Assembly (NCBI GenBank): GCA_011046135.1
Contig: DSBG01000093.1
Coordinates: forward strand, 1-38,652
Direction: 5' to 3'
DNA length: 38,652 nt
Source of the DNA: Deltaproteobacteria bacterium
GTDB taxonomy: Bacteria; Desulfobacterota; Desulfomonilia; UBA1062
Below the pieces are notes generated by a model, which did not search any database, was not told where the DNA came from, and was given only the letters and a program-made list of their open reading frames with translations. Both the position numbers and the translations under genes were made by a program. Within the stretch, counting starts at the first letter, position 1. Every line of letters starts with the position of its first letter. Below are positions 1-38,652 of the stretch, in pieces.

Positions 1-733
1 CGTAGTGGCCGTACCACCGGTCGCTCCTGATCTCGAGCAGCGTCGGCCCATCGCCCTTCCTGGCCCTGGCTATCGCCTCGCCGGCAGCGTCGTAGATCTC
101 CAGGACATTGTTGGACACCGAGACGGCTGGCATGTTGTACGCTGCGGCACGGGCGGTGACGCTCTCGACGGGCATGTGGATACTCTGGGGAGAGAACTCC
201 GCCCAGCCGTTATTTTCACACGCAAAGATCAGGGGGAGCTTCTTGATGGCCGCGAAATTCATGGCCTCGTGAAAGGACCCTTCTCCGGTGGCTCCTTCTC
301 CGAAGGTAGCCACAGCCACCTGGTCCGTCTTCCGGTACTGCGCTGCAAAGGCGGCGCCCGCTGCAATGGGGATACCACCTCCCACGATGCCGTTGGCTCC
401 CATAATGCCTATGGAGGCATCCGCGAGGTGCATGGATCCGGAACGTCCCTTGCAGAACCCGTCCTTCTTTCCGAACAGCTCCGCCATGGCCAGGTTGAGA
501 TTGATGCCTTTGGCCACCGCCCAGCCGTGACCCCTGTGAGTCGTCGAGATGTAATCGTCCCGGCGCAGGTGAGCACACACCCCCACGGGCGCTGATTCCT
601 GTCCGATGCTCACGTGCAGAAAGCCGAGGATTTCGCCGCTGGAGAAGACTTCCATGAGCTTTTCCTCAACCCTGCGAATCCGTACCATCATGGTATAGAA
701 TTCAATCATCTGGGCCTTGCTCGGTTTTTTCAT
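1..733 (-). CDS. Thiamine-diphosphate-dependent dehydrogenase E1 component, alpha subunit (partial, 3' end outside window)
   Basis: Alpha subunit of a pyruvate/acetoin-type 2-oxoacid dehydrogenase E1, which decarboxylates its substrate with thiamine diphosphate and passes the acyl group to a lipoyl E2. The 244 visible codons lack the C-terminal quarter of the usual ~320 residues. Seen directly: HRGHG at residues 66-70, a glycine-rich segment at 117-127, and the cofactor/Mg motif as GEGAT (145-149) followed by CENNGWAEF around 172-180; the classical motif has GDG, so Glu replaces Asp here. The start ATG at 733-731 has AAGGAAG just upstream. It lies 31 nt behind the AbfD-like gene, so the two form one operon. 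Next to an AcoR-like activator, acetoin dehydrogenase is a reasonable guess, but pyruvate or another 2-oxoacid is not excluded. Beta and E2 subunits would be expected beyond position 1. Confidence 0.9.
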   Translation of the reverse strand, partial: MKKPSKAQMIEFYTMMVRIRRVEEKLMEVFSSGEILGFLHVSIGQESAPVGVCAHLRRDDYISTTHRGHGWAVAKGINLNLAMAELFGKKDGFCKGRSGSMHLADASIGIMGANGIVGGGIPIAAGAAFAAQYRKTDQVAVATFGEGATGEGSFHEAMNFAAIKKLPLIFACENNGWAEFSPQSIHMPVESVTARAAAYNMPAVSVSNNVLEIYDAAGEAIARARKGDGPTLLEIRSDRWYGHY

Positions 734-764
734 AGATTCACTTCCTTTCACGTGTAATTTTCCT

Positions 765-2312
765 TCATGACCTTGCAGCTACTCGTGTTCGAGACCCATT
801 GACAGAGCCGCAACGCGTATCTTCAATCAGACTGTGCCCGAAGGTCGGCTCACTCCAGAGATCATCGGAATCGTCGTACTCCTCATCGATGCCGGCAAGG
901 TACCGCGCCAGCCTCTTGCGGGAGTCATAGTCGTATTCACGGCTCAGCGTAATGGTTTCCATGATGGGCGATCCCCCCCCGTGAACCCCGGCGATCTCGT
1001 GCCACGCCGTCATGGGGGAAGCCCCGATGTACTCGATGAGTCTCCAGATCTTCAAGGAGGTGTCCGCGGTGAGCTCCCCGTTCCTCACGATGAACTTCTC
1101 GAGATCGGCCCTGGTGTCCTCGGCCGTGAAATCCTCGGAGAAGGGCAGCGTTGCCGCAATACCTCCTGCAATTTCGGTGAGCATGTTGAATTCCTGGTAG
1201 ATGATGCTCCCTGCAAGGCGTCTGCCGACATTCACGTACTTCATGCTCGGAAAGAACACCCCGGCGGAGGTCGCCTCTCCAAAAAGGGCCGATGCGATCC
1301 CGGCCGAGTATGCGAGCTCTGCAATCCCTGCAAACTCGGAAAGCCGGTGGCGCACATGCTCCTCGCCCTCGATGTTGTTGGCCTCGGCAGCAAGACCTGC
1401 CGCTCCGCAGAGGATGTCGGATACTGCGGGCTTGCACCCGCAGTAGCTGTGCCGGTGTGAAGCCGCGAAGAGCAGCGCGAGCCTTCTGCCGAATTCCCAC
1501 TCCCCGCACATGAACACGCGGTCCCATGGGACGAGGACGTTATCGAAGATGACTACGGAATCCGCGACCCCGAAACGGCTCAGGCTGTCGGTGTTTCGGC
1601 AATCCCCTCCTCCGAACGCGAAGGGTCTGGTAATGAGCCTGATGCCTTCTGTGTCTGTCGGGACGGCGAAGGCGACGGCGAAGTCCCGGTCGTCTTCCCT
1701 CAGGGCACGGGTGGGCAGCACGATGAGCTCATCGGCATAGGCCGCCTGGGTTATGGACATCTTCATGCCGCTGACCACGATCCCCTCTTTCGTCTGCTCG
1801 ACCAGGTGTACGTAGGAATCGGGGTTAGGCTGCTCGCTGGGACGCTTCATCCTGTCACCCTTGCTGTCGGTCTGGGCGCAGCACCCGTCGATGTCCCGGG
1901 ACTGATAATAGGAGAGGTAGCGGAGGAAGCGCTCATGGTACCGCGACCCCATGGTGAGGTCCATCTCCTTCGTGCAGATCGCCAGGGCGATCAAAGCGTC
2001 GAGCCCCATGCACCGCTGGATGCACCCCCCGACTCTCCGGGCGGCAAGCCTGATGAGCTTCTGCTTCTGCATGAGATCGTAGGGGTTTCTGGGCAGATAG
2101 GACCACCGGCTGATCTCTTTCCCATCGAAGGGCGACCTCTGCGTCGACAGATCTCTCCACAAAGGCTTCCGGGCGAGCTCATAGCTCACGTCTATCACGT
2201 TGATGCCCGGCCGGAGCCGCGGGTCATCCCTCCCGACCTTCTCTCCGCCGATGTACACATTCCCTCTCATGGAGAAAAGCGCCTCGTGATAGTCTTCCCT
2301 GGTCCGAATCAT
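765..2312 (-). CDS. 4-hydroxybutyryl-CoA dehydratase / vinylacetyl-CoA isomerase family flavoprotein (AbfD-like)
   Basis: Member of the 4-hydroxyphenylacetate 3-hydroxylase / 4-hydroxybutyryl-CoA dehydratase family. True dehydratases use FAD and a [4Fe-4S] cluster to dehydrate 4-hydroxybutyryl-CoA to crotonyl-CoA by a ketyl-radical route. The four cluster ligands known from the Clostridium aminobutyricum enzyme (Cys99, Cys103, His292, Cys299) all have counterparts with the right spacing: Cys97-x3-Cys101 and His286-x6-Cys293, with Tyr290 and Lys294 beside them. This argues for a dehydratase rather than a plain hydroxylase. The ATG at 2312-2310 is preferred because GGGGAGG lies 3 nt upstream and the protein then begins MIRTREDY as in relatives; an in-frame ATG at 2345 would add 11 residues. 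The 515 aa length slightly exceeds the usual ~490 because of an acidic, then basic C-terminal tail. The true substrate is uncertain. Confidence 0.88.
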   Translation of the reverse strand: MIRTREDYHEALFSMRGNVYIGGEKVGRDDPRLRPGINVIDVSYELARKPLWRDLSTQRSPFDGKEISRWSYLPRNPYDLMQKQKLIRLAARRVGGCIQRCMGLDALIALAICTKEMDLTMGSRYHERFLRYLSYYQSRDIDGCCAQTDSKGDRMKRPSEQPNPDSYVHLVEQTKEGIVVSGMKMSITQAAYADELIVLPTRALREDDRDFAVAFAVPTDTEGIRLITRPFAFGGGDCRNTDSLSRFGVADSVVIFDNVLVPWDRVFMCGEWEFGRRLALLFAASHRHSYCGCKPAVSDILCGAAGLAAEANNIEGEEHVRHRLSEFAGIAELAYSAGIASALFGEATSAGVFFPSMKYVNVGRRLAGSIIYQEFNMLTEIAGGIAATLPFSEDFTAEDTRADLEKFIVRNGELTADTSLKIWRLIEYIGASPMTAWHEIAGVHGGGSPIMETITLSREYDYDSRKRLARYLAGIDEEYDDSDDLWSEPTFGHSLIEDTRCGSVNGSRTRVAARS

Positions 2313-2422
2313 TGGCCTCCCCGTTGACCCCTGAACTATGTCCATGCGAACATGGCGTTCACGGTGTCCCCTTCGCTTCGTCGCCCACCGGGATCTCCCG
2401 CCTCAGAACCACCAAGATCGGT

Positions 2423-2554
2423 TCAGGCGCCACCGTGGGAACGCGCCATCCAGTAGTGCTCGAAACGGCGGCATTCAGTCTTGATTCTCGACAACCCCCT
2501 GACTCCCTGCCGTACGAGACATTCAAGGATTTCTCTCCTGTTCAAGCCGTCCAT
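2423..2554 (-). CDS. Possible 43-aa leader ORF in the dehydratase transcript
   Basis: A small open frame lies inside the long leader between the sigma-54 promoter (2632-2646) and the dehydratase start. It begins MDGLNRREILECLVRQGV, has an AGAGGA element about 9 nt before the ATG, and its codons are not obviously random. I do not recognise it. It may be a leader peptide, a small protein, or chance. Confidence 0.25.
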   Translation of the reverse strand: MDGLNRREILECLVRQGVRGLSRIKTECRRFEHYWMARSHGGA

Positions 2555-2631
2555 GGGCGATAATCCTCTGCGATCTGTTGGACGACCTCCCCTCGAATCA
2601 GCTGTGGAAACCCGTCCCTGGCCATTCCTGA

Positions 2632-2646
2632 GCAAGGAGTGTACCA
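2632..2646 (-). promoter_or_regulatory. Sigma-54 promoter of the dehydratase/E1 operon
   Basis: On the minus strand the sequence TGGTACACTCCTTGCT matches the RpoN consensus TGGCAYRNNNNTTGCW at every position except one (T for C after TGG). GG and GC are separated by exactly 10 nt. The predicted transcription start is about 2620, giving a leader of roughly 310 nt before the dehydratase ATG at 2312. Its position opposite a divergent RpoN-dependent activator gene supports it. Confidence 0.78.
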
Positions 2647-2701
2647 ACGGAAACGAGACATGATTTCAAGTGTAATATCATTTCATTATGAGTGTTCCTC
2701 T

Positions 2702-2792
2702 CCGAACAGGCCTCTCACCTCCTGGATCTCTGCCCAGAACAGGACAGTTTCGTGTTGCATTTTGGAACAATATCTGTTCTACTCTCGAACAG
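2702..2792. promoter_or_regulatory. Cluster of GAACAG half-sites, probable enhancer (UAS) for the sigma-54 activator
   Basis: Five copies of GAACA(G) or its complement lie in 90 bp: 2704-2709, 2737-2742, 2765-2769, 2774-2779 (CTGTTC) and 2787-2792. The first two are direct repeats 33 bp apart, about three helical turns. The last three form overlapping inverted repeats, GAACA-N5-TGTTC and CTGTTC-N7-GAACAG. They sit about 85-170 bp upstream of the predicted start of the dehydratase operon, the usual place for RpoN enhancers. That the neighbouring AcoR-like protein binds here is an inference. Confidence 0.5.
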
Positions 2793-2901
2793 ACACACAA
2801 GACACGGCACAACGAAACTCCTGCACCGTGAACACACTGAAGACAAGGGGTTCGAATCCCTGGCGCATGCCGGGCACGACACCCTTAAGGGGGTTTTTCA
2901 G

Positions 2902-4872
2902 ATGAACAATCCACAGAAACGATATGCACAAACCCTCGAAGAATGGAAGAAATTCACCTCCGGGGGATCGCCCTCCGAAGTCGATGACTCCATCGTTTCA
3001 CCCACGATTCTCTCTTCCTGGGAGCGGGCCCGTGAAAAGGGTGTGGATCCCCTTCTTAAAAAGATCTCCAGTGTACTGAGCGGCGAGGTTCTCGAGAAAC
3101 TCCTCAAAGAAAACGAGGAACTCATCGAGACGAGCATCCCCTTTCTCGAGAACCTGTACGCGTCCGTACAGGGTTCACAGTTCCTCTGCACCCTGTGCGA
3201 TGCCAAGGGATACATTCTCAAGATCGTGGGAGATCTTGAGGTCATCGAGCGCGTCAAAGGGGGCAACTTCGTCACGGGAGCACTCCTGAGCGAGGAGAGT
3301 CTGGGCCCCACGGGAATCGGCACTCCCCTCGAACTCGACAGGCCCGTTCAGGTCTTCGCCACGGAACACTTCTGCTACTCGTTCCACCGGTATACCTGCC
3401 AGGGCGCTCCGATCCACGACCCCCAGGGAAGGATCATCGGGGTCATCAACGCCACTGGCCCCTACCTCGAGGCAAACCCCCACACCCTCGGAATGGTCGT
3501 GGCGGCCGCTGCCGCCATTGAAAACCTCCTCCAGGTCAAGAAGGCCCTCTCCGAGTGTCAGCTCGCGGACAACTACCAGAGAACCGTGATTGCGTCCATC
3601 CCCGAGGCACTCATTGCCGTGGGTTTTAAGGGAGAGATTACCCTCATGAACCATAACGCCGAAAAGATGCTCGGCCTCAAGAGCCACCATGTGCTCGGCA
3701 AGAACATCAAGGACGTCATGGGCGAGAACAACGAAGCGTTCCTCTCGTTGATCTCGAACAACCGGTGCATCTGGGACGAGGAGGTACGAATCTTCAGCAA
3801 GAACATCTTTTCCGACTACACGCTCACGTCGAACCTCATCCTGTCGGAAACGAAACAGGTTCTCGGCAAGATCATCATCCTCAACGAGATCAAGCGTGCC
3901 AGGTCGCTGGTAACCCGCATGACCGGCGCCAAAGCCAGGATCATGTTCACGGACATCGTGGGGAAGAACCCGAATTTCCAGGAAACGATCAGGCTTGCCC
4001 AGATCGCGTCGCAGAGCACCTCCAATGTCCTGCTCCTCGGGGAGAGCGGTACGGGCAAGGACATCTTCGCCCAGGCCATCCACAACAACTCCACCCGGAG
4101 GGAAGCACCCTATGTGGTGATCAACTGCGCCGCCATCCCCAGGGATCTCATCGCGAGCGAACTCTTCGGGTACTCCGAGGGAGCCTTCACCGGATCCAAG
4201 CGGGGGGGAAACCCGGGAAAATTCGAAATCGCCGACGGGGGAACCATCTTCCTGGACGAGATCGGGGAAATGCCCCTGGAGCTTCAGACATCCCTGCTCC
4301 GGGTCATAGAGAACAAGGAGATCATGAGGATCGGGGGGAACAAGCTGAGTTCCGTGGACGTAAGGATCGTGGCCGCAACGAACAAGGACCTTCCCGCGGA
4401 GGTCGCCAAGGGCAACTTCAGAGAAGACCTGTACTACCGACTGAATGTGTTCACCATCAGGATCATGCCCCTGAGGGAACGCAAGGACGATATCCCCCTG
4501 CTGGCGGATCGATTCGTGAGGGACATCGGCTCGAAGATGAACAAGGGTATCCTGTCCGTCCGTGATGAGGTCGTCGATGCGCTGATGAACTACTCTTGGC
4601 CGGGAAATGTCCGTGAACTCCAGAACGTGATCGAGCGGGCGATCAATATCGTGCCCGCGGACGAACTCTCCATTACGTACCTCCCCCCCGAGATCAAGCA
4701 CTCTCCGCAGATGGTCGCCAGTGTCGAGGAGTCCTGTCCCATCAGGGACATCGAACGTCAGATGATCATGAACCTGATTCGATCCAATCTCTCAAAGTCA
4801 GAGATTGCCAAGAAAATGAAGATCTCCCGCAGCACCCTGTATCGAAAGCTGGAATCCTACGGCATCGTGTAA
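2902..4872 (+). CDS. Sigma-54-dependent transcriptional activator, AcoR-like (GAF-PAS-AAA+-Fis HTH)
   Basis: Enhancer-binding activator that remodels RpoN polymerase by ATP hydrolysis. In the 656-aa protein: a GAF-like sensor around residues 80-215, a PAS domain around 220-340, an AAA+ domain from about 350 with Walker A GESGTGKD (380-387) and Walker B GGTIFLDEIG, and a Fis-type helix-turn-helix in the last ~45 residues. The sigma-54 contact loop reads GAFTGS (427-432) instead of GAFTGA. No phosphoacceptor receiver domain is present, so it probably senses a small ligand, as AcoR senses acetoin. The ATG at 2902 is preferred: AAGGGGG lies upstream and the protein starts like relatives. It is divergent from the dehydratase/E1 operon and upstream of two sigma-54-type sRNA promoters, so it is the prime candidate to control both. 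Confidence 0.93.
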   Translation: MNNPQKRYAQTLEEWKKFTSGGSPSEVDDSIVSPTILSSWERAREKGVDPLLKKISSVLSGEVLEKLLKENEELIETSIPFLENLYASVQGSQFLCTLCDAKGYILKIVGDLEVIERVKGGNFVTGALLSEESLGPTGIGTPLELDRPVQVFATEHFCYSFHRYTCQGAPIHDPQGRIIGVINATGPYLEANPHTLGMVVAAAAAIENLLQVKKALSECQLADNYQRTVIASIPEALIAVGFKGEITLMNHNAEKMLGLKSHHVLGKNIKDVMGENNEAFLSLISNNRCIWDEEVRIFSKNIFSDYTLTSNLILSETKQVLGKIIILNEIKRARSLVTRMTGAKARIMFTDIVGKNPNFQETIRLAQIASQSTSNVLLLGESGTGKDIFAQAIHNNSTRREAPYVVINCAAIPRDLIASELFGYSEGAFTGSKRGGNPGKFEIADGGTIFLDEIGEMPLELQTSLLRVIENKEIMRIGGNKLSSVDVRIVAATNKDLPAEVAKGNFREDLYYRLNVFTIRIMPLRERKDDIPLLADRFVRDIGSKMNKGILSVRDEVVDALMNYSWPGNVRELQNVIERAINIVPADELSITYLPPEIKHSPQMVASVEESCPIRDIERQMIMNLIRSNLSKSEIAKKMKISRSTLYRKLESYGIV

Positions 4873-5004
4873 TTACGGGCCTCGATACGGGTATATCCTT
4901 TTCCTCGGTTTCACCGGGGGGCATACGAGGTGTATCCCAAGATGTTTCACCCGGGAACGGCGCGACAACCTGTCGCATTACGTGTGTCGCCGATATGATA
5001 CACT

Positions 5005-5010
5005 CTGTTC
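5005..5010. promoter_or_regulatory. CTGTTC half-site upstream of sRNA 1
   Basis: The complement of GAACAG, about 125-130 bp upstream of the predicted start of sRNA 1. A single hexamer is weak evidence alone; it gains weight only from the larger cluster at 2702-2792. Confidence 0.25.
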
Positions 5011-5108
5011 CATATTCAGACAGCCAGACCAGTCCACCCGTGGGACACACTATGTATTTTCTTCACAACTCATTAATCTTCAACTAGTTTTCTGGATTCA
5101 ACCCCTGT

Positions 5109-5124
5109 TGGCCCGCTCCTTGCT
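5109..5124 (+). promoter_or_regulatory. Sigma-54 promoter of sRNA 1
   Basis: TGGCCCGCTCCTTGCT matches TGGCAYRNNNNTTGCW with one mismatch (C for A at the fifth base) and has the required 10-nt spacing between GG and GC. The predicted start is about 5135, just before the hairpin of the candidate sRNA. The core GCTCCTTGCT resembles ACTCCTTGCT of the dehydratase promoter. Confidence 0.72.
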
Positions 5125-5134
5125 ATATACACCG

Positions 5135-5219
5135 CAACAACCAAACCATCACTCATTCTTGAGTGAGATTCCCTCCTTTTGGCTGGTGGTACCTCACAAT
5201 GATCCACCAGCTTTTTTTT
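5135..5219 (+). ncRNA. Candidate sigma-54-dependent small RNA 1 with anti-Shine-Dalgarno loop
   Basis: A predicted ~85-nt transcript running from the sigma-54 start to an intrinsic terminator. Its parts in order: a short A/C-rich 5' end, a perfect 7-bp hairpin TCACTCA-TTCT-TGAGTGA (5149-5166), a single-stranded stretch with CCCTCCT (5171-5177), then the terminator hairpin starting GCTGGTGG (5182). CCCTCCT resembles the 3' end of 16S rRNA and can pair with ribosome binding sites of the GAGGG or AGGAGGG type, as known for several riboregulators. No ORF with a ribosome site lies inside. The second unit (5448-5523) repeats the same architecture with different hairpin bases. Function is inferred; transcription is not shown. 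Confidence 0.6.
5182..5219 (+). terminator. Intrinsic terminator of sRNA 1
   Basis: Perfect 8-bp stem GCTGGTGG / CCACCAGC (5182-5189 and 5204-5211) with a 14-nt loop, followed directly by eight T (5212-5219). Confidence 0.85.
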
Positions 5220-5244
5220 GTAAAATATCCACCCTTACTCAATG

Positions 5245-5295
5245 GAACAGCGTCATGGGTGTCACAGCCCCCCGCCGCTGGTTTTCCGAACAGGC
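5245..5295. promoter_or_regulatory. GAACAG motifs upstream of sRNA 2
   Basis: GAACAG at 5245-5250 and, inside the 10-mer CCGAACAGGC, at 5288-5293. The 10-mer (5286-5295) is identical to 2702-2711 upstream of the dehydratase promoter. The sites lie about 155-205 bp before the predicted start of sRNA 2, a normal enhancer distance for RpoN activators. Confidence 0.42.
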
Positions 5296-5421
5296 ACAAG
5301 CCCCGCATCCCCGTCGAGACAGGGACTCGATAGCTTCAGGATCACGAGGGAGCGACAGAACACTCTCAGAACCGCCCCAGAAGTTGTTTTCGCTCCGCCA
5401 AGACCCTCTGCCGGGACTCAC

Positions 5422-5437
5422 TGGCATGCTGTTTGCA
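5422..5437 (+). promoter_or_regulatory. Sigma-54 promoter of sRNA 2 (perfect consensus match)
   Basis: TGGCATGCTGTTTGCA fits the RpoN consensus TGGCAYRNNNNTTGCW at every defined position. The predicted start is about 5448, immediately before the hairpin of the second candidate sRNA. It lies in an intergenic region and faces a terminator 40 nt further on. Confidence 0.8.
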
Positions 5438-5447
5438 AAAAAATGTG

Positions 5448-5523
5448 GCAGCTTACGACTCTCTCGTAACGAATACCCTCCTAGAGAGCTGGTGTGGTCA
5501 TTGTGGACACGCCAGCTTTTTTT
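5448..5523 (+). ncRNA. Candidate sigma-54-dependent small RNA 2 with anti-Shine-Dalgarno loop
   Basis: A predicted ~76-nt transcript with the same plan as the unit at 5135: a perfect 6-bp hairpin TTACGA-CTCTC-TCGTAA (5453-5469), a short linker, CCCTCCT (5476-5482), five bases, then a terminator stem that again begins GCTGGTG (5488). The hairpin stems differ in sequence from unit 1, but their positions, the CCCTCCT core and the terminator stem are kept, which points to selection on structure. The CTCTC loop could also pair with GAGAG at 5484-5488 as a pseudoknot. The unit sits between the sigma-54 activator gene and cutA. Targets are unknown. Confidence 0.62.
5488..5523 (+). terminator. Intrinsic terminator of sRNA 2
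   Basis: A 9-bp stem with one G-T pair, GCTGGTGTG / CACGCCAGC (5488-5496 and 5508-5516), an 11-nt loop and seven T (5517-5523). Confidence 0.85.
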
Positions 5524-5901
5524 ATGGATAAACCGCCGCAACACCCATCGGCGCTGAGCCCCTTCCTCAGGACCTGAGGAAATCTGCGGAATTCCTTTCA
5601 TGGGCCATTTCCTTTCTTCCAGAGCTTGACCCCTCACTCGTGAACCTGCATAATGAAACAGAGCACTGGTTCTTTCACCGAGGGACATTTCCGCGATATT
5701 GGCTCACCCTCACCAAACGGAGTGCGTGATGTGATGCATAGGACCTGAGCCCCGGGCATACAGTGCCGTGAGCGTCATCGGAGCGCTCCTGGATGATCCC
5801 TCCCGATTGAAATCGATCCGGGAAGGATCTACGATTCGTGTTGTCACAGCTGATCCGTGATTGTTTTCGATCGCGGAATACAACAATGCAAGGATGGTCC
5901 C

Positions 5902-6225
5902 ATGAGCACGGAAACCAAGACATGTGTGGTTTTTACGACCTGTCCCACTGAGGATGACGCCCAGACGCTCGCCAGGGCTCTGGTCGAAGCGAATCTGGCG
6001 GCATGTGTCCAGATCACGGGCATTGTCAGTTACTACAGGTGGAAAGGAGCGGTGAACAGGGATCAGGAGTGCCTGCTGCTCATCAAGACACGGTGCTCAC
6101 GCTACGGTGCTGTTGAGGAATTCATCCGGAAACACCATGGGTACGAAGTCCCGGAGATCATCAGAATGGCCATCGATGGAGGGCTCCCTGAGTACCTGAA
6201 CTGGATATACGAGACCTGCGGGTGA
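5902..6225 (+). CDS. cutA: Divalent-cation tolerance protein CutA
   Basis: Small cytoplasmic trimeric CutA1-family protein of 107 aa, within the family's usual 100-115. Seen directly: the N-terminal strand CVVFTTCPTEDDAQTLARAL, LAACVQ, the YYRWKG motif, ECLLLIKT and the hallmark HHGYEVPEI near residue 80. The family is linked to copper and other divalent metal tolerance, although the molecular role is not settled. The ATG at 5902 is chosen over an in-frame ATG at 5857 because AAGGATGG lies just upstream and the family start fits. It is followed 57 nt later by prc on the same strand. Confidence 0.93.
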   Translation: MSTETKTCVVFTTCPTEDDAQTLARALVEANLAACVQITGIVSYYRWKGAVNRDQECLLLIKTRCSRYGAVEEFIRKHHGYEVPEIIRMAIDGGLPEYLNWIYETCG

Positions 6226-6282
6226 GACGGGGAATACCTCATTGCCTTTCTTCGGGGCCCTTGGTATGGTAGGCTCATCAGC

Positions 6283-8412
6283 ATGAGAATGAAGCGAGTA
6301 TCCATACAAACAGGCCTGGCGTGGCTTCTGATCCTTGCAGGGTTCACGGGAATTCTGGCACTGCGTGGTGTTGCAGAAGCCGCCCCGGAAACCTCCGTAC
6401 AGCATCATACCGGTGAACTCTCCCCCATGAAGGAACACAAGGGGCTCACCGGTGAAATAGTCCGGCAGATCACCCGTTCCCACTTTTCCAGGATCACCAT
6501 CGATGACACCTTTTCTCACAGGGTGTTCGATGCCTACCTTTCGAGTCTCGATCCTGCAAAAATGCACTTCCTTTCTTCAGAAATTAAAGAGCTTGAGCAC
6601 TACGGTTCACTGCTCGATGACGCGCTCCTCAGCTCGGATGTGATGCCTGCCTTCGAGATCTACCACCACTATCACCTCCGCGCGTCTGAGCGCCTTACGT
6701 TCCTGATCGAACAGGTCTCCCGCGGACTTGCCGACATGCCCCTCGATACCGACGAAACCATCGAACTCGTCAGGAGAGATGCCCCCTGGCCGACATCGAG
6801 AGCCCAGCTCGAGAACCTCTGGCTTCAAACCCTCAAGAGCGAAGTGATCAGCCTCAGGCTCACAGACAAGGCGTTCCACGATATCGAACAGACCCTGCTC
6901 ACGCGTTTCAAGGCACAGCTCCACAGGCTGGAACAGACGACGAGTGAAGACGTGTTCCAGATCTACATGAATGCCGTTGCACAAATCCACGACCCACACA
7001 CACAGTACTTCTCCCCGAGATCGTCGGAGAATTTCCACATCAATATGAGCCTGTCCCTGGAGGGGATCGGCGCAATGCTCACCATCGAGAACGAGTATAC
7101 GAAAGTTGTCAGGCTCATCCCGGCAGGCCCGGCTGACAGGAGCGGGCTGATCAAACCCAACGACAGGATCATCGGCGTGGGACAGGGCCCGCAGGGTCAG
7201 ATCGTGGATGTCGTGGGATGGCGTCTGGACGACGTGGTGGATCTCATCAGGGGACCCAAGGAAACGATCGTGAGACTTCGAATCATTCCCGCGGACAGCA
7301 CCGCTCTCAACGGGGCAAGAATTGTCGTGCTCACCAGAAGCACGGTGAGGCTCGAGGAGCAGGCCGCACAGAAAGACATCATTACTCTTGAACGCGGGGA
7401 GCAGCCCTTCAGGATCGGCATCGTCAAGATCCCCACGTTTTATCTCGACATGAAGGCTTTACAGTCAGGTGATGCAGAGTATAAGAGCACCACCAGGGAT
7501 GTTCAGCGCATTCTGGGTGAACTCGCATCTGAAGATATTTCCGGCCTGATCATCGATCTGCGGGAGAATGGCGGCGGTTCTCTGCAGGAGGCGACAACGC
7601 TGACAGGCCTGTTCATCAGGACAGGGCCCACGGTTCAGATCAAGTACTCTGACGCCGATGTGGATGTGCTCTATGACCGTGACCCGCGCATCTTCTACAC
7701 CGGTCCTTTAGCCGTGATCATCAACCGGATGAGCGCCTCTGCTTCTGAAATATTCGCAGGAGCGATCCAGGACTACCGCAGGGGTCTTGTCATCGGGGAA
7801 ACGAGCTTCGGCAAAGGAACGGTGCAGTCCCTCATCCCGCTGAGCAGGGGGCAGATGAAAATCACCACCGCGAAATTCTACCGCATCTCCGGGGCGAGCA
7901 CCCAGCACAAGGGGGTCGTTCCCGACCTCGTCTACCCGAGCCTGTACGATCATGATACCCTCGGGGAGAGCAGCCTGGAAAATGCCCTGCCCTGGGACAG
8001 AATCGATCCGGTCCCCTATCAAGTACTGGCACCCCTTGCGTCCATTGACGACAAGCTCCGTGAGCGTCATGAAACCAGGATCATTCATGATCCAGATTTT
8101 GTCTTTCTCGGTGCCATGATCGACTACTTGGACCAGTCGAGAAAAAAGACCACCGTCTCGCTCAACCTCTCCCGGAGAAAACAGGAGCTCGAGGAGTCCC
8201 GCCGCCACCGGCTCGAACTGGAAAACACCCGGCGCGCGGCAAAAGAACTCCCCCTGATCCAGAAGATCGAAGAGGAGAGTGAAGACGACGGCAGAAAAGC
8301 GGAAACTCCCGCTCAGGAAGATCCTGTGCTCATGGAGAGTGGTCACGTGCTCCTCGACTATATCGAGCTGAGTACCCGGAATCTGCCGGGACATCTCGTC
8401 TCCGGGATGTAG
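6283..8412 (+). CDS. prc: Carboxy-terminal processing (tail-specific) protease, S41 family
   Basis: Periplasmic serine protease of the Prc/Tsp type, which degrades or trims proteins from exposed C-termini. The 709-aa protein has an N-terminal signal or membrane segment (about residues 9-30), the long N-terminal Prc domain, a PDZ domain around 255-345, and an S41 catalytic core. The Ser-Lys dyad is visible as SASASEIF with Ser486 and FGKGTV with Lys511, the same 25-residue spacing as E. coli Ser430/Lys455. The C-terminal third carries the charged region typical of Prc. The ribosome site before the ATG at 6283 is weak, and an ATG two codons on is possible. It probably controls envelope protein quality or peptidoglycan hydrolase turnover, as Prc does elsewhere. 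Confidence 0.93.
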   Translation: MRMKRVSIQTGLAWLLILAGFTGILALRGVAEAAPETSVQHHTGELSPMKEHKGLTGEIVRQITRSHFSRITIDDTFSHRVFDAYLSSLDPAKMHFLSSEIKELEHYGSLLDDALLSSDVMPAFEIYHHYHLRASERLTFLIEQVSRGLADMPLDTDETIELVRRDAPWPTSRAQLENLWLQTLKSEVISLRLTDKAFHDIEQTLLTRFKAQLHRLEQTTSEDVFQIYMNAVAQIHDPHTQYFSPRSSENFHINMSLSLEGIGAMLTIENEYTKVVRLIPAGPADRSGLIKPNDRIIGVGQGPQGQIVDVVGWRLDDVVDLIRGPKETIVRLRIIPADSTALNGARIVVLTRSTVRLEEQAAQKDIITLERGEQPFRIGIVKIPTFYLDMKALQSGDAEYKSTTRDVQRILGELASEDISGLIIDLRENGGGSLQEATTLTGLFIRTGPTVQIKYSDADVDVLYDRDPRIFYTGPLAVIINRMSASASEIFAGAIQDYRRGLVIGETSFGKGTVQSLIPLSRGQMKITTAKFYRISGASTQHKGVVPDLVYPSLYDHDTLGESSLENALPWDRIDPVPYQVLAPLASIDDKLRERHETRIIHDPDFVFLGAMIDYLDQSRKKTTVSLNLSRRKQELEESRRHRLELENTRRAAKELPLIQKIEEESEDDGRKAETPAQEDPVLMESGHVLLDYIELSTRNLPGHLVSGM

Positions 8413-8510
8413 CCCTCACCGTAAGCCATGCCGTCCTTTCCTCCATCACCCCACGGGAAGATGACATTGACCGTGGCCTTTCGTGCAGTCCATGAGGTAT
8501 ACTCCCGCCC

Positions 8511-9542
8511 ATGAAGACACACCCTCCACGCAGGCAGGTTCTGGTTACCGGAGGAGCCGGGTACATCGGGAGCCACACCTGTGTAGAACTCCTCGGCGCA
8601 GGCTTCGACGTGATCGTCGTGGACAACCTCTCGAACTCCAAGGAGGAGTCCCTCGCCAGGGTCCGGGAGATAACCGGAAAGCCCCTGACATTCATCCGAT
8701 CCGACCTCCTCGACGAGGCAGCCATAAAGGCACTGTTTAAGGCGCACAGGATCGATGCCGTGATCCACTTCGCGGGGCTCAAGGCCGTCGGTGAATCCGT
8801 GGAACTCCCCTTGAACTATTATCACAACAACCTCACGGGGACCATGGTCCTGTGCAAGGCCATGCAGGAACACGGGGTGAAAAACATCGTCTTCAGTTCT
8901 TCGGCCACAGTCTACGGTGAACCCGCAACCGTTCCCATCAGGGAAGACTTTCCGCTGGGCCCTTCAAATCCCTATGGTCGCACTAAACTGATGATCGAGG
9001 AGATCCTGAAGGACCTCCACGCCTCTGATCCCGGCTGGAATGCGGCTCTGCTTCGCTATTTCAATCCGGTCGGGGCCCACGCCAGCGGCAGAATAGGAGA
9101 GGATCCCAGTGGCATCCCCAACAATTTACTGCCCTATGTTACCCAGGTGGCGATCGGCCATCTCCCTCAACTCCGGGTATTCGGGAGCGATTATCCCACT
9201 CACGACGGGACAGGGGTCAGGGACTACATCCACGTGGTCGATCTCGCCATCGGTCACCTTCATGCCCTGGAAAAACTCTTTTCAAACCCCGGAATCGTGA
9301 CCTACAACCTGGGAACGGGCCGCGGCTACAGTGTGCTGGACGTCGTTCATGCGTTCGAAAGGGCTTCGGGAAGAACAGTCCCCTACACCCTGGTGGACAG
9401 ACGACCCGGCGATATCGCTGTCTGTTTCGCCGATCCCGCCCGGGCGAAAAAAGACCTCGGATGGTCGGCGAAGAGAGGATTGGAAGAAATGTGCGCAGAT
9501 GCGTGGCGCTGGCAGAAGGCCAATCCCAAGGGTTATTCCTGA
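8511..9542 (+). CDS. galE: UDP-glucose 4-epimerase
   Basis: Short-chain dehydrogenase superfamily enzyme that interconverts UDP-glucose and UDP-galactose with bound NAD, supplying sugars for lipopolysaccharide and capsule. The 343-aa length is typical. The Rossmann motif GGAGYIG spans residues 14-20, the conserved [11 protein letters not shown] carries the catalytic Ser, and the catalytic pair is Tyr155 and Lys159 in YGRTK. NPVGAH, IGEDPSG and the C-terminal [11 protein letters not shown] are further GalE hallmarks. It lies 98 nt after prc, and the next gene begins 58 nt after its stop. Epimerisation of N-acetyl sugars cannot be excluded. Confidence 0.95.
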
Positions 9543-9600
9543 GGTGATCTCTTCCCGAGAAGACCCCGGAAGCCTGCAGAACGAACTCAAGGGACAGACC

Positions 9601-10167
9601 ATGAAGGAAACACCCCACGCAACCCTGTTCAGCGACAATCTCATGTGCCTTGCCCAAAGCATCCACCCGTTCTCCCGGGAAGATCCCCTCGCCGATGTCA
9701 TGACCGCCCTTGAACAGGTTCTGGTCTCCATCATGCATTATGCCCTGGAAGGCACGGACCACCAGTTGCACCCGGATCACAGCTCCCTGGAGAAATCATC
9801 TGCCGGAGCCTGTTTCATGACGGCCTGCGCCGTCGCCATGATCTCTTTGCTTCAGGACCAGCACATCCTGGTGGATGGGAGAGAACTCTTGAGAAGGGCC
9901 GGTTCTGTCCTGCTCTCATCCTATTCCCACAAGCAGCAGGCCCGGATCCTCGAAGAGGGAAACCTCCTCTTCGGCGAGATCATCACCCTTGCGCGTTCGA
10001 CCCCCTCCCTGGAACAGTGGCTGAACAGCGTCCACACGACAACCGTACAGTACGTGAACACACAGGGGAAAAACGACTACAGAGAATTTTTTCCCCCGCT
10101 CTACCTTGTACTGCTCATGGCAACAGGGCAGACGGGTCTCGGGAAGAGCCAGGGTACAGATGCATGA
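9601..10167 (+). CDS. Hypothetical protein, 188 aa
   Basis: I do not recognise this protein. It is probably soluble and largely helical (long runs of Leu, Ala, Glu and Gln), with no signal peptide or membrane segment. It contains three Cys in the first ~85 residues and a late stretch REFFPPLYLVLLMATG that may be a buried helix. The ATG at 9601 is preceded by AAGGGA 8 nt upstream. An upstream extension in this frame overlaps galE and is rejected. Its stop codon overlaps the start of the next gene (ATGA at 10164-10167), so the two are likely translated together and may act together. Confidence 0.7.
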   Translation: MKETPHATLFSDNLMCLAQSIHPFSREDPLADVMTALEQVLVSIMHYALEGTDHQLHPDHSSLEKSSAGACFMTACAVAMISLLQDQHILVDGRELLRRAGSVLLSSYSHKQQARILEEGNLLFGEIITLARSTPSLEQWLNSVHTTTVQYVNTQGKNDYREFFPPLYLVLLMATGQTGLGKSQGTDA

Positions 10168-10514
10168 ACAGCCTGAAGGCCGTTCTTCACGGCGGGAAAG
10201 ATCGTGCCCTTTCCGCATCTTTGAAGATCATGGCTCAGCGGCACCTCAAGAGGTTCGGTGATGTCGTTGATCTGCACCTCGATACCTCTCGAAAGACCCT
10301 CGAGATCGAGATGGTCCTCTCAGGTGAAGACAGCCCTGTCACCGTTCACCTGGGCTCGTATGTCCTGGAGAAGAGATCGGGGAAGACCTGGCTCACCATT
10401 TCAGAGATCACGGCATCCAGGGTATGGATTCAACGGGTTGCCCAGGAATTTCTGGTCGGCAGGGCCTTCGAAATCCCCCCTGCCTATGCGAAACTCGTTG
10501 AGTTTCTTCTCTGA
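10164..10514 (+). CDS. Hypothetical protein, 116 aa, translationally coupled
   Basis: An unknown small protein, basic at the N-terminus (ALSASLKIMAQRHLKRFG), followed by an apparent beta-rich middle (DVVDLHLD, KTLEIEMVL, PVTVHLGSYVL) and a helical C-terminus ending FEIPPAYAKLVEFLL. The pattern suggests a compact alpha/beta fold without membrane segments. The ATG overlaps the previous stop as ATGA, with AGGGT upstream. It reads as the downstream partner of the 188-aa unknown protein. No function is assigned. Confidence 0.68.
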   Translation: MNSLKAVLHGGKDRALSASLKIMAQRHLKRFGDVVDLHLDTSRKTLEIEMVLSGEDSPVTVHLGSYVLEKRSGKTWLTISEITASRVWIQRVAQEFLVGRAFEIPPAYAKLVEFLL

Positions 10515-10566
10515 AACGTTGCTTTTTCACCCCTGCACGGTTCCTCACCACTGCCGGGGCACACCT

Positions 10567-10668
10567 GAGGCCGATCAATCATGGCTCGATAGATATGCCA
10601 GCAGGCATGAAGCCGACCAAACATGTCTCGATGGTTGTGAGGGCAAGCATGAAGCCGATCCACTGCAT
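10567..10668 (+). repeat. Degenerate 42-bp tandem repeat
   Basis: Two full 42-bp units (10567-10608 and 10609-10650) and the start of a third (10651-about 10660). All begin GA(A/G)GCCGA(T/C)C, and the two full units share CTCGAT and end in CAT. The length is a multiple of three, and one plus-strand frame reads EADQ-(S/T)-(W/C)-LD repeated every 14 residues, but no ribosome site starts that frame. It may be a small repeat expansion or the remnant of a repeat-coding gene, in the 250-nt gap before metF. Confidence 0.55.
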
Positions 10669-10764
10669 TGACAACACGTCGAGTTTCCTGCAGTATGAGC
10701 CGATGCGTGTGCGCCACACAGCGACAGCGACTATGAAAAATCAGACACAGGCAGTGCGGAGACC

Positions 10765-11637
10765 ATGGAGCAACAGGTAAAAGACTGTTTCGAGACCACG
10801 TCCAGCACCTTCAGTTTCGAGTTCTTTCCCCCCAAAGAGGAAAAGGACTGGGACAAGCTCTTCCACACCATCAAAGACCTCATGCCGTTGAAGCCCTCCT
10901 GGGTGAGCGTGACCTACGGAGCAGGTGGTTCCACCAGGGAAAATACCCACAACCTGGTGGTCCGCATCAAACGCGAAACCGAGCTCATGGTGGTATCCCA
11001 CCTCACCTGTGTCGGAACCGACAGGAATGATATCCACTCCATCCTCGAGAGATACGTACACCATGGAATCGAGAATATCCTGGCCCTGCGGGGTGACCCG
11101 CCGGCTCACCAGAGCGCCTGGGTCCCGACCAGGGACGGGTTTCCCCACGCCGCTGATCTCGTTTCCTTCATCAAAAAGCAGCTTCCCCACCTGTGCGTCG
11201 GGGTTGCGGGGTTTCCCGAGGGACATCCCGAGACGCCCAACAGGCTGCTGGAGATCGACTACCTCAAGGCCAAGGTCGATGCAGGGGCTGACTACATCAT
11301 CACCCAGCTGTTTTTCGATAACCGCGACTTTTACGATTTCTGCCAGCGGTGTGAGCTCGCCGGCATCCACGTCCCGATCATCGCAGGGATCATGCCCATC
11401 ATTTCAAAGAGCGGCATGTTGCGCATGGCCTCCCTTGCTGCAGGGGCGCGGTTTCCTGCAGAGCTCCTGAGGTCTGTAGGGGCCGCTCAGGATGCGGCGT
11501 CCATCGAACAGATCGGCATCGAGTGGGCCACCTCTCAGGTACGTGACCTCATTGACAACAAGGTCAAGGGCGTGCACTTCTACACATTGAACCACGCCCG
11601 GGCGACACTGAAGATCTACGAATCCCTCGGGGTGTAA
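10765..11637 (+). CDS. metF: Methylenetetrahydrofolate reductase
   Basis: FAD enzyme that interconverts 5,10-methylene- and 5-methyl-tetrahydrofolate. It feeds methionine synthesis or, in anaerobes, the methyl branch of the Wood-Ljungdahl pathway. The 290 aa match the bacterial family. Seen directly: FEFFPPK near residue 15-21 with the catalytic Glu, VSVTYGAGGSTR, HLTCVGT, LALRGDPP with the flavin-tuning Asp, DAGADYIITQLFFDN and PIIAGIMPI. The start ATG has GGAG upstream. No corrinoid protein, metV or other folate gene lies next to it, so its pathway role cannot be read from context. Confidence 0.96.
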   Translation: MEQQVKDCFETTSSTFSFEFFPPKEEKDWDKLFHTIKDLMPLKPSWVSVTYGAGGSTRENTHNLVVRIKRETELMVVSHLTCVGTDRNDIHSILERYVHHGIENILALRGDPPAHQSAWVPTRDGFPHAADLVSFIKKQLPHLCVGVAGFPEGHPETPNRLLEIDYLKAKVDAGADYIITQLFFDNRDFYDFCQRCELAGIHVPIIAGIMPIISKSGMLRMASLAAGARFPAELLRSVGAAQDAASIEQIGIEWATSQVRDLIDNKVKGVHFYTLNHARATLKIYESLGV

Positions 11638-11878
11638 CTGCCCTGCCCGTGGTCGTGTGGGGTGACCTCACCGGTGGTTGTGACGCACCACATGATTCAT
11701 TGCATCGCGGGGATTCACGAGCCCTCTTCCCCTGGGAGGAAAAGGGTGGTACAATGAGTGCCGTGATCGTGGCGAGGTGGATCTTCGAATCATGATCAGT
11801 GGACACTGAGGATGGAGACGGGGGCATTTCTTAGTCAGAAACAGGACTTACAATTTCACCATACGTGGGAGGGAATCT

Positions 11879-12442
11879 ATGCTGAAAAAGGTTGTTACAC
11901 TGGTAGTTATCGTTTTCTTGTGGGCATCAGTCGGCTCTGCAGTGCAAGTCTCTGGCGTCAATGTGGCTGACTCCATCAGCACCGGCGGCACCGACCTTTT
12001 CCTCAATGGCGCTGGAAAAAGAACGAAGTTCTTTATCGATGCCTATGTCGGAGGTCTGTATCTGAAGGCGGAAAACAGCGATGCCCAGGCCATTATCGAT
12101 GCCGATGAACCCATGGCCATCGTATTGCACATCACCTCGGGAATGGTCACGAGCGACAAGATGGAAAGCGCCACCAGGGAAGGATTTGATAACGCCACCG
12201 GCGGCAACATCGAACCCATAAAGGACCGGATCGATGTGTTCATCGATGTCTTCAGGGAAAAGATCAACCAGGGAGATGTCTACGAATTCGTGAACGTGCC
12301 AGGCAAGGGTGTCGAGGTCTACAAGAACGGGAACGCCGTCACGGTTGTACCGGGGATGGATTTCAAAAAGGCCCTCTTCGGGATCTGGCTGGGAGACAAG
12401 CCTGCCCAGAAAAACCTGAAGAACTCCATGCTCGGGCTCTAG
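11879..12442 (+). CDS. Exported chalcone-isomerase-like domain protein
   Basis: A 187-aa protein with a clear Sec signal peptide (basic MLKK, hydrophobic VVTLVVIVFLWASVGSA) and a mature part resembling the bacterial chalcone isomerase-like family (Chalcone_3 type). Supporting features are VSGVNVADS, LNGAGKRTKFFIDAYVGGLY, the IVLHITSGMVTSDKM segment and the end KKALFGIWLGDKPAQ. These bacterial proteins are periplasmic and mostly of unknown function; some fold relatives bind fatty acids. Isomerase activity should not be assumed. A strong GTGGGAGGG ribosome site precedes the ATG. It stands alone between metF and an AI-2E family permease. Confidence 0.85.
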   Translation: MLKKVVTLVVIVFLWASVGSAVQVSGVNVADSISTGGTDLFLNGAGKRTKFFIDAYVGGLYLKAENSDAQAIIDADEPMAIVLHITSGMVTSDKMESATREGFDNATGGNIEPIKDRIDVFIDVFREKINQGDVYEFVNVPGKGVEVYKNGNAVTVVPGMDFKKALFGIWLGDKPAQKNLKNSMLGL

Positions 12443-12484
12443 TAACACGACGATCCAGGGCGGGTAGGCTGAGAAAGGACGGGC

Positions 12485-12562
12485 CGACCCTCCCTGGATT
12501 ATTTGAACATCATCTCCGATGGATCTCATGGCGCCCTCTTTGGGAGGGTCGCTTCTTCTGTT
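12485..12562 (+). terminator. Long-loop inverted repeat, possible terminator
   Basis: A 10-bp inverted repeat CGACCCTCCC / GGGAGGGTCG (12485-12494 and 12542-12551) with a 47-nt loop. A T-rich tract ending in TTTTT follows within about 10 nt. It could end the chalcone-isomerase-like transcript, but the large loop makes this uncertain. Confidence 0.35.
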
Positions 12563-12673
12563 TTTACCTTTCACGAACGAACCCTGACCGACAGGGAAAC
12601 ACCAACATGATTCGACAGCGTACGTTTTTTCTGTTCATTGACGAAAAAAACTTGCTATCATACCCGGTAACCC

Positions 12674-13741
12674 ATGAAAGCATACCTCGAAAAATGGATT
12701 AAGCGATACTTTTCCGACCCGCAGGTGATTATCCTCGGCTTCCTGCTGATTCTTGCTTTTGTATTGTTCTACACCCTGGGAAGCATGCTCATACCGGTCT
12801 TCGTTGCCATCGTGATCGCATACATCCTCGACGGCCTCGTGGACTGGCTCGAGGTGTTCCGTGTGCCGAGAAAGGCAGCGGTCATCACAGTGTTCCTCTT
12901 TTTCATCGCGGTGCTGATCGCACTCTTCACGATATTCCTGCCGCTGCTCTCCAGGCAGATCGCCCAACTCTTTCAGGAGCTGCCATCCATGATTACCAAG
13001 GGGCAGAAAGAGCTCCTGCTCCTGCCCCAGAAATATCCCGACTTCATCTCAGAGGAGCGGATGAAAGCACTGTTCACCATGATGGGAACAGGCCTCAGCA
13101 ACATTGGAGACTACATCGTGCAGATCACCATCTCGGGTGCCATGGGCATCATCACCCTGATGGTCTACCTCATCCTCGTTCCGTTCCTGGTGTTCTTCTT
13201 CCTCAAGGACAAGGAGGAGATCTTTGCGTGGATCAAATCACTGCTGCCCGAGGATCTCGGTCTGACGACAAAGGTCTGGATCGAAGCAAACCAACAGGCA
13301 TCGAACTACATTCGCGGCAAGGTCTGGGAGATTATCATCGTGTGGGCGGTCAGTTACGGGACCTTTACCCTCATGGGACTGAAATTTTCAATCGTTCTGT
13401 CGCTCTTCGTGGGCCTGTCCGTGCTGGCGCCCTACATCGGGGTGACGGTCATGTTCATTCCCATCGCCATCGTTTCCCTGTTCCAGTGGGGACCCGGTGC
13501 GCATACTTTCTATGTCCTGTTCGCCTACGGCATCATCCAGGTGATCGACGGCAATATCCTCGCACCCCTGCTGCTCTCGGAAGTGGTAAACATCCATCCC
13601 GTGGCGATTATCATCGCCATCCTCGTCTTTGGCGGGCTCTGGGGAATCTGGGGACTGATCTTCGCCATACCCCTGGCCACGCTTTTTCACGCGGTTCTCA
13701 AGGCTTGGATGGGGAGCATCCTCAGGGAAACACAACCGTGA
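12674..13741 (+). CDS. AI-2E family transporter (PerM/TqsA-like permease)
   Basis: Inner-membrane protein of 355 aa in the UPF0118/AI-2E family. Several hydrophobic segments are visible: pairs near residues 15-40 and 68-95, one around 150-180, and a C-terminal block of four or five from about 210 to 345. The family motif near PYIGVTVMFIPI and the C-terminal GLWGIWGLIFAIPLATL are typical. Members export autoinducer-2 (TqsA) or act as Na+/H+ antiporters or permeases, so the substrate is open. The ribosome site is poor (GGTAA), and a TGCTATCAT extended -10 lies only ~15 nt before the ATG. Confidence 0.88.
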   Translation: MKAYLEKWIKRYFSDPQVIILGFLLILAFVLFYTLGSMLIPVFVAIVIAYILDGLVDWLEVFRVPRKAAVITVFLFFIAVLIALFTIFLPLLSRQIAQLFQELPSMITKGQKELLLLPQKYPDFISEERMKALFTMMGTGLSNIGDYIVQITISGAMGIITLMVYLILVPFLVFFFLKDKEEIFAWIKSLLPEDLGLTTKVWIEANQQASNYIRGKVWEIIIVWAVSYGTFTLMGLKFSIVLSLFVGLSVLAPYIGVTVMFIPIAIVSLFQWGPGAHTFYVLFAYGIIQVIDGNILAPLLLSEVVNIHPVAIIIAILVFGGLWGIWGLIFAIPLATLFHAVLKAWMGSILRETQP

Positions 13742-13857
13742 CCCCGTGAAGAGACAGCACTCCTCAATCAGACAGTACAGCGACTGAGCCTGCCCTGGGA
13801 GCCGATTATCGTGTGAAGGCCAGGCCCTGCAGGAGTGTAGAGGGTGCAAAGAAACAA

Positions 13858-13887
13858 TTTGCAATTGCAAAACCTTTCAATTATGTA
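13858..13887 (+). promoter_or_regulatory. Sigma-70-type promoter overlapped by a 14-bp palindrome
   Basis: TTGCAA (13859-13864), a 17-nt spacer and TATGTA (13882-13887) make a fair promoter for the aminotransferase 60 nt downstream. The -35 lies inside the perfect palindrome TTTGCAATTGCAAA (13858-13871), which would suit a repressor operator. No regulator is identified. Confidence 0.4.
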
Positions 13888-13946
13888 TCCATCAAGTTCC
13901 CCACACCAAGAGACGATGTGGAGGAAAAGAGCAGACCCAGGAGACC

Positions 13947-15284
13947 ATGACCATGAGAAGAAACATCGTGCACGAGGGTGCCGAGCAGCTCACCTACGAA
14001 ATCCGTGAAATCGTCGCTGTCGCCGATGATCTTGCACGACTGGGCGTACCGATTACCTGGGAAAACATCGGGGATCCCATTGCAAAGGGAGAAAAAATCC
14101 CTGACTGGATCAAGGACATCATCATTCACCTGGTCACCCAGGACAAGACCTATGGGTATGTCGCCACCCAGGGCGTTCTCGAATCCAGGCAGTTCCTCGC
14201 GGAACAGGTGAACAAGCGCGGCGGCTATCAGATCACCAAGGATGATATCATCTTCTTCGACGGTCTCGGTGACGCGGTGGCAAAGATCTTCGGATACCTC
14301 AAGAGAGAGGCACGGGTCATCGGTCCCTCCCCCGCCTACTCCACCCATTCCTCGGCAGAAGCGGCCCACTCCGGGTACGAACACCTCACCTATGAACTCG
14401 ACCCCAATAACGGGTGGATGCCGGACCTCCAGGATCTGGAAAACAAGATCCGCTACAATGACTCCATTGCAGGCATCCTCATGATCAACCCGGACAATCC
14501 CACCGGGGCAGTCTACCCCCGGGAACTCCTGGAAAAGATCGTCGGCATCGCCAGGAGGCACAAGGTGTTCATGATCTGCGACGAAACCTACGCGCACATG
14601 GTCTACAGCACGGCAGAAACCGTCCACCTGAGCGAAATCATCGGGGATGTCCCCGGTATCGCGCTGCGGGGCATCTCAAAGGAATTCCCGTGGCCCGGTG
14701 CCCGGTGCGGCTGGATCGAGGTCTTCAACCAGGACAAGTTGAATTTCAAACGGTACATCAAGAGCCTCATCAACGCCAAAATGCTCGAGGTGTGTTCCAC
14801 GAGCCTGCCGCAGTATGCCGTCCCCCTGGTGATCGGCGACCCCCGGTACAAGGACCACCTTGCAAAGAGGAACCATATGTATGAACAGCGGGCGAACGAG
14901 GCCTATGAGATCCTCTCAGCCGTGGAGGGAATCAGGGTGAACAAGCCTCATGCTGCGTTCTATATGTCCGTCCTGTTCGAAGACGCTGTGCTGAATACCA
15001 GGCAGAGCCTTCCCATCAGCAATCCCAAAGCCCGCGAGTACATCGAGAACAAGATCAAGGGCGTGGAGGTCGACAAGCGATTTGTCTACTACCTCCTCGG
15101 CTCCACGGGCATCTGCGTGGTCCCGTTGACCGGATTCTGCTGCAAGAGAAAAGGGTTCAGGATAACCCTCCTCGAGATAAATGATGAGAAACGCAGGTGG
15201 ACCTTTGAAACCATTGCGGACAGCATCAGGACATACCTCAACTCGACGGAAACCGCAGCCTCCCCGTCGCAGTCCGCGATCTGA
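13947..15284 (+). CDS. Pyridoxal-phosphate-dependent aminotransferase, class I/II
   Basis: Fold-type I aminotransferase of 445 aa. The PLP lysine is Lys245 in GISKEFPWPGARCGW. NPDNPTGAVYP, the DETYAHMVY segment and the aromatic cofactor-stacking region are present. Such enzymes move amino groups between amino acids and 2-oxoacids. The long C-terminal part with FCCKRKGFRITLLE resembles a group often annotated as alanine/aspartate-type aminotransferase, but the exact substrate cannot be told. The ATG at 13947 has CAGGAG 4 nt upstream. A palindrome over its promoter suggests that it is regulated. Confidence 0.9.
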   Translation: MTMRRNIVHEGAEQLTYEIREIVAVADDLARLGVPITWENIGDPIAKGEKIPDWIKDIIIHLVTQDKTYGYVATQGVLESRQFLAEQVNKRGGYQITKDDIIFFDGLGDAVAKIFGYLKREARVIGPSPAYSTHSSAEAAHSGYEHLTYELDPNNGWMPDLQDLENKIRYNDSIAGILMINPDNPTGAVYPRELLEKIVGIARRHKVFMICDETYAHMVYSTAETVHLSEIIGDVPGIALRGISKEFPWPGARCGWIEVFNQDKLNFKRYIKSLINAKMLEVCSTSLPQYAVPLVIGDPRYKDHLAKRNHMYEQRANEAYEILSAVEGIRVNKPHAAFYMSVLFEDAVLNTRQSLPISNPKAREYIENKIKGVEVDKRFVYYLLGSTGICVVPLTGFCCKRKGFRITLLEINDEKRRWTFETIADSIRTYLNSTETAASPSQSAI

Positions 15285-15383
15285 TCACGCCCGGATGGGG
15301 CGGCAGACCGAGCGCTGCGCGGTGATCACGCATCGGGACGTCGATATGTTCTCGCAGTGTTCCGTGCTTGCCAGGGCTGAATC

Positions 15384-16301
15384 GTGAAGGTCAAGAGAAC
15401 ATCCGTTGTGCTTTCCTCGCGCTCGGAACAGATCGCGGGAACGCTCTTCCTTCCCCAAGCACCCCCCTGCAGGCCTGCGCTCATCCTGTGCCATGGGGCA
15501 CTGGATTTCAAAGAGAACTACTTCGACCTTGCAGGCTTCCTTGCACAAAGAGGCATCGCATCTCTTGCTCTGGACATGCACGGAAACGGGGAAAGCCAAG
15601 GCAGGAGGAACCACGTACAGATCTTTGAGTGGGTCGATGACATACGATCTGCCGTGGATTTTCTTGAAAAAGTCCCTGGAATCGATTCTCGGGGCATCGG
15701 TGCCTTTGGATTCTCTTCCGGTGGAACGGCTGTTCTCGAAGCAGCCCTTGTGGAGCCGAGACTCAAAGCACTCATCGCCCTGGATGCCACGGTGAGAAAT
15801 CCTCTGAATTTCACTGACAGCCTTGTCATGAGGATGCTCCTGCTCCTCGGTCATTTGAAACGGTTTTTCACCGGGGATGATCTCCATCTTGACATGCGGA
15901 ATGCCTTCAGCAGGACCGAGGTGGCATCTGACCCCGATGTGAACGAACACTGGAAGACCAACCCCCGGGTCCTCGATATCTGGTCGAGCTTTCCCCTGCC
16001 AGGCGCCGCGCAGTCAGTGTTCGTGGATACCATCACACGCGTAAGCGCAATCCGGATCCCGACCCTCGTTCTCCATGGGGAGCGGGACAGGATCGATCCC
16101 CCCGAGACTGCCAGGTTACTCTACCAGAGGCTCACCTGCGAAAAACAGCTCTGCATCATTGAAGAATCCGGGCACCTCGGGCACCTTGACAGAAACAGGG
16201 GCACGGTCATGGAACTGGTCACTCACTGGGCTCACAGTCACCTGGCTGCAGATCCGTCGCAAACCCATGTCTGCCAGGAAGAGGCTGCACCACAGGGCTG
16301 A
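15384..16301 (+). CDS. Alpha/beta hydrolase (dienelactone hydrolase / serine aminopeptidase-like)
   Basis: A 305-aa cytoplasmic alpha/beta hydrolase. The nucleophile elbow GFSSG carries Ser111. The acid lies in LHGERDRIDPPE (Asp of RDRID), and the histidine is in ESGHLGHLD near residue 267. An oxyanion-forming LCHGALDFKENYF precedes it. The fold hydrolyses esters, thioesters or amides; the substrate is unknown. The start is a GTG at 15384 with AGGG 8-11 nt upstream; no suitable ATG lies nearby. The ygiQ gene follows after 43 nt, so the two may share a transcript. Confidence 0.85.
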   Translation: MKVKRTSVVLSSRSEQIAGTLFLPQAPPCRPALILCHGALDFKENYFDLAGFLAQRGIASLALDMHGNGESQGRRNHVQIFEWVDDIRSAVDFLEKVPGIDSRGIGAFGFSSGGTAVLEAALVEPRLKALIALDATVRNPLNFTDSLVMRMLLLLGHLKRFFTGDDLHLDMRNAFSRTEVASDPDVNEHWKTNPRVLDIWSSFPLPGAAQSVFVDTITRVSAIRIPTLVLHGERDRIDPPETARLLYQRLTCEKQLCIIEESGHLGHLDRNRGTVMELVTHWAHSHLAADPSQTHVCQEEAAPQG

Positions 16302-16344
16302 CTCGGGGTATCGGAAAAGAAAGAAGACCACAACGAGGCATCCC

Positions 16345-18045
16345 ATGTATCTTCCCACCACGAAACAGGAACTTGAATCGCTGGGCTGGGACAGGCCTGA
16401 CATCATCCTGATCACCGGTGATGCCTACATGGACAGCCCGCACATCGGCGTGTCCCTCGTGGGCAAGGCCCTGATGGCGGATGGATTCCGGGTGGGGATC
16501 ATTGCACAGCCTGACATTCGCTCAGCGCACGATATCACCCGGTTGGGTGAGCCAGCCCTGTTCTGGGGCGTGAGCAGCGGGAGCCTCGACTCCATGGTGG
16601 CAAACTATACCCCTTTAAAAAAGAGGAGAAAATCGGATGACTACACGCCCGGTGGCATGAATACGCGTCGTCCGGACCGGGCATGCATCGTCTACACCAA
16701 TCTCATCCGAAGGTACTCCCGGACAGCACGCCCCATCGTTCTCGGCGGGATAGAGGCGAGCCTGCGGAGGATCGCCCACTATGATTTCTGGTCCGACTCC
16801 GTACGCAGATCCATCCTCTTCGACGCAAAGGCCGACATCCTGGTCTACGGCATGGGGGAATACACGGCAGTGGAACTCGCCAGGAGGTTTCGAACGGGAA
16901 GAGCATACCAGGACCTGCCCGGCATCTGCACCATCTCAAAGCAGCGCCCGTCTGGATACCGCGAAATTCCTGCCTTCGAGACCGTCTCAACAGACCCCGA
17001 TGCCTTTATTGCCATGTTTCACGAGTTCATGGCGAGCACGAAAGACCGTGTTCGTACAGGTATCGTCCAGGCCCATGGTGACCGGTTCCTCGTGCAGAAC
17101 CCTGCCTGGCCCGATCTCAGTGAAAGAGAGCTCGATGCAAGCTATGCCCTTGGTTTTGAGAGAGACACCCATCCCTATTATGCGGCACAGGGACAGGTGA
17201 AGGCAATGGACACCATCCGGTTTTCACTGAGTACGCACCGGGGATGCTTCGGCGGTTGTCGTTTCTGCTCCATCCCTGTTCATGAGGGGAGAACGGTCCA
17301 GTCAAGGAGCAGGAACTCCCTGATCACAGAAGCTCGCACACTCAAGCGGCATCCCCGCTTCACTGGCACCCTGCTCGATGTGGGCGGTCCGACGGCAAAC
17401 ATGTATGCCGCACGGTGCAGCCGTTCCCTGTCAGAGAGGTCCTGCGGGAGAGAGAGCTGCCTTGAACCCCGGCCCTGTGAACACTTCGTGTTCGGGCATG
17501 CCGAACAGATCCGGCTGCTCCGGGATCTGCGAAACATCCCGGGCATCCACAGGGTGTTTGTCGCATCGGGGATCCGCCATGACCTTGTCCTCGCAGACAG
17601 ATCCCACGGCGAGAACTACCTGGAAGAGCTGATCAGGCACCATGTGTCCGGACAGATGAAGATCGCCCCTGAACACTGTTCCGACCATGTCCTCTCTCTG
17701 ATGGGAAAACCCGGCACCCGGTCTCTGAAAGAGTTCAGGGATGCCTTTTTCAGGCTCACGAACATCGCGGGGAAAAACCAGTTTCTCACCTACTACCTCA
17801 TGGCAGCCCACCCCGGGTGTACACTCGAGGACATGGAAGCGCTGCACGCCTATGTCAAAAAGGTTCTGAGGATCAATCCCGAACAGGTTCAGATCTTCAC
17901 CCCCACGCCGTCCACCTACGCTTCCCTGATGTACCATACGGGCATCGATCCATTCAGCGGCAACGATCTTTTCGTGGAGAAGACGGCTTCCGGAAAGCAG
18001 AGACAGAAAGGCATCCTCGTGAAAACAGAAGGGAGACGCCAATGA
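16345..18045 (+). CDS. ygiQ: YgiQ family radical SAM protein
   Basis: Radical S-adenosylmethionine protein of 566 aa. The N-terminal YgiQ/B12-binding-like domain begins PTTKQELESLGWDRPDIILITGDAY. The cluster motif CxxxCxxC is Cys301, Cys305 and Cys308 in GCFGGCRFCS, followed by IKIAPEH-like segments (MKIAPEHCSDHVL) and the C-terminal EQVQIFTPTPST. The biochemical reaction of the YgiQ family is not established. The ATG at 16345 is chosen because GAGG lies 7 nt upstream and the N-terminus matches the family; the open frame runs back to 16075 over the hydrolase gene. Its stop overlaps the next ATG (ATGA). Confidence 0.93.
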   Translation: MYLPTTKQELESLGWDRPDIILITGDAYMDSPHIGVSLVGKALMADGFRVGIIAQPDIRSAHDITRLGEPALFWGVSSGSLDSMVANYTPLKKRRKSDDYTPGGMNTRRPDRACIVYTNLIRRYSRTARPIVLGGIEASLRRIAHYDFWSDSVRRSILFDAKADILVYGMGEYTAVELARRFRTGRAYQDLPGICTISKQRPSGYREIPAFETVSTDPDAFIAMFHEFMASTKDRVRTGIVQAHGDRFLVQNPAWPDLSERELDASYALGFERDTHPYYAAQGQVKAMDTIRFSLSTHRGCFGGCRFCSIPVHEGRTVQSRSRNSLITEARTLKRHPRFTGTLLDVGGPTANMYAARCSRSLSERSCGRESCLEPRPCEHFVFGHAEQIRLLRDLRNIPGIHRVFVASGIRHDLVLADRSHGENYLEELIRHHVSGQMKIAPEHCSDHVLSLMGKPGTRSLKEFRDAFFRLTNIAGKNQFLTYYLMAAHPGCTLEDMEALHAYVKKVLRINPEQVQIFTPTPSTYASLMYHTGIDPFSGNDLFVEKTASGKQRQKGILVKTEGRRQ

Positions 18046-18656
18046 CCCATCGTGACAATCCCCCTCCACAGATCGACGAAACCGGCGAATCCCGGATAAC
18101 GCCACGCACGAGCAAGACGCAACGGAAAAAGGAGATGATCGAACTGCAGAAGATCGGCGAGAGGCTCGTGAGCCTTTCCGAGAAAAAACTCAAGGCCCTC
18201 TCCATCCCGGAGGAACTCAAAGATGCCGTGCGCTTCGCCAGGACCATCAGGAGCCATTCCGCGCGCAAACGTCAGATGCAGCACATCGGTGTGATCATGA
18301 GGCACGTGGATCCTGATCCCATCAGGCGGGCGTTCCAAAACCTCGATGACATGCTCTCACAGGATGCCCGCACCTTCCAGAGAATCGAACAACTCAGAGA
18401 AGAGCTTCTTGCCGGCAACGACGAGGATGCCCTGAGAATCCTTGATCTCTTTCCCCAGGCAGAGAGAGAAGAATTTCTCCGGATTGTTGCCAGAGGAAGA
18501 AACGAGAGGATCACCGGGAAGAAACCAGCGGCTTCCAGGGCGTTGTTCCGCTATCTGCGTGCGCTCTTAGAATCTAGTGAAAAGGGAGAGCACTCAGCTC
18601 ATGGTGAGGAGCCACATTCTGTGGCGAGGGACAAGACCACGCAAGGAGGTGTCTGA
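18042..18656 (+). CDS. yjgA: YjgA/DarP-like ribosome-associated protein
   Basis: A 204-aa highly charged helical protein of the YjgA (DUF615) family. Its E. coli member DarP binds pre-50S ribosomes and helps large-subunit maturation. Seen directly: SKTQRKKEMIELQKIGERLVSL, a conserved RSHSARKRQMQHIGVIMR block and the C-terminal FRYLRALLE. It overlaps ygiQ by ATGA and is translationally coupled. Family members are best known from gamma- and betaproteobacteria, so its placement behind ygiQ here is worth noting. The last ~25 residues form a low-complexity tail. Confidence 0.88.
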   Translation: MTHRDNPPPQIDETGESRITPRTSKTQRKKEMIELQKIGERLVSLSEKKLKALSIPEELKDAVRFARTIRSHSARKRQMQHIGVIMRHVDPDPIRRAFQNLDDMLSQDARTFQRIEQLREELLAGNDEDALRILDLFPQAEREEFLRIVARGRNERITGKKPAASRALFRYLRALLESSEKGEHSAHGEEPHSVARDKTTQGGV

Positions 18657-18658
18657 AG

Positions 18659-18928
18659 ATGAGGTCCGTACAGATGACCATTCTGCTTTGGGTCGTCATT
18701 GCCTTGGCCGGAGTGACCTTTGGCGCAGGATGTGAGGGAACTGAAGCAAAGAAGGCCATCACCGACACAGTCAGGGAGGTCGTGGGAGGCGAACTCATGC
18801 AGAAAGGTGAAGAGGTCAAGAAACAGATCGATGATGTCTATGAGCAGGTCAATGAAAAAATCAGAAAAGAATTCGGACAGCAGTTTCCCGGCAGTGAAGG
18901 GGCACCTCGGCGAAAAGAACTGGATTGA
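18659..18928 (+). CDS. Small lipoprotein-like exported protein, 89 aa
   Basis: An unknown small protein with a hydrophobic N-terminus (MTILLWVVIALAGVTFGAGC). Its Cys at residue 25 could be a lipobox cysteine (FGAGC), followed by a charged, probably coiled-coil helix rich in Glu, Lys and Val. The pattern suggests a periplasmic lipoprotein with a helical tail. AAGGAGG lies 10 nt before the ATG, and only 2 nt separate it from the yjgA stop, so it is in the same operon. No function is assigned. Confidence 0.7.
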   Translation: MRSVQMTILLWVVIALAGVTFGAGCEGTEAKKAITDTVREVVGGELMQKGEEVKKQIDDVYEQVNEKIRKEFGQQFPGSEGAPRRKELD

Positions 18929-19126
18929 TGGTGCGGTCTCATCACAGATCGCTCGTCACCCTCTCATTGAAGCCGCGGTCATGCCTCACTGGTTGCTGGA
19001 GAGTCCCGTGAAAACCGCGTGCTGCATGGGGCATCTCGTGAGAGAGGCATCCCTCGCGCCCGAAACGATGAACCCATCCCCGGAAAACCGGCTTCTTCAC
19101 CCCATGACTCCAGGAGGTCTCCTGCC

Positions 19127-19945
19127 ATGGTGACCGCTCGCTGGCTGGGAGCCGCAGGAGTCGAGCTTCTCCGAGGGGATGACATCATCCTCATCGACCC
19201 CTATCTCTCTCGGAGCAGGAAATTCGAGGTATTCTTCACGCACCTGAAGCCGAAGAAACCCCACATCAGGGCCTACCTCACCGGGATCCAGGGAACGGTT
19301 CGTGCGGTGATCGTCGGCCATACGCACTTCGATCATGCCCTTGACATCCCGGAACTGGCCGGAACGTTCACGTGCACGGTGTATGGAAGCCGGAGCATGA
19401 AGACCCTGCTGTCCCTCTCGGGGCTTCCCTCCCTGGGACGGGTGTGTACGCCACATGAATCGATTGCTCTTTTCGAAGAGGCTCGCCTCACCATGCTCCC
19501 CTCGCGTCACGGTCTCGTCTTCCTCGGGCGGGTACCCTATCGAGGTGAAATCGACCCCGGTCTCCCTGTGCCCCTGCGTGCTCACCAGTATCGCCTCGGG
19601 GACATGATGATGCCCGTCACCAGGTTCGGAGATATCACCTTTGTCCACGCAGGAAGTGCAAACTGGATCGAATCCGAGGTGGACATACACTCCTGCGATG
19701 TGCTCTTCATGTGTGTGCCCGGCTGGAAGAAGAGTCCCTCATACACCAGGGAGTTCCTGGACCGGCTCAGGCCTTCGGTCATCATTCCCTTTCACTATGA
19801 CGACTTTACCACCGAACTTCGCCGTGGGACAGAGCCCCCGGTCCTGCCCTTTGTCGACAGGAAAGGATTTGAGCGCAGCATCAGATCGACGCTTCCCCGT
19901 GTGGAGGTGCTCTGGCTGAAGCCGTATCTCCCTGCACGGTTCTGA
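19127..19945 (+). CDS. Metallo-beta-lactamase-fold hydrolase
   Basis: A 272-aa protein of the UlaG/YtnP-like MBL-fold group. The metal-binding motif is His65-x-His67-x-Asp69-His70 in VGHTHFDHALD, with a later histidine in PSRHGLVF and another in PFHYDDF. The N-terminus ARWLGAAGVELLRGDDIILIDPYLSR is typical of cytoplasmic MBL hydrolases. The substrate is unknown. The ATG at 19127 is chosen because CAGGAGG lies 9 nt upstream; the open frame reaches back to 19019 through sequence that does not look coding. A 198-nt gap with nothing notable separates it from the lipoprotein-like gene. Confidence 0.87.
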   Translation: MVTARWLGAAGVELLRGDDIILIDPYLSRSRKFEVFFTHLKPKKPHIRAYLTGIQGTVRAVIVGHTHFDHALDIPELAGTFTCTVYGSRSMKTLLSLSGLPSLGRVCTPHESIALFEEARLTMLPSRHGLVFLGRVPYRGEIDPGLPVPLRAHQYRLGDMMMPVTRFGDITFVHAGSANWIESEVDIHSCDVLFMCVPGWKKSPSYTREFLDRLRPSVIIPFHYDDFTTELRRGTEPPVLPFVDRKGFERSIRSTLPRVEVLWLKPYLPARF

Positions 19946-19983
19946 GACACGGCCGCGGGGTAAAAAAAGAGGAGGGTAACGAG

Positions 19984-20862
19984 ATGAACATCGGCTGGAT
20001 CGGGACAGGAATCATGGGATCTTCAATGTGTGCAAACCTTATGCGGGCAGGGTATGCTCTGCGCGTCCATACCCGGACACAGTCACGTGCACGCTCCCTC
20101 ATTGATGCTGGTGCCCAGTGGTGCGCTTCTCCAGCCGAGGTTGTCTCCGGCAGCGAGGTTGTCTTCTCCATCGTGGGGTTACCCCGGGACGTGGAGGAGG
20201 TGTTCCTGACCCCCACAGGGCTCATCCCCAACGCCAGAGAGGGAACGATCCTCGTGGACATGACCACCTCCACGCCCTCCCTTGCCCGGGATCTCTACAT
20301 ATCGGCCATCGAAAAGGGAGTCCACGTCCTCGATGCACCTGTCTCGGGAGGCGACGTCGGGGCTCGCGAAGGAACTCTGGCCATCATGGTGGGTGGTGAC
20401 AGGGAACCGTATGATCGGGTTCTGCCGCTGTTCGAACACCTGGGCAGGACGATATCCCACATGGGCGGAGCGGGCGCCGGACAGCACACGAAGATGGCAA
20501 ACCAGATCATGATTGCATCCACCATGATCGGAGTGGTGGAATCGCTCCTGTATGCCTTCAAGGCAGGTCTCGACCGGAATGCTGTCATCGACATCATTGG
20601 AACGGGTGCCGCAGGGGCATGGTCGCTGAACAATCTCGGGAGAAGAATCGTGAACGAGGATTTCAGCCCGGGATTTCTTATCAAGCACTTCATCAAGGAC
20701 ATGGGTATCGCACTGAATGAGGCCCGTCGGATGAACCTCGCCCTTCCCGGCCTCTCCCTTGCCTGCCAGTTTTACCAGGCAGCTTCGGCGCTGGGCTTCG
20801 AGGAACTCGGCACCCAGGGACTGTATCGGGTGTTTCAGACGCTGAACAATGTGTCCGGTTAA
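19984..20862 (+). CDS. NAD(P)-dependent beta-hydroxyacid dehydrogenase (3-hydroxyisobutyrate dehydrogenase family)
   Basis: A 292-aa oxidoreductase of the 3-hydroxyisobutyrate / tartronate semialdehyde reductase family. The Rossmann motif GWIGTGIMGSSM opens the protein. The substrate-binding segment DAPVSGGDVGAREGTL is near residue 118, and the catalytic lysine is Lys170 in GQHTKMANQ. The family oxidises or reduces beta-hydroxyacids, and some members act on succinic semialdehyde. A gamma-hydroxybutyrate dehydrogenase role would fit the AbfD-like gene, but it lies 17 kb away and this is speculation. AGAGGAGGG precedes the ATG. The crotonase gene follows after 51 nt, so they probably share an operon. 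Confidence 0.9.
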   Translation: MNIGWIGTGIMGSSMCANLMRAGYALRVHTRTQSRARSLIDAGAQWCASPAEVVSGSEVVFSIVGLPRDVEEVFLTPTGLIPNAREGTILVDMTTSTPSLARDLYISAIEKGVHVLDAPVSGGDVGAREGTLAIMVGGDREPYDRVLPLFEHLGRTISHMGGAGAGQHTKMANQIMIASTMIGVVESLLYAFKAGLDRNAVIDIIGTGAAGAWSLNNLGRRIVNEDFSPGFLIKHFIKDMGIALNEARRMNLALPGLSLACQFYQAASALGFEELGTQGLYRVFQTLNNVSG

Positions 20863-20913
20863 CGGACCCTTTCTGAGGCGTCACCAGGACAATCTTCCCA
20901 AGAGGAGGATCTC

Positions 20914-21684
20914 ATGCAAGTGATCACGGAGAAAAAAGACGGAATAACCACCATTACCCTGAACCGGCCCGAGGTACGAAACGCCATCGACGGCCCCACC
21001 GCAGAAGAACTCGCCTCTGCGCTGAGGGGCTTCGATGATGACCGTGACTCCTTGGTTGCGGTCCTCTATGGAGCGGGGGGACATTTCTGCGCCGGGGCTG
21101 ACCTCAAGGCCATCCACGCTGGGGCCGGCATAAATCGACTGGAACCGACCGGAGATGCTCCCCTCGGTCCGTCCAGGATGTTTCTGACAAAACCGCTCAT
21201 CGCTGCAGTGTCGGGATATGCGGTTGCAGGCGGGCTCGAACTCGCCCTTTTGTGCGACCTGCGGGTTGTGGAGAGATCAGCGGTGTTCGGGGTGTTCTGC
21301 AGGCGATGGGGCGTTCCCCTGATCGACGGCGGGACAGTCCGCCTTCCCCGCCTCATCGGCCTGAGCCGGGCGTTGGACATGATCCTCACGGGAAGGCCGG
21401 TGTATTCCGACGAAGCCCTTGCCTTCGGTCTTGCCAACCGGGTCGTGGATGACGGCACCTCCCTGGAGAAGGCCCAGGAACTGGCGAAAGAGCTGGGCAG
21501 ATTTCCACAGACCTGCATGAGGAGCGACAGGTGCAGTGCCTATGAGCAGGGTTCCCTTGACCTTCCCCAGGCACTCATCAATGAATTCCGCCACGGGATG
21601 GGCGTGATCGAGAGCGGGGAGACCCTTTGGGGAGCCGCACTCTTTTCCGGTGGCAGGGGCCGTCACGGATCGTTTACCCAATAG
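20914..21684 (+). CDS. Crotonase / enoyl-CoA hydratase family protein with substituted catalytic glutamates
   Basis: A 256-aa crotonase-fold protein. The oxyanion-hole region HFCAGADLKAI (around residues 57-67) and the second glycine segment GYAVAGGLELALLCDLRV are clear. The two glutamates used by classical enoyl-CoA hydratase (Glu144 and Glu164 of the rat enzyme) align by eye with Cys129 in FCRRWGVPL and Asp155 in ALDMILTG, so ordinary hydration is doubtful. A subfamily with FCRRWGVPLIDGGT is widespread and usually annotated only as an enoyl-CoA hydratase family protein. AAGAGGAGG precedes the ATG. It probably acts with the upstream beta-hydroxyacid dehydrogenase on a CoA thioester. Confidence 0.88.
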   Translation: MQVITEKKDGITTITLNRPEVRNAIDGPTAEELASALRGFDDDRDSLVAVLYGAGGHFCAGADLKAIHAGAGINRLEPTGDAPLGPSRMFLTKPLIAAVSGYAVAGGLELALLCDLRVVERSAVFGVFCRRWGVPLIDGGTVRLPRLIGLSRALDMILTGRPVYSDEALAFGLANRVVDDGTSLEKAQELAKELGRFPQTCMRSDRCSAYEQGSLDLPQALINEFRHGMGVIESGETLWGAALFSGGRGRHGSFTQ

Positions 21685-21789
21685 CACCCATTGAACTCCC
21701 GGTGCACGGAGTCTCACGGTGTCCGCATCTTCCGGCGTTCCACCCTGGGCATCCATCGGGAGGTGCCGACAACTCTGACATCTACCAGC

Positions 21790-22701
21790 CTACGAGGGGC
21801 GCTCTTCTTCCATGGCCATCTCTACCTGCAGGACCACTGACCTGTCCTGACTCAGGAAGACCCCGAAAAAGACCAGTGCAGAGGCAAGGTACTGCACCGG
21901 GGTAAACCGTTCGTTGAGGATGATCCACCCCAGAATCACGGTGAAGACCGGGATCAGGTTCACAAAGGCAGAGGCCTGGCTTGCGGGAATCCGGCTCACC
22001 CCGAAGTTGTAGAGTCCATAAGCCCCCAACGTCACGAACACACCAAGATAGACGATGCTCGCCACCGGAAGGCACCCTGCACCAGGAGGAAACACCTCAG
22101 GGGCGAAAAACACGAAGGGCAGGTAGAAGATGCTCCCGGCAAAGGCCTGGACGGCAGTGAGGAACAGCGGTTTATACCGGGCAGTGAGCTGTTTGAGCAC
22201 CACGGTGTATCCGGTTGCGCACACCATGGCCAGGAATTCAAACAGATTTCCGAGAAGCGGATTGGGGGCATCGGGAGAAGCTTCGGCGCCGAGACTGAGC
22301 ATCACTGCTCCAGAAATGGCGATGAAAAATCCCACAATGGTTCTCCGGGTCACGGTTTCTTTCAGGTAGAGGTGCGCACTCAGCGCGACGAGCAGGGGCA
22401 GCATGGCTGTGATCATCCCGGCCTGGGAGGCCGTGGTGTTCACGAGGGCCTTGGCCTCGAAGAGGAAGTAGAGGCACGGCTCGCACAACACCATGAACCC
22501 GAGGTACTTGAGGTCGCCCCTGGCAACGGTATTTCCTGAAAAGACGCTGGGGAGCAACACGAAGCAGAGGCTCCCGATCGCCATTCGGAAAAAGATCACG
22601 ACCATGGGATCGAAGGCGCTGAAGGCCAGCTTCAAGGCTATGAAGGAACTCGCCCAGAGCACCATTGCCGTCAGGAGGGCAAGGGTGGGAACCAGGGGCA
22701 T
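21790..22701 (-). CDS. EamA/DMT family transporter
   Basis: Inner-membrane drug/metabolite transporter with two EamA repeats and about ten hydrophobic helices, for example LALLTAMVLWASSFIALKLAF at the start and ILGWIILNERFTPVQYLASALVFFGVFLS at the end. Such proteins export amino acids, purines or other metabolites; the substrate is unknown. The ATG at 22701-22699 (protein MPLVPTLALL, 303 aa) is preferred because GGAGG lies 12 nt upstream and the first helix then starts normally. A GTG at 22752 or ATG at 22737 would add up to 17 polar residues. It converges on the crotonase gene and is divergent from the cyclophilin gene. Confidence 0.88.
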   Translation of the reverse strand: MPLVPTLALLTAMVLWASSFIALKLAFSAFDPMVVIFFRMAIGSLCFVLLPSVFSGNTVARGDLKYLGFMVLCEPCLYFLFEAKALVNTTASQAGMITAMLPLLVALSAHLYLKETVTRRTIVGFFIAISGAVMLSLGAEASPDAPNPLLGNLFEFLAMVCATGYTVVLKQLTARYKPLFLTAVQAFAGSIFYLPFVFFAPEVFPPGAGCLPVASIVYLGVFVTLGAYGLYNFGVSRIPASQASAFVNLIPVFTVILGWIILNERFTPVQYLASALVFFGVFLSQDRSVVLQVEMAMEEERPS

Positions 22702-22957
22702 CCTGGCTCGATATCCTCCATCGGTTGGGCAGAGCATCTCCTGTTTTCTCACAACAGGAGCTCATATCATTCCCGGAATGAAAAGCAAAGCAGGACAAGG
22801 GAAGCGCGTATCCTTTTCCCTGAAATCCTGAATGACCCTCCTTGAAAACCATTTCCTGGAACCTGCGTGATCGTCTCAGACACGACGGGTTTATCCATGC
22901 CGACGCTCCCTGAGATTTCCCCGGGGAGAACAGTACATTCCGCGAGTTCTTTTTCTG

Positions 22958-22986
22958 TTGTTGGCGAGACCCAGAAAGGGTAAGAT
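22958..22986 (+). promoter_or_regulatory. Sigma-70-type promoter of the cyclophilin gene
   Basis: TTGTTG (22958-22963), a 17-nt spacer and TAAGAT (22981-22986). The predicted start is about 22993, 50 nt before the GTG start at 23044. Confidence 0.5.
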
Positions 22987-23043
22987 AGTCACCGTGGGAA
23001 TGGCATTCTCAGGTTTCACAACCTTATGAAGAGGAGGTATCTG

Positions 23044-23640
23044 GTGAAAATGGCAGTTTCCCTGGCATCGCTGTTTCTGCTGGTGTGTGGTGTTCAGTCT
23101 TCGCATGCAGACTCGACTCATCCGAGGGTCTCCCTGGAGACGAACCTCGGCACAATCGTGATCGAATTGTATCCGGACAAAGCCCCTGCAACGGTCAAAA
23201 ACTTCCTCGCCTATGTGGATGCAGGGTTCTTTGCGGGCACCATTTTTCATCGGGTGATCAAGGGATTCATGATACAGGGCGGGGGATTCGGGGAGGATAT
23301 GCAGCCGAAACCCACACAGAAGCCCATTCTCAATGAGGCGAACAATGGCCTGCTGAATCTCCGCGGCACCATTGCCATGGCCCGGACAAGCCAGCCCCAC
23401 TCGGCCACGTCGCAGTTCTTTATCAACACCAAGGATAACCAGTTCCTCAACCACAAGGACAAGACATCACAGGGATGGGGCTACTGTGTGTTCGGAAAGG
23501 TGGTCGAAGGCATGGATGTGGTGGATGCCATAGAAAGCCAGAAAACCACGTCCAGAGCGGGATATCAGGACGTTCCGGATCATCCTGTAACCATTGTCAA
23601 GGCTGAACAGATCACGTTATCCCCCCAGGAAGTCCACTGA
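23044..23640 (+). CDS. Exported peptidyl-prolyl cis-trans isomerase (cyclophilin type)
   Basis: Cyclophilin-type PPIase with a signal peptide (hydrophobic [15 protein letters not shown]), so it probably folds periplasmic proteins as PpiA does. Hallmarks are [29 protein letters not shown] with the catalytic Arg, [16 protein letters not shown] and [16 protein letters not shown]. The GTG at 23044 is preferred because AGGAGG (23032-23037) lies exactly 6 nt upstream, giving 198 aa. An in-frame ATG at 23026 would place that ribosome site inside the gene. It stands alone and converges on nikR. Confidence 0.93.
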
Positions 23641-23858
23641 TACCGGGAGAGCTCCCATGTTCCGGAACCTTCGCTGCTGAGAGAACAATCCCCTGGAAAA
23701 CGTTCGTTGCCTGCGCACCACATACCGGTGTACAGGCAACGTTCGCAATACTCCTGTCGAAGACATCCTTCGTGTCCAGGCAGACCTCTTGCATGAAGGG
23801 CACTTCCGATCCGGAGTTCAACCTCCGGTCCTCCGGGATTCTTGTCCTGAGCTGATCT

Positions 23859-24257
23859 TTAGAACCCGGACATGACCAGTTGCCCGTGCTTGATTCCCTT
23901 GATTGCAATGAGCCTGTCGGAAAGCCTCTGAAGTTCGGAGGGTCTTCCCTTGAGAACAATGGCTTCCAGGCAGGTGTCGTGATCGAGGTGCACGTGCTGG
24001 CTCGAGATGATCATCCCGGAAAAATCATGCTGGACCTCAACGAGGCTGCCCACGACATTGCGCCTGTGGTGGTCGAAGATCAGAACGATGATCCCGACCA
24101 CCTCCTGGTCATCACGCCATGCCTCTTCAACCAGTGCATTGCGCACGAGATGTCGTAGTGCCTTGCTCCTATTCGGGAATCGATGTTTTTTGACAAATCC
24201 GTCGAGTTCCCTCAGGAGCCCTTCTTCCAGGGAAACGCCAAACCTGCTTACCTTCAT
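23859..24257 (-). CDS. nikR: Nickel-responsive regulator NikR
   Basis: A 132-aa ribbon-helix-helix repressor with a C-terminal ACT-like metal domain. The N-terminal RHH segment is VSRFGVSLEEGLLRELDGFV followed by RSKALRHLVRNAL. The high-affinity nickel ligands known from E. coli (His76, His87, His89, Cys95) correspond here to His77, His88, His90 and Cys96 in SSQHVHLDHDTCLE. It should repress nickel uptake genes when nickel is sufficient. No nickel transporter or hydrogenase gene lies in this window, so its targets are elsewhere. A strong hairpin (24304-24345) lies between it and the phosphofructokinase gene upstream. Confidence 0.95.
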   Translation of the reverse strand: MKVSRFGVSLEEGLLRELDGFVKKHRFPNRSKALRHLVRNALVEEAWRDDQEVVGIIVLIFDHHRRNVVGSLVEVQHDFSGMIISSQHVHLDHDTCLEAIVLKGRPSELQRLSDRLIAIKGIKHGQLVMSGF

Positions 24258-24303
24258 TCTGTCACCTTGGGTGATCGACAGGACTCCCTCGTCCCCGGTC
24301 GGA

Positions 24304-24345
24304 ACCCTTTGACCGACGCTGTGTGTTGTTCAGCATCCAAAGGGT
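24304..24345. promoter_or_regulatory. Strong stem-loop between phosphofructokinase and nikR
   Basis: Outer arms ACCCTTTG / CAAAGGGT (24304-24311 and 24338-24345) and an inner 7-bp stem GACGCTG / CAGCATC with one G-T pair, broken only by a 3-nt bulge. No T-run follows on either strand. It could be an RNA hairpin at the 3' end of the phosphofructokinase mRNA or in the nikR leader, or a DNA operator. Confidence 0.45.
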
Positions 24346-24372
24346 ATTCATCGGGACATCCAGCATTCCCGG

Positions 24373-25470
24373 CTACAGGATCGACCTTTTTCCATTGTAG
24401 CGCTCAGAGTCGTAATACTTTTCCACATCCACGATCTTGAGCTTATCGACAACCTCTTTCAGGGGAACCGTGGTGATCTCCCCCTGGGAAAAGCTCACCA
24501 TCCTGCCGAAATCCTCGTTCAGGATCGTGTCGACCGCCGCGATCCCGTACCAGCGAGCCATGAGACGGTCTCGCGCCGACGGAGACCCCCCCCGCTGGAG
24601 GTGGCTCAGCATGACGTAGCGTGTTTCGAACCCGGTCTTCTTTTCAATGGTCTCTGCAATGTATGCCGCGATCCCCCCCAGGGAGTGATGCCCGAAGTCA
24701 TCGATTTTGTCATCCTTGTAGAACTCCTGCTCTCCTGCCGGTTTAACCCCTTCCGAAACGACGACGATGCTGTACTGAACCTCTCTGCCCTTGCGTTCCA
24801 GCAGGAGATCACACACCCGGTTCATGTCGAAGGGATATTCGGGAATGAGGATGATATAGGCTCCGCTGCATTCTCCCCCGTGCAGAGCGAGCCACCCTGC
24901 ATGCCTGCCCATGGTCTCCACCACGAATATCCTGTTGTGGGACCCGGCAGTGGTACGGAGTCTGTCTATTTCCTCCATGATGACGTTGACGGCAGAATCG
25001 AACCCGAGGGAGTAGTCTGTCCCCAGGAGATCGCCATCGATGGTCTTCGGGATTCCCACGGTCTTGACCCCCCGTTTGTAGAGTTTATAGGCAACACCCA
25101 GCGTATCCTCACCCCCGATGGCAACAATGATATCGATTCCGAGGCGTGAAATATTTTCCATGAGCCTGTCCGAACGATCGTTCTTGGGATTGAACGGGTT
25201 GGTCCGGGAGGTGCCGATATTGGTCCCTCCATACCGGTCCCACGTTCTCACCACTTCTTCATTCAGGGGCAGGAGGTACTCTGCACAGCTCTCGGGGTCA
25301 TCGGGATTTACCTCCACGAGTCCCTTCCACCCTTCCCTGACTCCCAACACCTCGAAACGTATGGACCGCTTCCGCTCCAGAGCAGGATCCAGGGCAGTCT
25401 TGGTAACCCACTTGATTGCCCCGTTCAGACCGGGGCAATCTCCCCCACCTGTGAGAACAGCAATCTTCAT
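24373..25470 (-). CDS. 6-phosphofructokinase, probably pyrophosphate-dependent
   Basis: Phosphofructokinase of 365 aa, the entry step of glycolysis (reversible if PPi-dependent). The catalytic loop PKTIDGD (141-147) keeps the two aspartates. Two residues that separate donor types point to pyrophosphate: Asp122 in GGEDT, where ATP enzymes have GGDGS, and Lys142 in PKTID, where ATP enzymes have PGTID. The GGEDTLGVA string is typical of the group that includes the Amycolatopsis PPi enzyme. AAGGAGGTG precedes the ATG, and a TTGCCG-N16-TATAAT promoter lies just upstream. The donor assignment rests on motifs only. Confidence 0.93.
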   Translation of the reverse strand: MKIAVLTGGGDCPGLNGAIKWVTKTALDPALERKRSIRFEVLGVREGWKGLVEVNPDDPESCAEYLLPLNEEVVRTWDRYGGTNIGTSRTNPFNPKNDRSDRLMENISRLGIDIIVAIGGEDTLGVAYKLYKRGVKTVGIPKTIDGDLLGTDYSLGFDSAVNVIMEEIDRLRTTAGSHNRIFVVETMGRHAGWLALHGGECSGAYIILIPEYPFDMNRVCDLLLERKGREVQYSIVVVSEGVKPAGEQEFYKDDKIDDFGHHSLGGIAAYIAETIEKKTGFETRYVMLSHLQRGGSPSARDRLMARWYGIAAVDTILNEDFGRMVSFSQGEITTVPLKEVVDKLKIVDVEKYYDSERYNGKRSIL

Positions 25471-25775
25471 TACACCTCCTTTTCCCGAGTAAAAAAAACG
25501 TTGTGCATCAATGCTCTGTTCTCTATTATACTTTCTCGATCCAACTCGGCAAGACAGAAGAACCTGAATCCTGAGAGAGATTGGCTCACACCCGGATAAC
25601 CCCTTGTTTTTTCACCTCTCACTGTGCTGTATTTCGTACATACCCCGGCAGCGGGGACACAAGTTCTTTGCAAAAAATGTAACGTACTCGCAGGATATAC
25701 CAGTATCCATGAACGGGTTTTCTTTGCACTGCGTGACACGTTTCGTTTAGGATAGTTACCCGAGAGGAGGTGGAC
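25471..25775. other. Divergent promoter region between phosphofructokinase and deacetylase
   Basis: A 305-nt gap holding the minus-strand promoter of the phosphofructokinase gene (25525-25552). A weak plus-strand candidate, TTGCAC-N18-TAGGAT (25724-25753), lies before the deacetylase gene. I see no gene or repeat in it. Confidence 0.5.
25525..25552 (-). promoter_or_regulatory. Sigma-70-type promoter of the phosphofructokinase gene
   Basis: Read on the minus strand: TTGCCG (25552-25547), 16-nt spacer, perfect TATAAT (25530-25525). The start would be about 25518, giving a leader of about 48 nt. Confidence 0.6.
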
Positions 25776-26522
25776 ATGAAGGTTGTTTTCGACGAAGAAT
25801 TCCATCAGGTCTATACCGGCGACCCTGCCGCCGACGAGGGAAGGATGGAGGCCATCATGGAAGTCATAGGCCCCCATGTCCAGTTTGTGAACTGTTTTCC
25901 CGCATCCCAGGGGGATATAGATGCGGTGCATTCCGCAGACCACATCGACCATGTGAAGCGCCTCGGGCTGCACCCCATTGCCTCCCTGGCAGCCGGCGGT
26001 GCCATCAAGGCCGCCACCACCGGCATCACAGAGCCGTGTTTCGGACTCATCCGACCACCGGGGCACCATGCATCCTCCAATTCGGCATGGGGGTTCTGCT
26101 TTTACAACAACATGGCCATAGCCCTGGAACACCTCAGGCGATCGGGAGCCATCCAGACGGCATACGTGCTGGACATCGATCTCCACTTTGGAGACGGCAC
26201 GGTGAATATCCTGCAGCACAGAGGCTACGCGACCATCCACAACGTATCCGCCCATGAGAGGCGTTCCTATCTGGAAGAGGTGCGCGAGGAAATGGATCTT
26301 GTCCAGGCCGATATCATCGGCATCTCCGCAGGGTTTGACAATCACGAACAGGACTGGGGCGGAGTCCTCAGGACCGATGACTACCGGACGATCGGGCAGT
26401 ACGTGCGCGGCGCCTCTAACAGGAACACCGGCGGCTGCTTTGCCATCCTCGAGGGAGGATACAACCACCGCGTTCTGGGGCACAACGTGCTCGCCCTTAT
26501 CGAGGGACTCTCGGAGGGGTAG
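25776..26522 (+). CDS. Histone deacetylase family protein (AcuC/class II-like deacylase)
   Basis: A 248-aa zinc-dependent deacylase. Hallmarks in order: RPPGHHAS with the two catalytic-relay histidines, a DIDLHFGDGT zinc motif (Asp and His ligands), SAGFDNHEQD with the third zinc Asp, and EGGYN with the transition-state Tyr. Bacterial members deacetylate polyamines, lysines or other amides; AcuC acts on acetyl-CoA synthetase. The sequence is shorter than AcuC (~380 aa). The ATG at 25776 has GAGAGGAGG with 5-nt spacing; the GTG two codons earlier is inside the spacer. Confidence 0.92.
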   Translation: MKVVFDEEFHQVYTGDPAADEGRMEAIMEVIGPHVQFVNCFPASQGDIDAVHSADHIDHVKRLGLHPIASLAAGGAIKAATTGITEPCFGLIRPPGHHASSNSAWGFCFYNNMAIALEHLRRSGAIQTAYVLDIDLHFGDGTVNILQHRGYATIHNVSAHERRSYLEEVREEMDLVQADIIGISAGFDNHEQDWGGVLRTDDYRTIGQYVRGASNRNTGGCFAILEGGYNHRVLGHNVLALIEGLSEG

Positions 26523-26608
26523 ATCTCCCCGCTCATACCGGGGAGACACGGAAATCCAGGAGGAGGGACCCCTCGAGAGGGACCATCATCTTTCAGGTTG
26601 ACAAGCAC

Positions 26609-26625
26609 CCTCTTTTGAAAAGAGG
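26609..26625. promoter_or_regulatory. Perfect palindrome upstream of nnr
   Basis: CCTCTTTT-G-AAAAGAGG, 8-bp arms around one base, directly after TTGACA (26598-26603). It could be an operator between the promoter boxes of nnr, although no clear -10 is seen. Confidence 0.35.
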
Positions 26626-26728
26626 ATGAGTTCTGGAGTTTTTGGGCCGCTGTTCGGATTCGAATCGAGAACACGCTCACGAGCAGGGGCATCTCTGTGT
26701 ATCGCGAGTTCAGGGAGGGAGGAGTCGG

Positions 26729-28294
26729 ATGAAAGTCTGTACCGTATCTGAAATAAGGGCACTGGATGCTGCGGCAATTCACACCTATGGAATCCCCGAA
26801 CTGCTCCTCATGGAGAATGCAGGGATAGCGTCCTTTTCCATCCTCGAAGAGGAATTCGACCTTCGTTCCGGGAAAGTTCTCGTGTTCTGTGGTCTGGGGA
26901 ACAATGGCGGTGACGGGTTTGTCGTCGCACGAAAAATCCATTCAGCCGGGGGAGATGTCACGGTATACATTCTCGGAGACCGAACGCACTACCGTGGTTC
27001 TGCTGAAACCAACCTCGCCATGATCTCGAACATGCCCGTCGCGATCCACGAGGTGAAGAACCTGCGATCTCTCAGGGGTGAACTCAAGGGGTGTAACCTG
27101 ATCGTGGACGCCATTTTTGGAACCGGCCTGACCAGAACGGTCGAGGGTCTCCACCGGGATCTCATCCATGAGATCAACTCGAGCGGTAAACCAGTTCTGA
27201 GCCTGGACATTCCTTCAGGAATCAACGGCGATACTGCAGAAGTTATGGGTAGTGCAGTGCAGGCCGATATCACCATCACCTTCGGCCTTCCCAAGGTGGG
27301 AACCTTGCTCTATCCCGGTTATGATCACTGCGGTTCCCTGTGGGTATCTCACATTTCGTTCCCCCCTGCGCTCCATGATTCTCCGGATCTGTTACTCGAG
27401 GTGAACGACCCACCCCCACTTCCGCCACGGTCGCCCTTCGGACACAAGGGCGATTTCGGGGAGGCACTCTTCATCTCCGGGTCCGCCAGCTATTTCGGGG
27501 CACCGTATTTTGCGGCCCTGTCATTCATGAAGGCCGGAGGAGGGTATTCCCGCCTTGCCGCCCCCCGGTCCATCGTGCCCTTTATCGCATGCAAGGGAAG
27601 TGAGATTGTCTTCCTGCCCCAGCATGAGACCCTCGAGGGCAGCATCTCACGCGAGAACACAGATTCACTGGTGAAGCTGGCGGAAAAGATGGACATCGTT
27701 GTTGCCGGCCCGGGCCTCTCACTGCACGAAGAAACCTCGCGTCTCGTTGTGGAGCTGACGGAAAGGGTTCCGGTGCCAATCGTCATCGACGGTGATGGCA
27801 TCACAGCCATTGCGCAGCATCCTGGTGTTTTGAAAAAGAGGAAGGCCGGCACCATCCTGACACCGCACCCGGGAGAGATGGCCCGACTCACGAAGAAAAC
27901 GGTTTCGGAGATCGCTTCCGATCCCATCGGTATCCTTCGGGAAACATGCAGAGCCCTCAATGCCCTGATTGTGCTCAAAGGTGCCCACTCCCTGGTGGGG
28001 TTCCCGGACGGGAGGATCTTCATCAACATGACCGGCAATTCCGGCATGGCGACGGCAGGCAGTGGTGATGTGCTTGCAGGCACGATAGCGGCCATGTACT
28101 GTCTCGGTCTCGACCTGCCCGATGCACTGCGCAAAGGGGTGTTCATCCATGGGGCTGCAGGTGACCTCGCCGCTGAACAGGTGGGGGAAGACGGCATAAC
28201 CGCCCAGGACATCCTCGAAACCCTGAGCCAGACCATGAAGCTCGACCGGGAGGGTTTTCTCGACAACGCCTCGTTCGTGGGTGAAGCTCCGTAA
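26729..28294 (+). CDS. nnr: Bifunctional NAD(P)H-hydrate epimerase / ADP-dependent dehydratase
   Basis: Repairs damaged NAD(P)H hydrates. The N-terminal YjeF epimerase domain (about residues 1-215) has ENAGIASF and the glycine-rich GLGNNGGDGFVVARKI; the C-terminal ribokinase-like dehydratase domain (about 230-515) has HKGDFG, TPHPGEMARL, VLKGAHSLV and GSGDVLAGTIAAM. The 521 aa length matches bifunctional Nnr. The ATG at 26729 lies 3 nt after GGGAGGGAGGAGT; the frame is open back to 26642 without a better start. A GGTGAG-CGT-CTCACC hairpin follows 2 nt after the stop. The gene stands alone. Confidence 0.95.
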   Translation: MKVCTVSEIRALDAAAIHTYGIPELLLMENAGIASFSILEEEFDLRSGKVLVFCGLGNNGGDGFVVARKIHSAGGDVTVYILGDRTHYRGSAETNLAMISNMPVAIHEVKNLRSLRGELKGCNLIVDAIFGTGLTRTVEGLHRDLIHEINSSGKPVLSLDIPSGINGDTAEVMGSAVQADITITFGLPKVGTLLYPGYDHCGSLWVSHISFPPALHDSPDLLLEVNDPPPLPPRSPFGHKGDFGEALFISGSASYFGAPYFAALSFMKAGGGYSRLAAPRSIVPFIACKGSEIVFLPQHETLEGSISRENTDSLVKLAEKMDIVVAGPGLSLHEETSRLVVELTERVPVPIVIDGDGITAIAQHPGVLKKRKAGTILTPHPGEMARLTKKTVSEIASDPIGILRETCRALNALIVLKGAHSLVGFPDGRIFINMTGNSGMATAGSGDVLAGTIAAMYCLGLDLPDALRKGVFIHGAAGDLAAEQVGEDGITAQDILETLSQTMKLDREGFLDNASFVGEAP

Positions 28295-28602
28295 CTGGTG
28301 AGCGTCTCACCGATCTTGGAATCGATCTCCTCAAGGTCCCCAAGGGGTAACACACAGCAGGCCCATGACCTGACGTCTTCCAGTTGTTCTTTCATGGTGA
28401 TGGACACTTCACCTTGTTTTTCCGGCCTGTTCCGAGTTCTCCCCGTCGCATGGCAACTCAGTCCTCCCACCTCTTTTCCCTCAAGTCCTTAAAAACACCT
28501 GCCGATAGAAACAACCAGGAAAGACCACCAATACTCTCTTCATACCTGCCAAGCAGCGTTGTGCTTCTTGGCTTTTTTTTATTTCCGGCCGCACGCACCC
28601 CG
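28295..28602. other. Convergent intergenic region between nnr and the LysE exporter
   Basis: A 308-nt gap. It begins with a 6-bp hairpin (28297-28311) and ends with an intrinsic terminator (28548-28580). On the minus strand, 28395 back to 28295 has an ATG frame with plausible codons (MKEQLEDVRSWACCV...), but it runs on antisense into nnr without a stop, so I do not call it a gene. It may be the remnant of a lost gene. Confidence 0.45.
28548..28580 (+). terminator. Intrinsic terminator downstream of nnr
   Basis: Stem GCCAAG / CTTGGC (28548-28553 and 28567-28572) followed directly by eight T. It ends transcripts coming from the nnr side. Confidence 0.75.
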
Positions 28603-29232
28603 TCACCCGAGGATCTTCAGCAGACGCAGGGCGTCACGGGAGAGCAGCACGGCAAAGATCAGCAAGAGCATACCGAGAACCTGCATACAGATCCTGTACG
28701 AACCGTGGAGGAGAAATCTTCTAGCCTTTCCAGCAGTTACGGCAAGGGTGATTTTCGAGCCCACGAGCATCGTGTAGAATATGAGGAGAAACAGCACTGC
28801 GGAACAAAGACTTCTGCCATAAGCATCAACGATCATCGGAGCCCCCACCAGGGTCCAGAACAGGTAGGGGTGAGGATTCAGAAGATTCGTGATGACCCCT
28901 TTGGTGAGGGAATGCGACGAGCCAGGAGGTTCCGGCAATGGGAGTCCCCTGACCCGCAGGGATTCGACCCCCAGATAGGCGACAAAACACGCACCAAACA
29001 GCGAAATGGTCCCGAGGACTCCTGAAAACGAGGAAAGCCGCGACATGACGAACAGGCTCACAACCACGATGGGCAGATCAGTCAGCAGCGGGGCGAGGGA
29101 AACCCTGATACCGGATCGTGTACCATATCTGATCGTCTCGGTGAGGACGAGGGTGAGCAGAGGCCCAAGGGCAAGACCAGCGCTGAGTCCCAGCACAATC
29201 CAGGAAATAATTCCCGCAGCCATCGCGTCCAT
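28603..29232 (-). CDS. LysE family exporter
   Basis: A 209-aa inner-membrane protein with about six hydrophobic helices. LysE features are LGLSAGLALGPLLTLVLTETIRYG, a first cytoplasmic loop after TRSGIRVSLAPLLTDLPIV, and FLNP-like NLLNPHPYLFWTLVGAP. The family exports amino acids such as lysine, threonine or homoserine; the substrate is unknown. AGGAG lies 5 nt before the ATG. It is separated by 52 nt from the clostripain-like gene upstream on the same strand, so the two may be co-transcribed. Confidence 0.88.
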   Translation of the reverse strand: MDAMAAGIISWIVLGLSAGLALGPLLTLVLTETIRYGTRSGIRVSLAPLLTDLPIVVVSLFVMSRLSSFSGVLGTISLFGACFVAYLGVESLRVRGLPLPEPPGSSHSLTKGVITNLLNPHPYLFWTLVGAPMIVDAYGRSLCSAVLFLLIFYTMLVGSKITLAVTAGKARRFLLHGSYRICMQVLGMLLLIFAVLLSRDALRLLKILG

Positions 29233-29284
29233 TGGTTCTCCTGCACGGCACTATGGGAAAGGAATCTCCCAATGCTCCCGGCCC

Positions 29285-30640
29285 TCACTGAGCATACCTG
29301 CTCTCTCCATCAGTCACAACGGCTGTGACAAGATCAGCCCAGGTTGTTGGGGATCCCTGGTTGCAGGAGAGTCCCGAGTACCTCTCGAGATCGGTCGCGT
29401 TCGCTTCTCCCGGGGCAGGAAGGTAGATGGAGAGGCCCTGGGAACGACCCAGAGGTTCCATTGATGGAGAGAACACCCCGTTCTCGACGACACATTCGGC
29501 AAGGAGGTTCCTGAGGTCATATACCGCCTCATCGAGTTCTTCATCACCGGTGAATTTTCCCAGCCTCGTCAGAAAATCTCCTAGGTCCGTGCTCGTGTAC
29601 TGGCCCGTCGTGATATGGAAGTGCAGGGATTCATCGCGTGCCTGCCTCACGTTCCCGCTGAGGCGGTCAAAATCCAGCAGGATCAGATCTGCGACGCGAG
29701 ATATGCCTTCATGGAGGTCTTGGAGTCCCGAGAGATCCAGTGAGGACTTGGTAAACCCGACGCCGCGTGCCTCATAAAACTCACTGGTTTTCTGGACGAT
29801 CGTGCGTGAGAGCTCACGGCTGATCATGCGGGGATTCTCCCCGAGGGAGCGCAAGATCTCGGCATAGGGATCGCCATGGATGGGGTAGAGGCCCTGGGAA
29901 AAACTCAGGTGGTGAGCACAGTCCTGAAGTTCAAAGGCCACCTCGTACATCCCCATGAGACAGGCATCGAGATTGATGACGTCGAACACGATGCCGCTGT
30001 CCAGAATTGCTCCGGCTAGATCGCCAATGGCCATGAGGGTTCCTGCAGAGGTCTGGTCAGAGGACTGGTCCGTGAACATGCCCTTGGATTGCATCGCAGA
30101 GAAGGAGAGAGGTTTCCACCCGGTTCCGTGACCCCACAGGAGAAGGAGATAATTGCGGGCAGGATACCTCGAGGCAGCCCAGGTGATGAACTCCCGCAGG
30201 GTCTGGGGGTTCGTCATGTCCCTGTTGCCGATATCGGCAAGGTCACTGCCGATTGCATCCGGGTCATCGTCCGGGGTAATCAACCCCCTCAGCGTGCTGC
30301 CCGGTGGATACGGTTCTCTCCGGGGATCGAATTCCACCTGGGCGACAATGCGTACCTCGGTGCTCGAGCCGACCTGCTCCATCTCGTTGAAATCAGCAAA
30401 TGCGGCATCCGAGATGTCTGCATCACCGGCCATGTATACCATCACCGTCCACTGGGACAGGACCGGTTCATCCTCCTGTGCGCTCGTGCTTCCACAGCCC
30501 CAACTCAAGACCAGTGACGATGCCAGGCACCAGAGGATCCCGGAAGACAGCCTTCTCCACGAGAGCCCCACGCTCGTGAGAAATAATACTGCGAGAGCCT
30601 GTACGTAATGACGTACATGAATTCTGACTGGCGAGGTCAT
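29285..30640 (-). CDS. Clostripain-family cysteine peptidase (C11-like), exported
   Basis: Peptidase of the caspase-like clostripain family. Hallmarks are QWTVMVYMAGDADI, the catalytic His in LLLWGHGTGW and the catalytic Cys in NLDACLMGMYEVA, 56 residues later. An N-terminal hydrophobic region ending LSWGCGSTS suggests export, perhaps as a lipoprotein, though Trp at -2 is not a standard lipobox. Clostripains cut after arginine; the specificity here is unknown. The start is unclear: the frame is open to a GTG at 30706, with ATGs at 30679 and 30640 and no good ribosome site at any of them. I use 30640 (451 aa). A palindrome (30600-30617) lies within or just before the coding start. Confidence 0.85.
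   Translation of the reverse strand: MTSPVRIHVRHYVQALAVLFLTSVGLSWRRLSSGILWCLASSLVLSWGCGSTSAQEDEPVLSQWTVMVYMAGDADISDAAFADFNEMEQVGSSTEVRIVAQVEFDPRREPYPPGSTLRGLITPDDDPDAIGSDLADIGNRDMTNPQTLREFITWAASRYPARNYLLLLWGHGTGWKPLSFSAMQSKGMFTDQSSDQTSAGTLMAIGDLAGAILDSGIVFDVINLDACLMGMYEVAFELQDCAHHLSFSQGLYPIHGDPYAEILRSLGENPRMISRELSRTIVQKTSEFYEARGVGFTKSSLDLSGLQDLHEGISRVADLILLDFDRLSGNVRQARDESLHFHITTGQYTSTDLGDFLTRLGKFTGDEELDEAVYDLRNLLAECVVENGVFSPSMEPLGRSQGLSIYLPAPGEANATDLERYSGLSCNQGSPTTWADLVTAVVTDGESRYAQ
30600..30617. promoter_or_regulatory. Palindrome TGTACGT-AATG-ACGTACA near the peptidase start
   Basis: Perfect 7-bp arms around a 4-bp centre. It overlaps the first codons if the peptidase starts at 30640 or upstream, or lies in its leader if translation begins later. 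It may be an operator. Confidence 0.35.
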
Positions 30641-30785
30641 GGGTCTTGTCACCCGCACATGAAACGTTGTTTGGGACATGAACAGAAATGTTCTTGTGCC
30701 GCGCACTCGTTTCGTGTAGTCGTATGTTCTGAATCTGCTTGAGAAATTGTGTACTCAGCCCCCATGATACTGAGGAGGTTATAGC

Positions 30786-31013
30786 ATGAAGCCTGTGCCC
30801 GAGAAACAGGAAACACCCTGTGTGCTCGGGAGAGATTCCCTTGCACGGTATGGTGCCCTTGTTCTCTCCCTGTGTTTCGTGCCCGGTTCACTCATCGTTC
30901 TCCTGTGTGTCCTGGCACAGAAACAGGGCTCCACTGAAAAGCTTCCCCTGCTCTTTTCCATCGCCCTTCTGGCGGTGCTCATGCTCCTGGCAAGTATTTC
31001 CTGGGCATGGTAA
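30786..31013 (+). CDS. Small membrane protein, 75 aa
   Basis: An unknown protein with a polar N-terminus (MKPVPEKQETPCVLGRDSLARYG) and two hydrophobic helices, ALVLSLCFVPGSLIVLLCVLA and PLLFSIALLAVLMLLASISW, joined by a short charged loop. The layout is a two-helix hairpin in the inner membrane. TGAGGAGG lies 7 nt before the ATG, which is strong support for a real gene. It is divergent from the peptidase and 378 nt upstream of livM. No function is assigned. Confidence 0.72.
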   Translation: MKPVPEKQETPCVLGRDSLARYGALVLSLCFVPGSLIVLLCVLAQKQGSTEKLPLLFSIALLAVLMLLASISWAW

Positions 31014-31391
31014 CGACCACGCATGGTGTGATGCACCCATCTTTGAAGCAGGAAAACCCCGCTCGTATCACCTCGAGAGCCACCAGAACCGTCCCTTTTT
31101 ACAGAGCATGTATCTTCCACAGGTATTGAAGGGTGAATAAAAACCTATTCTAAGATGAAGTGTGTACCTAGTTTATTATAACCAATTGATTCCAGATTCT
31201 TTTTTCTTGACAAGTCATCATAATATCATAATATAAAGCATGTGTTTCTTTATGGTCTTTTCATCTATGAGGGAAAACGGCATCATTCGGACACATTACA
31301 CGTGCGCCTTTGCTGTTCTGCAGTGAATCGTTCATCTTTCACCGGGCCATCTGGGCGTTCATTTATCAAGCTTCTCTGACGGGGTGTTCCT
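31014..31391. other. AT-rich control region before the ABC transporter operon
   Basis: A 378-nt gap. From about 31140 to 31260 it is strikingly AT-rich for this genome and holds the promoter at 31207-31234 with a TCATAATAT direct repeat. No RNA gene or ORF is supported. Confidence 0.55.
31207..31234 (+). promoter_or_regulatory. Sigma-70-type promoter of the liv operon
   Basis: Perfect TTGACA (31207-31212), 16-nt spacer, TAATAT (31229-31234). The spacer and -10 contain the tandem repeat TCATAATATCATAATAT. The start would be about 31241, giving a leader of about 150 nt. Confidence 0.65.
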
Positions 31392-32462
31392 ATGGACATG
31401 AAACGAGATTACTACGAAGACATCGAGATTTTCAGCAGCAATACCGTGCTTGCGTGGTCTATGGCCTTCATGATCTTCCTCTTCGCCTTTCCCTTCCTCG
31501 TGGGCAACTACTACATCTACCTGGCGAACGTCATCCTGGTGCATGTAATCCTGGCCGTGGGATTGAACATCCTGGTGGGCTACACCGGCCAGATTTCTCT
31601 GGGACATGCAGGGTTTTTTGCCATCGGGGCCTACGGCACCGCCCTGCTCATGACCCATCTGCCCATGCCCTTTCTCCTGGCCGTGATCATTGCAGGGTTG
31701 ATCGCGGCATTCTTCGGCTTCATCATCGGGCTTCCGGCACTGAGACTGGAAGGACCATACCTTGCCATCGCCACGCTGGGCTTCGGGCTGACGATCATGC
31801 ACATCATCGGCACCTGGGATGTCTTTGGCGGCCGCATGGGGATTCATGCCCCGGCTCTTGAAATGGGGATCCCCGAGCTCGGGATGAGCCTGGTGCTCAA
31901 CACCGACATGAAGATCTACTACCTGATCCTCGTCATCGCCATCCTCATGGTGATCGGGGGAAAGAACCTGATGAAAACGCGCATTGGACGAGCGTTTGTC
32001 GCCATCCGTGATGACGACATTGCTGCAGAGGTCATGGGTGTCAACCTCACGATCTTCAAGACCCTGTCCTTTGCGGTCAGCGCCTTCTATGCAGGAGTTG
32101 CAGGCGGCCTGTTCGCCTTTGTGGTGAAGTTCTTCGATCCATTCACCTTCAATCTCATCCTCTCCATCGTCTTCCTCGTGATGGTTGTGGTGGGTGGGCT
32201 GGGCAGCATTCTCGGTGCTGTCATGGGTGCCGCGCTCATCACCTATCTGCAGTACGATCTCCTGAAGAACATGGGTGAGCTTCCCTACCTGGGAGACCTT
32301 CTCGTCTCCTTTTCCAGGAAGTGGTTCACCGTGATCGGCATGGACAATATCGGTGGTTTCTTGCTGGGGCTCATCATGGTGCTTATCGTGATCTTCGAGC
32401 CTCTGGGCATGTTCGGCATCTGGATAAGGATCAAGAAATACTGGAAGACCTGGCCATTTTGA
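31392..32462 (+). CDS. livM: Branched-chain-type ABC transporter permease LivM
   Basis: Inner-membrane permease of 356 aa with about nine to ten hydrophobic helices. LivM hallmarks are NILVGYTGQISLGHAGFFAIGAY, GLPALRLEGPYLAIATLGFG, KTRIGRAFVAIRDDDIAAEVMGV and VVGGLGSILGAVMGAAL. It forms the membrane pore with LivH for substrates delivered by the binding proteins encoded downstream. A GGGGTG element precedes the ATG at 31392; a second ATG two codons on is possible. It is first in an operon of the order livM, livH, unknown, three binding proteins, livG, livF, and has a good promoter upstream. Confidence 0.95.
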   Translation: MDMKRDYYEDIEIFSSNTVLAWSMAFMIFLFAFPFLVGNYYIYLANVILVHVILAVGLNILVGYTGQISLGHAGFFAIGAYGTALLMTHLPMPFLLAVIIAGLIAAFFGFIIGLPALRLEGPYLAIATLGFGLTIMHIIGTWDVFGGRMGIHAPALEMGIPELGMSLVLNTDMKIYYLILVIAILMVIGGKNLMKTRIGRAFVAIRDDDIAAEVMGVNLTIFKTLSFAVSAFYAGVAGGLFAFVVKFFDPFTFNLILSIVFLVMVVVGGLGSILGAVMGAALITYLQYDLLKNMGELPYLGDLLVSFSRKWFTVIGMDNIGGFLLGLIMVLIVIFEPLGMFGIWIRIKKYWKTWPF

Positions 32463-32490
32463 TGGCAGCTGACAGGGCGATGGAGAAGAC

Positions 32491-33363
32491 ATGATTGGAC
32501 AACTCATCATCGAAGGACTTGCGATCGGTGCCTGTTACGGACTTTTTGGCGTAGCCGTGGCGATCATTTACAAAACCTCCGAGGTGGTCAACTTCGGTCA
32601 GGGAGAGATGGGTATGATCTCCACGTTCATCGCCTATCACATCCTGATCCAGTATCAATTCCCCTTCTGGCTCGCCTTCATTATCACCATGATCTTCGCG
32701 ATCCTCCTGGGCATGTTCATCGAGTTCTTTCTGCTCAGGCCTGCCAAGGATCCCACCGTGCTCGGGCTGATCATTATCACGCTCGGCGCTGAGATGATGC
32801 TCATGAGTCTTGTGGGATGGAAATGGGGGGCCGAGCAGAAAGATTTCGCCTTCCCCCTGTCGGTGCGGGACACCCACGAGATCCTGCCTGGCCTGAAGCT
32901 CAATGAATGGACCATGGGGGTTTTTATCCTGACGGCACTGATCATGGTGCTGCTCTACCTGTTCTTCCGTTACTCCAATCTCGGGGTCGCCATGCGGGCG
33001 ACCCAGCAGAATCAGAATGCCGCAAAGATCATGGGCATCAAGGTGGAGCGGGTCTTTTCCTTCACCTGGGCCATGAGTTCTGTCATTGGCGCCGTGGCAG
33101 CGATGTTTTTCGCCGCCCGGTCTGTCCTTGATCCGACCTACATGATGGAGCCCTTCATGCGGGCCTTCGCCGCTGCGGTTCTTGGAGGGCTCACCAGCAT
33201 ACCCGGCGTGGTCCTCGGTGGAATCTCTTTGGGTCTCATTGAGAATTTCTTCGGGTATGCCTGGCCCCACTGGAAGCCTATCGTGGCCTTTGTGGTCATC
33301 ATACTCGTTCTTACCCTGAAACCGAGTGGACTCTTTGCAAAGCACTACGTGAAGAAGGTGTGA
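32491..33363 (+). CDS. livH: Branched-chain-type ABC transporter permease LivH
   Basis: Second pore subunit, 290 aa, with about eight helices. Typical segments are GLAIGACYGLFGVAVAIIYKTSEVVNFGQGEMGMI, GVAMRATQQNQNAAKIMGI, AMSSVIGAVAAMFFAARS and AAVLGGLTSIPGVVLGGISLG. GGAGAAG lies 3 nt before the ATG. It follows livM by 28 nt, and its stop overlaps the first possible start of the next small gene. Confidence 0.95.
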   Translation: MIGQLIIEGLAIGACYGLFGVAVAIIYKTSEVVNFGQGEMGMISTFIAYHILIQYQFPFWLAFIITMIFAILLGMFIEFFLLRPAKDPTVLGLIIITLGAEMMLMSLVGWKWGAEQKDFAFPLSVRDTHEILPGLKLNEWTMGVFILTALIMVLLYLFFRYSNLGVAMRATQQNQNAAKIMGIKVERVFSFTWAMSSVIGAVAAMFFAARSVLDPTYMMEPFMRAFAAAVLGGLTSIPGVVLGGISLGLIENFFGYAWPHWKPIVAFVVIILVLTLKPSGLFAKHYVKKV

Positions 33364-33365
33364 CA

Positions 33366-33842
33366 ATGGCGGATACGCTCGGAAACAGGCGCACCACCGT
33401 GATTCTGGGGGTACTGGGGCTCACCCTGGTCATCCTGGCCTCCGTGGTCCTGTTCTTCGAGAGACCCATCAAGGCCATCGAGATGGTGTTCGAGCGCCCG
33501 AGGATCGAAGCGGCCCTTAGAGCCTATTTTGCTGCCGAAATGAGCGAGGATTACGAGAGGCTCTTCTTGTGCCTCGCCCCGTCATCACATTACAGGAAGA
33601 CGCATTCCTATGAAGATTTCCTCGCTGAGATGCGCTCGAACACGACCAAGATCGTTGAATACAAGGTGGTCGATATCTATGGTCTCAGGCCCAACCATGA
33701 TCCTGAAACCTATCCTGCAGTTGAGCGATTTGCCCAGGCAGAGGTGGATATCACGCTTCTGTTTACCGACACGAACGCACGCGCCTTGTACAACTACTGT
33801 TTCACCTTCCTGAAGGAGGGAGGAGCCTGGTTTAAAGGCTGA
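33366..33842 (+). CDS. Unknown membrane-anchored protein inside the liv operon, 158 aa
   Basis: One N-terminal membrane helix (VILGVLGLTLVILASVVLFF) followed by an extracytoplasmic domain of about 120 residues. Its layout (RIEAALRAYFAAEMSEDYERLFLCLAPSS, then alternating strands and YNYCFTFLKEGGAWF) recalls the NTF2/SnoaL-like or DUF4878-type cone fold; this is a guess from pattern only. It lies between livH and the binding proteins, where standard liv operons have no such gene, so it may help receptor function or sense substrate. The ATG at 33366 has AAGG 7 nt upstream; a GTG two codons earlier overlaps the livH stop. Confidence 0.72.
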   Translation: MADTLGNRRTTVILGVLGLTLVILASVVLFFERPIKAIEMVFERPRIEAALRAYFAAEMSEDYERLFLCLAPSSHYRKTHSYEDFLAEMRSNTTKIVEYKVVDIYGLRPNHDPETYPAVERFAQAEVDITLLFTDTNARALYNYCFTFLKEGGAWFKG

Positions 33843-33919
33843 AAGGCCCGGTGGGGACACCAGGCTGAATTGTCACGAACTACACCGAGCTGCGCTGATG
33901 CAGCCGCAAGGAGGGAATG

Positions 33920-35113
33920 ATGAAAGGATTTGAGATTCGAGGGTACGTGATACTGGCGCTGGCTGCGCTGTTCCTGCTGCCCCTGACGGCACCTGCTGCA
34001 ACTCCCGGGGTGGACAAGAACGAGATCAGGATCGCCCAGTGGGGCCCCCAGACCGGGCCTGCCGCCCCGTGGGGTTCCGTGGCTCGCGGTAGCGACATCC
34101 TCTTCCAGCTCGTCAATGAAGAAGGGGGCATCCACGGCAGAAAGATCCGCTACTTCGTCAGGGACGACCAGTACAACCCGGCCATGACGGTCTCCGTGGT
34201 CAAGGAACTCGTGGAGCGCAGGGGAGTCTTCGCCTTTGTTGGCGGGGTATCGGGTGCGGGAGGCATGGCCGTGAAGGACTACCTCGCCCAGAACAAGGTG
34301 ATCTGGGTTTCACCCGCCACCGCGCTCAATGAATACGTGTTTCCGGTCAATCCGTACCTCTTTGGCATGTACCCGCTCTATGATGACGAGGCCAGCGTCC
34401 TGACCAAGTACATCGTGGAAACACTGAAGGCCAAGAAGATCGGGTTCTTCTATCAGAACGATCAGTACGGCAAGGACGGGCTGACGGGGACCAAGAAGCG
34501 GCTTGCATCATACAACAACATGAGCCTGGTCGAGGAGATACCTGTCGAACCCGGGGAAAAGGATCTCTCGTCCCAGATGCTCAGGTTCAAGAATTCCGGG
34601 GCCGAGGTGGTCATCATGTGGGTCAACCCCACCACAGCCACCATCGCGCTCAAGACGAGCGCCACCATCGGGTTTTCCCCCCAGTGGGTCTCTTCCAACA
34701 CGCTCTCTGACTATGCCCTCATGAACGCCATCACCGGCGGCCTCTGGGAAGGGGTGATCACCGGTGCCTTCGCGCTGCCCCCCGATTCTGACAATCCCCT
34801 GATGGTGCGCTACCGCGAGGCGGCCAAGCGGCTCTCCCCCGAAGAGCGCTGGGGAACCTTCTACCTTGCCGGTATCGCCTTTGCGGAACCGTTAGTTGAG
34901 GCACTCAAAATGGTAGGACCGAACCTCACGACCGAGGCGTGTCTCGATGCCCTCAATTCCATAACAGACTTCCAGGGAATCGGACCCAAGATTACCTGGC
35001 GTGCAGATCAGCACCAGGGAACAGATTCGATCCAGATCCAGAAGTGCGGCCCCGGTGGCACCGCCATCCTGCTCCAGGACTGGACATCCAACGATTTGGC
35101 GACATGGAAATAA
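33920..35113 (+). CDS. ABC transporter substrate-binding protein, LivK-type (copy 1 of 3)
   Basis: Periplasmic receptor of the branched-chain (Peripla_BP_6) type, 397 aa, with a Sec signal peptide (hydrophobic YVILALAALFLLPLTAPAA). The mature part starts EIRIAQWGPQTGPAAPWGSV, then NEEGGIHGRKI, the middle FYQNDQYGKDGL, and ends HQGTDSIQIQKCGPGGT. Two adjacent ATGs exist; the second (33920) gives 5-nt spacing to AGGAGG, the first (33917) only 2. It is the first of three tandem paralogs that share long identical blocks, so they arose by duplication. Acids or aromatics are as likely as amino acids as ligand. Confidence 0.93.
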   Translation: MKGFEIRGYVILALAALFLLPLTAPAATPGVDKNEIRIAQWGPQTGPAAPWGSVARGSDILFQLVNEEGGIHGRKIRYFVRDDQYNPAMTVSVVKELVERRGVFAFVGGVSGAGGMAVKDYLAQNKVIWVSPATALNEYVFPVNPYLFGMYPLYDDEASVLTKYIVETLKAKKIGFFYQNDQYGKDGLTGTKKRLASYNNMSLVEEIPVEPGEKDLSSQMLRFKNSGAEVVIMWVNPTTATIALKTSATIGFSPQWVSSNTLSDYALMNAITGGLWEGVITGAFALPPDSDNPLMVRYREAAKRLSPEERWGTFYLAGIAFAEPLVEALKMVGPNLTTEACLDALNSITDFQGIGPKITWRADQHQGTDSIQIQKCGPGGTAILLQDWTSNDLATWK

Positions 35114-35127
35114 TACGTTCCTGTGCC

Positions 35128-35144
35128 TGAAAAACGGTTTTTCA
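35128..35144 (+). repeat. Hairpin after binding-protein copy 1
   Basis: TGAAAAAC-G-GTTTTTCA, 8-bp arms around one base, between copies 1 and 2. It is AT-rich and weak as RNA. Confidence 0.4.
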
Positions 35145-35184
35145 ATGTGCCCTTCGATGAAGGGGGGTAAAGGAGGATGAGGTT

Positions 35185-36372
35185 ATGAAACGGTTCCTTT
35201 GTACAGGTTTCATGGTTGTATGCCTGTTCCTGGCACTGACACTTACGTGTTCGGCACAGGAGAAAGGGTTTGACGACAAGGAAATCAGGATCGGCCAGTG
35301 GGGTCCCCAGACAGGACCTGCAGCCCCGTGGGGAGCCGTTGCCCGGGGAAGCGGACTTCTCTTTGATGTGGTCAACGAAGAAGGTGGCATCCACGGCAGA
35401 ACAATCAGGTACTTCCTGCGGGACGATCAGTACAATCCCGCCCAGACCGTCGCCGTTGTGAAAGATCTCGTCGAGCGCAGGGGTGTCTTTGCCTTCGTGG
35501 GCGGTGTCGGAGGTGCGTGCGGTCTTGCTGTCATGGAGTATCTCAAGCAGAACAAGATCATCTGGGTAGGACCGTCTGCCGCCATCAGGGAGTTCGTGTT
35601 TCCGGCAAACCCGTATCTCTTTGCCGTCTACCCCTTGTATGAGGACGAATCGAGCATCCTGACCAAGTTTGTCGTGGAAAAGCTCAAAGCCAAGAAGATC
35701 GGATTCTTCTTCCAGAACGATCAGTACGGTAAGGACGGGCTCTCGGGCGCCAAGAAGAGGCTGGCCACGTACAACATGAGCCTCATAGCCGAGATTCCTG
35801 TGGAACCGGGTGACAAGGATCTCTCATCACAGATCCTCAGGTTCAAGGAGTCAGGCGCGGAAGTGGTCATCATGTTCGTCAATCCCACGGTTGCGGCCAT
35901 TGCCCTGAAAACCGCCGCGACCATTGACTACAAGCCCCAGTGGGTCTCTTCGGACACCCTCTCGGACTATCCGCTCATGAACACCATCACGGGCGGGCTC
36001 TGGGAAGGGGTCATCACCGGGGCATTCGGCCTTCCGCCCGACACGGACCATCCCATTCTGAACAAATACCGGGATGCCGCAAAACGGTTCTCTCCTGAAG
36101 AGCGGTGGGGCACCTTCTACCTCGCAGGCATCCTCTTTGCCGACCCGCTGGTGGAGGCACTGCATCGCGTGGGCCCGAACCTGAGTACCGAGGCGACCCT
36201 GAAGGCGCTCAACTCCATTACGAACCACCAGACCATCGGCCCTCCGGTGACCTGGACCCCGGAGATCCATCAGGGAACGGATTCGGTCCAGATTCAGCAG
36301 TGCGGCCCGGGAGCCACCTACATCACGCTCCAGGACTGGCAGTCGAACGATCTCGCAACCTGGAAAAAATAG
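35185..36372 (+). CDS. ABC transporter substrate-binding protein, LivK-type (copy 2 of 3)
   Basis: Receptor paralog of 395 aa with the signal peptide CTGFMVVCLFLALTLTCSA. It shares with copy 1 the blocks GQWGPQTGPAAPWG, VNEEGGIHGR, DDQYNPAQTVAVVKDLVERRGVFAFVGGV, KAKKIGFF and LSDYPLMNTITGGLWEGVITGAF. It differs around residues 105-140 (CGLAVMEYLKQNKIIWVGPSAAIREF), which could change specificity. AAAGGAGG precedes the ATG. It is followed by the strongest hairpin of the operon. Confidence 0.93.
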   Translation: MKRFLCTGFMVVCLFLALTLTCSAQEKGFDDKEIRIGQWGPQTGPAAPWGAVARGSGLLFDVVNEEGGIHGRTIRYFLRDDQYNPAQTVAVVKDLVERRGVFAFVGGVGGACGLAVMEYLKQNKIIWVGPSAAIREFVFPANPYLFAVYPLYEDESSILTKFVVEKLKAKKIGFFFQNDQYGKDGLSGAKKRLATYNMSLIAEIPVEPGDKDLSSQILRFKESGAEVVIMFVNPTVAAIALKTAATIDYKPQWVSSDTLSDYPLMNTITGGLWEGVITGAFGLPPDTDHPILNKYRDAAKRFSPEERWGTFYLAGILFADPLVEALHRVGPNLSTEATLKALNSITNHQTIGPPVTWTPEIHQGTDSVQIQQCGPGATYITLQDWQSNDLATWKK

Positions 36373-36380
36373 GAACAGAA

Positions 36381-36408
36381 AGGGTCTGAAGGAGATCCTT
36401 CAGACCCT
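36381..36408 (+). repeat. Strong intercistronic stem-loop after binding-protein copy 2
   Basis: A 13-bp perfect inverted repeat: AGGGTCTGAAGGA (36381-36393) and its complement (36396-36408) around GA. No T-run follows, so it is more likely an mRNA-stabilising or processing hairpin than a terminator, although partial termination is possible. Confidence 0.65.
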
Positions 36409-36444
36409 GTAACCGTATATGAACGGATACATGGGAGGTTCCAC

Positions 36445-37650
36445 ATGAAAAAAATCTGTTATTCAATTGTTCTGATGGTAGCTCTTATTCTGGTCGTGCC
36501 CCTTACCTGTTCGGCCGCGGAAAAAGGCTTTGATGACAAGGAAATCAGGATCGGCCAGTTCGGCCCCCAGACAGGCCCCGCAGCCCCCTGGGGATCGGTT
36601 GCCAGGGGCGCCGGGCTGCTGTTCGACCTGGTGAACGAAGAGGGCGGGATCCACGGCAGAAAAATCAAGTATTACCTGCGGGACGACCAGTACAACCCGG
36701 CCCTGGCCCAGGCCGCTGTGAAAGAAGTGGTGGAACGCTACGGGATCTTCGCCTTTACCGGTGGGGTCTCGGGAGCCGGCGGACAGGCGGTGAAGAAATT
36801 CATCTCGGACAACAAGATCCTGTGGGTGGTTCCCGGAACCTCGTCACTCAACACGGTGGATGACAGGGTTGACGGCAAACCGGATCCCTATCGCTTCTGT
36901 TCCTATCCCCGCTTCCAGGATGAAGCGAGTGTCCTGACCAAGTATGCGGTTGAAGAACTCGGGTACAAGAAAATAGCCATCCTGTACCAGAACGACGTGT
37001 TCGGGAAAGTCGGTCTGGAAGGAATGACACAGCGGCTTGTCTCCTACAAGATGAAGTGTGTTCTGGAAATCCCGGTAGAACCGACAGAGAAGGACCTTGC
37101 ATCTCAGATGCTGAGATTGAAGAATTCCGGTGCAGAGGCAGTCCTCATGTGGGTGAGCCCGACCCTGTGTGTCATAGCACTGAAAACGAGTGAAAGCATC
37201 GACTTCAAGCCTCAGTGGATCGCCAATTCAGGCCTGTCTGATCTCGCCCTGATGCACCACATTACCGGGGGCTTGTATGAAGGGGTAATAACCGGGGCGT
37301 TCGTGCCTCCCCCGGATTCACAGGATCCCCTCATGGTGAAGTATCGCGAGGCAGCAAAAAGGCTCGCCCCGGAAGAGCGATGGTCAAGCTTCTACATAGC
37401 CGGCATCCAGTTTGCCGAACCACTGGTGGAGGCCCTTAGACGTGTCGGCCCGAATCTGAGCACCGAAGCAGTTATGAAGGAATTGAACTCGTTCAGGAAC
37501 TGGAAGGGGCTCGGGGCCCCGATAACCTGGACAGAGAACTGCCACCAGGGAACCGACTCAGTCCAGATCCAGAAGTGCGGACCCGGGGGAACATACATCC
37601 TGCTGAAAGATTGGACAGAAAACGATCTGGCAACATGGAAAAACTACTGA
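36445..37650 (+). CDS. ABC transporter substrate-binding protein, LivK-type (copy 3 of 3)
   Basis: Third receptor paralog, 401 aa, with signal peptide IVLMVALILVVPLTCSAAE. It shares AEKGFDDKEIRIGQ and the tail HQGTDSVQIQKCGPGGTY with copy 2. Around residues 130-150 it carries an insertion, SLNTVDDRVDGKPDPYRFCSYPRFQ, where the other copies have EYVFPVNPYLFGMYPLY. That region lines the cleft entrance in this family, so its ligand range may differ. GGGAGG precedes the ATG. Confidence 0.93.
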   Translation: MKKICYSIVLMVALILVVPLTCSAAEKGFDDKEIRIGQFGPQTGPAAPWGSVARGAGLLFDLVNEEGGIHGRKIKYYLRDDQYNPALAQAAVKEVVERYGIFAFTGGVSGAGGQAVKKFISDNKILWVVPGTSSLNTVDDRVDGKPDPYRFCSYPRFQDEASVLTKYAVEELGYKKIAILYQNDVFGKVGLEGMTQRLVSYKMKCVLEIPVEPTEKDLASQMLRLKNSGAEAVLMWVSPTLCVIALKTSESIDFKPQWIANSGLSDLALMHHITGGLYEGVITGAFVPPPDSQDPLMVKYREAAKRLAPEERWSSFYIAGIQFAEPLVEALRRVGPNLSTEAVMKELNSFRNWKGLGAPITWTENCHQGTDSVQIQKCGPGGTYILLKDWTENDLATWKNY

Positions 37651-37666
37651 GTGCAGTCAGAAAGAG

Positions 37667-37685
37667 TCCCGTTCACTGAGCGGGA
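37667..37685 (+). repeat. Hairpin after binding-protein copy 3
   Basis: TCCCGTT-CACTG-AGCGGGA, a 7-bp stem with one G-T pair, followed by AAAAAG. It lies between the third receptor and livG. Confidence 0.45.
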
Positions 37686-37721
37686 AAAAGAGCGCAGCAG
37701 AAAGCACGAGGAGCGCGTCGC

Positions 37722-38498
37722 ATGGTTCACTTCAAGGTTGAGAATCTGAGCATCAGCTTCGGTGGCATCCGGGCGGTTGACAGTGCAACGTTCGAGGTTG
37801 GGCAGAACTCCATCTTCTCCATCATCGGGCCCAACGGGAGCGGAAAGACCACCATCTTCAACATGATCAGCGGCATTTACAAGCCTGATTCGGGAAATGT
37901 CATCCTGTCAGGAGAGAGCCTTACCGGGCTCTCTCCTGACAGGATCGCGCGAAAAGGGGTTTCCCGCACCTTCCAGAACATCCAGCTCTTCGCCAATGCC
38001 TCTGTCATGGACAACATCATGCTCGGCAGGCACATCCACATGAAAACAGGCGTACTAAGCGGAGCCTTCATGTGGGGCAGGGGATCACGGTGTGCAAAGG
38101 AAGAGGTTATTCACCGGGAGAGAGTCGAACACATCATCGATTTTCTCGATCTCCAGTCCGTACGCGACCAGTTCGTGTCCAACCTTCCCTATGGCAAGCG
38201 CAAGCTCGTCGAACTCGCTCGCGCCCTGGCCCTGGAACCCAAGGTCCTGCTCCTGGATGAGCCATCTGCGGGCATGAATACCGAGGAGAAAGACGACCTG
38301 AGGATCTGGATCAAGGATATCCAGGATGACTACAAGGTTACCATCCTGCTCATCGAGCACGACATGAACATGGTAATGGGCATCTCTGACCGGATCCTGG
38401 CCATCAACCAGGGCATTAAGATCGTCGAGGGTACACCCCAGGAGGTACAGAAGCACCCGGATGTGATAGCAGCCTATCTCGGCGAGGAGGATGCGTGA
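37722..38498 (+). CDS. livG: Branched-chain-type ABC transporter ATP-binding protein LivG
   Basis: Cytoplasmic ATPase of 258 aa that powers the transporter. Walker A is GPNGSGKTT (around residues 37-45), the signature is LPYGKRKLVELARAL in place of LSYGQQR, and Walker B is VLLLDEPSAGMN with the H-loop in IEHDMNMV. The typical LivG features NMISGIYKPDSG and RTFQNIQLF are present. GAGGAG lies about 8 nt before the ATG. Its stop overlaps the livF start (TGATG). Confidence 0.95.
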   Translation: MVHFKVENLSISFGGIRAVDSATFEVGQNSIFSIIGPNGSGKTTIFNMISGIYKPDSGNVILSGESLTGLSPDRIARKGVSRTFQNIQLFANASVMDNIMLGRHIHMKTGVLSGAFMWGRGSRCAKEEVIHRERVEHIIDFLDLQSVRDQFVSNLPYGKRKLVELARALALEPKVLLLDEPSAGMNTEEKDDLRIWIKDIQDDYKVTILLIEHDMNMVMGISDRILAINQGIKIVEGTPQEVQKHPDVIAAYLGEEDA

Positions 38499-38652
38499 TG
38501 CTCACGATCAGAAACTGCGAGACATGGTATGACCTGATACGGGCTCTCCACGGAATCTCCCTTGAAATCAAAGAGGGAGACATCGTAGCGCTCCTGGGCA
38601 GCAATGGTGCAGGCAAAAGCACTACCCTGAAGACCATCATGCGCCTTTTAGA
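38498..38652 (+). CDS. livF: Branched-chain-type ABC transporter ATP-binding protein LivF (partial, 5' end only)
   Basis: The first 51 codons of the second ATPase. It begins MLTIRNCETWYDLIRALHGI and shows the Walker A motif LGSNGAGKSTT, followed by LKTIMRLL, as in LivF. The ATG at 38498 overlaps the livG stop, with GAGGAGG upstream inside livG. The rest lies beyond the window. Confidence 0.92.
   Translation, partial: MLTIRNCETWYDLIRALHGISLEIKEGDIVALLGSNGAGKSTTLKTIMRLL

Follow-up and report, generated by a model that had tools for sequence, protein, structure and literature searches.

The LivJ/LivK-LivHMGF system of Escherichia coli, with two permeases and two ATPases, belongs to the same transporter family as the locus described here and uses the same receptor fold. 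In Rhodopseudomonas palustris, three clustered receptors (SBPs), RPA3723-RPA3725, are accompanied by one ABC gene set and lie beside pimFABCDE, and broad-range uptake was proposed for them; RPA3723 and RPA3724 bind fatty and dicarboxylic acids, the two sets of ligands being different (excerpts of PMC3223731). As for the mRNA, stem-loops 3′ of the SBP genes of ABC importers were measured to cause partial termination in cellulolytic clostridia (excerpts of PMC9045158). Precedents are published for both features, namely a single importer that has three LivK-family receptors and a neighbouring ligase, and hairpins located 3′ of receptor genes, while no description of the present operon in Smithella/Syntrophus relatives was recognised from titles and abstract openings of the open-licence literature.

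Gene Content of the Locus

The window, that is the whole stretch of DNA analysed, comprises 38,652 nt (positions 1 to 38,652, forward strand) of contig DSBG01000093.1, NCBI GenBank assembly GCA_011046135.1. The host is a Deltaproteobacteria bacterium (GTDB lineage Bacteria; Desulfobacterota; Desulfomonilia; UBA1062), and its lineage is syntrophic. The operon has the order livM-livH-small anchored protein-SBP1-SBP2-SBP3-livG-livF, with the following features:

31207..31234, + strand: promoter-like site TTGACA-16-TAATAT, 10/12 match, upstream of livM; candidate operon promoter
31392..32462, + strand: livM-like permease, BPD_transp_2 (E 1.2e-38)
32491..33363, + strand: livH-like permease, BPD_transp_2 (E 4.8e-39)
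33360..33842, + strand: small protein of a family conserved in the operon, with one N-terminal hydrophobic segment; overlaps livH
33917..35113, + strand: SBP1 (receptor copy 1), Peripla_BP_6, open reading frame with an in-frame ATG at 33920
35129-35143 and 35150-35164, + strand: two weak hairpins in the SBP1-SBP2 gap, 6 bp each, at chance level
35185..36372, + strand: SBP2 (receptor copy 2), Peripla_BP_6, open reading frame; orthologous clade of 7 rows, support 100/100
36381..36408, + strand: strong hairpin 3′ of SBP2, 12-bp RNA stem with AGAU loop
36445..37650, + strand: SBP3 (receptor copy 3), Peripla_BP_6, open reading frame; orthologs often orphans far from the pump
37667..37685, + strand: 8-bp hairpin before livG, at chance level alone, at the site of strong hairpins in relatives
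37722..38498, + strand: livG-like ATPase, ABC_tran and BCA_ABC_TP_C domains
38498..38652, + strand: livF-like ATPase, truncated by the contig end

The three receptors, which match Peripla_BP_6 with E values from 2e-59 to 2e-63, the two BPD_transp_2 permeases and the LivG/LivF-type ATPases (livF being cut here and present in relatives) identify a transporter of the HAAT/Liv type. The original prediction of a tandem trio of receptors was borne out, the genes being full-length, co-oriented, in the order proposed and located between livH and livG. The family of the small protein is found in 42/58 operons and has 10 invariant columns in a 17-row alignment; its name as NTF2-like was dropped, because Pfam gives weak DUF4440 matches only, in 7/17 rows.

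Hairpins within the Operon

An inverted repeat had been predicted after each receptor copy; one is indeed present in all three gaps, but only that of SBP2 folds beyond chance. This repeat has the 13 complementary pairs attributed to it; as RNA, however, it forms a 12-bp stem with a 4-nt loop, the innermost pair being one that would close a 2-nt loop, and this structure (−31.4 kcal/mol, z −5.46) was equalled by 0/200 shuffles. The gap after SBP1, with its 6-bp stems, folds no better than 22/200 shuffles (perfect-stem p 0.10) and the gap after SBP3, with its 8 bp, no better than 57/200 (perfect-stem p 0.03), so that these two hairpins, taken alone, do not stand beyond chance. As predicted, no T-run is seen on the + strand after the SBP2 hairpin, which ruled out a canonical terminator in that direction; a repeated mobile element was also discarded, the genome having no second copy at ≤3 mismatches. 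The SBP2 repeat scores as terminator-like on the − strand only, where no gene is assigned.

Comparison with the relatives revealed a strong stem in 32/61 SBP-livG gaps, against 31/2437 random windows (about 1%), 0/55 livM-livH gaps and 5/48 gaps before the first receptor; a stable stem-loop just 3′ of a receptor gene is thus found both in the host, after SBP2, and in these relatives. A U-rich tract (≥6 T in the 9 nt past the best stem) occurs in 0/61 SBP-livG gaps, low U content being known for internal terminators as well (excerpts of PMC9045158). Furthermore, a 14-pair stem is preserved through two-sided changes in seven relatives. This distribution and the paired changes argue against a reading that denies the intergenic hairpins any regulatory role in the host, the SBP2 hairpin being the only real one and the others chance inverted repeats; the shuffle results for the gaps after SBP1 and SBP3, the absence of a strong stem from 7/12 SBP-SBP gaps and the presence of three relatives whose gaps of 1-7 nt leave no space for a hairpin speak in its favour, and it is a less likely account.

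Position of the Receptors Relative to the Pore Genes

The hairpins had also been proposed to raise receptor mRNA over pore mRNA. Excerpts of PMC5927463 agree with such an effect, since, among ABC operons of E. coli in which decay differs between genes, the receptor gene is the one stabilised at any place in the operon, even when it is a middle gene as artI. In the present operon, however, the proposal is weakened because the receptors are preceded by livM and livH: any 3′ protection would be gained by these pore genes too, and the lowering effect of the hairpins alone would be confined to livG, livF and to the ligase described below, leaving out livM/livH, barring an internal promoter or a cleavage before SBP1.

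Promoter-like sites resembling that at 31207..31234 numbered 3, with 3.8 expected by chance; among relatives, such sites are enriched upstream of livM (20/56 versus 10.1% in shuffles), while before the first receptor no enrichment was found (3/61 versus 7.5% in shuffles). An internal sigma-70-type promoter before SBP1 was rejected on these counts, none being found in the window gap either. The same gap shows no fold signal (z −0.10); an internal 5′ end before SBP1 is therefore without sequence support, and an excess of receptor over pore mRNA produced by the hairpins appears doubtful.

Substrate Class of the Importer

A FadD-like acyl-CoA ligase (Pfam AMP-binding) is found 3′ of livF in 54/54 relatives with room to see it. 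The host's own ligase, 83% identical, is interrupted by the edge of a different contig (C47), and it is probably the host ortholog of the ligase that follows livF in relatives, from which the linkage is deduced. In LivJ, E226 is one of the residues holding the amino acid. S79, T102 and Y202 are LivJ ligand contacts (PMC6983066). At the positions S79/T102/Y202/E226 the three copies of the window, like most members of their clades, carry Gly/Ala, Ala/Ser, Asn/Ser and Asn/Asp/Ser, respectively, and none of the three retains Ser79, Thr102 or Tyr202. At the E226 position SBP2 retains Asp, a residue shared with the Agrobacterium amino-acid/GABA receptor 3ipc, and an amine-bearing ligand is conceivable for this copy.

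Both the loss of the LivJ amino-acid residues and the ligase after livF speak against the amino-acid "liv" system assumed in the original prediction, and because of them the name "Liv" probably misleads; an uptake of carboxylic acids that is linked to their activation with CoA probably represents a better fit. That the operon encodes a genuine branched-chain amino acid importer, with receptors that share out Leu, Ile, Val and amino acids like them as LivJ/LivK do, seems unlikely: several of the proteins have LivG, LivM or LivK as their top NCBIfam model, livG carries the BCA_ABC_TP_C domain, and the Asp of SBP2 is also in line with it, but all the NCBIfam LivJ/LivK-LivHMGF models score far below their curated cut-offs (73.8, 74.4 and 54.2 versus 477 bits for SBP1, SBP2 and SBP3; LivM, 159.1 versus 366; LivH, 109.1 versus 379; LivG, 280.8 versus 362), and a CoA ligase is not needed for amino acids. 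Moreover, among 22 Rhodopseudomonas receptors annotated as amino-acid/amide binding, the ligands of which contradicted the annotation, very few were shifted by Leu, Ile or Val (excerpts of PMC3223731). Structure comparison is compatible with either class: for both the SBP1 and SBP3 AlphaFold models (mean pLDDT 93.3 and 90.6) the top match is the fatty-acid SBP 4n03 (Z 42.0 and 40.8), tied with the valine-bound 3lkb, and this approach to the ligand class was dropped.

Origin and Specificity of the Three Receptors

The receptors have amino-acid identities of 74% (SBP1-SBP2), 65% (SBP1-SBP3) and 62% (SBP2-SBP3), while their 4-fold sites are 34-42% identical, with silent sites near saturation; in a tree of 94 sequences the three copies lie in separate clades. 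Based on this divergence and on the separate places in the tree, they are old paralogs. The long identical blocks reported earlier hold at the protein level but not in the DNA, where the longest identical runs between copies are 17, 23 and 25 nt; runs of this size and the 4-fold identity rule out a recent duplication or gene conversion. A divergent segment at about residues 105-150 was recovered for copy 3, which differs from copies 1 and 2 at 15/25 residues in 126-150, its most divergent mature stretch; it is less apparent between SBP1 and SBP2, which differ there at 9/25 and more, by 10, in 351-375.

One relative has the same three receptors in the same order, while 49/58 close-relative operons have a single receptor, and the copies are found singly too. 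In several relatives a copy-3-type receptor is encoded apart from the pump genes and the pump operon holds a different receptor; these orphan SBP3 genes often adjoin acyl-CoA dehydrogenase or CoA-transferase genes.

Pocket positions were defined as the 12 positions aligned to the ligand contacts of E. coli LivJ, and were compared with the other ~358. Clade-conserved differences occupy 6/12 of the former and 37/~358 of the latter (Fisher p 9.5e-4). At the LivJ A101 position, Thr is present in 23/23 clade-1 rows, Ala in 7/7 clade-2 rows and Thr in 15/16 clade-3 rows, whereas at the Y150 position clades 1 and 2 have Tyr and clade 3 has Phe (16/16). Separate specificities of the three receptors are therefore likely, and the earlier suggestion that several receptors on one permease broaden the substrate range is indirectly upheld by the separate clades, by this enrichment and by the copy-3-type receptors located off the pump. 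Redundant dosage, i.e., three receptors of the same specificity retained to give more receptor protein, is improbable in view of the old divergence, of the separate clades, of the clade-fixed pocket differences and of the copies that occur singly, even though the genes are tandem and co-oriented and an SBP must usually outnumber its pump (excerpts of PMC9045158).

Proposed Function

We favour, with a probability of roughly 60%, a HAAT importer in which three diverged receptors serve one permease for different carboxylic acids, uptake being coupled to a ligase and the mRNA being partitioned by hairpins. The shared permease would be fed by the three anciently diverged receptors, each of which most likely favours a different acid, presumably fatty, dicarboxylic, alicyclic or aromatic; the FadD-like ligase, very probably encoded after livF, would turn these acids at entry into CoA thioesters for the beta-oxidation-type metabolism of a syntroph. 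The most likely role of the post-receptor hairpin(s) would be to terminate transcription partially or to stop 3′-5′ RNases; in this way an abundant mRNA for livM, livH and the receptors would be set apart from a scarcer one for livG, livF and the ligase, direction and size of this difference being conjectural; for the receptors to exceed the pore, a cleavage before SBP1 would be needed besides.

More tentatively, a hairpin whose position is conserved but whose sequence is not might, in Syntrophales and related bacteria, divide a pore and receptor module from an ATPase and ligase module, thereby setting binding capacity against ATP-costly import and activation, while receptor paralogs, whether orphans or part of the operon, would be swapped according to diet with pump and ligase fixed. 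If true, such a control would save energy for bacteria that live close to the thermodynamic limit. Genes of such type are commonly annotated as "branched-chain amino acid transport"; a fixed ligase behind livF and the lost amino-acid contacts would recast this class in syntrophs as importers of organic acids, a point of relevance to the nutrition of these bacteria. The hairpin, being conserved, also offers a ready comparative set on importer stoichiometry with a mid-operon receptor gene.

Comparison with Known Systems

Compared with LivJ/LivK-LivHMGF of E. coli, the operon differs in the replacement of S79, T102 and Y202, in the ligase of the relatives' operon and in the three receptors between permeases and ATPases. 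As regards the mRNA, the malEFG operon of E. coli, an ABC operon known for differential mRNA decay, likewise has a hairpin 3′ of its receptor gene, but malE is the first gene of its operon, while the receptors are here mid-operon (excerpts of PMC5927463). Similarly to the clostridial terminators downstream of SBP genes, a GC-rich stem-loop with little U lies between the receptor and other pump genes; the clostridial stem-loops, however, belong to clusters with the receptor nearly always at one end (99.5%), a 5′ receptor being followed by the translocator genes, whereas the mid-operon receptors read from this sequence have the pore genes upstream (excerpts of PMC9045158).

With regard to the substrate, the CouPSTU p-coumarate importer of R. 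palustris also has a LivK-family receptor, which binds a carboxylic acid and lies near its CoA ligase; it has a single receptor and an aromatic ligand with known contacts, and its receptor gene and the remaining pump genes are on opposite strands (excerpts of PMC3610893 and PMC3223731). By gene layout, the operon can be likened to RPA3723-RPA3725, as both have several LivK-family receptors per permease set and, in the host probably, an acyl-CoA ligase nearby (PimA in R. palustris); unlike that cluster, described in excerpts of PMC3223731, it belongs to another group of organisms, and it has its receptors between permeases and ATPases and, judging from the relatives, its ligase within the operon past livF.

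Operon organization and gene content

The operon is real and conserved, and a multi-receptor organic-acid importer with a putatively linked CoA ligase probably describes it better than a liv operon. Three Peripla_BP_6 genes (Pfam, E 2e-59 to 2e-63) lie between livH and livG, in line with the original prediction of three tandem paralogs in one operon; livM, like livH, belongs to BPD_transp_2 (Pfam).

Features of the operon
32491-33363: livH, BPD_transp_2 (Pfam)
33360-33842: small protein gene between livH and the receptors, overlapping livH
33917-35113: SBP1 (receptor copy 1), Peripla_BP_6 (Pfam)
35185-36372: SBP2 (copy 2), Peripla_BP_6 (Pfam)
36445-37650: SBP3 (copy 3), Peripla_BP_6 (Pfam)
37722-38498: livG, ABC_tran with a BCA_ABC_TP_C tail (Pfam)
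38498 (start): livF, truncated by the contig end

The small protein, encoded in 42 of 58 such operons, has a single, N-terminal hydrophobic segment and lacks a clear Pfam family, although 10 columns are invariant when 17 rows are aligned; possibly, it is an accessory subunit of the importer.

A FadD-like acyl-CoA ligase gene (Pfam AMP-binding; best NCBIfam match FadD11, under cut-off) is found downstream of livF in all 54 loci where 600 nt or more are available. The assembly (2.92 Mb, 181 contigs), of which the window is contig C18, has only one close ligase copy (83% identity; next best 52%), and this copy is cut by the end of contig C47; we infer that C47 continues C18 across a gap of about 1.2 kb, a linkage that the ligase at the C47 edge fits. 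This genome also has distant receptors (at most 34% identity), encoded on other contigs.

On contigs C8, C45 and C51 of the same genome (loci L127, L145, L146), genes for a receptor, livF and a FadD-like ligase again cluster; their ligases are 44-52% identical, and the arrangement thus appears repeated in the lineage. Contig C45 (20442 bp) is a perfect fold-back palindrome around its centre (5779 of 5779 tested positions), so that its liv-FadD genes are present twice in opposite orientations; this is probably an assembly artefact.

Age and distribution of the receptor paralogs

Pairwise identities of the receptors are 74%, 65% and 62%, and 65-73% at the DNA level; since 4-fold sites are just 34-42% identical, the copies are old and show no recent conversion. 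Relatives were collected by scanning species-representative genomes; the best 80 of 243 gave 79 loci (L012-L090), mostly from MAGs labelled Deltaproteobacteria, Syntrophaceae, Smithella or Syntrophales, and the sample therefore leans to close relatives. In this sample, 58 loci (57 relatives and the window) have both livH and livG, with one receptor between them in 49, two in 7 and three in 2; the second three-receptor locus, L028, keeps the order 1-2-3. Within the window's own taxonomic order, a match at E <=1e-110 was obtained in 14 of 24 genomes; of the 23 besides the window's genome, two, G009 and G014, gave three matches, the third of G014 being on a different contig.

The paralog tree, a check proposed with the original prediction, places the copies apart (94 rows): SBP2 falls in a 7-row clade (support 100/100) and SBP3 in a separate 16-row clade (97/91) with many receptors encoded apart from livM/livH. 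SBP1 groups, at a less certain position, with other rows of copy-1 type; their clade of 30 rows (99/95) includes the SBP2 clade. Some genomes, for example SV3-B1.1 (L012, L075), Smithella AS17 (L032, L069) and STF1_233 (L031, L067), encode a copy-3-type receptor outside a pump operon that carries other receptors. Sharing of one permease by several receptors would give this pattern; in SV3-B1.1 the pump operon includes a copy-3-type receptor as well. Among 13 copy-3-type loci examined, with Pfam run on selected neighbours, orphan SBP3 genes often adjoin acyl-CoA dehydrogenase or CoA-transferase genes (L065, L068, L073, L074, L079).

Ligand-pocket positions

Receptor rows were aligned to E. coli LivJ, the branched-chain amino acid receptor, and compared at 12 contact positions, Glu226 and 11 others. 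Those 11 are from docking results in PMC6983066. Columns were counted when clades differed from each other and were at least 80% conserved inside each clade, the thresholds, clade lists and column total (370) being our choice; on these terms 6 of 12 contacts (C78, S79, A100, A101, A103, Y150) distinguish the clades, and among the remaining columns, about 358, 37 do so (Fisher p 9.5e-4). Most of the contact positions lie in the divergent segment first noticed at residues ~105-150.

In place of the LivJ residues that bind the amino acid, the receptors have Gly/Ala (Ser79), Ala/Ser (Thr102), Asn/Ser (Tyr202) and Asn/Asp/Ser (Glu226). At the last position copy 2 has Asp, as does the Agrobacterium GABA/amino-acid receptor 3ipc, so this copy may have an amine ligand. 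AlphaFold models were confident (pLDDT 93.3 for SBP1, 90.6 for SBP3), and in structure comparison 4n03, a fatty-acid receptor, ranked top for each (Z 42.0 and 40.8), level with valine-bound 3lkb; the fold thus does not decide the ligand. Matches to the NCBIfam LivK, LivM, LivH and LivG models are far under their cut-offs. Judging from sequence, a leucine-type system is probably not what the operon encodes, and the initial liv label is put in doubt by the replaced contacts, the sub-threshold Liv models and the ligase following livF in relatives.

Intergenic hairpins

An inverted repeat had been noted after each receptor. Folded alone, only the gap following copy 2 is more stable than its shuffles (-31.4 kcal/mol, z -5.46, 0/200 as good); behind copies 1 and 3 the gaps fold no better than shuffles (22/200 and 57/200 as good), nor does the gap before SBP1 (89/200). 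In the best 80 of 243 relatives, strong stems (perfect, at least 9 bp, score at least 24) are present in 32 of 61 SBP-livG and 5 of 12 SBP-SBP gaps, and in 0 of 55 livM-livH, 5 of 48 small-protein-SBP and 1 of 15 livH-SBP gaps; because the rows are related, these counts overstate independence. Length-matched random windows for the SBP-livG set gave 31 of 2437. Gene starts were estimated by script, and gaps <15 nt, >350 nt or containing N were left out, including those of L040, L048 and L050 (1-7 nt) and L076 (N). The window's own SBP3-livG stem, of 8 bp, does not qualify as strong. Stems usually start within ~15 nt of the stop codon, and in no SBP-livG gap is the best stem followed by six T in nine bases. 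A 14-pair stem is kept in seven chosen relatives, with two-sided changes at 6 of 14 pairs, although two rows could be shifted instead.

The livG coding sequence itself contains a perfect inverted repeat of 19 bp with a 6-nt spacer (37902-37945), which exceeds every intergenic hairpin of the operon in length. Relatives keep only 3-13 of the 19 pairs at the same register, and two window codons encode residues other than the usual ones, a pattern that template-switch correction of a quasi-palindrome, or a fault in the assembly, could give.

Since livM and livH lie upstream of the receptors and livG and livF downstream, a terminator or 3′ block past the receptors would lower livG, livF and ligase output and leave livM and livH with the receptors; an excess of receptor over pore mRNA, as originally proposed, would require an additional 5′ end ahead of SBP1. 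Enrichment of promoter-like sites is seen upstream of livM (20/56 versus 10.1% in shuffles), and neither before the first receptor (3/61 versus 7.5%) nor before livG (1/64 versus 3.7%). Gene order and promoter-like sites thus speak against that excess and favour hairpins that may split operon output into pore plus receptor and ATPase plus ligase.

Comparison with known systems

Published precedent exists for each element. Stem-loops 3′ of receptor genes stop transcription in part in clostridia (PMC9045158), and 3′ hairpins protect receptor mRNA in E. coli (PMC5927463). In Rhodopseudomonas (PMC3223731), 22 receptors had ligands that disagreed with their amino-acid/amide annotation; Leu, Ile or Val produced a shift in very few of them, and what they bound was amino acids of other kinds and/or aromatic, fatty or dicarboxylic acids. 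There, of three clustered SBPs beside pim genes (RPA3723-3725), two bound different fatty/dicarboxylic acids and the third none of the tested compounds. ABC importers for C7+ dicarboxylic acids are likewise suggested by transposon fitness data from betaproteobacteria (PMC12543098).
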